A DNA stretch of 64,000 nt from Thuidium tamariscinum (lineage: Eukaryota; Streptophyta; Bryopsida; Hypnales; Thuidiaceae): positions 35,329,582 through 35,393,581 of the forward strand of contig OX344751.2 of NCBI GenBank assembly GCA_947034885.2, written 5' to 3'. The notes below the pieces were generated by a model. The model was given only the letters and a program-made list of their open reading frames with translations, ran no database searches and was not told where the DNA came from. This document shows, one piece after another, positions 1-64,000 of the stretch. The position numbers and the translations under genes were made by a program. Each line of letters starts with the position of its first letter. Position 1 is the first letter of the stretch.

Positions 1-92
1 CTAAAAACCTTGAATCTGTTTTGAGATCATTGATGCCAAGTCTCTAATGACAAAGATTTCAAGAATTTCATTGATCACTGCTTTTTTTTTAA

Positions 93-140
93 CCCCTAAA
101 TACCCAAAGCCTATTTTGAGCTTTTTAGATCACAATGTAG
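93..140. mobile_element. Left-end fragment of a family B element
   Basis: After TTAA at 89-92, CCCCTAAATACCCAAAGCCT and the following TATTTTGAGCTTTTTAGA match the left end of B1. No matching right end was found. Confidence 0.5.
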
Positions 141-2689
141 AGAGCAGGCAATGGCAAGAAGGCGGAGAATTCCAGGGCCCTCATCCAGCTCACAAAAGAC
201 AACCAAGGGGACTGAGAGCATCATCACTCCATTCACTCCAATCTGTTGAAGAATCTTTTCTTGGGAGAATCTGAATTGGAGAATAGTGCCAAAGGGAGTA
301 TATTAAAATCGTATAAAATGGGCAAGGGAATATTCAGATTTGGACATTGGGCAACTCTAATACCCACAATCTCTTAAAAAAATAACTCCCCCAAACACTC
401 CTTTACAAGCAACCCTAAACACCTCCTTTAGAATGGAAAGATAAATATTGGATGCTTCAAATTTTGATGTCGATTAAAAAACCATTTTAATTTGTTGGTT
501 CATCAACCAATGTCAACAATTTTCTTACCTTGCAATGGAGGTGGATGAGGATGTTTAAATGTTGGATCCTAGATTTTCTTGGTTCTATTTAATGAGATTT
601 AAAAAATGCACTTCCAATGAAAATATTCTAAAGTTGTAAATTTCATTTAGACTAGTGTGCCTTGTGCTATTTTTATAGTATAATAAAATAAAAATAAAAG
701 TGATTTTTAAATTTTTAATCCATAAAAAATTTCAATGTTCAATATCTTTTTTGCCATGAGACAATGCTATGAAACAAAGTCTTTACATTCTTCTTCTTAA
801 AGAGTTTTTTGGCAATACCAATAAGAACTTTTTGATCAAGGGATGTAAAGTTCTAAACTATCATTGTAACAAATATAACAACACAAAAATCCTAATTTAA
901 TCCCTAAGTGTCCAGCTGACAATATACGATTGTTTTAAAATTTCAAGTTCATTTTTGTATAGGCATTCAAATTCCTTTGACCATTTAAAATTTTTTGGGG
1001 GGCAATTTTCAAGGTCAACTATTGAAAACATTCTTTTTTCACTAAAAAAAACTATTTATTTGATTGTTGAGAGGTCCTTAGAGGCACATATGTATCATCA
1101 ATGGAGAATAAAGCTTGTCAATTTTAATTCATTTCATGGCTTCATGTAGAGCTTGCCAATTTCATTTGATTTGAGAACTAAAAAATTGCACTTATCCATT
1201 TGGTTTGAAAATAGTTCCAATGGAAAGAATAAAGTGTTTTAATTATTATTTTTCATTAAAAATTTTAACATGCAATTGTTGATTTGGAGCTATTTCCAAA
1301 TTCTATTCATAATATAAAATTGCATTTTAACAATTGTGAGGTGGATTGCATAATGAGTTTAATAGCTTTCATGTGAAATTACGTTTTTTAGAAGTTCATT
1401 TTAGTGTGCTAACACTCTTTGTAAGGGAATCTAGCCTATGAAAGGCCAAATGCTTGTGAGCCTATCACAAGGCAAAAATATTTTAGGGAAGTACATTTTG
1501 GATTTGGATATGTATACTATAAATACAGTTTTACCATTAGATGTTTTTCAATCTTGTAGGAGACTATTTCAATGTTATTCTCTAAAATTGTCTATACTAG
1601 CGATTGTTGGTCCGAATTTTTTTTTAAATTAAAAATTAAAAATTAAAATTTTTTGAAAATTTTGAAAATTGATTTATTATATAATCATTATTATTTTTAA
1701 TTATTTTTTCAAATTTTAATAACTAATTTTGGAAATTAGTAAAATTTGACATAGCAATCTCTCGACCACCTCAGATTGACTACGTGGTAGTGTCCCTAGA
1801 GTTCCCATAATTTGGGAGTCTACAGTCTTTTCAATGCCTAAAAAACATCAAAGGTTGTGAAGTGCCGCTTGACATTTGGCATGTCATAGGCAGATTTACT
1901 TTAGTTGTTCATGTCACCTCCAATCCCAAAAGCAAATTTCTAAAACATTGTGGGAAAAGGCAACATATTAAATATTAAAAAAATGTATATTTTTCTTGTT
2001 ATAATCTCAAAAATCCTATGCAAAATATATAGACCATTTTTAGAGCTAAATTTGAGATCCAAAACAAGGAGTTAGAAGGTACCAAAATACACAAAGAAAG
2101 CATCTTTGATGATTTATTTTTAACACATCTTCTTGTATAAAATGATTAATATCACCTCAATTAGGAAAATTCCAACACCATCTATTGTACACACATACAC
2201 GGAAGGAGTAAAAAGAAAACTTGAATGAAAACCATACAGTTGCTAGGAAGTGCATTGATTGTTGAATTAGCCATTGACTAGATGATTATTTTTTGGCTTT
2301 GGTGGTATTTAAGGGTTAATTACATCCATATCTTCTATTAATCCTTTAGTGGTTAAGCAATTGCATTGCTATTGTTTTAGTGTTTGAAATGGAAATAATA
2401 TAAGATGTGTGAATAATTGGAACTCATGTTTTTAAATTTAGTATACAACTATTATAAGGAAAAAAATATAAAATTCTCCAATAATCAAAATACTTGTAAA
2501 AAACACACAAAAATACTATACATATTTGAAAATACAACAAATACTTTAAAATACAACTATAACTTACTATGCTATATATTTTTTATATTTGAAAGTTTAT
2601 TATCTTCATTTGCTTTGTTTTATTGTTTATATTCTAGCAATATATGTATTCTAATCTTTATCAATGTTTCGACTCTTTTCAATATGTAA

Positions 2690-3400
2690 AATTTTATTCT
2701 AAACTATATATGCCTAAATTACTTTCATTCATAAACTTCACAATAATTATGTGTGAGAGTGGTACATCTAATATTGCTAAATTTTTTTATAACATTATTA
2801 AAAATTTGAACAAATTTTTATTTAATTCAAAAGCCACTCTCACTCATTAACTTTAATGGTATGTGAGTTTGTTCTTGATTTGAAAGGTTGCAAGAAAAAG
2901 ATGATGACATTGGAAATTGCTAAATCACTTCACTTTTACTTTTAAAACTGTAACTCAACCAATACTCTCATTGATAAACCAATTGTGTAAGAGTCTATTT
3001 TTGATATGAAAGAGTACAACATTGCGTAATTTCTTCACTTGTTACCATATTTTTATTTTTAAAAATTGAACCAAGATTCTATTTAACTCAAAAGCCACTC
3101 TCACTTATAAACTTCACCTTACTTATATGCTAGCTTATATGTGAGTCCATTCTTGGTATAAAAGGTTGTAGCATTGCTTAGTCTCTAGACTCATCATTTT
3201 ATTTTTATTTTTGAAAATTGAAAATTCTATTTAACTCAAACATCACTATTGCTTATGAACTTTACAATTAATTATTTGTAAGCCTATAAGTCTTGATATA
3301 AATGGTTGCATTGAAGAGGAGATGATATCAAATATTCATGAATCTCTTTAGTTTTATTTTGAATTTTAACCAAAATTGTATTTAACTCCAGAGGTACACA
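2690..3400. repeat. Degenerate tandem repeat, about 140-bp unit, roughly five copies
   Basis: Recurring ATTTAACTCAAAAGCCACTC (or a variant) followed by TCACTTATAAACTT, TGTGAGTC...TTGATATAAAAGGTTG and CATTGC...CTTCA. Clear units lie near 2820, 2945, 3080, 3225 and 3370. AT-rich and non-coding. Confidence 0.65.
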
Positions 3401-6239
3401 TCCGGGTACACATCTTCAAAAATCTCATTTTTGAATGTGCATAATCTAATTCAAGTACACAATATGATCTTCTAATACCACCATAGAGTGATTCTCTAAT
3501 TTTGACAAAATACTCACTTGAATTGGGAATACAATTGTATAGTTAATTTTTACTTTAATCCATTTTATTTTATTGGTATCAATCTTGAAAGCAAAGTGCC
3601 CAAAATCTAATGCATCTAGCTACAATATACAAAGTGTTAAATGGTTAAAAACATATTATTTTTCATTTCTCTATTTGAAAGACCAAGGATTATATTCAAT
3701 CTATATTTTCAATATCCTATATTACAAATAATGATGCTTCAAGAATTAATTTAGGCTAAAGTAGAATCAAATCATTTATGAATTTTTCTTTCAATGAATA
3801 AAATGCACCCTATAGTTCAACTCGTGTGGTTTTCACAAAGTGACCTCCTTGAGATTTTCCATCAATAGCTTCAAAATGAAAGTGATAGCAACAATAAAAT
3901 TTAGAAGTTTTAGAAACACAATGGAGTTTGCATGTCTAAGCACTTAACATGATAGAAAAGATAATAAGTTGACATGATAGGAAAAAAAATTGACATTATA
4001 GAAAAGGAATAAATCTAACATAATAGGAAAGAGAGAAACAAAAGCAAGAAAGTTGACAACCTTGAAGGGTGCAGTGAGTGGAAGTAGGTATATATGTATG
4101 AACAAATGTAGGGTGCCAAATAAACATTTGAGGTAAAAATCACAATTTGATTTTATATAGAAAATGCCATAGGGTGTCTTCTAAATACTATAGGGTACAA
4201 ATTAATGGGGTGCATTAGAAAAAAAGGAGACTTAGGAAACCCTCTTAATATTCATTTATTGAACCAAAAGGACCATTAGTGTTGCAGCCTTGTGAGTTGG
4301 CTTGGTAGTCAAGTCATCAATTGGCAAGTCATCAAATTGTAAACGTTGGACAAGTTGTATTTCAAGTTCTACTAAGAATGTGTTAGTAGTCTACAAGTTT
4401 CATTTCATGTTTCCATGCATTGAATGTGTTAATAGTCTCAACAATTTCATTCTATGTTTGCAATCAATGTATTTAGTAGAATAAAGTACTAGAGGGGAAG
4501 AACTTTTTAAATAGAATTTTGTGTATATTCAAGAAGAATCCAACTTGGTGTATGTTTAAGAAGAATCTTATATTCCATAAAGATTGGGATTGGCAATTTA
4601 CGAGATCTTATAAAAAAGCCAATTTTATATGAGTTGACGAGTACAAGGCCTATGGTACTTGGATTACCATGCTTCACCATGATTTATTATTCCCATTTGG
4701 CTTTGCGTTTTTAATATTTTCAAATCTTCAATTTTTAAAATGGAAGAGTTGATATCACGTAGTACTATATTTTATTTGACATTATCCAAATTTAACTCAA
4801 CACATTAATTTATATAGATTTGGTACTAAAAACTCTCAAAATGCCACTACATAAGTGCATTTATGGAATTTTAGGATTTTAGGTTTAGATTACAAATCCC
4901 ATTTACTAATTTCAATTAAAAAGGTGTTGAATTTGAATGGGGTTGGAAAAAAATGGGATTGAAAACCAAAATGGGTTTGAAAAAAAATGGGGTTTGAAAA
5001 AATAAATGGAAAGAAAAATTTATAGAAAAATAGTACATGATATATTCATGATATTTTGGAAATTAAAATTAATGTATGTCCCTTTTTTAATGATCCAAAT
5101 TAGAAAATTATATAATCATAGAATGCCAAGAAAATAGTAGATGAAAAATAATATCCCCCTATAAATTAGTAGGTGTTTGCACATGTATCCTTATTTTTTT
5201 CACAGACTGCATCTTGTAAATTGATACCATAGAAAAAAAGGAAAATAGAAGAACACAAAGATAGAAATAGAGTGAACTTTGATTTGAGTTGGAAATGCGA
5301 TGAATACCCTTATTAAAATATATTGACATTCATCTTGCTCACTACCATTCATATATAATTGATATACTACCAAATACTCAAAATTATTCATGCATAATAT
5401 TTTTTAATCTTTGATGCTTTTTAGTATTTTTACAAAAAAAATATATTTAAATGGTGCCCTATCAAAAGTAGTGTACATTTTTTAAAACCCCCTTTGTGTA
5501 ATATATAGATAGTATTTTGGAAAAAACTAATTTGTTGATTTTTCAAGTTTGGAAATAGAAAGGTAGGCCCAAATGTTTTCTTTTACATGGTATTTCACTA
5601 TTTTATAAGATTATATTTCATATAAATTATATATGTTTATTGAATTTAAAATGAAAATTTACCCCGAAATTTACTTATTTTCTAATGAAAAATGGAAAAT
5701 TTTGGTTATTTTATAAATAAAAAATAACTACCGATTTAATTCAATATAGTATTAAAATACTAGCCTTGTAATATTTAAATAGGAGTGTAAGAGAAAGTTT
5801 TATATATTTTGAAGAACATTCAATTATAGGATCTCATTATTGACTTGTGTAGTAGTGACATACAAAAAAAAATTAGGTCTTCAAGGTAGTCTATGACTCA
5901 TATCCATGCATGTAAAAAAAGAGTTTTTGCTACTTTCCTTTACGTCACCAAAATTGTCCGCAACATCTTTGTCCACTTTCATTTTTATAAAGTAATCCAT
6001 TCTATGTGTGTACTTTCTACTTGTGTTTAGGTCTACTACTATGGTAGTTTGTTTTTGGAAAATGAGACCCCTCATGACCACCATGCCACTGAATTGCACA
6101 TACAATGATTCATAACACTCTTGAGATTTTTCCTAATGAAAAATGAAAAAAGTATGCACAACCAAAGCTTAAGACTTTTTCACCAATATTTTTTCATTAG
6201 TTGAAATCTACAATATGGAAAAAGAAACTTTTAAGAAAT

Positions 6240-6952
6240 GGGTGATTACAAAAAACACTTTTTACTTTTGTTGCGTTTTTAAAGTACTCATGTTTTTTTC
6301 TTGGAGTACTTTAAAATTAGAAAAATAAATTTAAAATTTAAAAGAAAATTTAGCCAATGTATACACCTATATAAGGTTAAGGTAACTACCAAAGGAAAAT
6401 TATATAGAATTTTTCTAAGTAGGAAAAGTATAAAAGTGCCAAATCTCAAGAAAATAGATATTTTGATGTTTTAATTCATAAAAAATAAGAAAAAAAAAAT
6501 CTACTTGGAAAAACTTCATTGAGATGATCATCTACAAAGAAAAACACCAAAATTATTTTTTACATGTTTCAAAATGCAAGTAGAAAGAGGCTCACTTTAT
6601 AAACTTCTATACAACATTTAATTACTTATTTCTAAAAATTCTTTATAGGATGTCTAGAAGTCTACTAGAAGACCATTTCCTCTAAATTTGAGCTTTAAAT
6701 TCATTAGTTTGGGTACTCAATAGTACTAAAACCCTCCAAATTGGCAAGTGTGACATATAATTAGGGTCTATTTTTGCGTAGTAAAACATTTCTTAAAAAT
6801 TATAAAAAACTAGCTAAGGAATATATTAGTCACAAGTACCTTGTCTATAAATTTTGAATCATTTGGAGATAAAATGCAAAAATTATGGCCAAAAAACTAA
6901 TTGGCTAGAGGGGTGTGACAAAAAATAGTACAAGTGTTTCATGTAATCATCC
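6240..6952 (+). mobile_element. Family A MITE-like element, copy A5 (713 bp)
   Basis: Starts GGGTGATTACAAAAAACACT and ends with the complement of GGATGATTACATGAAACACT. It is flanked by the 4-bp duplication AAAT. It shares interior segments with A3 and A4 (AAGTGCCAAATCTCAAGAAA, GAGGCTCACTTTATAAACTT). Confidence 0.85.
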
Positions 6953-7380
6953 AAATGGAGTATCATTCTGTCTTTGAAAAGTAAATTTTGGCCATTGATA
7001 GATGGATATGATTGATTGCATACCAATGTAATATGAAGGTAAGTATGCCTACAATTAAGTAGATTTGCTACCTAAGTACTTTAGAGAAGTTGTTTGTCAA
7101 TTCAAGTATTTTTCAAAGATTAAGAAATTTGAGAGAAGCCATTAGCAAGTAGAATGAAGACACTCCTACAAGAAATGAATTTTTTTTCATCTTTTTTCAA
7201 AATTTGTTGGTACAAATTGGTAAAGTAGGTAAACCTATGCTAAATTACCTACTAACATGTTCCTTCTCCAAGCATAAATTGTCATGATGCATAAGGATTG
7301 CTAAGATTGTACTAGTAGGTAGGTGACTAAGACAAATGGAAGGTCCCAATAGATGTTAGAATTGGACAACAAATGACATT

Positions 7381-7470
7381 AGGTTGTTTAACCTTAATCC
7401 TACAAGGATAGGGTGGTCTCCCTGTAAGCCTTAACCCTATAAGGATAGGGTGGTCTCCCTATTAGGATAG
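7381..7470. repeat. Short tandem duplication (about 48 bp)
   Basis: CTACAAGGATAGGGTGGTCT, CTATAAGGATAGGGTGGTCT and a third partial copy ATTAGGATAGTTTGGTCT stand head to tail. Confidence 0.8.
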
Positions 7471-7655
7471 TTTGGTCTATTTGAAAATCATCTTTTTTGA
7501 AACATTAGGAATCATCTACTTTTAAAAAAATAAAAAATACTCATTAAACGCCAAACTACTATGCAAGATCTCTCCTTTCTACACAAAATTTCAAGGATGA
7601 ACAATTGCACTTCAGTGATGTCTTACATGCAAGAATTCTGTCATCCATCAGCCAC

Positions 7656-8053
7656 TTAGTGTTCACAGCGGTGATCCAGGGTCAATTGTGCATCACAAAG
7701 AAGGGTTGTGTGATTATTGGTTATTCTTTGTGAACTCAAGGCTTTAACAAATACTTCTCCGATGGGACAAGTAGGGCAGCGAGCTTCATGTTTCGGGTGC
7801 TGTACAAGATGCGATTTCAGCACCGAGTGAGGATCTCCGAGGAAATCACTCTCTAAACCCAGCTCCATGTCGAGATTTTCAGCTTTCCAAGAATGTCCTT
7901 TTCCAAGGCAATCGGTCGGAGAGCATCAGTAATTTCTGTGTCGGTGGATGGCACCTCCCCCACTGCCACCCACTTGGACGAAGGCAAGGCAAGGCAAGCC
8001 CAGTCTATATTTCCCCAAGCATTGAATAATTCAAGTCCCCCAGCCACGTTCAA
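7656..8053 (-). other. Possible small coding remnant, unrecognised
   Basis: Two overlapping minus-strand open frames (7868-7656 from an ATG, and 8053-7853) have near-genic composition. The first could encode a 70-residue peptide with a CPTC motif. I recognise no family, see no splice pair that joins them, and the GC-balanced context alone could explain the open frames. Confidence 0.2.
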
Positions 8054-8236
8054 AAGGATGGAATAAAAGGTAGGCCTCAGGCCTCAGGTTGCCCACTTCA
8101 GAGTGAGCACATCATCCTGTCTCCCAAGTTGTCCACTCCAATTAACTTACAAGAGCCTTCCAAATTCCTTTCCCATACACCCAACTGAAGAGCGGACAAT
8201 TTCAAATCGGACTTAAACTAATATTTTCTACTTACA

Positions 8237-8262
8237 TGTTGGACAGTTGGACAGTTGGACAG
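8237..8262 (+). repeat. Octamer microsatellite (TTGGACAG)3
   Basis: Three perfect copies of TTGGACAG plus a partial one. Confidence 0.9.
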
Positions 8263-9578
8263 TTGTGCCGTTGTTTCACTGCTTCTTCCGAGATGCTGTC
8301 ACGGCTTACTGCCGTGCATTGTGAAGCAACGCTGGAAAGGGGTGAAAGGAATCGAGGCTTACTTACGGTATGTCAACGGGGTAGATGAAGACAATTGTGG
8401 CACGTCGTCATTTCACTCGAATTTATGTCCTCATGCGCAGGTCGTCCAGGCTCTCTGCTTCAACGTATACTCCGCTGCTGGAGTCATGCCAATTCAATGC
8501 TACACTACTTGGGAGGATTTTCAATGCAACGCTACTTGGAAAGTTTTCAATGCATGTTGTAGGTTCTGTGAGGCTTTGGCAATGTTTTAACTTGCAAGGA
8601 GAAAGAGAATGGCTGGAATCACACCTGAATTACGTTGGCAGGTTGGCAATGAAATTCGAAGCATGGAGAGAATGGTGATCATTTTGAGCTTCGATTCTTC
8701 ATGTGTCGAAGCCACTTCTTCCTCTACATCATCACTGGAGTGGTCACCTCTAGCTCTACCGTCACTAAGTTTGCCGTCTTTTAGCTTCCTTTCCCACGCA
8801 ATGGTTTGACATCTTCAACTCACACTGCGTTAATAGATTCTAGACGTGGTGTGGTGAATGTATGACGGCTGAAATTATAGTGAACGCACCGAACGATTTT
8901 TCTGGCACAACAGCTTGTAAGTTCTTCAAGTCTGGTTTCAGTTGTTTCAGGTTCTTAAGGAACCTGTTTTTTGTGACCCCGACATCTACAGGATTTTCTT
9001 TTTTCTAGGCTGTTGAATTGTAATTGACAATCTCAAGCACATCTCCATCTTTCTCTTTGTATGCTTAGAAATTCTCCAGTTATCATCGGTGCTCGCATCT
9101 TCATGAATCCCCTGGACTTGGACTGCTCGCATCAATCTTCCGCCATTTCTTCCTGACTCAGAGAAGTATGGGTACCGGATGCTCAGAAGGCCTTGAACTG
9201 AACTGAATCAAAAAAAGTTGAACCCTAATTTGCCGTTGCTTGCACAAACTCTGCAAAGCAAGCAGCCGATAATTCATTAAACAGACAATACGAAATGAAA
9301 CTACATAACGAGTAGCTGACAGCAACTATATACCGACCGCATTCTTCTTCCACATAATGATCCTGAATTTCCAATATAACAAATTTAAACATTTAGGTTT
9401 GACTGCTACGAACCGTTGCAATTACCCCTAGTACAGGACCGAGAACTCAGGCTGTTAAATGACCAACTCGATTGATCATAATGTGAAAAATGTAAGTCAG
9501 ACGGGGCCAAATTTTACATCACCAGAATCAGTGAAGAACATTTGCATATGTTGGTCAAGAAACAAATAAAAGAAGTCT

Positions 9579-9908
9579 CTACACAACTTCGAGAAAACTA
9601 ATGCCCAATGTAGGCCCCTCCGTGCCTATACTGGCCAACATTAGAGAGATCAATTCGCACCAGACGAGTGAAGGACGGGATAATTCCAAAAAATTGCCAA
9701 CTACCTCACAAGAAACTGATGGAGCGTCACTGTTAATTGGCAGCTGTTTAATGCGTACATATTTTTCTTCTTTTACAGCTGGCCATGGCTTAACAGGTAC
9801 ATCAGCCGCATCTACAAAAGAGTCAGAAAATATTACTCCCTTAACTGGCTCTCCATCACTCGTTGAAGATTTGAAACATCTCATTTGATGAGAACTGAAT
9901 GATGACAT
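9579..9908 (-). other. Possible exon, unrecognised
   Basis: From the ATG at 9908 the minus strand encodes MSSFSSHQMRCFKSS, and later VKGVIFSDSFVDAAD and VKPWPAVKEEKYVRIKQLP, which look coding-like. A GTAGTT donor follows a GAG codon at about 9706. No partner exon or family was found. It may be one exon of an unseen small gene or chance. Confidence 0.25.
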
Positions 9909-11274
9909 ATACTCCAGAGCTCTAAACCTAAATCTTCAGAGCTCTGGACGTGCGTTGAAGCTTTAGGACCCTCGCAATTCCAGAGGCTTCAGCAATCTTT
10001 TAGAAGGCATTCTAAAGTGCATGCTTCTTAATATTTCTTACACCGTTGAATTACTTACACCGACTTCACAATATCAACAACTTTCCCCTTCTTGTCCCTG
10101 CACAACCTGAAGAATGTTTAGTCATATCCCTGTGATATTTTGGGAGACATCTAGAGCAGTGGAGAGAGAGATCTTTGGGAGCGAAATTCAAATCTATAGA
10201 GATCAAATTTTCATGCATCTCTCATTTCAATTTCAATGTTTTGCAAAGCCACTTCAAGCGATACAAGTGATAGTAGACAATCATACAATTCCCATTCAAA
10301 GATGAGAGCGGCCATAGACATGGAGCCAAGCCATGCTTCCACATCTTTCTAATAAGTGTAACCAATAGTGCAGTTGCTATTGAAAGCCTGTTGAGAGTTC
10401 ACCTTTGCTATTGATAGTCAGAGCCCTTAATGAATCTGAGAATTTGCCGAAACATCTGCAAGAAACAAGAGGATGCCACCACAAAGGTCTTTGTTAGGAA
10501 CGGTTCACCATAGCTTTGGAATTGGTGAACATTGCCTGCACTTTCTTGTTTGAGAGTAACAAAGGTCCACCTGGGGAATGAGTCAAGGGAGCGAGGAGCA
10601 AAAGGGGAATCAGTTACAAGTGATTGGTGCAGACCATCTCTCTTGGGGTACATTTTTCATGTACTACTAGGATGAAATTAGGGGATTCAGTATGAGCAGT
10701 TTGTGTTTATAAACATGAACATGAGAGCCTAGAGTTGATTTTGCGTTCAAAAGTATAAGCTGTAAACTATGAAGTTTCAAAGTGCGACATAGAAGGCAAT
10801 TACGAATATTTGCAAAATCAACCCCAATAAATATTAGCCTAGAATACGCAAGTTGTGTTCATAAGAGACTTGTCTGCTTAAGGTCAATGGATACACCTAT
10901 TTTTGTATTAAAAAGTCAGTTTTTTCATACGTAGAAAATTCAGAATCCTCTCTTGACCCTCAAAAATTCTCGACAGGAAGTAAGGTAAAAACTTGATAAT
11001 AGGAAGCATGCTTATTTGGACGATTTCAGGTGTACTTAGTTCAGCATACCAAACTCAATCTTCAACTAGCAAAGTCAACGACAAAAACAGGAACAAATGC
11101 GAACCAATGTGCCATGGGTTGTACTCGTTGTGGTTCAAAGTGAATGAGGGTATGCCACATACCCTAAATAAGAGGAGTTGGGTACAGTATGAGTGCAGCA
11201 TACGTGCTCCGCAGGTGGTCATGCACATGGGTGACGTTTCTTGGAGAGAAACGTGGTGAAAAATCGTGGGTCCT

Positions 11275-11440
11275 GGAACGCCAGTTACGGCAGCACCGCT
11301 TCATCTTCTCGTTGCACAAGATCATGATCACACCTGCTGTACTACTGTTAACTATGGGTATACGGTAGCACCGCCTCCTCTTCTCGATGCACCAGATCAT
11401 GGTCACACCTGCTGTACTACTGTTATCAATGAGTATAGTC
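11275..11440. repeat. Two-copy tandem duplication, about 75 bp
   Basis: The segment GGCAGCACCGCTTCATCTTC...ACACCTGCTGTACTACTGTT recurs once with about 10-15% change. The + strand frame stays open through both copies and would encode a repeated peptide, but no gene model supports translation. Confidence 0.75.
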
Positions 11441-12104
11441 GTCGACTTCATAATACGGACATTGTTGTGGACCTGGTGTTTTGCAAACAACTGTCAATCT
11501 CTTATTTAGTTTCTCTGCTTGCTGAACCAGAGCTGTGGGGCGTTGGGTTAACGGGATGTGCATGAGAAAGAAGTTTAGAAGGACCCTCGATCTAAGTAAA
11601 ATTGCAGTGTCAGTGATCAGACGCACAGAAGCTGAAGACATTCTAAAGTTCACTGAGATTTCACGAAAAACTTCTTGTTCTTGAAAAGCAAGATATAGAC
11701 CCAATTTTCACGTGGATTCTTTCTTCGTCACCATGAGTTACAGGCACAAGTAGACAAGACGTGCACTGCTGGGAATGGAAAGAAAGTTACCTCCGCAAAT
11801 CTTTCCACGTAATAAAGCGGGTATTCGTTCCACCTGGATTTCTAGTGACTGTCACAGCGAGGGCAGGTCGAGACATCAGAAAGTCAACTTGAATTCGAAT
11901 CTTGTGACAAGACTAGTCAGATGCTTCGTCAATTGGAGCAGTTGAGTTTCATACCTGGAAGACAAGGTCAGGCACAATTGAACTCCCTGTGGCTCCTGGA
12001 CTGATCAACTGCTGCTTTAGTAAAACCAAGATTTACCGAGAATCAGCTAGCCGTCACCTTTCTCTTGTATTAAAGCCCCAAAAGACCTGGCCTCCGCGTC
12101 CAAG

Positions 12105-14479
12105 ATGCACAGTTTATTATCGAAGAACACGCACTTGAAGGGTTCAATGTCTAGTACCTACAGGATTAGGTTCAACTCTCTGACTGTTAACCGAAGGTGC
12201 AAATATATGGTGCAACGTTGGTGATAGTAGTAAGCATAGTGACGATGAAAGGAAGGAAGGTAGGGCCGTTGTGGTGAAATGTCATTTTCTTGCTCAGCGG
12301 TCTAGGCACTGTGGTGATCTTCGCCTGCTTGTGCGCCATGGATGTGAAACCCGGTCTCGGCTGGGCAAGAAAGTCAGCCGTGCTCAGAAATGTAAACCTC
12401 AAGGTGAAGATGGCAACATCAACTCCCCACAACAAACGAAGGACAACGAACGTCACCCGCGACCCTGCATGTCTAGCCAGAACGCAGCACCTCTTGTACC
12501 GGCGCTACCTTGACCGGTTCGCCCCGTCGCCAGCGTTCACGCGAGCATGGGATCGCTACGTGATGATGCACAAGGCATGCTCCCACAAAAAGAATTGGAC
12601 GAACGTTTTCCTTCACGAGCGAGACATGGCGGATGACTGCAATTACCTCATTGTCATGGAGGGCGCCCGGGGCCTGGGGAACAAGCTCTTGTCGTTGATG
12701 TCGGCGTTTGCATATGGGTTAGCGACCGACCGCGTTGTGCTGGTGGAGGGGCGAAAGCAGTTCAAGGATCTCTTGTGTGATAAATTTCCGGAGTCGTCGT
12801 GGTTCTTGCCAGAGGATTTCCCATACCAGAATGTGTCGGATGCTGAGGGTATCAATGTTGCCATCGAAAAGAATTTCACCGGTGTGAACATGGTGCTTCT
12901 CCGCCTCCACCACGTCCAGGTACTCAAAACATTAATCTCCAAACCATAACCAGCTTCAAAACAGAGGAATGATGCCGAGACTTGTCGGATCCATATGCTA
13001 ATTGATGGCGATGATGGTGTTGGGATGATTCAGTCGTGGGCAGACGGGCAATTTTTCTGCGGCCACACACACTTCGGCCTCATGAATGTGCGATGGCTGA
13101 GGTGGACAAGCAATCAGAACTATGTGACAAGGTTGATGATGGTGCCATCCCTATGGGAGCGTCTCAACCTGCTGTTCGCTCCCGAGGATGTTTTTACCAT
13201 CCTGAGTCACAAGCTGCTGCTTCCCAGGAACGAACTTTGGGCGCACATTGTCCGTCTCTACTTCGGATACCTCGCCGCATCGTCCAAGCGCGTTGGGGTG
13301 CAAGTGCGCCTCCACGGGTGTGAGAACCTCGCTGATTACGATCCTGCCGTTTTCGATCGCATCTTGGATTGCCTCCAAAGCCGTGAGGTACTTGCCACTA
13401 TCAGATCTCATTCTAATTCTCCCCTTTGATGCTAGCTCTCAATTTCCGCTGATGCTCTCCCTGGCGGCACTGACTATCAGATACTGCCAAAGCTGAAAAC
13501 GGAAGACGATGCATCAGACCTCATGTCGTTCGCCCGCAACGGATGGGAAGGCTCCACCGAAATCTCGGTGCTCGTCACATTACTGCAACTCCAGTACTAT
13601 GACGAAATAAAAGACTTGTCTGCCAGAAAACCGAATGTCAACAACACCGTCGTTCGTTTTCACATGGTCTCCCACTTGGTAAGTTCTAATCCCAATCCTC
13701 GGAGCCCTTGGCAGGGTTACCTTCCTCGATTGCCTTAGGATTGCGTTTTTTTCGATTCTATTCTCAAAGACTCTGTTCGTAGCTCCTAAAGAACCAAGAA
13801 TTCATGGATTTCAATGACCAATTCAATTGCAAAGTATATAATTCAGACAAGACCAAATCTTACATCCCCAGAATCGGACGTGAAAATTGCACACGTCGGT
13901 CAAGAAATAAAACAAAAGGTAGGTCCCATGTGACCTACTCAAAACTGCTAGATGAAAACACAAAACTCAATTTAGGCCTCCTGGTCCTTCCACGATTACG
14001 CTTGACGTTTACACACAAAATCCAAAATCTCTTATAACCGTTCGAATTATCACTGAGCTAAAAACCGAAGAACCGAAACCGTGAAAAGATTTCGTCTCCG
14101 TCCCTCATCACTATACTCACGACACTCCTGTCTGCAGGAAAGTCAAGACCAATCCGTCCATCAATCCCAAACGGCGTTCGTAGGGGTGTGGCTGCTGAGC
14201 TTCAGTGATGTGCTTCTCATAAGCTCCTATTCTACATTCGGATACATCCCGCAAGGGCTCGGAGGCTTGACACCATTGTACCTCAACACGAGAGGCGATG
14301 CGGCATCCGTGAGCTCTTGTTTTGATGGCGTGTCGACGCAACCGTGCACGCATTTCCCACAGAAACCGAAATGCGAAGGGGTTGCGGACAAGAATGAGGT
14401 GCACAGTGAGTGCATGCGGCACCATGTGCGAGAATGCGTGGACCACCGAGGGGGGGTTGCAACTGCTGGGAGAAGTTGA
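12105..14479 (+). CDS. GT37 family alpha-1,2-fucosyltransferase (xyloglucan/AGP fucosyltransferase-like), 4-5 exons
   Basis: This is a Golgi type II glycosyltransferase that transfers fucose from GDP-fucose to cell-wall glycans; the acceptor (xyloglucan, arabinogalactan protein or other) cannot be told from sequence. Exons I infer: 12105-12148 (tentative), 12298-12919, 13034-13387, 13481-13678, 14138-14479. All joins keep frame and give about 519 residues, typical of GT37. Motifs: GLGNKLLSLMSAF (about residues 140-152), the FFC region at the start of the third exon, the nucleotide-sugar motif KRVGVQVRLH (about 307-316), and SSYSTFGYIPQGLGGL near the C-terminus (about 435-450), followed by the usual Cys-rich tail. 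The 5' end is uncertain. The acceptor at 12290-12297 has a strong pyrimidine tract, and a hydrophobic segment GLGTVVIFACLCAM follows it as signal anchor. Joining it to the ATG at 12105 needs a weak donor (GTCTAG). Otherwise the first in-frame ATG is 12338, which would lose the anchor. The family assignment is firm; the 5' exon is inference. Confidence 0.92.
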
Positions 14480-14608
14480 GCAGCCGAATGCTAGTGCTGC
14501 ACTTTGGGAGCATCCGCAAAGTTAGGGCACGTCTGCCTTCTCCTACAAATTTCTGAAAGTAGCCAGTGAGAGTGGCAACCAATCAAATGACCTTCGGGTT
14601 CTCCTTAA

Positions 14609-14906
14609 CCCCTAAATGCTCAAGGCCTGTTTTGAGCTTCTTGGAATTTGGTCTAAGTTGAACAAAATGCCATCATTTTGCTAAGTTGTATCAAAAAAAT
14701 TTGAATTGTAACGGTACCAATTCAAACTAGAAGAATTTTTATTGCAATAAAGTTTAACCCCGAAATGATGGGGAGGCCATTTTTTGGTGGATGAAAAAAT
14801 CTCTTTGCCTAAGACAGAAATGCAACTACTCATCCTTGGAATAACGAAGATCTTCTATAGTGCTTTGACTTCCTACGTCCACAATCATTGGCTTGTTGTT
14901 TAAGGG
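14609..14906. mobile_element. Family B TTAA-inserting MITE, copy B1 (298 bp)
   Basis: TTAA lies at both ends (14605-14608, 14907-14910). The left terminus is CCCCTAAATGCTCAAGG; the right is the complement of CCCTTAAACAACAAG. It shares the internal segment GATCTTCTATAGTGCTTTGA with B2. TTAA duplication with CCC termini is the piggyBac pattern; the superfamily is inference. Confidence 0.8.
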
Positions 14907-14910
14907 TTAA

Positions 14911-17117
14911 TATCAATACTTCACTCTGGCAAGGGCTCTAAAACTCAAAGTTTTAAAATGACAAGGGTGCATTGAATTATAACAATAGTTCAAAACAAAT
15001 TGAAATAACATTATTTTCAAGGTTTAGGACCAAATATTTTGTTCAACCAAAATATCATTTTGGAATAAAGGGAATATGTTGTTTGGTAGTTGAAATTAAA
15101 GGTTGGTTTACACAAGGACTAGACTAAAAGCCCTCTACAATTATCAAAGTAGGAAGTTGTCAAAAGAAGTTGGATTTATGCTTTGGCTAAGGTCTATGCT
15201 ATTTTCCATAAATTAAAGTGTACTTGGAATCCTACATGGCCAAAATAGATAATGTATTGTTGAATTCTAAAAGTTTTTTTCTGGGTTACTTCTTTGAAGT
15301 AAGCATAACAAATTTTTAAAAGACCTTCATGGGCTTAAACCTCATGACTACAAATTTTCTCTATTTGATTTTTCTGACTTGTAGTTGACAATGTCAAATC
15401 TAATAATAACTAGATATGGCCTAGGTATGGTCTTTCTTGGGTTTATACCAAGAGAATGCAAAGTGCCATCACTATTTTTTGTCTTGGGGCTCTAACTTTA
15501 CATAGACACATCTTGGTTTTGTTTGGTTTTGTTTACCATTTTTCTAATATATATACTTTCTATTATAAAACTAATCAAAAATGTTATTTTTGATTGGCAA
15601 ATGAAAGGTGATTTCAATGCAGCACTGAATGAATGTATCATTTTGATGCTATATTTTTAGGGTATGTGTTTTAAAATTGTGTCTTTAACAAGAGATACAT
15701 ATTGATTTCTAATAGTACATATATTATTCCTTTAAAAAAAGCTATTATTGTGAATGTTCTCTACCTTTATTAGGTGAAAGGTAGAAAATTTGATGAAATA
15801 TCACTCACAATGGATGGAGAATTTGGCAATAAAAAGACATGTAATTTTTTGTTCCAATTTAGCATCTCCAATAGTGAATATATTATCCTTCAAAAAAGAT
15901 TGCTATTGTACATGTGCTATGTAATGAATGACTCCTTGCTATTAATAGTCTTATAAACATTGCTTAAACTCAAGGTAAAAAATATGGAGAAACTTCACTT
16001 TCTCTATACAATATAATTTATTGATGGTCATATTTGGAAAATTTGAATACATAATGGGAGTCAAAGACCCCAAGTTTCCTATTTATAAAGACGTTTAGGA
16101 ATAAAAAATTTATGAATTACACAATAGGGAAAGAATAGAGAAAGGAGTTTAAAAAATCCTTTCTTATCAATGCTTGAAGCACTAGTTTAGAAAATTTTGA
16201 GAAGATGTAAATTATGTATGATCAATATGAATAGAAAGCTTGCTAAATATATAAATAAGGAATACATCAAATAAAGGAGGCCACCCATTTTTTATCACCT
16301 CCCCATTTTGGCAGGGTACAATGATTTATCTCTAATCAATTTTGCGGCATTGTAATTAAAAAGTGTACTTTGACTTGGTAAGGTGGCACATGGCAATGAA
16401 CTCTCTTGATTGGTGCTATAATTTTTCTATCGCAATTTTGAAGTACTCATGGTTTTACAACTAGCCCTTTGTTGAAAATAAGATGATCTATATGACTAGT
16501 GTGGGATGAATAGAACCGTGACCTCAAAAATTCATAGTAATTTTATTTTGAGGAATAAAATTCTTAAAAAAATACAAAATGTTTTTCAAGTTTAATTTTG
16601 CACATGGGAAAATTTTTGCACTCCCAGTATGCATATTTGATCAGGAATGGGTTACCTCCCTTATGCAAGATGTCATCTCATGATGCTCCGTATTCAACAG
16701 TTTCCATCACCAAATGAACAGATTTCATCCAATTTGGGTAACGGATACAGTCCGTCCCAGGAGCCCCAACCTGCGCAACGAAGACCTCGCCATAGCATCG
16801 GCACCTTCGATTTCCAAACCGACGGCCTAGATGACTCAAGCTTTCCCCGTTGTTTTTGGCGACTTTCACTCGGCGGGAAGTGGTGCTAAGTACATTTGTT
16901 GCAATACGCGACCAGCGATGGCCGGAATCCAAATCCCTTCCTTCCATTTTCATTCCGGCTTTCCCATGTCTGTCATCTTCGTTTACAATCGGTGCAGCAT
17001 TTCTCAGTCGGTAGTTGCAGTCAAGAATCTCTTCGGCGAGGGTTTTGTTGTGGTTATCCGGCGTCGGTAGTCGTCGCGGACCTTTTCTGATTGACTTCTG
17101 TAGTCGTGTGGATTTTA
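14911..17117. other. AT-rich spacer, then GC-balanced start of the SET gene region
   Basis: 14911-16640 is AT-rich with no recognised element. From about 16640 composition rises to that of the genic region. No gene found. Confidence 0.6.
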
Positions 17118-17765
17118 GGGCATTGGAAGACTTTTAAATTTGTAGATGCTAGATATTTCGGGTTCCTCGTTTTTAATGTTATTTGCGGTTTGGTGCGACG
17201 TGACGTTTGAGGTTGCGTGGGCGGAGTTGCTGCAGTTGGCCGTTTTTTTCTTGCTGTTGGGTTTGACAGGAGGGAGCTGAGATGGATTTTTGGGGCATTA
17301 CAGGACATTAGTTTTGGTAGCAGGTCAGTTCGATTTTTTTTGTTAAGATTTTATAGCAATTTTGTGCGATCATTGAGGTTGCGTGAGCTGAGGCGATGCA
17401 TTTGGCCGTGGAGACTGAGAGGAGGATTAGGTAGAGTTTCGGGCATTTTATAGCTCAATCAAATGTTGTAGAAGCAGGATATTCGATATTTACTGTGTTA
17501 TGTTTTTTATTTTGGTGCGACAATTGAAGCGGTGTGAGTTGAGTCGATGCCGTTGGCCGTGTTTTTTCTTGACGTGGAGACTCTGAGGGAGCTCCGTGGT
17601 TCAGTGCATTGGAAGATTTTCAATTTGCAGAAGCAGGTTATTTCGGGTTTTTTTTGTCATTTTCTTATTGAGTTTTGGGGCCGCTATGAGATTGTGTGAG
17701 TAGATGCAGTTGGCAGTGGTTTTTTTGCTGTGGAGACTGAGAGGGAGCTCGTGGATTTGTATCCA
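17118..17765 (+). repeat. Four-copy imperfect tandem repeat (about 150-175 bp units) upstream of the SET gene
   Basis: Units start near 17118, 17292, 17441 and 17604. Each begins with GGGCATTGGAAGA or a variant. It then has a T-rich middle, TTGGTGCGAC, GCGTGAGCTGAG, GCAGTTGGCCGT, and ends near GAGACTGAGAGGGAGCT. Copies are diverged (several percent to over 20%). The block is GC-richer than transposon DNA and lies where the SET gene promoter or 5' leader is expected. Confidence 0.85.
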
Positions 17766-19619
17766 GGTGTTTGCGAAAATGAGACGACGAAAGCTGAGAG
17801 GGACGTAAGGTCTTGATTGCTCGCGTTCGTAAATGTCTTCGGAAAAAGGTCTTTAGCTGGGGTTTAAGGTTTAGGACAGTCTCTGGAGTTCTGTTCTCCC
17901 ACCTGGAGGTAGGCAATGCACGTCCAGCGATGGTGGACGCGCATGGACAATGCAGCTTGAATGGGCACTTTCGTGACCTTGGGGAGCACGTCTGATCGAG
18001 GAACTGGTTGGTTTAGGGAAGGGACCTGTTCGTGGACCTCTATGGAACATATCCTGACGGTGAGCTGTGGCCCTGCTTGTGAATATTAAGTAGGAGCTTG
18101 TTTGCGATATTCAATCACGCCTGTGCTGGTTGCGTTCAAATGAAATTCTATAAGATAACTCTTTACATGTGAAACCCGATTGATTATCACGGGAACAATT
18201 CTCTGTAGTGTAGTGCGTCTGCATGTCGTTAGTTTTGGAGAACACCCCATCTCTTACGAGCTCATTTGCTCGACTTCTATTCTGAATTTTCTGTGATAAA
18301 ATTTAGAGAACTTATAAGTGATTGTAGGATTCGTTTGTCGTTTGGTCTGTACGTTGGTTATTTAGTATAACGTCAGTATGAACATTTCGAATTAGAGTTT
18401 AAGAGTATGATCATCCTGCACAGGCATGTACAAGCTGCTCAACTTCTAGCTGAGTCCAATTATCATGGTTAATTGGTAGATGGCTTATTCGCTAATTGAA
18501 GACAGTGTTTACCTTCAGTCGCTCAGTTGCAATTGTTGTCTCTGTGTTACTGTCATTGATTTTGGATGTAAAAGTCGCTGTGCTTCGAATGATGTCCGTG
18601 ATCGTACTGTTGTTTGGCAAATCCAGCATAACCTAATATTGGATCGACTAATCCATCGAAACCTTGAAGGAATCCATCATGTCACTTGTGTGAGTTTTAG
18701 GAACTCTGAAATTTATTCTGTTTGGGCACTCAAGTATTGTTATTTTCTTCAGTTTAGTACCCTGAACTAACGGAAGGAAGGCGGGAGCTCGCAGCTTTGC
18801 GGAAGATGAGGGAGGCGGATCAACCTTGTTGAAGCATATTCAGCAGTCGCATGTGGAATGATTGTTTGAGAGGTGCTTGCTCAGCCTCTCAGTTTGTTTC
18901 AGCGTTAGACTCGCTCTCTTGTGTTTATCAGTGAATGATTTGCGTTCGAAGAGCATTATAGAGAGAGCTACTCTGCTAAATTTGTACCAAATACTACTAA
19001 TGTGTTACGAATCTCAGGCTCTAGTGCGCGGTGCAATGTATTGCCGTCCACATTTGTGGATTAGTGTTACCGCTATTCTACGAAATACTTGTAATAGTTT
19101 TTGCCTAATAATCAGTTATTTCCTTCCTCAGTAAAATGTTACTACGGACGTTGCGTACACTCTCTCATGCCATCAGTTTGTGATTGTGTGTAATTGCCAC
19201 ACTCCCAGTAAGTTTAGGATTTAGTAATTTGATTGAATATTTTGATATTTTGAAATGGTCTATTTTTGAAAAATCTGTGCAGTAAAGTTCTAGCAGTAGG
19301 TTGTATGGTGCACTTCTTGCATTTTCGGTCAATTCTTTTATAACTACCATGTAATTGTTGGCTTTATCCCTACAGGCCAAGACTGCAGAATCAGGCCAGA
19401 GTTTTGCGTTTTTCTCACTCTAATTATGGCAAGCTCTCCCCTTATGTTTCAGAGGACTGTTATGTTACAATTTTTTGCTGTCTTACGGTTAGGTTTCTAG
19501 GCTTTATAGATCGGCTTGTGCTTTCTGGTCTAATCCACTTAAATAGCTTAGTTGTCTTAGCGGTGACCTCATATGGTTTATTGCTTCTGCAACAGGTTAG
19601 TGTTCCGTCAAGACAATTC
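17766..19619 (+). other. Probable 5' leader and first introns of the SET gene
   Basis: Genic composition and several candidate splice sites. A segment at 18757-18827 reads PELTEGRRELAALRKMREAD in one frame and looks coding. No join to the exon that contains the ATG at 19620 keeps frame, so its status is open. Confidence 0.4.
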
Positions 19620-22600
19620 ATGGTCTATGAACGCCTGAAGAAATCGCTGAAGAAATCGACAGTAATGCACACTATGAATGAGAGAGGTCTAAAGCATGCA
19701 TCTTTACCCGAGGTATTACCCGTGTGGACTATCACAATCAATTTTTTAACTTTTCTCACCCTCGTGCAGTTCATCTAAGTTACCGGTATTTGTTTTGTGT
19801 TGAAAGCGCATCAGTTTGTTCGAAAACATACAGTTCAGGAACTTTGGGTATAATTTACGTGTGGAGTGATTATCCTTTTTGATTAATGCGTTGTATTTAC
19901 TGCATACTATCTCATGCCGTAGAGGGACCAGAATTTACTGCCTCTAATTATTCCCACGTAGAACTTTTGTTTGTCGTGCACTTACAAAGGTGGATACTTT
20001 TGAGCATTTATTCTTAGCTGTTATAATAAATTAACCAAGTTGTGATACTGATCATTTTGCTCACTGTGCAGTTGGATAGATCTCTCTTTCCCGATTGTGT
20101 CGATCGTCAAGCTTCTTTTCCGCGACCTAGCAGTGTAAGTTCTGAAAATAGGCCAACAGCAATGTGCTCTGATGGGAATACGAAGAGCACGGATGATTCT
20201 TCTTCCGTTTTGAGGTCCAATCTTAGCTCAGAAATTTTAGAGAAAAGTGCAAGTCCTGTGGAGTTTGAGGCTCGAAAAGAAGCAAGCGAGCAGCGCTTAC
20301 TTGTTGAAACTGCCCCTGTAATGACACCTGCGCACTGCTCAAGTACGACTGCAACCAAGCTGTTGAACGAGAGAGAGCTCTGCGTTACATCTCGAGAGTT
20401 ACAAGATTATGGCGGTGAGCTTGTGGGACTGAATACGTCGCACGTCGAAATCGGAGACGAAGAGGGGCCACCTTTCAAATCATTAGTGGTGAAGGGCTTG
20501 TGTCTTCAGGAAAGGTTGCATTCGAACGGGGTGTTTTGGGAATCCATTGAAGCTCAAGGAGGAAGTCCAATCTCACTTTCGAAAGCTCATCATACCTCAA
20601 TACAAGAAGAATTACGGAGGGTAGCTGCTTCGACTGGAAAAAAACGTCTTCTCAAGCGAGATCCTGCAGATATTGCATGTGCGATTGTCGATGTACAGAT
20701 TGAAGAGTTCTGCTTGGACCTGCTTTTGAAGCCAAATGCTCTGTCGTGCGATGTTGAACCAGATAATCCTGTGGCTCGTGTCTTCCACGAGGAGACGTCA
20801 AATGAATATTGTTATCCTCTGGGAAATATTTCTGATAATAATACTCTGGTGTGTGTGGAGAGAGAAACTGCTGGTAACTCGATCGTTAGTCAATCTGAAG
20901 ATGAAGGGTTCGATGACCTTCAGGCTACCTCAACATACAAAAAATTTGGAACACAAGTAATGGTGCACAATCCAAGGCCTGAGCCCCTCCCCTTAATTAC
21001 CACCTCGAAAATTGATCGATCATTAATGGTCTATGAAGATCCCCTGTCAAGTAACGGGATTGCCCATATTAGTTCGAAACAGTGCTTTTCAAATATGGTG
21101 TCTATACAGGGTGCAAAAGTGGTAGGGAACTCTCATAATTGTCTAGAATGTAGAACAGAATGGAGTATTGAAGGAAGCAGGAAAGGTAAGAGGAAGAGGT
21201 GTGAGGACGAGACGCTCACGAATTCGACTGCGGCAACCAAGGTGGAGGTTGGTCTAGCGTCTTTGCCATTCCCCTCGAACCACATGATTCTTTCTATGCA
21301 TTTTCTTGATTTAATGAGATGTGTGCAACCCTCTTCCACGTTTCAAATGTCAATTGTAATCGAATGTTGCGTTAGTTTATTTAGATCAGTGACAGTGTCA
21401 ACTTGCTCATCTTCACACTCGACTCCACTTAAATCCCTTACGATCCCAAATGTAGTTTGTTGCATTTTGTTTTTTGTAAATGAAAATTACTGAGTATACT
21501 CTTAGATCTGCTGCAAGTTTGTCCTGTGCATGCAAACCTGATAATCACTTGAAACTAACGATAGTCTTTTGGACAGGGTGTGTGTTTTGAATGCAAGGGT
21601 TCGCTTACAGCAGCAGAAAAGGTTAACTGCTCTCGTAATGACTGTGACCTTGTCTACCACCTCAACTGTGCAGTTCGACTCCCTGATGTTTCTTGGAGTT
21701 ATGAAGGCAAACTTATTTGTCCTCAACATGTAAGATATTTATGTGACATTTCAGTTGTTTCTGTTAGAGTGTTCCCTTGAAATTATCGTTGTAGTATGTG
21801 AGAAGTCTGTTGCAGTTTGACCAGCTGGGCCGTATTCTTAAGAGACATCAATTGGACAGTTATTTCATCACAGAAAGTTTGTTGACAATCCTTTAGAGTA
21901 AACTTGTATCCTTTTTTTTTATATCTATTCAAGAAACAGGAAAGCATAGATGAAGATTCTGGCTCTTTAGATCTATCAATATATTTTGGAACGGCCTGTA
22001 GTGTAAACTCATCGTGTATTTATGCTAATGGAATTGAATAATCACAGCGTCAGATTAAGAATTTGTGCCTCCCCATGTAAACAGGTATGCTATGCTTGTG
22101 GGAAAAACCGAGGATCTATGTTGTGGCGCTGCCAAAACTGCTCCCTTGCTACTCATGAAAATTGTATACCGTGTCCGGAGGTCACAACTCTCTTCCACAA
22201 CAGGCCTGGGTGGGCTATATGCTGGCGACATGCTTCTGATGTAGATTATAAGGTTTGCATGCTTCGACCTTATTTCCAGCTTTTGCAATATAAGAATACT
22301 TGATTTCTTCGAGTCCAGCCTGCAACATATTTTGTAGAGCCGAAGACGCAACGGTCAAATTAGTTGTCGAGGAATGTATACGGTACACATGTCGTAATTA
22401 TATTTCGGAGATAGCCTTGAACTCATCGTAGCCACTCATTTCTTTAACGCAACATTAGAAAGTTAGGTGTTTCTAGTGTTTCGTATTTCTACGGGTTGAT
22501 TATGTTATGTTTATGCCGCGTAAACTCAAAGGCTTCATTGATATTTACTTCGAAAGGATAGTATTAAACAATCCATGATTTCTGGAAGCGGTAAAGGGAA

Positions 22601-25263
22601 CCTCAGATATTTTCTGTTCATTTAAGTAATAGAAAAAAAGTGGGCGCGTTTGGATGGTTTTGACCCGCACATTGGGCTGGGGTGCTGACACAGAGTGGTG
22701 GGTGCATCTCTCTCATATTCTGCAGCTGAAGACGCCTACATGGGACTGCCAGGTCAGCTTCTCTTAGCTCTTCCGTAGCTTTCAACCTAGTCTGCTTCCG
22801 GTGTAGCTATAAATGAAAAAGTGAAAGTGATACGAAGTATTCCTTAGCTTAGTGCGATTGTTCTCTTAGGTCCCTGTTAATTTATTTTCGTGACATTGTC
22901 TTCTTTTGCAGGACATATTTCGTCACTTACCAGTGCCAGACGTTCAACAGGAATTTAACCTGACGTCTAAGTTTATAAAGGAGGTAATGGAGAATGACAA
23001 AGAGCCTCCTCCGTACTTCTACGTCAGGCGCAGTATCCTTGCTTTTCAGCTTACTTAACGTTACTTTCTTCCCTTGATTTCTATCCTCTGGGACTTTGCC
23101 TGAGCTTGCCAGATGGCCTCCCGTTAATGTGTCATTCGTGACTGTTATACTGAGGTTGTAGCTTTCTGTTGTGTTGGTTTCAACTTATGTGAACTGCTGA
23201 TTGCCTAAAAACGAAATTCCTTTTAGATCACATGCTTGTGGCGTACAGTGCAGACGAGCTGCTACGACCGTTTTTAGTAGATGTTAAGGTCTCTTGACCC
23301 TGGAAGTGAGTCTAATTTGAATGCAAGGCTTTTCACTGGAAACTGTCCGCTTACACTGCCCGTAACTCTTAGGACGAATGAATCTTAGGTTTTTGTTATC
23401 GGTACTCTCGTCCTGTATTGTACTTTTTAAATTTTAGTGGTCTACGTGTTAAATTTCTGACCCTGTCTTGTATCCTGCAACTGCTTCTTGCCTAGTATGT
23501 AAATTGTAAATCATTATTGATTTTTGTTAAGGCTCTAGCGTCGGTTTTCTTGACCACGCTAAAGATGTATTTCTAGTAAAGAAGAAGCGTGATGATGCGG
23601 ATGACGGCGTTGGCTGCTCTTGCAAGTCAACGCAGGACGTGTGTGGGGATGACTGTGAATGCAGGTATGCACTCTGTTAGTTTAAGATAGTCAGATGCAA
23701 ATGTGCTACTTCTCCAAATGCTGTTTCCTTATCTCTGAGCTTGTTGTCAGCCTCCGTAAAGGGAAGTAAAACCCAGTATGCGGAAGTTGTGCGAGTTTTT
23801 AATTATGTGATATTGTGGGAAGGTAGGGTGCAGAGTATGAGTTGCTCCAAAGACTGTAAATGCTCACATAGGTGCACCAACAAACCGTTCCGTAAAGACA
23901 AACGCCTGAAGGTTTTCAAGGTGAGATTTTTGAATATGTTTTTGTGCCAGATGAGCGGTTATTTCAATTGGGTCCCGACTATCATAGATAAGCAGCGCCA
24001 CATGGATCTGTGGACGCTAACTTTGTGCCTTAGCGATCACTCATGCTAGACGTCTTATCTCTTCTCAATGGGTTCACTGGACATGCTTGATCTTGAGAAA
24101 GTTTTAATTTACCGAGGAATTCGCTGCAGATGTCGGGCAGATATTGTGAGATTCTTTCCTGTGTTGGGTTTTGGTGGGTCGCAACTATGTATCGACAGGG
24201 ATTTAGGAGAATTCTGGAGGTTTTGAGAGACGTAGTGGGAGGATGGGCCGTGGGAGTAACAGCAACTACAGTCTTTGTTTTTTTCTTCATTTCTAAATGT
24301 ACGTCATGGTCTACCATCATGGGTATTCTAATTTTTTTTAAATTCCAGACGGCATCTTGTGGCTGGGGTGCGTTTGCAGCAGAGGCCATCAAAAAGGATG
24401 AATTTATTATCGAGTACACAGGAGAAGGTAAGGCAGGAGTTTTTCAGTATTTGAAATTAAGTTTGATTCGTATAAAATTTGATTACGGTTGTCCAAAACC
24501 TCGCTTTCTCATTCAGAAGATGGTTACATCCAGTGCCCACGAAGTGACGTTCATGTCGATTTTGTTCGCGTGACAGTAATTGATGATGCCATGTGTGAGA
24601 AGCGACTGTGGGAGATGAAAGGGCGGCGAAGCATAAGCAATTTTTACATGTGTGAGATTGCGAAGGATTTTATCATTGATGCCACTAGGAAGGGCAATGC
24701 CTCTCGCTACCTCAACCACAGCTGTCAACCCAACTGCAGGCTCGAAAAATGGTTTGACCTTCTTTTTCTTGATTCGTTTGTTTCATATCTGAAGTACGAT
24801 ATGACGAGGATGAACGTTTAACAGATAATTCACTATGTGCAGGCGAGTGGATGGTGAAACTAGGGTGGGTGTTTTTGCTGGGAGAAACATTGCTGCCGGT
24901 GAAGAGCTCAATTATGATTACAAGTAATTTCTTTGAAGCCCTCCTTGACTTACTGGTACATGTGTAAGAGATGGAACTACGTATCGATGCTTGGTAGAGA
25001 ATGTCACCCATTGGTTCTTCTTGTGATATCAGTTATTTTATGATAGACTCTTCCTAGTTCGCACTTCCTGTTTCTTGAAGGTGTTCTGTTGAAAATTGTG
25101 CAGATATGTTGAGTTTGGGCCCAACGTGACATGCCGCTGCGGAGCTCCGAACTGTCGTGGTGCTATTGGGGAAAGATTCAACGCTAACCGAAAATCCAAC
25201 GCCAGCCTCCCTAAAAATTGGGGTTCTCAGCACAAGCGATCAACTTTAGCTCCGAGGAGATGA
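19620..25263 (+). CDS. ASHR3-like histone-lysine N-methyltransferase (double PHD-like zinc finger, AWS, SET, post-SET), 11 exons
   Basis: This is a nuclear protein expected to methylate histone lysines, closest in layout to Arabidopsis ASHR3. Inferred exons: 19620-19712, 20072-21241, 21577-21729, 22085-22252, 22912-23032, 23565-23664, 23827-23920, 24349-24427, 24577-24751, 24843-24923, 25104-25263. All are GT-AG and sum to 2394 nt, in frame, 797 residues. Residues 1-421 are an unrecognised, low-complexity acidic/serine-rich region. Zinc finger 1 (about 422-472) starts CFECKG and ends CPQH. Zinc finger 2 (about 473-528) starts CYACGKNRG and ends CWRH. The AWS cysteines lie at about 585-630 and include CRVQSMSCSKDCKC. 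The SET core follows, with GWGAFA, IIEYTGE, NHSCQPNC (cofactor/active site) and ELNYDY. The post-SET motif CRCGAPNCRG lies near the C-terminus. The donor at 21242 is weak (GTGGAG; 21248 is an in-frame alternative). The frame is open upstream of the ATG in its exon, so earlier coding exons are possible, for example near 18757-18827. Confidence 0.94.
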
Positions 25264-25454
25264 CACATTCTAATTTGGATTTGCAAGCATGTAAAATGGC
25301 TTTTGGATTCACTGTTGGTTCCATACGCTTGAAGTTGACAACTATCCATATGATTCTTGGGTAGTTGTTTCCTTAAAGGAACATAGACGCAGCTGAATAT
25401 TATGCTATTGGAGCTTCAAGGATCAGCCTTTGGGTTTGCAAGATGCAGGGAGCG

Positions 25455-25510
25455 TCAAAAGTTGTGGAAGATGTAACATTGTACTATGGAAGATGTAACA
25501 TTGTCAAGAA
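25455..25510. repeat. 24-bp direct repeat downstream of the SET gene
   Basis: GTGGAAGATGTAACATTGTA and ATGGAAGATGTAACATTGTC lie side by side, about 200 bases past the stop codon, perhaps in the 3' untranslated region. Confidence 0.7.
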
Positions 25511-26004
25511 CCAGAGGAATGAGAACTTTCAAGACATGGTACAAATTGTTTTGCTAGGTTTGAGTTGAATTCGAGGTGACTCGAGGACATGTATTGTTAG
25601 ACTTACTTTTGAACTCAAGTTCTTTTCTCCTTATGGGCACCTTCATTTTTCAAAGAGGGGAAGTGTCGAGGTTATTTGATCTTGTGAATATTTTGGATTC
25701 ATAACATTCTTGAGTCAATGGAAGACCATTCTTTTAGAATCATGTTCCCATTGCAGGGTCTGGATGCAATGTTTTTTTAATTGAAGATGGCACCTATGAA
25801 GCTCAAGCATTCAATGTTTAGGGTGGATGGATCTGGGATGTTGGGAACTTCAGTTCGTGTGTCCGCTTCTATTGTGTACGTTTCCTGGTAAGTTAATGCA
25901 AGCCTCCCCTTGACAAATACGTTTTCATTTGTTGGAACGCACTGTCGACAGGCCAATCTATATTCATCTGCACTAGTGAGCCCTGTGCCGATACCACAGT
26001 CAGA

Positions 26005-26225
26005 ATTAAAGTAAAAGTAATTTTCTAATTTTTTAATGTATTAAAACTTTGAAATTCAATAACTTCCTTGCTGTGAGTCAAAATGCCACATAACCAAGCC
26101 CGTGCACCTAGGGCTTTCAAGCATGCCACCGGGGCACATGGTCTGAGAGATCTCAACATGACAAATAAAACAAAACAAAACAAAACAAACTACTTGTCTT
26201 AAGGTATAGATATTCCATTGGAAAC
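26005..26225. repeat. Dispersed repeat shared with 53690-53960
   Basis: The partner copy, with CATGGTCTGAGAGATCTCAA and a (AACAAA)-type run, stands just downstream of the SET gene's GC-balanced tract and marks the change to AT-rich DNA. Confidence 0.6.
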
Positions 26226-26399
26226 TTGCATTTTGTACAAAAATGCACATTGTAGGTTACATACCACTATTTCCTCAAGAAAAAAATAAAATATTTGATT
26301 TATTTCATTACCCAAATCCCAAACCCCGAGGGAGCTCAAAAAATATTTTAAATTAAATTAATTTAAACACCTATTCCACCCTATTTGTAATATTTAGAT

Positions 26400-27115
26400 G
26401 GTGGGATGGGGTTTGGCATATGATATGGGTATATCCCAAAGTTTGTATCTATATCCAAATTTGTATTGTATCCATATCCATATCAAAAAGTATACCATGG
26501 CCATGGCCATATTAATATCCAAATTTGTATTGTATTATATCTTGTATCCATATCCATATCGAAAGGTATCCCATATCCATGGCCATATAAATATCCAAAT
26601 TTATATTTTTTTCATATTGTATCTCATGTATGTATCCATATTAAAAAGTATCCCATATCCATAGCCATATAAATATCTAAATGTGTATCATATTGTATCT
26701 TGTATCTATATCCATATCAAAAAGTATCCCATATCTGTGGCCATATAATTACCCAAATGTCGTACACATGGCATGTCTTCACAGACCCAAAAATTTAAAA
26801 TTTAAAATTTAAATTCTTTTTGGATGCATAGTCATTGTGCACCAAAAAAAATTTATAAATTTTAAATTTTAAATTTTTCATTCCCCTCCTGCCCCCCACC
26901 CCCCTTCCCACCCTCCTCTAGTAATTTTCAAAAACCAATTTAATTGACAGATAATATGTGACAACTCATCTCATATCTGGTATCCATATTCAATATTGTT
27001 TACATATTTGTACCTATACTCATATCCTATATTTGCTACATATTTGTATATAGTACTATATCCATATCTAATATTCATTTTGTATCCATATCCATATCCA
27101 TATTTCGACAACTCA
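26400..27115. repeat. Imperfect minisatellite of CCATATCCATAT-type units
   Basis: From 26440 to 26760 units of about 95 bp built from TATCCATATCCATATCAAAA, GTATCCCATATCCATGGCCA and ATATCCAAATTTGTATTGTA recur. Weaker TATCCATAT runs continue at 26975-27110 and 27400-27440. The short peptides rich in Tyr-Pro it could encode are not genes. Confidence 0.8.
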
Positions 27116-27744
27116 GATTAAATCTTACATGATCAATGGCTTGTGATTTTTTAAGAAATCAATGGTGATTTCAATAGTAAACATTTTTTTTAAAAACAAT
27201 CAGTGGCGTATAGATTTTTTGAAAGAGGGGAGGGACTAATTAATTGACTAGGGGTGTGCAACCACTTTTTAGTACATTGTAAGGCACAAGTCTGTATTTC
27301 TAAATATTAAAAAAAATATTAAATTACCCCCCCCCCCCTCCCCCCTACTTATAATTTTTACAAAGTTAACTTACTACAAAGAATATGGGGCAACTTCATA
27401 TCCATATACACATCCGTGACTTATATTGTATTTGTATTCATATTCATGAAAAAAAATTTGAAGCCAATAGAGGGCCCTTTTAACTATAGTGAAATGTGCA
27501 ATTAGAACAAAAATCAACCCAAGAAGTAGTCAAAGAATTTGTAAGGTGAGCAATCAGCTCATGTGCCTTGTCAAATTTTGGATTAAATTTTTTTTATAAA
27601 AAAATAATTTTTTTTTTGTTAATTTTTAATTTTTTAAAAATATATTTTTAATTCCTTGTAATTGCACATTTCACTGTAGCTAAAGGGGCCTTCTATTGGC
27701 CTTAGATTTTCTCTCATGTTGTATCATATAAATCCATATATATA

Positions 27745-28404
27745 GGTGATTGTAAGAGTGACTTCACTTTTTTGTCTCAAAAATGCAATTTCTGGTCACA
27801 TCATTGGTAATACTTCTAATACCATTTGTCAATAGAGCGCTTGCAAATCTAAATTGTCAAATTAGGGCACCTATAGATCTCAACCATCAATTTAGTACAA
27901 TGAAGTACTATAGATTGCTACAAAATACTATAGAGGCCACTAGTAGCAAAAAAAGGGTTTGTAGACCTTTTCATTTTTAGTAATTCAAAAAAAATTCAAA
28001 AAATTATTTAAAGAAAATCCGGTTTTCCAAATAAAATTGTGCTCACATTACAATAAAGGATTCTTCTAGGAAAAAATTTCCCTCTTCATAGCCTTTGCAC
28101 CAAAGGTCACTTTGACCCAATATACGCAACATACATGTTATTTTCAAAAATAGGACGAACCCCCCTCCCCAACCTCCAACCCCTACCCCCTAAATGGCCA
28201 AAATAGACCCCCAATTGGAGATAGGTTAAAAATAGTAAAATAATTTTTAAAAATAAGAAAAATCAATTCAACATCTAAATCTTTTGTGTACCTTCATTCC
28301 AAATTTCAAGCCAAAAGGACAAAAGATGCAAAAGTTATGAGCAAAAAACTACCTACTAGAAGTCAAGAGGACAAATAAAAGAACAAATGATTCTTGCAAT
28401 CATC

Positions 28405-28405
<1 letters not shown>
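27745..28405. mobile_element. Family A-related element, copy A8 (about 660 bp, old)
   Basis: Begins GGTGATTGTAAGAGTGACTT and ends GATTCTTGCAATCATCC. The interior near 28325 has GATGCAAAAGTTATGAGCAA, typical of the family. No clear 4-bp duplication remains. Confidence 0.55.
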
Positions 28406-28406
<1 letters not shown>

Positions 28407-28443
<37 letters not shown>

Positions 28444-28446
28444 TTT
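28407..28446. repeat. (TA)n followed by poly-T
   Basis: About 15 TA dinucleotides and then a T run of 13, just outside the right end of A8. Confidence 0.95.
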
Positions 28447-29049
28447 GAATCGTATTTGTATTTGTATCCACATCCTATACATCTAAAGTTGTATTTGTAT
28501 TTCAAATTGTATCCACCATCAACAACTTTTGATTTTTCTGAAAAATTGACAGCATTAAGGGCAAGTTTTTTTTTCCGTTTACCAACAAATGGCTAGTTTT
28601 AAAAAGCCAAGAGTGAACTAGCTCCTTCTTGGTTTTTTGTTAGGGATTGCAGGTGGCCTTTGGGTACAACACTGTGAGGCTTGATGGCCTTTTTCTCACA
28701 AATGCAAAGTTTAACATTAGCATTAAGTTGTTTTGGAATAAAGTTCATTAGGCATTCACTTTAAATTTCTGGAAATCATATCCGCAACATTAAAAGAAAT
28801 TTGAATATCATATTGGCAATATTGAAAACATATGGATATCATATTGGCAACATTGGAAATTTCCAAAGTGCTTAGGAGACTACAACTTAAACCAAAACAA
28901 AGTACAAGTGGCCTTCATTGGCACTAAAATTTGCAATGAAATGGTGAAGAAAGCATAGAAAGAGAAGTATATTGCTAGAGGAGTAGACAAGCACATTGTT
29001 TGAGCAAAGACTACTATAAAAAAAATCTAAAATTCTATGTATGGAAAAA

Positions 29050-29330
29050 ACAGTTCTCCCTTGCAAAATTCTTGACCTACAAAATACAAAACACATTCCA
29101 ATGCTCCAATAAGAAATTGCAAATCATGTAGAATTGTAGACATTAAGAACACAATCCTCCTTAAAAATCCTGGACCTGCAAAACACAAAACACACTCCAA
29201 CGCTCAAGTAAGAAATTGGAAATCATGTACAATTTCAGACATTAAGAACACAATCCTCCCTTCAAAGTCTTGGACCTGCAAAACACAAAACACACTTTGA
29301 TGCTAAAATAAGAAAATATGCACACTGAGA
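29050..29330. repeat. Tandem repeat, about 118-bp unit, 2.4 copies
   Basis: Units share CTTGGACCTGCAAAACACAA, AATAAGAAATTGGAAATCAT and GACATTAAGAACACAATCCT. Adjacent units are about 85-90% alike. Confidence 0.85.
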
Positions 29331-29803
29331 ATGTTGCAAGTATCAACCAAAAGAAGAGTTGAGAGCTTACCCAAAATTTCAAAGGAAACAAAGTAGGTTT
29401 TGTTAGTAGAACCTGAAAGTGAAACCACATTAGGCAGCCTTCAACATGTTAGGCAATGTGCATGCAAGGATATAAACTTGGAAACAATGAAAATAGAAAA
29501 CCAGAAAAACTTCATTGAATGATAAAGCTGTGAAGGAAAATTCCACAACCATGCACAAATGATGGAAACAAAAGGTCCAATGTGTAGAACGATAAACTCA
29601 TTGCTATACAACTAAGTAGCAAAGCAATCACTAAGAACCACTGTTGAGTAGAATATCTTCCTACCTTATTAAACCATAGCATTGATGCTATGAACCAACC
29701 CACTCTTGAAAGCACTTCTCATAAGGAAAAGTACTCAATGTATAGACTTGTTGTGCCTTCAACCCAATAACAACTACCAAATTTGCATCCAATCAGTTGC
29801 GTA

Positions 29804-30533
29804 GGGTCATTGCAAGAAACACCTGTCCTATTTCATGTCACAATTTGAACCACTTTTTTGTTGTCTACAATAACTTTTGGAGATTAAGTCCAATGAAAAT
29901 GAAATTTTTATTGAACATACCTAACTTGAAGTTTATTAGATCCCTTATTTTTCAGAAATTAAAAAAAATCATTTTATATTTAAAAAACATTTTCGTTGAG
30001 CGTCACAAAATTACGTTTATGGTTATCATTACGTTTGCAGTGTCTAAATTAATGATTTCAAGACGAAACTTTCATGGTCTATTTGCATAGGTGTAAAACC
30101 TATGAATTCCAAAAAAAAATCTAAAAATATGTTTTTTTATGTCCTCCACATGAGTACAATTTTTTTTTCGTGGCACGCAATTTTTGAACATTGATGATGG
30201 TTCTAAGATCGTTCCTTTGGTCAAATCTCATCGAAATCAAATTTCCTCAAACGGCCAATTTTTATTTTTTCTTAAAATTGATTTTCCTATTTTTTACAAA
30301 TTAAAATGTCAAAGTACTAATTTTCATGAGATTTTGCACTTTTTTGGATTTCCTACTTAGAGATTTTTCCTATGCTTTTCCTTTCTAGGGTATATTCTTC
30401 TTAAAGGTTTATACATGAAACATATTTTTCACTTTTCTTAAAACTTGTTTTTCTAATTTTAAAGTACTCCCGAAAAAAAAAGACTACGTTGCAAAACGCT
30501 ACGCTTTTTGGTAGGTGTTTCTTGCAATGACCC
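29804..30533 (-). mobile_element. Family A MITE-like element, copy A1 (730 bp), inserted in the hAT-like gene
   Basis: Terminal inverted repeats are GGGTCATTGCAAGAAACACC and its complement. The 4-bp duplication CGTA flanks both ends. It is almost identical to the copy at 41072-41803 and has no coding capacity, so it must move using another element's transposase. Its small open frames are not genes. Confidence 0.92.
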
Positions 30534-31309
30534 CGTACTTTGTCCTTCAAGAAGGACAAGGTTGAAAAACAACCCTCATCTTTAACAGAACCCAACACAT
30601 GTATCATAGCAATCTCAGCCAATTTCACATATTCACTGAAATTTGTGGCCAAGGCCTCGGCCAAGGTAGAGTTTGTATCAAGAGACCTCTAGAGCTTCGT
30701 GCGAGGGTTGACCAGAAAAGGCATGTCTATAGTTGTCATGGAATCGGACAGCATGGCCAACTTAAACAAACTATGTTGGCCCTCCAACTGAAATTAATCC
30801 AAGAAAGTAGGCACCAGCTTATTGCCATCCTTCTCGTTAACCCATTTGGACTCTCCAAAGTTCTTCTTAATGACATCCAAGTACTTGCAAAATGTCCCCT
30901 CACAGTCTATTTGGAGCCAATACTGTGGATACATGACACCCAATGCGTCCATTAATCCATTGGAGGGAAATTGAGATTTCAACTCATGAATGAGCTGCAA
31001 CACCGCACCTACAATAGACAACGTTAAAAATAGAGAACAAATAAGCAGAAAGAAAAATAGTGAGAATTTGGGACCATTTCTAGAACTGCCATTGTAAGGA
31101 AGACAATGCTAAAGATTACACATGACTTGTACTTGTGGTTAGTACTTCCCCTTCCCCCTCCCAATAAAGTGGAGAAATAGAAAGCAAAACTGAATTACTT
31201 AGATGTTTCTTACACTCATACCTCATAAACTTTGCATACCTTTACCTCACTACTTGAATTACCTTTAGAAATTAGAACACTGTAGCAAGAGTACCATTAC
31301 ATGCGCAGA

Positions 31310-31730
31310 CTTGAAACCTTTGTGAAGTGGTGGCCTATGGCCACCTAAAAAAAATTGAAATTGGAATACCATAGCAAAAAAGACCTTACCTGATTACCTA
31401 TATGTAGCTTAAACCTTTGTGAAGTGGTGGCCTATGGCCACCCAAAAAAAATTGGAAATTCAAAAATCACAACAATAAATAATTACCTGATTACCTGATT
31501 ACATGCATGTACCTTATACCTTTCGGAAGTGATGACCTATGGCCACCCCAAAAAAATTGGAAATTGGAATACCAATGCTAAAAAGAATTATCTGCACATA
31601 CCTTATACCTTTGTAAAGTGAAGGCCTTTGGCCACCCTAAATTTGAAATTTGAATACTGCGGCAATTAAACAATTACTTATACAAACCTTAGACATCCAA
31701 TAAGTGGTGGCCTATGGCCACCACCACAAA
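31310..31730. repeat. Five degenerate tandem units with a TGGCCTATGGCCA core
   Basis: Units of about 85-110 bp each carry a GTGGCCTATGGCCACC-like core (near 31329, 31426, 31530, 31621, 31706). The core is followed by an A-rich run and a segment resembling AATTGGAATACCA. The array lies between conserved transposase segments, so it is probably intronic or internal to the hAT-like element. Confidence 0.75.
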
Positions 31731-34700
31731 ATTGAAAAACTAACAAGGATAAAATTAACATGAGCGAAAAATTCTTTTACATCAAAGGAATTACATACCT
31801 TTAAATACCTTCTGAGAAAGTTAGGACCTTTACCTTGAGCCGATTCCATACCTTTGCTACTAGTGACACTAGTGGCAATACGGCAAAGGCAATTGGGAAA
31901 TAAAATAGACAAGTTCATTATTTGTATCACTCTTCTAAATTTCCACCTTAACAGTAGACAAAGAGAAGTGCAAGGAAGTAAAACATGACAAAAGAAAACA
32001 TACCTTTGCACTTTTCTTTCACGACACAAATAATCTCAGTGAAGGATTTTTGGGTCACAAACTGGCCTTTATGCATTGCATAGATGGTCTACTTGCCTGC
32101 AACAAAGGCCAAATGTGAAGTTTGCCTAGCGGCGTTCAAGTCCACTAGAAGCAGAGCCCATTTGAGATGAATTTGCTCGTGCGAGTACTACAAAAGTTGT
32201 TTGAAGGACCAAAATTCCTTTGTAGTAAATGCTTGCTCGTTGTCCACATAGAGCTTGTATAACTTCCCTTGACAGACTTGAAGAGCTGCCACAAAATCAC
32301 AAATGAACATGTCACGCTTTTGAGCAAACAAAACAAGATGGTCGATACTCTCCATCAACTGTAGCAAGCACACCATGCCAAACAGTACGAAAGGGTCTAT
32401 GAGCTTAGTCATGACACCCTAGGCTTTGAGTCTTCTCTTTTTCTACATCACAAAAAGAAAAGGACAACCAGTTAGCCAAATCAAAAGTAAAAGAATAGGG
32501 AGATAGAACTGAAGTGCCTTAACAAAGATAATTGGTAAAACTAAAAGTGCAAGGCGTTACAACTTAGGTCATTGAATGCTCAAACTTACCATTTCTTTGC
32601 TATTGCTCCTATCAACGTTCATCTTTGTGAGCAGTGAGCACTGATCGATACTCACTGAACAATTGCTAAAGAAGTTCTATAAGAGAAACCCAACGTGTGG
32701 AGACATTTTTAAGCAGTTTCAAGCCTTTTGTTTCCATCATTAGTGCTAGATTGTGGAATTAAGATTACTTCTTGGGACTACTTGCAAAATACTTGTAGTA
32801 AACGTTGAACAAATCCTCAATGGCTAACATGATGTCCAAAGAGGACAAAGTTTTGAATGCCAAATTACATTTGTATGCCATGCAATGCACACCTTGAGCA
32901 AAACGAGCATGCTTGCTCTAGATTTGTTTTGTAACCCCAGATTTCTAACCTTGCAAGGTGGCTACCCTATCGACACCGAAGTAGATGAGCTTCATCAAAA
33001 TGGCATCGGCAATCAAGCCCATTTTCACACTCAAGGTTGATATAATCACAAAAGTGAGATTGTCAGCACTAGCTCCATTGGACTCTAGCTTCTGCAATAA
33101 CACAAGCATTGGCACACGAGTCCAATTCTGCATCATATAGCAATGCACAACAATGTAGCTACCATTGTCCACACCAGTTGTTTCATCAGCCATCAAGGCA
33201 ATGTATTAGGCAGAACTGATGATCTCCTTCATCTTCTCTTGAACAATTGCCCATATATGGGATGCCATGATCCACCTTGCCCCCTCAATCTAGTACATTA
33301 TGGGAAGGTCAAGAATAGAAAGCAACTCATACAAAACAAGTTGAGAAGTGAATTCGGCCATTGGGCCGCCATCAGACATGATTTAAAACAATGGGACAAG
33401 TTGTACCTACTTTTTCCTTGACTCCACGTTGTTATTGGAGTTGATTTACTCTAAAATAGTAGTGGGGCGCTTTCCTACAAACAAGAGCATATTCTTCTTG
33501 TGCCTTGCGCTCTTCTCATGCATTTGTAGTGTATATAGCTTTGGACCCATAACACATGGCTTCTTCCCCATTTTAGTGCACACACGGCAGCGGATCAAGT
33601 GCAAAATACCGTCTTCTACAAGCACCATCTCCGCCCACAGATATTTTGTGGATCACTCCATTTGAAACTTGCACATAAGGTTGTAATTTTTTTTTGTGCG
33701 CTTGGGGGGCAGAGGGATCTCGAAATCATCATCCCTTGATGACTCTTCACTCTCAAAGGGGATTTCAAAGTCGCTTGGTGCACCTGATCGTTTCACAGCA
33801 GAATTATGACTAGAAGGAAGTATTGCTCCTAGTGTTGCTCGCAAAACCATAAGAGAAGCTTCACCGTTCATTGAAGCTAAGTCTAATGCCATGTCCACAA
33901 ATACGGGTACATCATGTATGCCATTGTGCTCTTGGTGTTCCCATTGTGGACTTCCTGATCATTGGTTCATATACACACTCCTAGTCAATGCCAAAGCATC
34001 GCCATTGTCACGATTGTGGGAATGCAAGAAATAGGACTGCATCGTGGTCTTCTATCAAGCCTTCTCCCAGCCTTTATTCTCTATCACTCGACAATTAGCT
34101 TGTAGACTTTGGTGCAAAGTGGCTTCTCTCTCCCTTTCCAATCGCTTGAACTTCTTCTTACAAGCCGCCACCGCCTTCCTCAATGCCCACACATTGGCAG
34201 CGACAACCAATCCAACGTCCACAAGAGTAAAAGGACCAGAATCCTCCATCCTCGACACAATGACACCCCAATTCAACAACTTCTACTCAATTTCAAAAAA
34301 ATCAGAGCACTCAATGTCTCAACGCCTCAACCCTCAGTCCACTCCAGTATACACCCTAAACCTTAAGCCCTCCACTTGACACACAAATGAAACATCAATG
34401 GTAATCCCTCCAAATCCAAAATTCCACATATACAACAATGCCAAAAAATACAAAACCTAACGACAAATGCAACAAATTGGTCTATCTCCATTGCACCTAA
34501 AACGCAAACTTCAACGGACCTCTAAGCCTACAATTACAGCAACTATCAAAATTGAACTACTTGGCAGCGCCTGCAGCCTTGCGTACAACAATTTGCACTT
34601 CAAACAGAGAATCAACAAGCAAAAAATTGCGTATTCAATGTGCACATTGGAAACCAATACGTTCAAAACTCAAACCAATACTTCCAGAGTTTTACAAATC

Positions 34701-34814
34701 AAAATCAACCACCAAGGAAGAGCACTAATGAAACACTGCACTTAACCGATTAGGCTCTAGCAAAAAACAAATTGGAGGAGATTTGACAGTTGAGCACCGG
34801 CCTTTGTTTGGAGC

Positions 34815-34960
34815 AACGAAGGTATCACTCACAGAATGGCTACAACGAATTTGGCATCACTCACAAAATGCCTACAATGAATTTGGCATCACTCACAAAA
34901 TGCCTACAACGAATTGGACATTACTTACAGAATGGCCACAAAGAATTTGGCTTCTTCTAC
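34815..34960. repeat. Tandem repeat, 33-bp unit, about four copies
   Basis: GGCATCACTCACAAAATGCC, TACAACGAATTT and close variants follow each other. The unit length is a multiple of three, so a frame stays open, but there is no other sign of coding. Confidence 0.85.
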
Positions 34961-35530
34961 ATGCAATTCATGAACTAATTGGCAACAAGACAAGTGAGGA
35001 GAAACACTGCTCTGGCAACAAAAATTGCTGGAGACAAAGCATTAAAGATGATACTAGCACTATCAAGGAAATCGGCAGTGCTGTCACATTTTTGTGACTG
35101 GCCTCAACCTTTTCTTTCCTGTCCATTTTCATGAAGTTGGTGATCGCGCACTCATTGCCAAGTTGACACTTTGGCTTCTTCTTTTTTTAAATTGTTTTTT
35201 TCTCAATGGGGTTGATGCTGCCCCTTTTTGGGGGGCAATTGGGCATTATGGAGCCCAAAAAAAACATTGATTAAGGGGAGCATTTAAAAAAAATAAAAAA
35301 AGTAGGAGCTGCCTGTATCTTTTCAATAGATAGTGGGTACGTATCACATCGCCATGTCACACCACTTACACTCTTCTAAATTTCTGTCAAAATCAACCAA
35401 CCAACTCGCCATAGAAAGCCTCCTTGCCATGAAATATCAATTAAGAATATATATCCTTGTAACAGGCATTGAAACTTAGAACCAATAGGGGTTGTTTTGG
35501 GGAAAATTTTGTACTCTCTAACAGGTTTAA

Positions 35531-36770
35531 CCCTTAAAGGTCAAAGACTATGTCTTCACCAAAAACACACTAAAACTGCCATTTCTACTACAAGCACCAA
35601 AATTTTGAAAAAAAACATTTTTTAACACATGTAACCATAGGATCTTCTAGTACACTAGTGTCAAAAGATGTGAAAAAAATTTCAGAAATTTCCACCATGT
35701 AGATTGCAAGATATTAGCATTTGAATTGATAAAAAAACCTTTTTTTGTCCCTGCAAAAAATCGGGCAACTGTACTTCACAAGGTTACATTTCTATGAAAA
35801 ATTGCCCAAAATGGTGGTGCTTCTTTGGATTCATTCTTCATGGCAAGTTGGCTACATGCTCAAAAAAATTCACATCATTTGGAACTGTACAACATATAGG
35901 AAAAAATTAATGAGTAGAAAGAAGTAGAGAGTGATTCAAAATACTAAATTGTTAAAAAATTTATTTAAAAAATAAAAAGGCCAATCTCAATGGTTGTAAT
36001 GTTGTGACAAACAATCAACATCCAAAATTTTAATTTTTCTTCAAAAATATTTAAAATTGAGTAAAATAAAGGCTTCCAAAGTATGGGAAATTTCGTTAAA
36101 ATGGCGCCATTTCGTTAAATTGGCGCTTTTGAGCAGTTTAGACTGCGCGGTCTGAACCGTTTTTTCTATCCTAGGATCTACACCTGTACTAGATTTTGGA
36201 AATCTACAACTCTCCTAGATTTCTGAAATCTATACCAATCCTAGATTTTTTAGATTGTTTGGTCTAATATCTATGCTTGTCATAGATTTCAGAAATCTAA
36301 AAGTGTCCTAGATATTAGCAATGTATACTTGTTCTAGATGTCAAGGTGTGAAAATGGCATGTGGAATACCGCCATTTTAACGAAATTCCCCATAAGTTTA
36401 TTTTAGAGTAGAGAATCCATAACTGCCTGCAAACTAAATCTCCTCATAACTTTCATCTCATAAATCAAAATGGAATGATTAAAAGATTTCTGCATATATA
36501 TGCATATAGAAAACCAATTTCAAATTATTAATTTCAAAAAAAATATTTTTATAAGAAATTTTTGGACTGCCCACCAACCAATGAAAACTACATATCATGC
36601 AATAATTTTTTGACCATGTAGTCAAAAGTTATGAAAATTGTTGGGCCTTCAAGATACTCCTTGGGCACATCTTGTGTGAAAATTTCAAAGAAAAAAAATA
36701 AAAACTCCATCTGTAGTGAGCTATCCAAAATCGCTATATTGCCAAAAAACACAGTTTGGTCCTTTAGGGG
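35531..36770. mobile_element. Family C TTAA-inserting element, copy C1 (1240 bp)
   Basis: TTAA lies at 35527-35530 and 36771-36774. Termini are CCCTTAAAGG and CCTTTAGGGG. The right part (36595-36770) matches the right part of C2, including GTTATGAAAATTGTTGGGCC, CACATCTTGTGTGAAAATTT and the TGCCAAAAAAC end. It contains a family D MITE at 36085-36390. No coding potential is seen. Confidence 0.75.
36085..36390. mobile_element. Family D MITE, copy D1 (about 306 bp), nested in C1
   Basis: Ends are GGGAAATTTCGTTAAAATGG and the complement of GGGGAATTTCGTTAAAATGG. The interior has repeated TAGATTTNNGAAATCTA palindromic segments and the GTTTAGACTGCGCGGTCTGA motif shared by other copies. Confidence 0.8.
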
Positions 36771-37069
36771 TTAATTGAGCTTGTCAGACTCCATCCTCTA
36801 AGAATTGAGCCAGTCAGTTGTGAAGGCTTGTGGCAAGTATTGTTCTCCCCCAAAATGTTACTCAGAATACATGACAAAATCCAAATGAGTGTAAAGACAT
36901 GCAACATTGAAGGTGTTTTAGAAATAAAAACCTCATTCCATTCAAAAGCATTCTTCCTCATGCTAAGTGTAGTAGCCTTAGTCATAACATTGTTAACAGT
37001 CAATCTAAACCATTCTCCTTTGAATACTTCACTGTATGCCTTGGAATGAACTTAGTTATAATTTGTAGA

Positions 37070-37150
37070 GAATCATTGGTTGGCTAGGAAGTTGCTACAC
37101 TAATAATAATTTATAAAGAATCATTGGTTAGCTAGGAAGTTACAATGCTT
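37070..37150. repeat. Direct repeat AATCATTGGTTGGCTAGGAA
   Basis: Two adjacent copies of about 45 bp (37068 and 37113) and a third, weaker one at about 37360. Confidence 0.7.
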
Positions 37151-37186
37151 GTATCATCTGGTGAGTGGAAAGTTGTAAGAGAAACA

Positions 37187-37355
37187 AATATTTTGTTAAA
37201 ATGGTCCTACACCATTTTTCCATTCATTTCCCAAGGCAGGTATAGATTTTAGACTTTATGGTCTTGAAATCTAGGAGTGGTATACATTTTAGAGTGCACA
37301 GTTGACACTTGAAAATGCAAAGTTTGTGGTCTATTGCCATTTTAATGAAATATTT
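37187..37355. mobile_element. Family D-related MITE, copy D5 (old)
   Basis: Ends are AATATTTTGTTAAAATGGT and GCCATTTTAATGAAATATTT. The interior has CTATGGTCTTGAAATCTAGG-type sequence in shortened form, as in D2. Confidence 0.6.
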
Positions 37356-38602
37356 GTTGAGTCATTGGCTAGATAGGAAATTGCGATGTTGGGGCTCTCA
37401 CTTTTTGTGGAAGCAAAAGGGACTCTGAGCATTGGTTAACAATGTTATGGCCTACATTCCTTGCAACAATACAAACCCAACCCTGTTGTTGTATATATAA
37501 ACTCTGACCTAATCTGCATTGAACCATAAAACTTATCTGCCATAATTTGGGAGAGAATTCATGCAAACATTGCTTTAGATGGATGCCAAGTTATTTAGAT
37601 CCAACATTTTTCGATCTCCTAGAACATGGACCTCAAGCTGCTTGAAGTTGGGGTGAAGCTGCTTCTTGGGCTTCTCCACCTTTGTTGCATGCTAGAGCCA
37701 AATTAATTTTCTCTCAGCTAGCATGGGTGCAAACTCTGCTCCAACTTGTTCCTGGCTTATGATCTTCAATTGCATTAAATTTTGGGGCAAAATTGTGTCA
37801 TTCATCATTTCATGTAAAACTGAAAAAAATAAAAATGAGACTGAACTGATGTAGAGTTACTTATCATATTTCAAGAAATAGGTATGGACTGTTTTTTTAA
37901 AGTTGAATGCAGTAGTCACTAGAAGCATCCATCTCTTGAAATGTACCCCATTTGTACATTGTTTGTGGAATGAGAAAGTATAATTTACCCTACCCTTGCA
38001 TTAGAGGATGCTTTTATAATTTGTGTACTCTATGAATCTCCTACCTTACATTGAAGTTTCACAGGCCATACTTTGAAAAGAGTCAATGTCGTAAATTTCC
38101 ATCACTAAGGTGGATACATCCAAAGTCCCAAAAGCATCAGAAATTGAAATTGTACTTAGTTTCTATTATTAGATTGTTCAGATTTTCATAGTCTTGTTGG
38201 CAAGTAAAAACAAGTTCCAAACTTCAAATGCACTAAGGGAGGAGGCTCCAAAACCGCTCAGGCTCCAAAACCGCTCACCTTCTGAAATGTAATTTTCTGG
38301 TATATGATGCTTTTTGATCTTTACAGTAATGTACAACCAGTGAATATTTGAGGAGGTGGGCGGTTTTGGAGCCCTATGCCATATGGACTTCAGAAATTCA
38401 TAACTAATTCTACAGAGCTCCAAAAAATATGAAACGACTTGGGTTCGATGCCTATTCAAGCTGTCTTTCAAGAAAAATTCACTAAAAAATATTTCAAGAT
38501 GTTTGAGTTGCTCAAAACTCTGTTCCAGCCCTTAGATGGTCGGTTTATGGACCTCCTCCCTTAAAGAACACAACATTTGGACTCAGTAAGCAAAAGTTAT
38601 TA

Positions 38603-39424
38603 AAGGTTTGTTCCCACTTGCTGTTAGTTTTAATTTTAATGTCATTGAGATTACACGGGGCGTGTTTGCACAATGTCCCACATAGCCTCTTTTGTGGGCA
38701 GGGCTGGGATGTGGGCAGATTAAAGAAAATCGCTTGCCAGTACAAGGTTGCTCCACGGCCTGTGAAGACCCTGTAATCTGATTTGATTTTAGTTTAAATT
38801 TGATTTTTAGATCGAAGTATAAAAGAGTGTCAAGATTTTCAATGAAAAAGTTGAAACAATGATGTGGCTTTTGTTCCACATATTCCTCTTTTTGTGACAC
38901 TCTCTCATTGGAGTCTTTTAGCCAATCTTGAGATGATGTGGGAGAGGAGAGAAGCTGTTTATACAGTGGGGTAGTGGTGGGTGAAACAAACCATGTGGGA
39001 TATATGAATAAGGACAAAAAAGAACTACACTCATGGAAAAGTGAAAACGCAGGAATTGTGATAAAAGTTAAATTTCAGACCTCATTTAGACATAGTAGAC
39101 TATGTTTTTTCAAAAAACTTTAGACTAAGAAAAGTTGAGGAATCAAGTAAAATTTTATCTTCAAAAATCCATTTGATATTTCAATACTCTACCTAAAAGT
39201 TATGAACAAATTTCAAAGAAGGTGTTTGAAAATGCCCCAAAAAATGTCCCTTCCACCTCCCCTTTGGAATTTGTCTAAAACTTACATGAGGCTTCAAAAT
39301 CTCAAGCTAATTTTTAGCTTGCTTCTCTTACTTCTTTTAGTTCAATTTTTCTTTTAAGAAAGCTATTATACTATACCCAAATGAAGTCTCAAATTCAACT
39401 TTGAACACAATTCTTGCGTTTTCA
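38603..39424 (+). repeat. Left arm of a large inverted duplication
   Basis: This stretch of about 820 bp is repeated in reverse complement at 42541-43575 with high identity, including an identical 61-codon open frame on opposite strands. The inner end of the arm coincides with the end of a MITE-like element (39041-39425). The arms are about 3.1 kb apart and are long enough to fold or recombine. Confidence 0.9.
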
Positions 39425-39425
39425 C
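39041..39425. mobile_element. MITE-like element with GTGAAAACGCA ends (385 bp)
   Basis: The first about 70 bases and last about 70 bases are imperfect inverted repeats: GTGAAAACGCAGGAATTGTG on the left and the complement of GTGAAAACGCAAGAATTGTG on the right, continuing through CTCATTTAG and CTTCATTTGG. The same element closes the right arm at about 42535-42923. Confidence 0.75.
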
Positions 39426-40197
39426 TTAACCATTAGGGTCTTCATTTTTTTGTGAACAAAATTGAAAAGTGTTGAAAATTGTATAATTTTAGTGGTGGAA
39501 AATTTTCTATTTGAGTAAGTGAACCTATTTGTGATCCCTTCCTAAGGTTATAGTCTTCACAAATTCCTATCTAATATGTACAATATTGTTGTAGGAACAC
39601 TAATTCTTTAACATTGTGAAAATTCATTATTCATTCATATGTTATCTAAAAAAATGCATTTTAGGAGATTTTAGAGTATTCTGTTGACTTCTACTAAAAT
39701 CCTACAAGAGTTTAGTAGTTTCTTATACAAACAATGTGCAATTGCATATTCAATTATATGTAAGCATAATTACTTTATGAGAATCTAAGTAGTGATGTTT
39801 TTATTGTCAACTCTCCATTGTAAGTATTTTTTTCATATGTATGTATAATTCATAAGTTTTGTCAATCACAACAAACTTTCATTCAAGTAATGAAATAAAA
39901 ATTGTACTTTTCATGTACTTAAAAGTTATATGTTTTTAAACTAATTTGACAAAGACTAATCATGAAAGATATTAGAAGCTTGATGTGAATATTTTTTAAT
40001 CATAAATTTGAACATGAAACAAAAGAAGAATGTCAAAAAGGTTGTACAATATTACACACTATTAATAGTATATATGTAAGTTTGGTCTCTATTGACTTTT
40101 GGCATTTGTAGAATAAATACCATTTATTTTGTAGTAAGTTTAGAAAAAATAAGTGAATTTTTAAAACTAATTAATTATTAAAAAAATCAAAATATGA

Positions 40198-40513
40198 CAA
40201 ATTTCATAAAATTGGTGACATTCCATTACTTTGATACTTTGTATAGTTGGGACCATGATGCAGTTTGAAATATAAACTTGTCATAGAATTTAAATGTGTT
40301 GCATATGTGTCATAGATGTTAGAAATCTTAACTTGTTTAAGATGTTTCAAACCACACAATCTAAAATCTAAATTTGCCATAGATCTTTGAGATCTATGTA
40401 CATTCTAGATGTTTGAAAATCTATACTTATCCTAGATATTAGTATTTAGTTTAGACTATGCGGTTTGAAAATGGCATATGGAATATTTTTATTTTAATAA
40501 AATTCTTATTAAA
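40198..40513. mobile_element. Family D-related MITE, copy D6 (old)
   Basis: Ends are CAAATTTCATAAAATTGGTG and ATTTTTATTTTAATAAAATT. The interior shares CATAGATGTTAGAAATCT and CTATACTTATCCTAGATATT with D1, so it belongs to the longer subtype. Confidence 0.55.
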
Positions 40514-41071
40514 TGTAGGCAATTATGAGCTCTAAAATTACCTAGGATTGAGTATTTTGGAAGATAAAAACAAAGGACAATCATGGTGTTAAGTTCTACA
40601 AACATGTCCCTTCCAAGTTCCAACCCCTCTTTAAAAATTCTCCACTACTAACATTCTATTGTATTCAACAATATTTTTCAATTTTGTTTACAGAATATGA
40701 AGAAATTTATAATTACACCTACAATTTCCCTCCCCCCTTGTTTCATTGTTGTTTCAACATTTGGAGCATTATTGTACTTTTTTTAAATTGTGAAAATAAC
40801 TAATGTCTAATATTGTTTGAAACAATGATGGAATATTTTACCATGTTAAATACCTAATGATTGAATGTATAAAAATAGTTGAATTGTTTTAATAGTGTAT
40901 TGTCTTTGGACAATAATATTTGAAATTAACACATATTTCATACCTTCTCATAAAAAGTTCCATTTTTTGTAAGATACCCACCATGTGACAAGAGCTCCAA
41001 CATGCTTTGATGTTCTACTAAACAAAAAGGGTTGATGCGTATACAATATTATCCTTATAAAAACCAAATAA

Positions 41072-41803
41072 GGGTCATTGCAAGAAACACCTGTCCTATT
41101 TCATGTCACAATTTGAACCACTTTTTTGTTGTCTACAATAACTTCTGGAGATTAAGCCCAATGAAAATGAAATTTTTATTGAACATACCTAACTTGAAGT
41201 TTATTAGATCCCTTATTTTTCAGAAATTAAAAAAAATCATTTTATATTTAAAAAACATTTTCGTTGAGCGTCACAAAATTACGTTTATGGTTATCATTAC
41301 GTTTGCAGTGTCTAAATTTAATGATTTCAAGACGAAACTTTCATGGTCTATTTGCATAGGTGTAAAACCTATGAATTCCAAAAAAAAAATCTAAAAATAT
41401 GTTTTTTTATGTCCTCCACATGAGTACAATTTTTTTTTCGTGGCACGCAATTTTTGAACATTGATGATGGTTCTAAGATCGTTCCTTTGGTCAAATCTCA
41501 TCGAAATCAACTTTCCTCAAACGGCCAATTTTTATTTTTTCTTAAAATTGATTTTCCTATTTTTTACAAATTAAAATGTCAAAGTACTAATTTTCATGAG
41601 ATTTTGCACTTTTTTGGATTTCCTACTTAGAGATTTTTCCTATGCTTTTCCTTTCTAGGGTATATTCTTCTTAAAGGTTTATACATGAAATATATTTTTC
41701 ACTTTTCTTAAAACTTGTTTTTCTAATTTTAAAGTACTCCCGAAAAAAAAAGACTACGTTGCAAAACGCTACGCTTTTTGGTAGGTGTTTCTTGCAAGGA
41801 CCC
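41072..41803 (-). mobile_element. Family A MITE-like element, copy A2 (732 bp)
   Basis: This copy has the same termini and interior as A1, differing at a handful of positions over about 730 bp (for example one base in the right terminal repeat). It is flanked by the 4-bp duplication ATAA. The near identity of two copies 11 kb apart points to recent movement. Confidence 0.92.
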
Positions 41804-42289
41804 ATAATTAAATAAAATAAGTACTTGCATCAGAGCCCAATATTCAAACCCAATATAATTAGCTTGAGAGAGGAAATAGACTACTTTTGCATTTTCAGAT
41901 AATTAGAATTTTGGATATTGAAAGTTTCTTTTATCATCATTAATCTATCATCAAGCATTTGCTATACATGAGGGCTAAATAATTGGCAGAAGATATCCAC
42001 CAACATTTTCAAAATTCAATGTTGCTTTGATGTAGCACATGAATATGGATTGAAAGGTATGAATTGTAAAAGGGTGTCATTCCCCCATTAAAGTCCCAAA
42101 GAACTCTGTCACAAAAGTTGAAAGTAGTTTTATTGCAGAAAATTAAATTTGACAACTTTTTTGAATAAACATCAAAACATTTCAATTTGAGAGAACAAAC
42201 ACTTACAAGAATACAATGAGGTGACCATTTGTTTGATAAATCTTGAGAACCCCTTGTAAAAGATGATTTCAAAGAATTTAACCCTGAAT

Positions 42290-42435
42290 AATTGTTGATT
42301 CAATATTCTACAACACCATATTAGAAATGTTGAAACAATACCTTTGAATAATTATTGATTCAATATTCTCAGGCCACCATATTCGAATTATTAAAACAAT
42401 ACTTTTGATTGACAACATTGATTCAATATAACTTG
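42290..42435. repeat. Tandem repeat, about 62-bp unit
   Basis: AATAATTATTGATTCAATAT, CACCATATT and GTTGAAACAATACCTTTGA recur two to three times. Confidence 0.75.
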
Positions 42436-42534
42436 CGACATTGTTCAAATAATCTTAAGTGGCTACTTTTTCTTTGTCATGTTGTTTCAGCAATGGTGAA
42501 ATATTGATTTAAAGTAATACAAAATTTGAGATGT

Positions 42535-42923
42535 AACTAAAAACGCAAGGAATTGTGTTCAAAGTTGAATTTGAGACTTCATTTGGGTATAGTATAATAG
42601 CTTTCTTAAAAGAAAAATTGAACTAAAAGAAGTAAGAGAAGCAAGCTAAAAATTAGCTTGAGATTTTGAAGCCTCATGTAAGTTTTAGACAAATTCCAAA
42701 GGGGAGGTGGAAGGGACATTTTTTGGGGCATTTTCAAACACCTTCTTTGAAATTTGTTCATAACTTTTAGGTAGAGTATTGAAATATCAAATGGATTTTT
42801 GAAGATAAAATTTTACTTGATTCCTCAACTTTTCTTAGTCTAAAGTTTTTTGAAAAAACATAGTCTACTATGTCTAAATGAGGTCTGAAATTTAACTTTT
42901 ATCACAATTCCTGCGTTTTCACT
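42535..42923. mobile_element. Second copy of the GTGAAAACGCA element, in the right arm
   Basis: This is the mirror image of 39041-39425. Its outer end (TAAAAACGCAAGGAATTGTG) diverges in the last few bases, so the duplication breakpoint is probably at this terminus. Confidence 0.7.
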
Positions 42924-43575
42924 TTTCCATGAGTGTAGTTCTTTTTTGTCCTTATTCATATATCCCACATGGTTTGTTTCACCCACCACTACCCCACTGT
43001 ATAAACAGCTTCTCTCCTCTCCCACATCATCTCAAGATTGGCTAAAAGACTCCAATGAGAGAGTGTCACAAAAAGAGGAATATGTGGAACAAAAGCCACA
43101 TCATTGTTTCAACTTTTTCATTGAAAATCTTGACACTCTTTTATACTTCAATCTAAAAATCAAATTTAAACTAAAATCAAATCAGATTACAGGGTCCTCA
43201 CAGGCCGTGGAGCAACCCTGTACCAGCAAGCAATTTTCTTTAACCCTTAAACGACGCCCAAGCCATTTTCTGGTCGATGAACTTCAGGGAATCTTTCTAT
43301 GTAGGACAGAATTGCAATCATTCATCCTCGGAATTAGGGGTGGAAAAGAAAGATCTTCTATAGTGCTTTGACTTCCAACATGTGTTTTTAGATTTTTTTG
43401 AACCAATGATTCCCACGATATCAAAATTCCTCAATTCCACGACCATGGGTTCCTCGTTTAGGGGTTAATCTACCCACATCCTAGCCCTGCCCACGAAAGA
43501 GGCTATGTGGGACATTGTGCAAACACGCCCCTACAATGCCAAAATAAAAACTAACTGCAAGTGGGAACAGACCTT
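42541..43575 (-). repeat. Right arm of the large inverted duplication
   Basis: This is the reverse complement of 38603-39424, with one extra 225-bp block that is MITE B2 plus its TTAA duplication. Otherwise the arms differ by scattered substitutions, heavier near the outer end (43490-43575). Confidence 0.9.
43244..43464. mobile_element. Family B TTAA-inserting MITE, copy B2 (221 bp)
   Basis: It is inserted in the right arm of the large inverted duplication. TTAA flanks both ends, with termini CCCTTAAACGA and TCGTTTAGGGG. The left arm of the duplication shows the unfilled site with a single TTAA (around 38724), so the insertion is certain. Internal GATCTTCTATAGTGCTTTGA is shared with B1. Confidence 0.92.
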
Positions 43576-44591
43576 AAGGCTCAAAGTTTATTTCTGATTT
43601 TGGCCATCTACAGTCAGTGTACAGAATCTGTAGATGCCGTTTTAAGGTCAGCTGCACGTACTTTTGGGTGTATACACTATATAACGAAATAGAAATTCTT
43701 CAATGGACCGCGCGCGCAGCAGGATGCATGAATCGCTGAGAGTGTTGTCACCTCTTCCCCATCTCAACTTTTTGGGGATTGAATTAATTTTCAGGTGTGC
43801 AACTGTGCACCCAGATGGCCAGATTGGGATCCTACAGTGCAACTCCAATGAATGTTCAGCCTGATTTTTCAATTTCGTACGTACGAATCTGCTGAAAAGA
43901 GCAATCAAGATGATTAATATTTTAAAAAATTACTTGAATTTACACCTTGAAGTGCGGTCACACAATCATTAGTACGTGAAGCGGCTGCAGGAAATTATAT
44001 ATTGAAGGCACATAATACTATTTGCATCACGATATGCTTCATTGTTTACCCAAACGAATATTTGCAGACACCCCAATGAAAAATGAAAACAGATCAGAAA
44101 GGCTGCCATATATATGCGGAATTATATTATATTAATTGTAAAGCCGACTGATTGAGCTCCTTTGTGATTATTCAAGTAGAAATAGCCTACTGCACATCCT
44201 TTTTCTAAACTCAAATAATCCAAGGTGTTCATCGGCTACCGACGCTCAGAGACTACTGAAGAACTTCTGCACTAGCTCCGACAAACAATTGAGTTCCTCA
44301 ATCAAATGTTGGTCAATCGAGCCGCTTAATACAGTGACAGAGTCATCTGAGGTCTATTTGTATTCTAAACTGAAAGGGAGTACGTAGTTTTCTTCTTTGC
44401 CTGATTACCAATTAGTACTTGTCAAATCCCTCCTGCAAGAAGAAAGAGATTGATACAATTGAGATGCAATTCAGATGCAATTCTTCAGCAAGAATTCATC
44501 GTTTTACTGCAGGAATTCTTTTTCTGCTCGATCTCTGAAACCATGTCTACATTAGCAGCAGCAGCAGCCACCAGAAGGTGACTGGGATGGG
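43576..44591. other. Spacer downstream of the HypX-like gene
   Basis: Transition from AT-rich repeats to the GC-rich gene. It should include the 3' untranslated region; a short GCT microsatellite lies at 44560-44573. No gene seen. Confidence 0.6.
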
Positions 44592-46614
44592 TCAGGTCGC
44601 GGGCCAACTCAGCTCCACCTGGCACGACAAAGTCCCGGCGGATTTGTAAACGAAGTCTCGTCGCTTTTGGTTGTATATCTCAGACGCAAAGCAAGCCTGC
44701 ATCTGCACAAGCTCGTCGCGGCGATGCTCACGAAGTCGATCCTCCAATGCTCGCAAGCCGTGACGCTTCTCGGCGATCAGAGCATCGCACTGCTTGCCTT
44801 TGCTGATCTTCTCCGCCCGCTCGATCACGCTCTCCACGAAACCCAAGCTCGACGGTGACAGCACGGCGTCGATCAAGCCCAAGCGCTGAGCCTCCGACGC
44901 CGACACAGGATTCACGCTGGTCACCAGCTGGGCGGCGACTTCCTCGCCCACGCGCTTCGGCAGGCTGTGCGTCCAGTACTCCGAGCCGAACAGCTCCATC
45001 GGCTTGTAGCTCGGGTGCAAAACCACGTTGCGGTGAGCCCACACCATGTCTGCCGCAAGGGCGGCCATCACGCCGCCCGCGCCGGCGTTGCCCAACATGG
45101 CCGACACTGTCACGCGCTGGCTGCACGTCAAGACGCGGAGCACCACGTCGTCGATGGCGTTGATGTTCTCCCACGACTCGTGCACGGGGTCCGACGCCGC
45201 CTCGATGGTGTTGAGGTGGATGCCGTTGCTGAAGAAGTTGATGCCGCCCATGAGCACCAGCACCTTGCTGGGGCACTCGCGGTCCAAGTGGTCCAGCGCT
45301 CGACACAAGCGGCGGCACTGATCCGTGCTCATGGCACCGTTGTAGAAGTCGAACCACAGGTACGTCACGTCGTTCTTGGTCCAGTAGAAAATCTCCTGGA
45401 ACGTCTGCGGCCATGTCCCCATGGGAAGCTTCAGCGCCGGTGCCTTCAAGTGGGCCAGGGTCGCGACCGGCCACAGACGGCGGAAGCGCTGCCACGGCGG
45501 GTACTTTGATGGACTTTACGTTTTTCTTGAGGTGCGTGACCCACATCGCCGTCCCGCCTCCACAGCGAATCAAAACGGCGCCGTCGCGCTGGCCCAAAAT
45601 CTCCTTCGGACCTTTGGAACCGGAGTGAAGCTCCGGCGGGTTGGATTCCACATGCGCGCCGAACAACAGAAACTTCTCGTTCGCCACCACGGACAGCGTG
45701 CCGGGTTGCGAGTCCCCTGCGCGAACGACCGTGGCAAGGTCCTCCGCGGGAAGCTCCCAGTCGAGGCGACGATCCGCTTGCAGCAGCTTGGGCCGCAGGG
45801 AGCCTCTGACGCGGGGGTTCGAGTAATCGAGCGGTCGCGGGGGCACATTGTGTCTGAGGTTGAAGAGCACCTCGTCGATGCAGCGCATGGCGGCGTCCAC
45901 GCACTCGATCCGGTACAGCGAAGACTTCGTTGGCTCTTGTCCCAGGGCACGGCGGATGCGGAAGTTGCAGGTGGCCCAGATGGGTCCTGCGTCCATCTCC
46001 TCCTCCGCTTGCAAAATGGTGACGCCCCACTCGCGCTGTTTCTCCTGCAACGCCCAGTCGATGGACGACATGCCGCGGTCGCCTTCGATGCCCGGGTGGA
46101 CGACCAGGCACGGCACATCGGCGCTGTAGATTTCTCGCGGTATGCGCTTCGTGAGGAACGGGCAGAGAATGACGTCGGGCTTGAGCTTGTCCACGGCGGC
46201 GATCATGGAGTCGCCGTCCTTGAAAACGTGCACTATCACCTGGTGGCCACTTTCTCGCAGCTTGAGCGACGCTCGTTGCGCCATCGAGTTGAAGGCATCG
46301 CACACCAACAAGAAGCAGAGCCTCGTTTCGGGTGGCGTGGGAACCAGCACGGCCGCATCAGATGCCTCCGAATCATATCCACTCGACATCGAACCACTCG
46401 CAATTCGGCCAGAGGAGGTCCCTCCGTGGGCGCTTCGTGTCGATGTCGATTGGCCCCAGCCCTTGAAACTGTAACCATGATATGTCGTCGAACTCGAAGC
46501 AACCTTGGTAAGCGTCATCTGCTGAGCACTTGAATTCCCAGTGCTTGTCGCGACAGACACCACTCTCGAGCATGCTAGCGCCATCGACGTCTGGTTGAGC
46601 GGCATGGTATTCAT
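44592..46614 (-). CDS. HypX/HoxX-like formyltransferase-crotonase fusion protein, two exons
   Basis: Bacterial HypX takes a formyl group from 10-formyl-THF to a CoA thioester with its N-terminal domain and releases CO with its crotonase-like C-terminal domain, supplying the CO ligand of [NiFe]-hydrogenase. Exon 1 is 46614-45520 and exon 2 is 45443-44592, joined across a 76-nt GTAAAG...GAAG intron that keeps frame and rebuilds the conserved THLK...LKLP junction; 648 residues. Residues 1 to about 95 are a Ser/Thr/Ala-rich extension absent from bacterial HypX, possibly an organelle transit peptide. Formyltransferase features: VVHPGIEGDRG with His at about 173, and EEMDAGPIW with Asp at about 208. 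Crotonase features: FDFYNGAMS (about 398-406), FFSNGIHLN (435-443), GNAGAGGV (483-490) and GSEYWT (518-523). No stops or frameshifts break either domain. The start is the ATG at 46614; the frame is open only a little farther, with no other ATG. GC content is far above the flanks. The true substrate in this organism is unknown. Confidence 0.94.
45444..45519 (-). other. 76-nt spliceosomal intron in the HypX-like gene
   Basis: The two large open frames of the gene differ by one base. The donor reads AAC|GTAAAG at 45519 and the acceptor TTGAAG|GC at 45444. Removing 76 nt (1 mod 3) joins the frames exactly. It also places WVTHLKKN next to APALKLPM, matching the HypX pattern THLK followed by KLP. 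The pyrimidine tract is poor, and an acceptor 15 nt further on is also in frame. Confidence 0.75.
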
Positions 46615-46904
46615 GATCGACGGGCTCACAATCAAATTGCCAACAAGCTGTTTGATCCCTCAGTCTGGAACTAACTGGAATTATTTACTACTGAACCTGG
46701 CCCTGATCTAGAGCTTTCGACCTTCAATGTGCAGAGACGACCAATGTCCAATGATTGTGCAATATAGCTTCTCTTTGCAGTTTGGGGATCTGTGGATCTA
46801 GGAATCTCCGGTCTATCGATGGAACGTCACGAGTGGCTCTAGATGATTCGCTTACTCAATTGAAATGTAATGGAAATGTAATGGACGTCAATTAAATTTC
46901 AATT

Positions 46905-46925
46905 CGTAATATATAATGGCGGCGT
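46905..46925 (-). promoter_or_regulatory. Possible TATA box of the HypX-like gene
   Basis: Read on the minus strand, this site is TTATATATTA, about 295 bases upstream of the ATG at 46614. It is the only clear TATA-like run in the GC-balanced stretch before the gene. Position fits a promoter with a 5' leader of about 260 bases, but nothing else supports it. Confidence 0.3.
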
Positions 46926-49113
46926 TTAATTAAAGTTGTAAATTTGAGATATTCAGGGTCTCATGCAATGCTTTAAATTTAGCACTGCTGTAGATGAAAC
47001 TTATATTTTCAGATGTATAGCTAGGCGTATGGTAACCGGACCATGTCGTGAATTTCAATTCTGCCAACATATCAATTGAAATCAGTCTTCCTAATTTTGG
47101 TTACACTGTTGTGTAACAGTACTATTAAGACCTTATAATGTCGAAGTACATTAATTGCAGTGCTTCGTTGATTAATCACAAGGTTACCAGCAACGTCCAG
47201 ATTCATATTACTTAATTTTTCGAGGATTTCGCTGCTGTTTGGTATATGCTCCGTACTAGCTTGTGTTGCAATTCGCAAGGACCGCAAGGACCTCAAGATC
47301 TAGATTCGATCCTTATTGCTTAATTTTCAAGCTAGGAAGGTGCTGCTGTACGTTGGATATACCTATGCTATTCTGATTCATATTACTTAATTATATTATT
47401 TAGGACCTTGCTTCTGTTGGAAAATACTTGTGATTAATTTCTATCAGGAACGTCCACATTCATGTAGCTTTATGCATATTCAACCTTCAATTGCTGCTGT
47501 TGGTACATACGTACTTCTGTTGCTGTCAGCAAGGTCCTCAGCAAGGTCTTGATCATGATTCGATTCATATTGCTTGATTTTCAAGAAACTTGCTGCAATT
47601 GGAATATACTAATGTAGGTATCCGGCCCCTAGCTAGGTCCAGAGTCACGTTGCTTCATTGTCGACGACCTTGTCGCTGTCGGTACGTATAGACAGATGCT
47701 GCTACCATCCACCAGGTCCAGATTCGATTCACATTGCTTAATTTTTGAGGACCTTGCGGTGCTGTTGCTACGTATATGCTAATCTTGCTATCACCGAGGT
47801 AGGTCCACATTCATACTGCTTAATTTCGAGGACAGATAAATAATTTTGTTGAGTCTTATCAGTTATCACGCTAAGTTGTAGGTGCGCTATATTATTTCAA
47901 GGACCCATGGATCGATGCTGGTACAGTTAATTAGCCCTCCAGATCGAGTGGTTACCCCACTCCCCACTTCCCCAGGAGCGACAGTTTTGTAACAGTCACA
48001 GATTTTAACTGAAAGAAAAATGTATGGAAAGAGATCCATGGAGGGAGATCATGAGATCAATTTAACTAAAATTGAAAATGATGCATTTTCCTAAAATTTT
48101 GTTCAGTAAACAATAAACTATCAGAAGGTTAAATGATGTGACGGGCCCTCAAGGAAGCCCGGAACTGAAAATGATTTGGAAGTCACTACTTTCTTTGGCA
48201 GTTCGGCACTTTACTGGACACGAGACCTAAAACGTGTATATGTCTGTTGAATGACCATCCTGGTGATGTAAGTTACTATTTTCAGTACTGAAATCGTGCC
48301 AGTTTTGAACAAAATTGACGACTGCATGTTTGCAATCAGTCTAGCTAGGAAGCCTGCGAAGTGCAAAGTTGCACTATTGTACATACTAGCAGTCTAGCAC
48401 CACTACCATGGTTCTCCATTAATATCGATCTCTGAACTTTATTTAGCCACTTCATCGACAAACTACACTTTTGAAAACAGTGTTTCAGATTATAAATAAT
48501 TTTGAAATTGTCACATTAAAACTGTGCACAGATCGAGCTCAACCAATATTAACCAGGATATATAGGGCTGGTCTCTGACTTCGATCCTCGCCTCAGCCCC
48601 GTCTTCTTTGTCGGTCACCAGGCCTCGAGTCGTACTGTCGTAGGTGCATGCTCCAGAGCTGGAAGTCAATTCCCGCTTTTATTTTATATTTTTGACACAA
48701 ATGAAGAAAAATTAAAAATCGTTGCAGTCTTTGCAGGGCAAAGTTTTAACAATAAAAACTCAAGCTGCAAATGGCCTGGAGGCGTCAGAGAGTAAAGATC
48801 AGTAGAGTTAAAGATAACACCGTATTCAATGTACCGAGGCCAATGGAGTAATGGACAAGTACACTCATGCTTTGTGATTGCCTAGTTTTACACATTTTCA
48901 CTTTTCAGCACCCTTTTCCTCTAAATAAATGTTAATTCTTCTAATGTTGGAAATAATGAACTAGGTGTTCCATTGCAACTGAATCTGTAGTACTTCGGTG
49001 AGTATCACGACATGGGTATCTTGAGCCTAATTAAAAGCAGTCGTAACCTACGTACTAAACTTGGGATGCTAATATGCTAATTAGCTAATTTAGTAGCTAG
49101 ATAAGTTCAAAGA
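46926..49113. other. Spacer upstream of the HypX-like gene
   Basis: GC-balanced, no gene recognised. Contains the degenerate tandem repeat at 47190-47840; 47841-49113 shows nothing I can name. Confidence 0.6.
47190..47840. repeat. Degenerate tandem repeat of about 100 bp upstream of the HypX-like gene
   Basis: At least six times a CCAGATTCATATTGCTTAAT-type segment is followed by TTTCGAGGACCTTGC, TGCTGTTGG and a TACGTATATGCTA-like stretch (near 47200, 47310, 47390, 47560, 47645, 47720, 47805). Copies are strongly diverged. Confidence 0.65.
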
Positions 49114-49786
49114 CACTACTAGAATCAAGGGGGGTTTGCAACGTTTGTAGCAACGCTTGTGGTGCTGTCAGGAACAAAGCAGTGCTTGAAGCAACGTTTG
49201 GCAAGAGGCAATTTTCTAAACAATGTTTAAGCAACGTTTAATGAGAGAACTTCCACATATTGTGTTCCCAATGAGTTTCCATGTGGAGGGAAATATCCCA
49301 TAAGCATTGTGCTTCATGAGGCTCCTGTGAAGTATAAGATGCGTGGCTCTCTCTCATTGAAAAAAACAACATGTTGAGTATTTCTACAACTGAAGAAGTA
49401 CAAGATATATTCAATATTGTATTGTACTTTACATATTGTATTGTAATAATTGTATAGTACATCGTATAATATTGTGCAAATATTGTATACTAAATTAAAT
49501 TTTTAATTAGTCCAAAATGTTGAAAATCTACCTTCACACTACTAGACAAGTTACTGGAAATGAATGTTCCCAAAGAAGAGAACAAATACAATAACATGAG
49601 AACTCAAGTTCACTTGTTCCCAAAGAAGCAATAAACGTTACTAAAAGCATGTACCAAAACGTTGCTTCACCTGAACAACGTCTTTAGTCAAGCTTGAAAC
49701 AATGTTTAATTGTCCTTCCAAATTTAATTTTCTAGTGTATTGAGCAACTTCTAAGGTGATGCAAACGGTACTTAATTCTAGTAGTG
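49114..49786. mobile_element. Non-autonomous CACTA-type element (673 bp)
   Basis: Ends are CACTACTAGAATCAAG and the complement of CACTACTAGAATTAAG, flanked by the 3-bp duplication AGA. Several GCAACGTTT and complementary AACGTTGC motifs lie near both ends, like the subterminal transposase-binding repeats of CACTA (En/Spm) elements. No transposase frame is present. Confidence 0.88.
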
Positions 49787-50183
49787 AGAAAATATCAAAG
49801 CATTAGATCTATTAGGCCAACATAATATCATAATCACCCCTTGATTTTAGTAGAGATAATCATTTCAATTCCAAAAATCCATCATGCCTTCTCTGATATA
49901 TTAAAGATCATCTTTATGAGATTTTTTGCATACAAATTTCTTGGTGTCTCCGATCTACAGCTGAAAGTATATCACAGTTTCGATTTGAATTAAGCCAATA
50001 TATCTGACATAGGAGATTGTCCTTTCTTCAGGGATTATATCAGAATGGATTTGCAATTTGCACTAAAAGTAGGGCCGGGCAATCAGTCTTGCAAATTAAA
50101 ATTATAGGGGCAAACAGGGCAAATTTTCCATCATGTGGGCATGCAACCGGTAAACAGGAAATGTCAATCTTGGAACTAGTTAA

Positions 50184-50365
50184 AACGGATATTTCGTTAA
50201 AATGGCGGTATGCCACAAACTTGGCATTTTCAGGTTTAGACCATGTGGTCTAAACTGTATACCTCTCCTAGATTTCTAGACCTTGAAGTCTGAAGTCTAT
50301 ACCAATCCTAGAAATTGAATGGAAAAATGGCGTAGGAATACCGCCATTTTAACGAAATATCTGTT
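50184..50365. mobile_element. Family D MITE, copy D2 (182 bp)
   Basis: Inverted ends are AACGGATATTTCGTTAAAAT and AACAGATATTTCGTTAAAAT, flanked by TTAA on both sides. The interior has GGTTTAGACCATGTGGTCTA and the CTAGATTTCTAGACC segment. It is close to D3. Confidence 0.88.
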
Positions 50366-50429
50366 TTAACCAGTGACAATCTCTCGCTCTGTAAAAATTG
50401 GCAAGCTAGAGTTCTGGACAACTCCACAG

Positions 50430-51250
50430 GGTCTTCGATTCTTCGATTCTTCTTCATCAGTGGCATGCAATCAATGTGGGATGCAATCGTTCGGAATTTC
50501 GGAACACTGTTGCCCGATGCTGAGATTGTAAAAGTGGGCACTTGTGAGTTTCTTCAATTCTCGTTAATTGCTTCTTCATCCGTGGCTTGCAATTAATGTG
50601 GAATGCAAGAGTCCGGAGTTTCGGAAAACTATACGTTGCCGACTGCTGAGATTGTAAAATTAAGTTTTGGCCAACTTATGAGTTTCTTCAATTCTCGATA
50701 ATTTCTTCTACATCCGTGGCATGCAAATAATGTGGGAGGCAATCGTCCGGAGTTTCGAAAAACTGTTGCCGACTGCTGAGATTGTAAAAGTGAGGAGCCA
50801 ACTTCTGAATTTCTTCACTTCTAGTGAATTTCTTCTTCATCCATGGCATGCAATTTTATGTGGGATGCAAGCGTCCGGAGTTTAGGAAAACTGTCGCCGA
50901 AACGCATATTTCGTTAAAATGGCGGTATGCCACAAACTTGGCATTTTCAGGTTTAGACTGTGCGGCCAAATGTATACCGTTCCTAGATTTCAAAACCCTG
51001 AGGTCTTAAATCTATACCTGTCCTAGAAAATGAATGGGAAAATGGCATAGGATTACTACCATTTTAAGGAAATATCTGTTCCGACTGCTGTGATTGTGTA
51101 AGTTTGGGCCAAATTAAGAGTTTCAATTCTTCAGTTCTTCATTAATTTCGATCTTCTTCATCCGTGGCACGCAATAAATGTGGGTGCACGCGTCCGGAGT
51201 TTCGGACTACTGTTGCCGACTGCTATGATAGTGAAAGTTTGAGCCAATCT
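50430..51250. repeat. Tandem array of five units of about 125 bp, invaded by a MITE
   Basis: Each unit runs from TTCTTCATCCGTGGCATGCA through GTCCGGAGTTTCGGAAAACT and TGCCGACTGCTGAGATTGTA to a GAGTTTCTTCAATTCT junction. Units start near 50430, 50550, 50680, 50805 and 51105; D3 lies in the fourth. No reading frame is conserved through the units. Confidence 0.85.
50901..51080. mobile_element. Family D MITE, copy D3 (180 bp), inserted in a tandem-repeat unit
   Basis: Ends are AACGCATATTTCGTTAAAAT and AACAGATATTTCCTTAAAAT. The 4-bp duplication CCGA is flanking. It interrupts the fourth unit of the tandem array at 50430-51250; the neighbouring units show the uninterrupted sequence GTTGCCGACTGCTGAGATTG. 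Confidence 0.9.
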
Positions 51251-51740
51251 CCATGATTGTGTTATGGCAGAAGAAACAGTTGCAAGCAAGCCAGCTGCCC
51301 ATACATTGCACGAATCAAAGTCAATGCCATATTGTTATGTAATATATGGGCATCCATTCGACAAAAGTGGGGTCCATTGATCTGCTGACTTAGTTTTGGA
51401 ACTTACTAAGCTATTGCTTCATTGCTTGTGAGTCCAAGTGCAACTGTGCAAGCTAGAAGGAAGTCAAAGAGCGTGACAAAAATGTGAGGCAAGCAATTGC
51501 AAGTGCAGATGAACAGTTCAAATTAAGCAACCACAACTCCACAGATCGACGATGGATGACGTACTGCATGATGATCGATGATTCATCAGGACGTTGTCAG
51601 TTTGATTATATGCAACCATCATTCCACAGACCGACGATGGATGACTGCATGATGACCACTGATTATTTGGGATGCTGTCAATTTTGCTTAAATTGGTGGA
51701 GATTCCACGACTTTGGCACTTCTGGAAGTGGAAGCACTGA

Positions 51741-51954
51741 AACGAACTTAAATTTGGTTGAAATGGCGGTATTCCACAAACTTTGGCACTTTGACGTTTA
51801 GCCGGTGCGCCAGTGCGGTTTGAAATCTATACAGCAGTTCCAGCAGTCCAGCAGTCCTAGACTCCTAGCCTTTAGAGTTAGACTTCAGAGGTAGAGAAGG
51901 AAATGAATAGAAAAATGGGCGTAAAGGATACCGCCAAGTTCACGAAATTTTCCC
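51741..51954. mobile_element. Family D MITE, copy D4 (about 214 bp, diverged)
   Basis: The left end AACTTAAATTTGGTTGAAAT and right end ACCGCCAAGTTCACGAAATT are degraded versions of the family ends. GGTATTCCACAAACTTTGGC and GTGCGGTTTGAAATCTATAC are shared with D2 and D3. The open frame crossing it (51484-51801) is not a gene. Confidence 0.7.
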
Positions 51955-53689
51955 TAATGTAAATGTCCACCTTAATTTTACCATAGAAACTGAAACTGAG
52001 TTTCAACATCTCAACTGAACCATTACCACTAGTCCTAACAACTAGTAAGTGGTAAACTCCTTTTTAGTTTTAATTACCACATATGAATGATTGAATGTCT
52101 AATTAATTCGTAAAATTGGAAGTACACCAGTATTTTGAGATCTTTTCGAACGTGCATTTTGAAACATAAATCATTACTTGTTCAACATACATTTTAGGGT
52201 CGGGGTGAACTGGCCCCCTCGCTCGGACACACCAAGTCATTCCAGGGGTTCAAGTAAAATTAAAATCCCCTTATTTTGTACCCAAGTAATTTACCTAGTA
52301 CATCTGTACATGCATCTCTGCTTGTCGGACTCCGTAGACTTGAATGGCACATTTTTTACTTTGCGCTAGCTGACAGTGAAATGTGCCAAATTATATAAAA
52401 CGAAATTACGAAATTGAGGTTCCGGTCCTCAGCAAGTGATTTTTTTCTTGGCACACACGAAAGCAACTACCACCACGTACGTAAGCTTACCAGGAGGTCC
52501 ACAACAAGTTCAACAGTAACCGCGTCCCTTGAAAATGCATGCAGCTAAGCTAGTATATAATCCACGTTATATTTAATTACTAACTGGAATTTTCTTTAAG
52601 CTAGCCGACGACTGTGCTGGATTCCGGGGTTCCGGATTTCCGGCGCGCTCTTCGTCATATATGGTCAGAGGTCGCAGCCCACCCGCTCCAACAACGACGT
52701 TTCCACAGACGACATGTGGACACTGGAACTGTTCAATTCATCTATCGCACAATGATATATATTAATATATTTGATTGTGTCTACGTACAGTAGCTTGTGC
52801 ATGAACCGGGTACATCGATTTGATACTCGACCAGAAGCGTATTCAAGTAGACTATTAATTTGAACCGCTTTCAGTTCCATCCGTGAATCTAATGAAGTGC
52901 TTTCACAACAGCCAGAGCGACAGCTGACATGCAGTCCAAGCTAAAGACAAAAGAGGTTTCACCAATTGTCTTGCTAGGTGGGCATGCGGAAAAAGAGGAG
53001 AAGTTTCACCGATTCCGGTGAACAGCCTCATTGGTGGAGATTTTGGCATATTTTCCCCTCCCCACCCACCGGGTCCGCATGAAAGTGCAAAGGCTGATTC
53101 CCCTGTGAAGTTGCCTTGAAGTTTCCTTGCTCACCCAGAGGTGTGAAGAGGCCCTGAGAAGAACTGCAGAACATGCTTCATCGATCGATCTGTCTGTCTC
53201 AATAAATTGACATGTTTACAATGCACACACCTGAAGATTCATGAAGCATTCGCGCACGTCGCTAGCTAGGCGATCGAGCGGGAGTCCCGGACCACCTTCA
53301 ATTAATCCCGGCCGTTACTGGTATAATATATTTTGTCTGTATATTGACAAGCTACAGTGGGCCCCTTTGGACTCGCCGTATACTCGGGGCTTGCAGTATC
53401 GCTACGTTGACATGAACCCGGAACTTCAGTCTCACAGGCATCGTAACAGGCAACAGTCTGTCGGAATTTGCAGTTTGTTTTGTTTGTTTTTTGACATAAG
53501 TGAATCGGAATTCCTTTGCAGAGAAAATAAAATACAGGTGGACTGGCAGAAAAAGGAGTTCGCAGCTTCGATTCCTCTCTTGGAAAGTAAATATATATTT
53601 CCTGAATTTTCTTGATTGGAACCACCTTTCTAGTTTCTACCAATTGAAACTAAACTAGTGTACCTTCTGTTTGTTGCCACTTGCCACAA
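51955..53689. other. GC-balanced intergenic DNA without a recognised gene
   Basis: Open frames at 52665-52880 (-) and 53241-53643 (both strands) show no family motif and overlap each other on opposite strands, so none is called. Confidence 0.6.
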
Positions 53690-53960
53690 CCAAAATAAAT
53701 GTAAAAGTTTTTTTGTTTTTGTTTTTTTCAAAATAAAAAATAATTCAAAAATTCATAACTTTCTCACTAGGAGCCAAAATGCCATGAAATAAGGCCTTTG
53801 CACCTCCTCCTTTAGTCCTTTTAAAGAGCATCCTGACTGGACCAAGAATACGACTCGGGATATGTGGTCCAAGAGATCTTAAAATTTGCAATGAAACAAA
53901 CAAATAAAACAAAATAAATAGCCTATTTTAAAGGTAATAGATATTTTGATAAAATAGAGG
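53690..53960. repeat. Dispersed repeat shared with 26005-26225
   Basis: Both loci share, in the same order, ATTCATAACTTTCTCACTAG or its variant, GCCAAAATGCCA, CTTTGCACCT, GTGGTCCAAGAGATCTTAAA or its variant, and AAACAAATAAAACAAAATAA followed by AGGTAATAGATATT. Identity is moderate. Nature unknown. Confidence 0.6.
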
Positions 53961-54019
53961 TATTCATACACCATTTTTTTTTTTTTTTCTGTGAAAGGTA
54001 TAGATAAATAGATACTATA

Positions 54020-54250
54020 AAAAAAACTCGTGTTTTAGGTGATAAACCCTAATTTTTTAAACAGATTTTAGGTGATGTCAATGTTTACAGCCTAATGTTT
54101 TAATGTCAACAAGAATGTTCAACGTAACTGTCAGAACATCAATGTTGAATGTTGACATAAAAACATTGGATTGTAAACATTGACAACACCTAAAATTCAT
54201 TTAAAAAAAATTTGGCTTGTTATTTAAAATATGGGTTTTTTACAGGGTTT
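54020..54250. repeat. Foldback repeat (hairpin MITE)
   Basis: ATTTTAGGTGATGTCAATGT and TTTACAGCCTAATGTTTT on the left mirror AAACATTGGATTGTAAACAT and TGACAACACCTAAAAT on the right. Stem of roughly 60 bp with the loop near 54135. The ends and target duplication are not clear. Confidence 0.65.
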
Positions 54251-54254
54251 TCTA

Positions 54255-54570
54255 CCCGGACAACGCGACAGTGCGACAGACAGACGTCACGTGACGTCTA
54301 GTAGAACCCTCGCGACGTCCAATAGAGTCAACATCATAAAAAAATAAAAATAAATAATTAGAAATTTAAAATTTGAACATATTTAAGTTCAGTTTCAATT
54401 AAGTGTCTCAATTTCATGATTACATATTACATTTTAAATTTAGATTGATAGTTATAGTAAGATTTACATTTTTTTGAGCTGTTGAAAATGGACTTTCGCG
54501 ACAAGGTGCGACGCTCTTGTAACAAGTTGTCACCTGCGACACGCGACGTCAGACGTCCTACACGACACCC
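54255..54570. repeat. GCGAC-rich inverted segment with a perfect 18-bp palindrome
   Basis: Two blocks rich in GCGAC and ACGTC (54255-54322 and 54490-54570) face each other around an AT-rich centre. AGACGTCACGTGACGTCT at 54282-54299 is a perfect palindrome containing a G-box core (CACGTG). Possibly the ends of an old foldback element. Confidence 0.5.
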
Positions 54571-54719
54571 AAACCCAAAAATATGTCCGACAAGAAAACC
54601 TTGATTTCTTATAAAGTAATTGCAAGACATTAGAAGATTTTTTAACCTTCAAAGAGGCCCTTAGGAATTGACATGCAAAGCTATTTATTCAAGGTTAGAG
54701 ATGATAACCTAAATACATA

Positions 54720-54868
54720 CACTACAAGAAAATGAAGGTATAAATGACTTATTCACAATGACTACACTGACATTCTGACAACAATGACTACAAAATAGTC
54801 ATTTTGCAGTCATTGTTGTCGATGTAGTCATTGTGAACAAGTCATTTATACCCCATTTTCTTGTAATG
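54720..54868. mobile_element. CACTA-type foldback MITE (149 bp)
   Basis: Starts CACTACAAGAAAATG, the classic plant CACTA terminus, and ends with its near complement. Almost the whole element folds into one hairpin with the loop near 54795. It is flanked by the 3-bp duplication ATA. Confidence 0.88.
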
Positions 54869-55371
54869 ATAATATGTGTCACTACCTTGTGTGAATATTC
54901 ATCAAGTACCTATGAATTTGTCAAAATAAAGAATTTACTTACAGTACCAAGGACTTCAATGACAAAAAGTACCTAATGTCTTATTGTCCAATAAGATGCA
55001 TTTCAATGTATAAACATCATGAGCATGAAGTACCCATCATCTTTTAAAAATAAAAAAGTTCATTCGTAGTACTAAAGACTCAAGAGTCATTACTCATTAG
55101 TACTTAGTTGAATAGTTGTACTAAATTTGTCTTTTTTCATATAAAGTAATCCCTCAATGGTTCAATGTTCATAAGATTTAAATGACAAGAAGTACCTAGT
55201 GTTCCATTGTCCAATAAAAAGCATGTACTTTTATAAACATCATGATATCAAAAATGGATGGAAAATTGAAAATATGGAGAAAAATTTGTACCTTCCTTAA
55301 CAAGTACTTATGTAAATCCAATTAAGGTCCTCAATTGACACCATTCTAGAGGTCTCTTTGAGGATTCAAAA

Positions 55372-56095
55372 ATCCTCTATTGAACACTTGGACTATTTTA
55401 TGTCACACCACATGTACTGATTTATTTTTTGGCCATAACTTTTGTATTTTGATTTTAAATGACTCAAGATGTGTAAAAAAGGTATTCATGACTATTATAC
55501 ACCTTGCTTAATTATTTCATGATTTTAATAAATATTCATTAACTTAAAAATAGACCCCAATTTAATGTCACATTTGTCAATTGGAGGTTTTTAGCACTAT
55601 CTAGCACCCCAAAAAATGAACTTTGAGGTGAAATTTTGAGGAGATAGTCTTCTAATAGACTTGTAGCTAATGGCCGAAGGAATTATTATAATAATTATTT
55701 TTATGTGGTATAGAAGTCTACAAAGTGAGCTTCTTCTGTATGCATTTTGGAACATGTAAAAAATGATTTTTGGTGAGTTTTTTTTTTCACTTTTTGGTAG
55801 ATGGCCATCTCTATAAAGTTCTTGTAAATGGAAATATTTTATTTTATTTTTAAAAATATTTTCCTATTTTTACAAATTAAAACATTAAAATATGTATTTT
55901 CTTGAGGTTTGACACTTTTCTAATCCTCCTGCTTGGAAATTTTTATAACAAATTTGCTTTGGTGATATTCTTCATCTTAAAAGGTGTTTATATTGTGATA
56001 TTGTTTTAATTTAAAATTATTTTCTAATTTTAAAGTACTCATAAAAAAAATCATGAAAATGCAACAAATAGTATAAGTATTTCTTACAATCATCC
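55372..56095 (-). mobile_element. Family A MITE-like element, copy A7 (about 720 bp, old)
   Basis: The left end is decayed but keeps GAACACTTGGACTATTTTATG, here shortened, which lines up with the CACCTGTCCTATTTCATG of A1. The right end reads TATTTCTTACAATCATCC. The interior carries the reversed AAGAAGCTCACTTTGTAGAC and GCAAAAGTTATGG segments. Confidence 0.7.
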
Positions 56096-56099
56096 TATA

Positions 56100-56222
56100 G
56101 TTAAATTTCAAACTTTAAGGTCTTGAAATCTTAGAGCAATATACATTTTAGATGGCATGGTTTGAACCTAAAAATGATGAGTTTATAGCTTACTGCCATT
56201 TTAACAAAATATCTATTTGGTT
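56100..56222. mobile_element. Family D-related fragment, copy D7
   Basis: Only the right half is clear: AAGGTCTTGAAATCTTAGAG, TGGTTTGAACC and the end CTGCCATTTTAACAAAATAT. It lies directly against family A copy A7. Confidence 0.5.
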
Positions 56223-56687
56223 TGGACTTTGGATTGCAATTTTTTTCAAGTTGTAAATGGTCTTTAATAGTCTTCACTAATCATTAATCAATCATGGGAA
56301 AATCATGTTATACATTAGAGAATCTATACTTTCATTCAAGCTTTATGTTTTTTTATTATGTTTTTTTTTGTTATAGTGAGATCTCTTATTCTTTCAAACC
56401 AAGTGTCCCTTGATAACATTCTTGGTACATTGGAATGTTCTTAACAAGGGAGTGCAGAAAGTTTATTTTGTGACAATTTGATTCAATTACAACAAAAGAT
56501 ATATTAGATTTTGAATTTTTATGAATTCAAGAATTATTTTGATTTTGATTATGATTATGACAACAATATAAGGCAAATTATTATGATGAGATTTAGGAAA
56601 ATGTGTTATCACAAGTTTAGAAATGGAAATTCAAGTTCCATAAGCTACTTATAAAGTTGTGATGCATGATGCCTCTATGGCAATTAT

Positions 56688-57311
56688 GGGTGATTGCAAG
56701 AAACACTTGTACTATTTATTGCATTTTTTAATAATACTTGTGATTTTTTCTAAAATACTTTAAAATCAAAACAATAATATTTTTAAGATTTCAAAAATAA
56801 AGATAATGTATACACCTTTAAAATGAAGCTAACCACCTAAGAAAAAGCATAGGAAAATTCTCTAAGTAAGAGAACTAGAAAAGTGCCAAATCTCAAGAAT
56901 ATAAGCATTTTTATGTTTTAATTAATAATAAATTAAATAATAAAAAAATTTAATTTATAAAAACTTTATGAAAATGGTCATATACCAAAATAATCACCAA
57001 AATAATACTTTATATGTTTTAAAATACCAATTGAATGAAGCTCATTTTGTAGACTTCTATACCACATAAAATTAATTTTTTTTTAAATTCCTTTGCACAA
57101 TAGCTACAAGTCTACTAAATACTTTAAGGGCTATTTTTGAATAGTAAAACATTTTTTTAAACTCCAAAAATTAGACAAGGTACAATAGCCATCAGTACCT
57201 TGCCTACAAATGTCACGTCACTTAGAGTAAGAATGCAAAAGTTATGACCAAAAACAAGGTCAACCTATGACATATAACTTGAAATAATACAAGAATTTCT
57301 TGCAATTATCC
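56688..57311 (+). mobile_element. Family A MITE-like element, copy A4 (624 bp)
   Basis: Starts GGGTGATTGCAAGAAACACT and ends with the complement of GGATAATTGCAAGAAATTC. The interior shares the CTCTAAGTAAGAGAA, GAAGCTCATTTTGTAGACTT and GCAAAAGTTATG segments. The flanks TTAT/TTGT are a decayed 4-bp duplication. Confidence 0.85.
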
Positions 57312-57917
57312 TTGTTCATTGCACTTTATATTATTTTTCCCTTAAATGCCTAAGCCTTTCTAAATGTGTTTTAGTTTCCTATGAAAAGAAAGCATGGGCT
57401 TATATTTATCCCTAATAGAACAAATGGTTTATTTTCAAAATCTAATCATATAGATGTTAAACCTTTAAGTGCTTGTTTATTAATATGCGTACCAATCTTC
57501 AATGTGAAATAATGAAATTGCTTAGGGGTTGCAAAATTATAATAAGAGAAATGTATGTACCCTATTTTTAATATGTCGCCCGCCTTCTCCTAGGCCTTCT
57601 CCATTGAATGTTTGAAAAATTTGCAAAAAAGAGATTTATAGGATTAGAGATGACTTGAACAACTAAAATTTTTGTTAGCACACTAAAATGCAATTCCACA
57701 AACCTTAAGTTCAAATGAAGATCTATCAAACCTTTAAACTCAATATACAATCTACCTTGCAATTATTTAATTTCAATTTTTTTATAAGTAGAAATCATTA
57801 TAAAATTTAAATCAACACTTACATGCTTAAATTTATAACAATGAAAATCATGAACACACTTTATTTTTTCTATTGGGACCATTTTGAAAGCAAATGGATA
57901 AGTACAGTTTTTTAGGT

Positions 57918-58538
57918 GGGTCATTGCAAAAAACACTTGTCCTTTTCAATGTCCCTTTGGCCTTGGACAAGGGGTTTCTTGCTCATAACTTTTGCACAAT
58001 ATGTTAGTTTGCTATGAAATTTAGAATGAAGGTAGATATGGTAATTGAAAACATTGAGTAATTATTTTATTATTTTTAATCTATCCCCAATTGGATGTCT
58101 AATTTGACCATTTTGAAGGATTTACTTATTAGTACTCTTTCCAATTCAAAAATGAGAATTTGAAAATAAAAATTGGGATTTAAATACTTCTACTATAGTT
58201 ACACAATCTTGAGAAAGAAGTTCTAAAAATAATAAAGTCTCCACATTCCACATGTGATCAAAAGGCACTACCTTTTTTGAATTTTAAAACTATTTTCTAA
58301 AAATTAAATTCCAAAGTATCTATTTTCTTGCATTTTTCATTAGTCTTTGAGAGAACATAATTTTTAGAGAAGTTTTTTTCTTAGCTAGAATTTTTGTATA
58401 AATACTATTTAAAGTGATTTATAAATTATCCATATTTTATTTCATTCAAAAAAAAATTATTCTAAAATCACTATACTTCAATATTGAGTATTCAAGCTAT
58501 TTTGAGCCAAAAAAGTGAAGTGTTTCTTGCAACGACTA
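57918..58538. mobile_element. Family A MITE-like element, copy A6 (about 620 bp, diverged)
   Basis: Starts GGGTCATTGCAAAAAACACT and ends near AGTGTTTCTTGCAACGACTA. Flanks AGGT/AGAT are a mutated 4-bp duplication. The interior is diverged, but the order of segments is as in the family. Confidence 0.7.
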
Positions 58539-59577
58539 AGATACCAAATCAAATGAAATTAGTAAGCTTTGCTTAAAGCAAGGAAATGAAGTAAAATTGG
58601 AAAGCTTTCACTAGGGGAAAATGAGACCTTGAAAGGACCATTGCAAACCAATGAAAAGCCCTCAAACGCATTAGAATGGATTTGAAGGCAAGAAAAGCCT
58701 ATCTCAAGGCTATTCCATTGCTTGTTCCATGTGCCATTAGATGTTTTTTGGGGGACTAGAAGATTGTTTTAGGCCCATTCCCAATGCTATGAACAATCAG
58801 AATAAAAATATAAAAAATATAAATGATTTTTTTAATCCAAATAAAAAATGAATTTTTTAATTTTCTTAATATTATTTTCTGACATGGTAGTCTCTCGGCC
58901 ACATCATATTGCATACGTGGTAGAGTTCCCCAATGTTCCTACAATCTGGAACTCGTAGTTTTCTAATTGATAGAAAAAACATCTAATGTGTCTAGAACTA
59001 CAAACAAGTCCTACTGGAGTACATGCTGAAATTTTTTAATTTTTGAAAGAATAAAATTAACCTTTTTTTTTAATTCTGAAAAGTGTTAAGAAATCTAAAA
59101 TTGATTTTTTTTAATTCAATAAATTCTATTTTTTAAATATTTTTTTAAGTTAAAAATTTTGATGTGGCAATGTCTCAACCAAGTCAAATTGTTGATGTGG
59201 CATATTCCCAAAATCCAAGAACTCAAAAAAACTTGCAAGCTTTTAATGCCCTCAAATCTCCCACAATGGATTCTAAATCTTACATTTTGTCTTGCATTTT
59301 TATTGTTTATTCTCCCATTGTGACTCATAATATGTTGGGATGTTGGTTGATTGTTAGTCTTTGTAGTTGTTCACAATGTGAGTATTAAAGGTCCAATTCA
59401 TCATTAAACAAGGCTTATCATCTGGAAATTTTTTACTAAATTTGTCAAAATTTGACCGATCAACAATGGACCCTCTAAAAACTAGCCACTGTAGCAAGAC
59501 TGGCATAGGGGACATTGGTCAAAAGAAAAAGTCATATCATTAAACACCTAGAAAGTTGATGCACCTTGCAGGCTTAA

Positions 59578-60644
59578 CCCCTAAAGCCCTGAGCTGCGTT
59601 TTTTGGCAACATAGTGATTTTAAGGAGCTCACTACAAATGGAGTTTTCTTTTTTTTCTTTGAAATTTTATTCTTTTTTTTCAAAGAAGTTTTTTCAGCTG
59701 CCCGTTCTGCCCCAAGTTCAAACAAAACAACATATAATGCCATAACTTCTTAACCGGGTGAATGCAAGAAACACCTGTACTATTTGTTGCGTTTTACTAC
59801 AATACTCATGACTTTTTCTGGAGTACTTTAAAATTAGAAAATTAATTTGAAAAAAATTGAAAAATATGAACAATTTATAGACCTCTAAGATGAAGGTTTT
59901 CACCGAAGGAAATTGATAGAAAAATTCTCTAAGTAGGAGAATTTAAAAAGTGCCAAACTTAAGAAAATACATACCTTCATGTTTTAATTCAGGAAAAATA
60001 GCAAAAATAAGTAAATACAAAAAATAAAAAGTATCTATTTGCAATTACTCTATAGAGATGGTCATCGACCAAAAAACCCACCAAAATAATATTTTATATG
60101 TTTCAAAATTCAAGCAGAAAGAAGCTCACTTTGTAGACTTCCACACCACATAAAAATAACTTTTTTCAAAATCCCTCATGTGGAGTGATGTAAAACTATT
60201 AGAAGACCATCTCATCCAAATTTCATCCCAAAATCATTAAAAAAAGGTACTCCTTAGTACTGAAAACCTCCAAATTGGCATTTGTGACATTTAATCACTA
60301 GTACTATTTTAGTATTAAATTATTTTTGAAAATTATGAAAAAATTATGTAAGGTGTATGATAGTCATGAGTACCTTCTCTAGAAATCTTGAGTCATTTCA
60401 AGCAAAAATGCAAAAGTTATGGCTAAAAAACAGATCAGCACTTAGGTGGTGATGGGAAATAGTACAAGTGTTTCTTGCATTTACCCAACCGTGTAATCAA
60501 AAGTTATGAAAATTGTTGGGCCTTGAAGGTACTCCTTGGACACATGTTGTGTCAAATTTTCAAAGAAAAAAAAAACTCCATTTGTAGTGAGCTACTCAAA
60601 ATTGCTATGTTGCCAAAAAAACCCGTAGCTAAGGGCTTTAGGGG
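59578..60644. mobile_element. Family C TTAA-inserting element, copy C2, carrying nested A3
   Basis: TTAA lies at 59574-59577 and 60645-60648. Termini are CCCCTAAAGCCC and GGGCTTTAGGGG. Its own sequence is only about 335 bp, and the two halves form long inverted repeats: TTTTTTGGCAACATAG and GAGCTCACTACAAATGG on the left are mirrored on the right. The rest is family A copy A3. Confidence 0.85.
59756..60486 (+). mobile_element. Family A MITE-like element, copy A3 (731 bp), nested in a TTAA element
   Basis: Termini are GGGTGAATGCAAGAAACACC and the complement of GGGTAAATGCAAGAAACACT. It is flanked by the 4-bp duplication AACC. The interior aligns, in the opposite direction, with A1/A2 (segments around AAGTGCCAAA, CTCTAAGTAGGAGAA and GCAAAAGTTATGG). 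It sits inside the element at 59578-60644, whose relative at 35531-36770 has the uninterrupted site. Confidence 0.9.
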
Positions 60645-60648
60645 TTAA

Positions 60649-62803
60649 AGACAAGATCCATTGTCAACTAATCAAACATTAGGTTTTCAAAGTTGAGTGT
60701 AGCCTATTAGATTGTATTTAAATATCTAACCTATATTACTTGAAACTATCAATTGTATGTGACTTTCAGAAATTCCAATTCATTTAATAAAAAAATTATA
60801 ATTGTTACTATTATTGTTGCAAAAATTGAAAAAAATTAAGTAAAAATAACAAAAACAATACAAATTATTTGAAAATTTTCCAAGAAACACAAGTAGCAAT
60901 GAAGATTAGTGTCTTAATTGTTTACTTTAATTTTTACACCCAAAACAACTACAACATAGACCATACAATCAAATTATTGTTTAGATTGATTATTGTTTGA
61001 TTTTTGATATTTTTTTCCAATAGACACATATATTTTTCTATTCATTTTTATTCTTTTTAAAATCTTGATGGATAAATCAAATGATTTTTTTTCAAAGTTA
61101 AAGGTAGAAATAAAATTATATCAATTATAATGTATATTAGAAATAATATAAAATTTCTACCATAAACGAAGCCATGAAGGTTAGAATGAAAAACATAATT
61201 TTTTTAATTTAATGATAAATAGGAAAAAATAGGAAATATATATATGTGTATGGATCTTGCAATAATTTTTATAAATTTTAAATTTTTTTTAAAAATTTCA
61301 AGATTAAATAGAAAGAGATCTTATCAAGCTTCGTATTCTTGGCTAGGATGAACTAACCCCTTGCTTGTCTTCAAGAAAAAACACTGAAGTTTTTAATTTT
61401 CCATTCATGATCAAATGTGTAAATTTTAGATTAATATTTGCAATTAAAGGCACCAAATTAGCCAGGGGATTTGTAAGAGATAAATTTTTGTAGATACAAA
61501 ATAGGGATCTTTTTTCATATTTGCATCATGGAAGTACTTGGAGAAGAGGAGTGAAGAGGTAAGTTCACCTTAAACATTTTTGTAGTTAAATAGTTAAATG
61601 AAGGATTGGTGATTGTAAAAATCATTCCTTTTGGCATTGAGTGAATAACTTTGGTTTGAAAAATTCCAAAAACAATCATTAGAAGTCTAACTACTATAGA
61701 AGACATTCCTTTTTTACATTATATTTTAATGATAAATAATTGCATTTCTATCCTAAACAAAAAGACTCTCTCATTTATTGACCAAAAAATGGCCATGGCA
61801 CTGTCTATGGGCTAAGTCAAATATCCAAAATGGTTATATTGAAAGTTTCAATTAAGGTCAACCCCTAAGTATCTAGACTCATCTCTAAAATTGATGATTT
61901 TGGAAAAATCATCATAAAAATACTATTTGGAAGAATATTTTTGAACTGGGATGCAAATGAAAGTTGTAAAGTTTGAATTTCAAATCCTATCCATATAGTT
62001 AGATTCACAAATGCTATAAGTTTTGAAAGAAAAAAAAATTCAATTCCAAAGAAAATATTGTTATTTTTTGAGTAAATTTTGTTGAAATGGATTTGAAATA
62101 AGGTCTTTTTGGCATGGTGATTTTTTGAAATTTTTGTGCTCTTTGATTCTATGACCTCAATTTTGCAATTTTAGGTTTGTACAAGAGTCAATGCAATTTT
62201 GGCTTAGTCAATCACTTGATATACTTCTATATTTGTAATTTTTGAAAAATATGTACTATAATAACACCAAATCCAACCTTTTGATAGGGGAACAACTTTG
62301 TACAATATCTCTAAAATTTAGGATGATTGTCATCCAAGCTATAATGAGAAAGAAATTTGGTTTTCAATTTGTACATTGCCTAGAAATTGGACATTGGAGC
62401 ACTTTAGGGTTAATCTTTTAATGGTGCCATAGACACTAATTGTCCAATGGATGTTGTTGGAGAGCTTTGGAGACAATGAAACTGCAAATATCCATTTATT
62501 TTTATTTTTTTGGAGTAGTTGGGATAGTGGAAAAGAAGGCACCAATATTCTTTGACACATTGAAGGCCCTTGTTTTTTTTGCATGCAAGGATTTTTTTTT
62601 TAAAATAGAAAGAATATTAGGAAATAATTTTTTTTCAAGATTGAATATTATTATTCTTCCCCAAATTCCCACTCTACCTTCCCTATAAGTGATTGCAACC
62701 AATTGTTCATCCAATTTGCTTGTTTGGCTCTTTGAATTCAAAATCAAGTGAATAAGTTTCTTCTCTCCTTCACACTCTTGGTAACTAACTTGTCATTACA
62801 ATA
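60649..62803. other. AT-rich intergenic DNA
   Basis: Long A/T runs and no coding frame of note. No element ends were recognised between C2 and B3. Confidence 0.6.
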
Positions 62804-62807
62804 TTAA

Positions 62808-63407
62808 CCCTTCAACGCTGCCACAAATGTTCGGCATTCTTTGAATGTGACAAGAATCTTTCCTTTTAGGATAGAAGTGCAACTATGCATCCTCAATATT
62901 AGAGATAGAAAGGGAAGATCTTCAATAGGACTTTGACTTCCAATGAGTATAAGGGAGAAACATCCAAAACTGTTCGTATACCTTGTAGTGGACTCTAGAC
63001 TCATCCAAAACTGTCCCCAAATTGCAGTTAATGTATTTGCCAAATGCTTAATTCTAATTCGTTGATGCATATTAAGGACATATACCAAAATGTGATTGGC
63101 TCATTGCTAATTTTAGCGGTGTTCAAATTTGGGGGCATCTATTGAATAGTTCTAGTGGTCTAAGGAGCCAACACTTTGGAAAATCATAGAAATTACATAT
63201 GGAATCCATTTTTTTTTAAATTTTCATGATTTTCACTTACTAATACTAGAAAAATATTAGTTTTAGCAAAAATTGCTTCCAACTATGCTGAATTCCTTAT
63301 TTGGACAGTTATAATTGTTTCCATCATATTTGGCTTATTCAAAGTAGACAATATCACACGGTACCAAAATGCATGATTTCCACAACCACTAGTCCGTCCT
63401 TCAAGGG
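62808..63407. mobile_element. Family B TTAA-inserting element, copy B3 (600 bp)
   Basis: TTAA lies at 62804-62807 and 63408-63411. Termini are CCCTTCAACGCTG and CGTCCTTCAAGGG. The internal segment GAAGATCTTCAATAGGACTT is a variant of that in B1 and B2. It is longer than its relatives because of extra central sequence. Confidence 0.75.
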
Positions 63408-64000
63408 TTAAGCAAGGTTAGCAAGGTGCTTCCAATTTCAATTGGAGGTGAGTTTTTGTTTTTTTAATTAACTAATTATTCATTTATTTATTTTAACAAA
63501 TAGACTAGTGAGGGCCTTTTTAGGGCGTGTGTGAAGCAAAGTTTGTTTCAAAAGTTCTAATTTTTTTTTCAAAAATGCTCCTTTATCAATGGAAATTGTC
63601 CATTTTTTTAGTATAAAATAAAATAAATTTAAACGCAAGAAACACCCTGTCAGCTCAATTCCTGGGTGGATTAACTACCGTATTGCAGTATTGCCGGCAC
63701 GGCAAGTGGTGAAGTAGACAAACCGTCAGTTCCAAGTGGCTGAGGAAATCCCAATGGCCACTCCATTGACCAATATGGGAGGAGGTCCATAAAGCGCGCA
63801 CCTCAGAGCTGAAAGTGAATTTTGAGGGGTGAAATTTCTTGAATTATTTTTGAGTAAGTATTCCTTAAAAGACAAGTGGAATTGGCATGTAATCCAAGTT
63901 GTTTCATATTTTTTGGAGCTCTATCAAAGTAGTTATGAAATTGCATTCAAGACGGTATGGCACGTCCTTAGGGGAGCTACTTGTCGGGTCATATGGGTCT

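Follow-up and report, generated by a model that had tools for sequence, protein, structure and literature searches.

Why should the nuclear genome of a moss, Thuidium tamariscinum, contain a gene resembling hypX (hoxX)? In a review (PMC12134894), HypX is described as a helper in building [NiFe]-hydrogenase in aerobic bacteria, and its formation of CO from 10-formyl-tetrahydrofolate via formyl-CoA is stated to have since been demonstrated. The locus thus raises three questions, namely whether the gene is what it seems, whether it is intact, and what a CO-forming enzyme of this type might do in a plant.

A frameshifted gene copy and its intact neighbour

The window, i.e. the whole stretch of 64,000 nucleotides that was analysed (C3:35329582–35393581), lies on a 47.4-Mb contig of a genome of 363,211,507 bases in 19 contigs. 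Since it also carries a plant xyloglucan fucosyltransferase (PF03254) and SET-domain pieces, the claim of an earlier note that the gene sits in plant DNA is borne out. The fucosyltransferase (12290–13429) consists of two same-frame pieces separated by a stop, reflecting either an intron or another broken gene; the SET-domain exon (24489–24821) belongs to a histone-methyltransferase-like gene. Inverted copies of an open reading frame at 38583–39017 (minus strand) and 42946–43371 (plus strand), with about 90 N-terminal residues in common, indicate a repeated element beside the HypX copy.

On the minus strand, from 46614 to 44592, two overlapping frames code for a formyltransferase part followed by a crotonase part (Pfam matches: Formyl_trans_N, 1.7e-10; Formyl_trans_C, 1.4e-10; ECH_1, 6e-20). 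No open reading frame runs across this copy, which is broken by insertions of 4 nt and 2 nt. Its features are as follows:

44592–46614, minus strand: frameshifted HypX-type gene copy, from the ATG at 46614 to a stop resulting from the 2-nt insertion (open reading frames, Pfam, alignment with the intact copy)
46341–46614, minus strand: N-terminal extension, Ser/Thr-rich, with no acidic residues in the first 50 amino acids, putatively targeting-peptide-like (sequence comparison)
45532–46209, minus strand: formyltransferase part (Formyl_trans_N, 46209–45952; Formyl_trans_C, 45786–45532) (Pfam)
about 45469–45472, minus strand: 4-nt insertion relative to the intact copy, in the interdomain linker; the frame break previously taken for an intron (alignment)
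44682–45335, minus strand: crotonase (enoyl-CoA hydratase/isomerase) part, in the second frame (Pfam)
44593–44594, minus strand: 2-nt insertion, source of the stop at 44592 (alignment with the intact copy)
44485–44592, minus strand: C-terminal tail from the ancestral frame, no longer read in frame; its end coincides with the stop of the intact copy (alignment)

The Ceratodon HypX protein has three matches in the moss genome, namely the two window pieces and one stop-free open frame elsewhere (C3:35404121–35406130). The latter belongs to an intact, single-exon copy of 709 codons (C3:35404118–35406247) on the opposite strand, at a distance of about 28 kb from the window copy, 10.5 kb past the window end. 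This copy, whose frame is continuous, is joined as in bacteria, and not the one in the window, whose domains sit in two frames. The earlier description of both domains as intact, with the expected motifs, holds insofar as both domains and all five catalytic residues (see below) are present, but not with respect to the reading frame.

In their mature parts the two copies are 97% identical (46 of 1739 compared bases differ), with a dN/dS of 0.18 (N-terminal half, 0.12; C-terminal half, 0.25). Of the aligned nucleotides of the N-terminal extension, 174 of 271 are identical, and identity rises sharply towards the mature part at about 46341–46321; this step would be accounted for by an old duplication after which gene conversion had homogenised the mature part. 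The N-terminus of the intact copy is common to P0143, the nearest relative. When polarised by P0143, 11 of the 17 residue changes between the copies fall on the window side and six on the intact side, one of the former replacing a proline kept in all seven moss rows compared. Window-side and P0143-side changes number 5:5 in the N-terminal half and 12:4 in the C-terminal half, the latter ratio being at most suggestive of relaxed constraint on the window copy after the break. The low dN/dS indicates that this copy was under constraint until recently, or else that the insertions are assembly errors.

Three other explanations of the locus have to be weighed. Bacterial contamination of the assembly might be suspected from the GC content of the gene, 61.6% as compared to 31–39% in the 5-kb flanks; however, both copies are located within the same 47-Mb contig, the closest relatives are mosses, including Ceratodon with its gene on a 17.5-Mb contig, and no named bacterium falls on the moss side of the tree, so that contamination was rejected and has a negligible probability. 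The earlier note had the gene split by an intron. A 76-nt GT...AG stretch of suitable length is indeed present at the junction, but since 27 GT/AG pairs of fitting length occur in the 321 bases examined, a single one is uninformative. The junction is crossed without a break by P0002–P0005 (76–85% identity over the covered part), Ceratodon P0141 and P0143, the intact copy and the Ceratodon protein both use this DNA as coding sequence, and it encodes a K-x-P-A stretch kept in seven of eight bacterial rows (alignment A2). As the moss relatives and the intact copy read through where a 4-nt insertion interrupts the window copy, the intron reading was discarded, and a short intron that restores the frame, leaving a protein without part of the linker, is very improbable. 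Assembly errors, which would leave the moss with two working HypX genes, are unlikely: both frames are open and constrained, neither piece contains a stop and every catalytic residue is kept, as would be expected of an intact gene, but two separate frame-breaking insertions would have to be erroneous, both missing from the intact copy and the relatives, and the excess of window-side residue changes, including that at the conserved proline, also argues against them. The best reading is that a functional moss gene was duplicated and that the duplicate in the window broke recently, the frameshift presumably having silenced it.

HypX identity of the protein

For both window parts, the best-matching solved structure was that of HypX/HoxX from Aquifex (N-terminal part, 155 bits vs. 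40 bits for the next family; C-terminal part, 190 vs. 39 bits), and P0002, a full-length relative, matched HypX over residues 23–568 with 358 bits, as compared to 41 bits for the next protein. Gaps of this size exclude a chance match. The alternative named in the earlier note, that the protein groups with an ordinary plant formyltransferase or crotonase, was abandoned, because HypX came first, and far ahead, with the window parts as well as with P0002.

According to a study of HypX (PMC6802093), residues H74, D80 and D109 are assigned to formyl transfer to CoA, and Y416 and E426 to decarbonylation. None of the five (Aquifex numbering) is missing from any of the aligned sequences, 29 on the eukaryote side and 12 bacterial, or from the two window pieces, and reading the translation of the intact copy by eye located them there as well. 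R9 of the basic patch is not conserved, being replaced by Ala in mosses and in several bacterial HypX proteins; R131, S194 and Q195 vary in animals and in some fusion proteins, including that of Ascophyllum. The order of the domains in one chain, formyltransferase then crotonase, follows from Pfam for the relatives, and from the continuous frame and alignment for the intact copy. P0143 shares 90% identity with the intact copy over 693 amino acids; its AlphaFold model has a pLDDT of at least 90 at 497 of 697 residues, residues 1–85 being disordered, and structure comparison of the model over the whole chain retrieved HypX entries first, ahead of single-domain relatives. Sequence, domain order, catalytic residues and modelled fold therefore agree in identifying the protein as HypX-type, as had been proposed.

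The HypX/HoxX proteins of Aquifex (6J0P) and Ralstonia, which act in aerobic [NiFe]-hydrogenase maturation, resemble the moss protein in domain order, fold and the five catalytic residues, structure alignments giving about 36–38% identity across the mature protein. In contrast to its bacterial counterparts, the moss gene is eukaryotic and nuclear and codes for an N-terminal extension, with one copy frameshifted. The hydrolase domain of 10-formyl-tetrahydrofolate dehydrogenase, ArnA, Fmt and enoyl-CoA hydratases each have one of the two domains in common with the moss protein, but are single-domain, far weaker matches.

Distribution and phylogeny of eukaryotic HypX

Among the matches listed (the best 120 per search), HypX occurs in the plants Ceratodon, Calypogeia (a liverwort) and Chara (two), in Plasmodiophora and the brown alga Ascophyllum, in Hydra, Nematostella, Oculina, Montipora, Trichoplax and amphioxus (Branchiostoma), in the molluscs Sinanodonta, Potamilus and Pinctada, in the rotifers Rotaria and Adineta, in a tardigrade (Hypsibius) and in a fungus gnat (Bradysia); the closest named gene among them is KC19_9G128500 of Ceratodon. 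Many of the eukaryotic genes are located on Mb-size contigs, e.g. of 22 Mb in Nematostella, 74 Mb in Hydra and 17.5 Mb in Ceratodon. A scan of genome contigs with P0002 as the only query yielded no relative. The animal entries termed “hydrogenase maturation factor HoxX-like”, named by similarity only, belong to the same eukaryotic branch as the moss protein, and so do the entries of Ceratodon, Chara and Calypogeia, which carry no protein name. The statement that plants are not known to have HypX thus has to be qualified with respect to the public records, which already contain such plant entries; a literature search covering mainly titles and abstracts, with subscription journals and preprints mostly outside its coverage, brought up no study that we recognised as dealing with eukaryotic HypX.

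The bacterial sequences for comparison were the best 80 of 594 relatives from a genome scan. In a FastTree phylogeny of 279 rows, every named eukaryote included formed one group (support 1.0, stem 0.26; for one large subgroup, among the 40 names listed). IQ-TREE analysis under LG+C20 separated 51 eukaryote-side from 50 bacterial rows with an SH-aLRT of 99, the side labels of some rows being circular because they were taken from the first tree. A smaller tree set 31 eukaryote-side rows (the window copy, nine other rows without taxon name, and named eukaryotes) apart from 16 named bacteria with a support of 99.8. Plant monophyly was not rejected by the AU test (p-AU 0.486); animal monophyly was rejected (p-AU 7.6e-33; 11 rows, including P0010), Hypsibius and Bradysia grouping with plants and protists, and the rotifers falling apart from the other animals. 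The plant clade inside bacterial HypX that the earlier note had envisaged did not appear: the plants fall within the wider eukaryotic group, which is set off by a single branch from the sampled bacteria, so that no bacterium-to-plant transfer peculiar to the moss lineage is indicated, and a recent transfer of this kind is unsupported. The branch between eukaryotes and bacteria, together with the non-monophyly of the animals, would imply that the family either is old in eukaryotes and has been kept patchily, or has moved between eukaryotes. For P0020 and P0007, from the tardigrade and the fungus gnat, transfer between eukaryotes is worth testing; both kinds of animal can live in moss.

Possible roles of a presumably hydrogenase-independent HypX

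In six-frame searches, which an intron-split gene could escape, the moss genome gave no match to HypD (PF01924; controls positive in 4 of 14 genomes) or to the NiFe large subunit (PF00374; controls positive in 5 of 14). The observation that the window holds no other Hyp or hydrogenase gene can thus be widened to the genome for these two proteins, and a HypX-type gene in plant DNA lacking such matches supports the earlier suggestion of another purpose than hydrogenase maturation.

In bacteria, one of eight hyp/hydrogenase proteins is matched in the available flank of 25 of 80 HypX loci (16 of the 54 that exceed 17 kb), a proportion that may be too high, since the HypE and HypB queries match only general Pfam families. 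Whole-genome searches of 30 bacterial genomes, some of them draft metagenome bins, detected HypD in all three with hyp genes beside HypX and in 12 of the 27 without; it was not found in the other 15, which include Peribacillus, Marinomonas, a Lysobacter, a Nonomuraea and three Pseudomonas. HypX without HypD hence seems to be common in this sample. Given that HypX and its catalytic residues are kept in eukaryotes and in bacteria without a HypD match, the formation of CO from folate would be an independent function of the enzyme. In Shewanella canadensis, an acyl-CoA dehydrogenase-like gene (L013:10041–11843) lies downstream of HypX.

An MHYT-domain protein, proposed to be a sensor of diatomic gases, is encoded on the strand of HypX, as its direct neighbour or one gene away, at 6 of 55 bacterial loci without hyp genes, as compared to 0 of 25 with hyp genes:

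L003:9745–12168: MHYT protein beside HypX (Pfam-checked)
L004:2828–5326: MHYT protein beside HypX (Pfam-checked)
L008:3234–6029: MHYT protein beside HypX (Pfam-checked)
L022:7146–7916: MHYT protein beside HypX (Pfam-checked)
L028:167–925: MHYT protein beside HypX (Pfam-checked)
L064:9649–10518: MHYT protein beside HypX (tblastn basis only)

This arrangement suggests that CO is a signal in these bacteria, the two proteins possibly forming a CO-making and CO-sensing pair.

A connection to folate metabolism is provided by proteins with FolD behind HypX in one chain, found in Ascophyllum, Rotaria, a EukProt protein and three metagenomic proteins (Pfam-checked), with further cases from precomputed domains and, in a Chloroflexi bin (L018:2368–3222), from tblastn; the fusions include P0136, P0130, P0190, P0179, P0159 and P0158. 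FolD makes 10-formyl-tetrahydrofolate, the substrate of HypX, so that substrate supply would be built into the fusions. In a crude motif check, VQ[LM]P[LI]P was present in 8 of 12 FolD parts. The HypX part of the fusions is homologous to the moss protein, with the catalytic residues in five of five eukaryotic fusions examined; unlike them, the scanned moss proteins P0143 and P0141 do not carry FolD. The N-terminal extensions of the window copy, Ceratodon and P0143 comprise 94–99 amino acids and are Ser/Thr-rich and acid-poor, and those of several animal HypX proteins are Arg-rich, which suggests an organelle location, as far as can be judged from composition. P0003 and P0146 have three acidic residues in the first 50, and Calypogeia, Hydra and Bradysia have little or no extension, that of Calypogeia consisting of 19 residues, four of them acidic.

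Taking the evidence together, we consider it probable that the duplicate in the window was broken recently, and that the intact gene codes for a hydrogenase-independent, likely organelle-imported, CO-forming HypX enzyme of a eukaryotic branch; the computed basis of this explanation comprises family, fold, residues, both copies, the frameshifts and the lack of HypD and large-subunit matches. After presumed import into an organelle, the N-terminal domain with its His-Asp-Asp triad would transfer the formyl group of 10-formyl-tetrahydrofolate to CoA, and the crotonase domain with its Tyr/Glu pair would convert formyl-CoA to CO and CoA. There would be no [NiFe]-hydrogenase to supply, and the moss might use the reaction either for the CO itself, as product or signal, or for getting rid of one-carbon units, with tetrahydrofolate being set free. 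The latter possibility, in which the enzyme would mainly dispose of one-carbon units or handle formyl-CoA (so that tetrahydrofolate is freed or formate released) and CO would be a by-product or not made at all, is consistent with the FolD fusions and the organelle-like extensions, which place the enzyme in folate metabolism. We regard it as somewhat unlikely, because the Tyr/Glu pair to which PMC6802093 ascribes CO formation in bacteria is present in every one of the 29 eukaryote-side sequences, and because bacterial HypX without hydrogenase neighbours repeatedly adjoins MHYT signalling proteins. For the moss enzyme, we favour CO as the product. The literature matches listed for CO, moss and heme oxygenase contained no relevant paper.

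Wittenberg's work on Physalia is said to have traced the CO of the float to serine carbon via folate, and we know of no enzyme identified as the source of siphonophore float CO; the bladders of brown algae also contain CO. According to PMC6820529 and PMC3916360, siphonophore gas glands secrete CO, and the former paper cites Wittenberg 1960, on the CO source in Physalia, and Wittenberg and others 1962, on gland folates. The HypX of four cnidarian genera (among the matches listed, none from an identified siphonophore) and the FolD fusion of Ascophyllum would, by analogy, fit a source of float and bladder CO. As HypX uses formyl-folate and is present in these genera, the question of float CO becomes directly testable. 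Tentatively, and with slightly less than even confidence, we suggest that an overlooked eukaryotic family makes CO from folate one-carbon units in organelles, independently of heme oxygenase and hydrogenase, and is behind the float CO of siphonophores and perhaps that of brown-algal bladders, the mosses keeping a working copy of which the window holds a freshly broken twin. The eukaryotic HypX branch is little studied and scattered over plants, animals and algae, and this moss carries one broken and one intact copy; if the best reading is right, eukaryotic HypX would be the obvious candidate enzyme behind siphonophore float CO.
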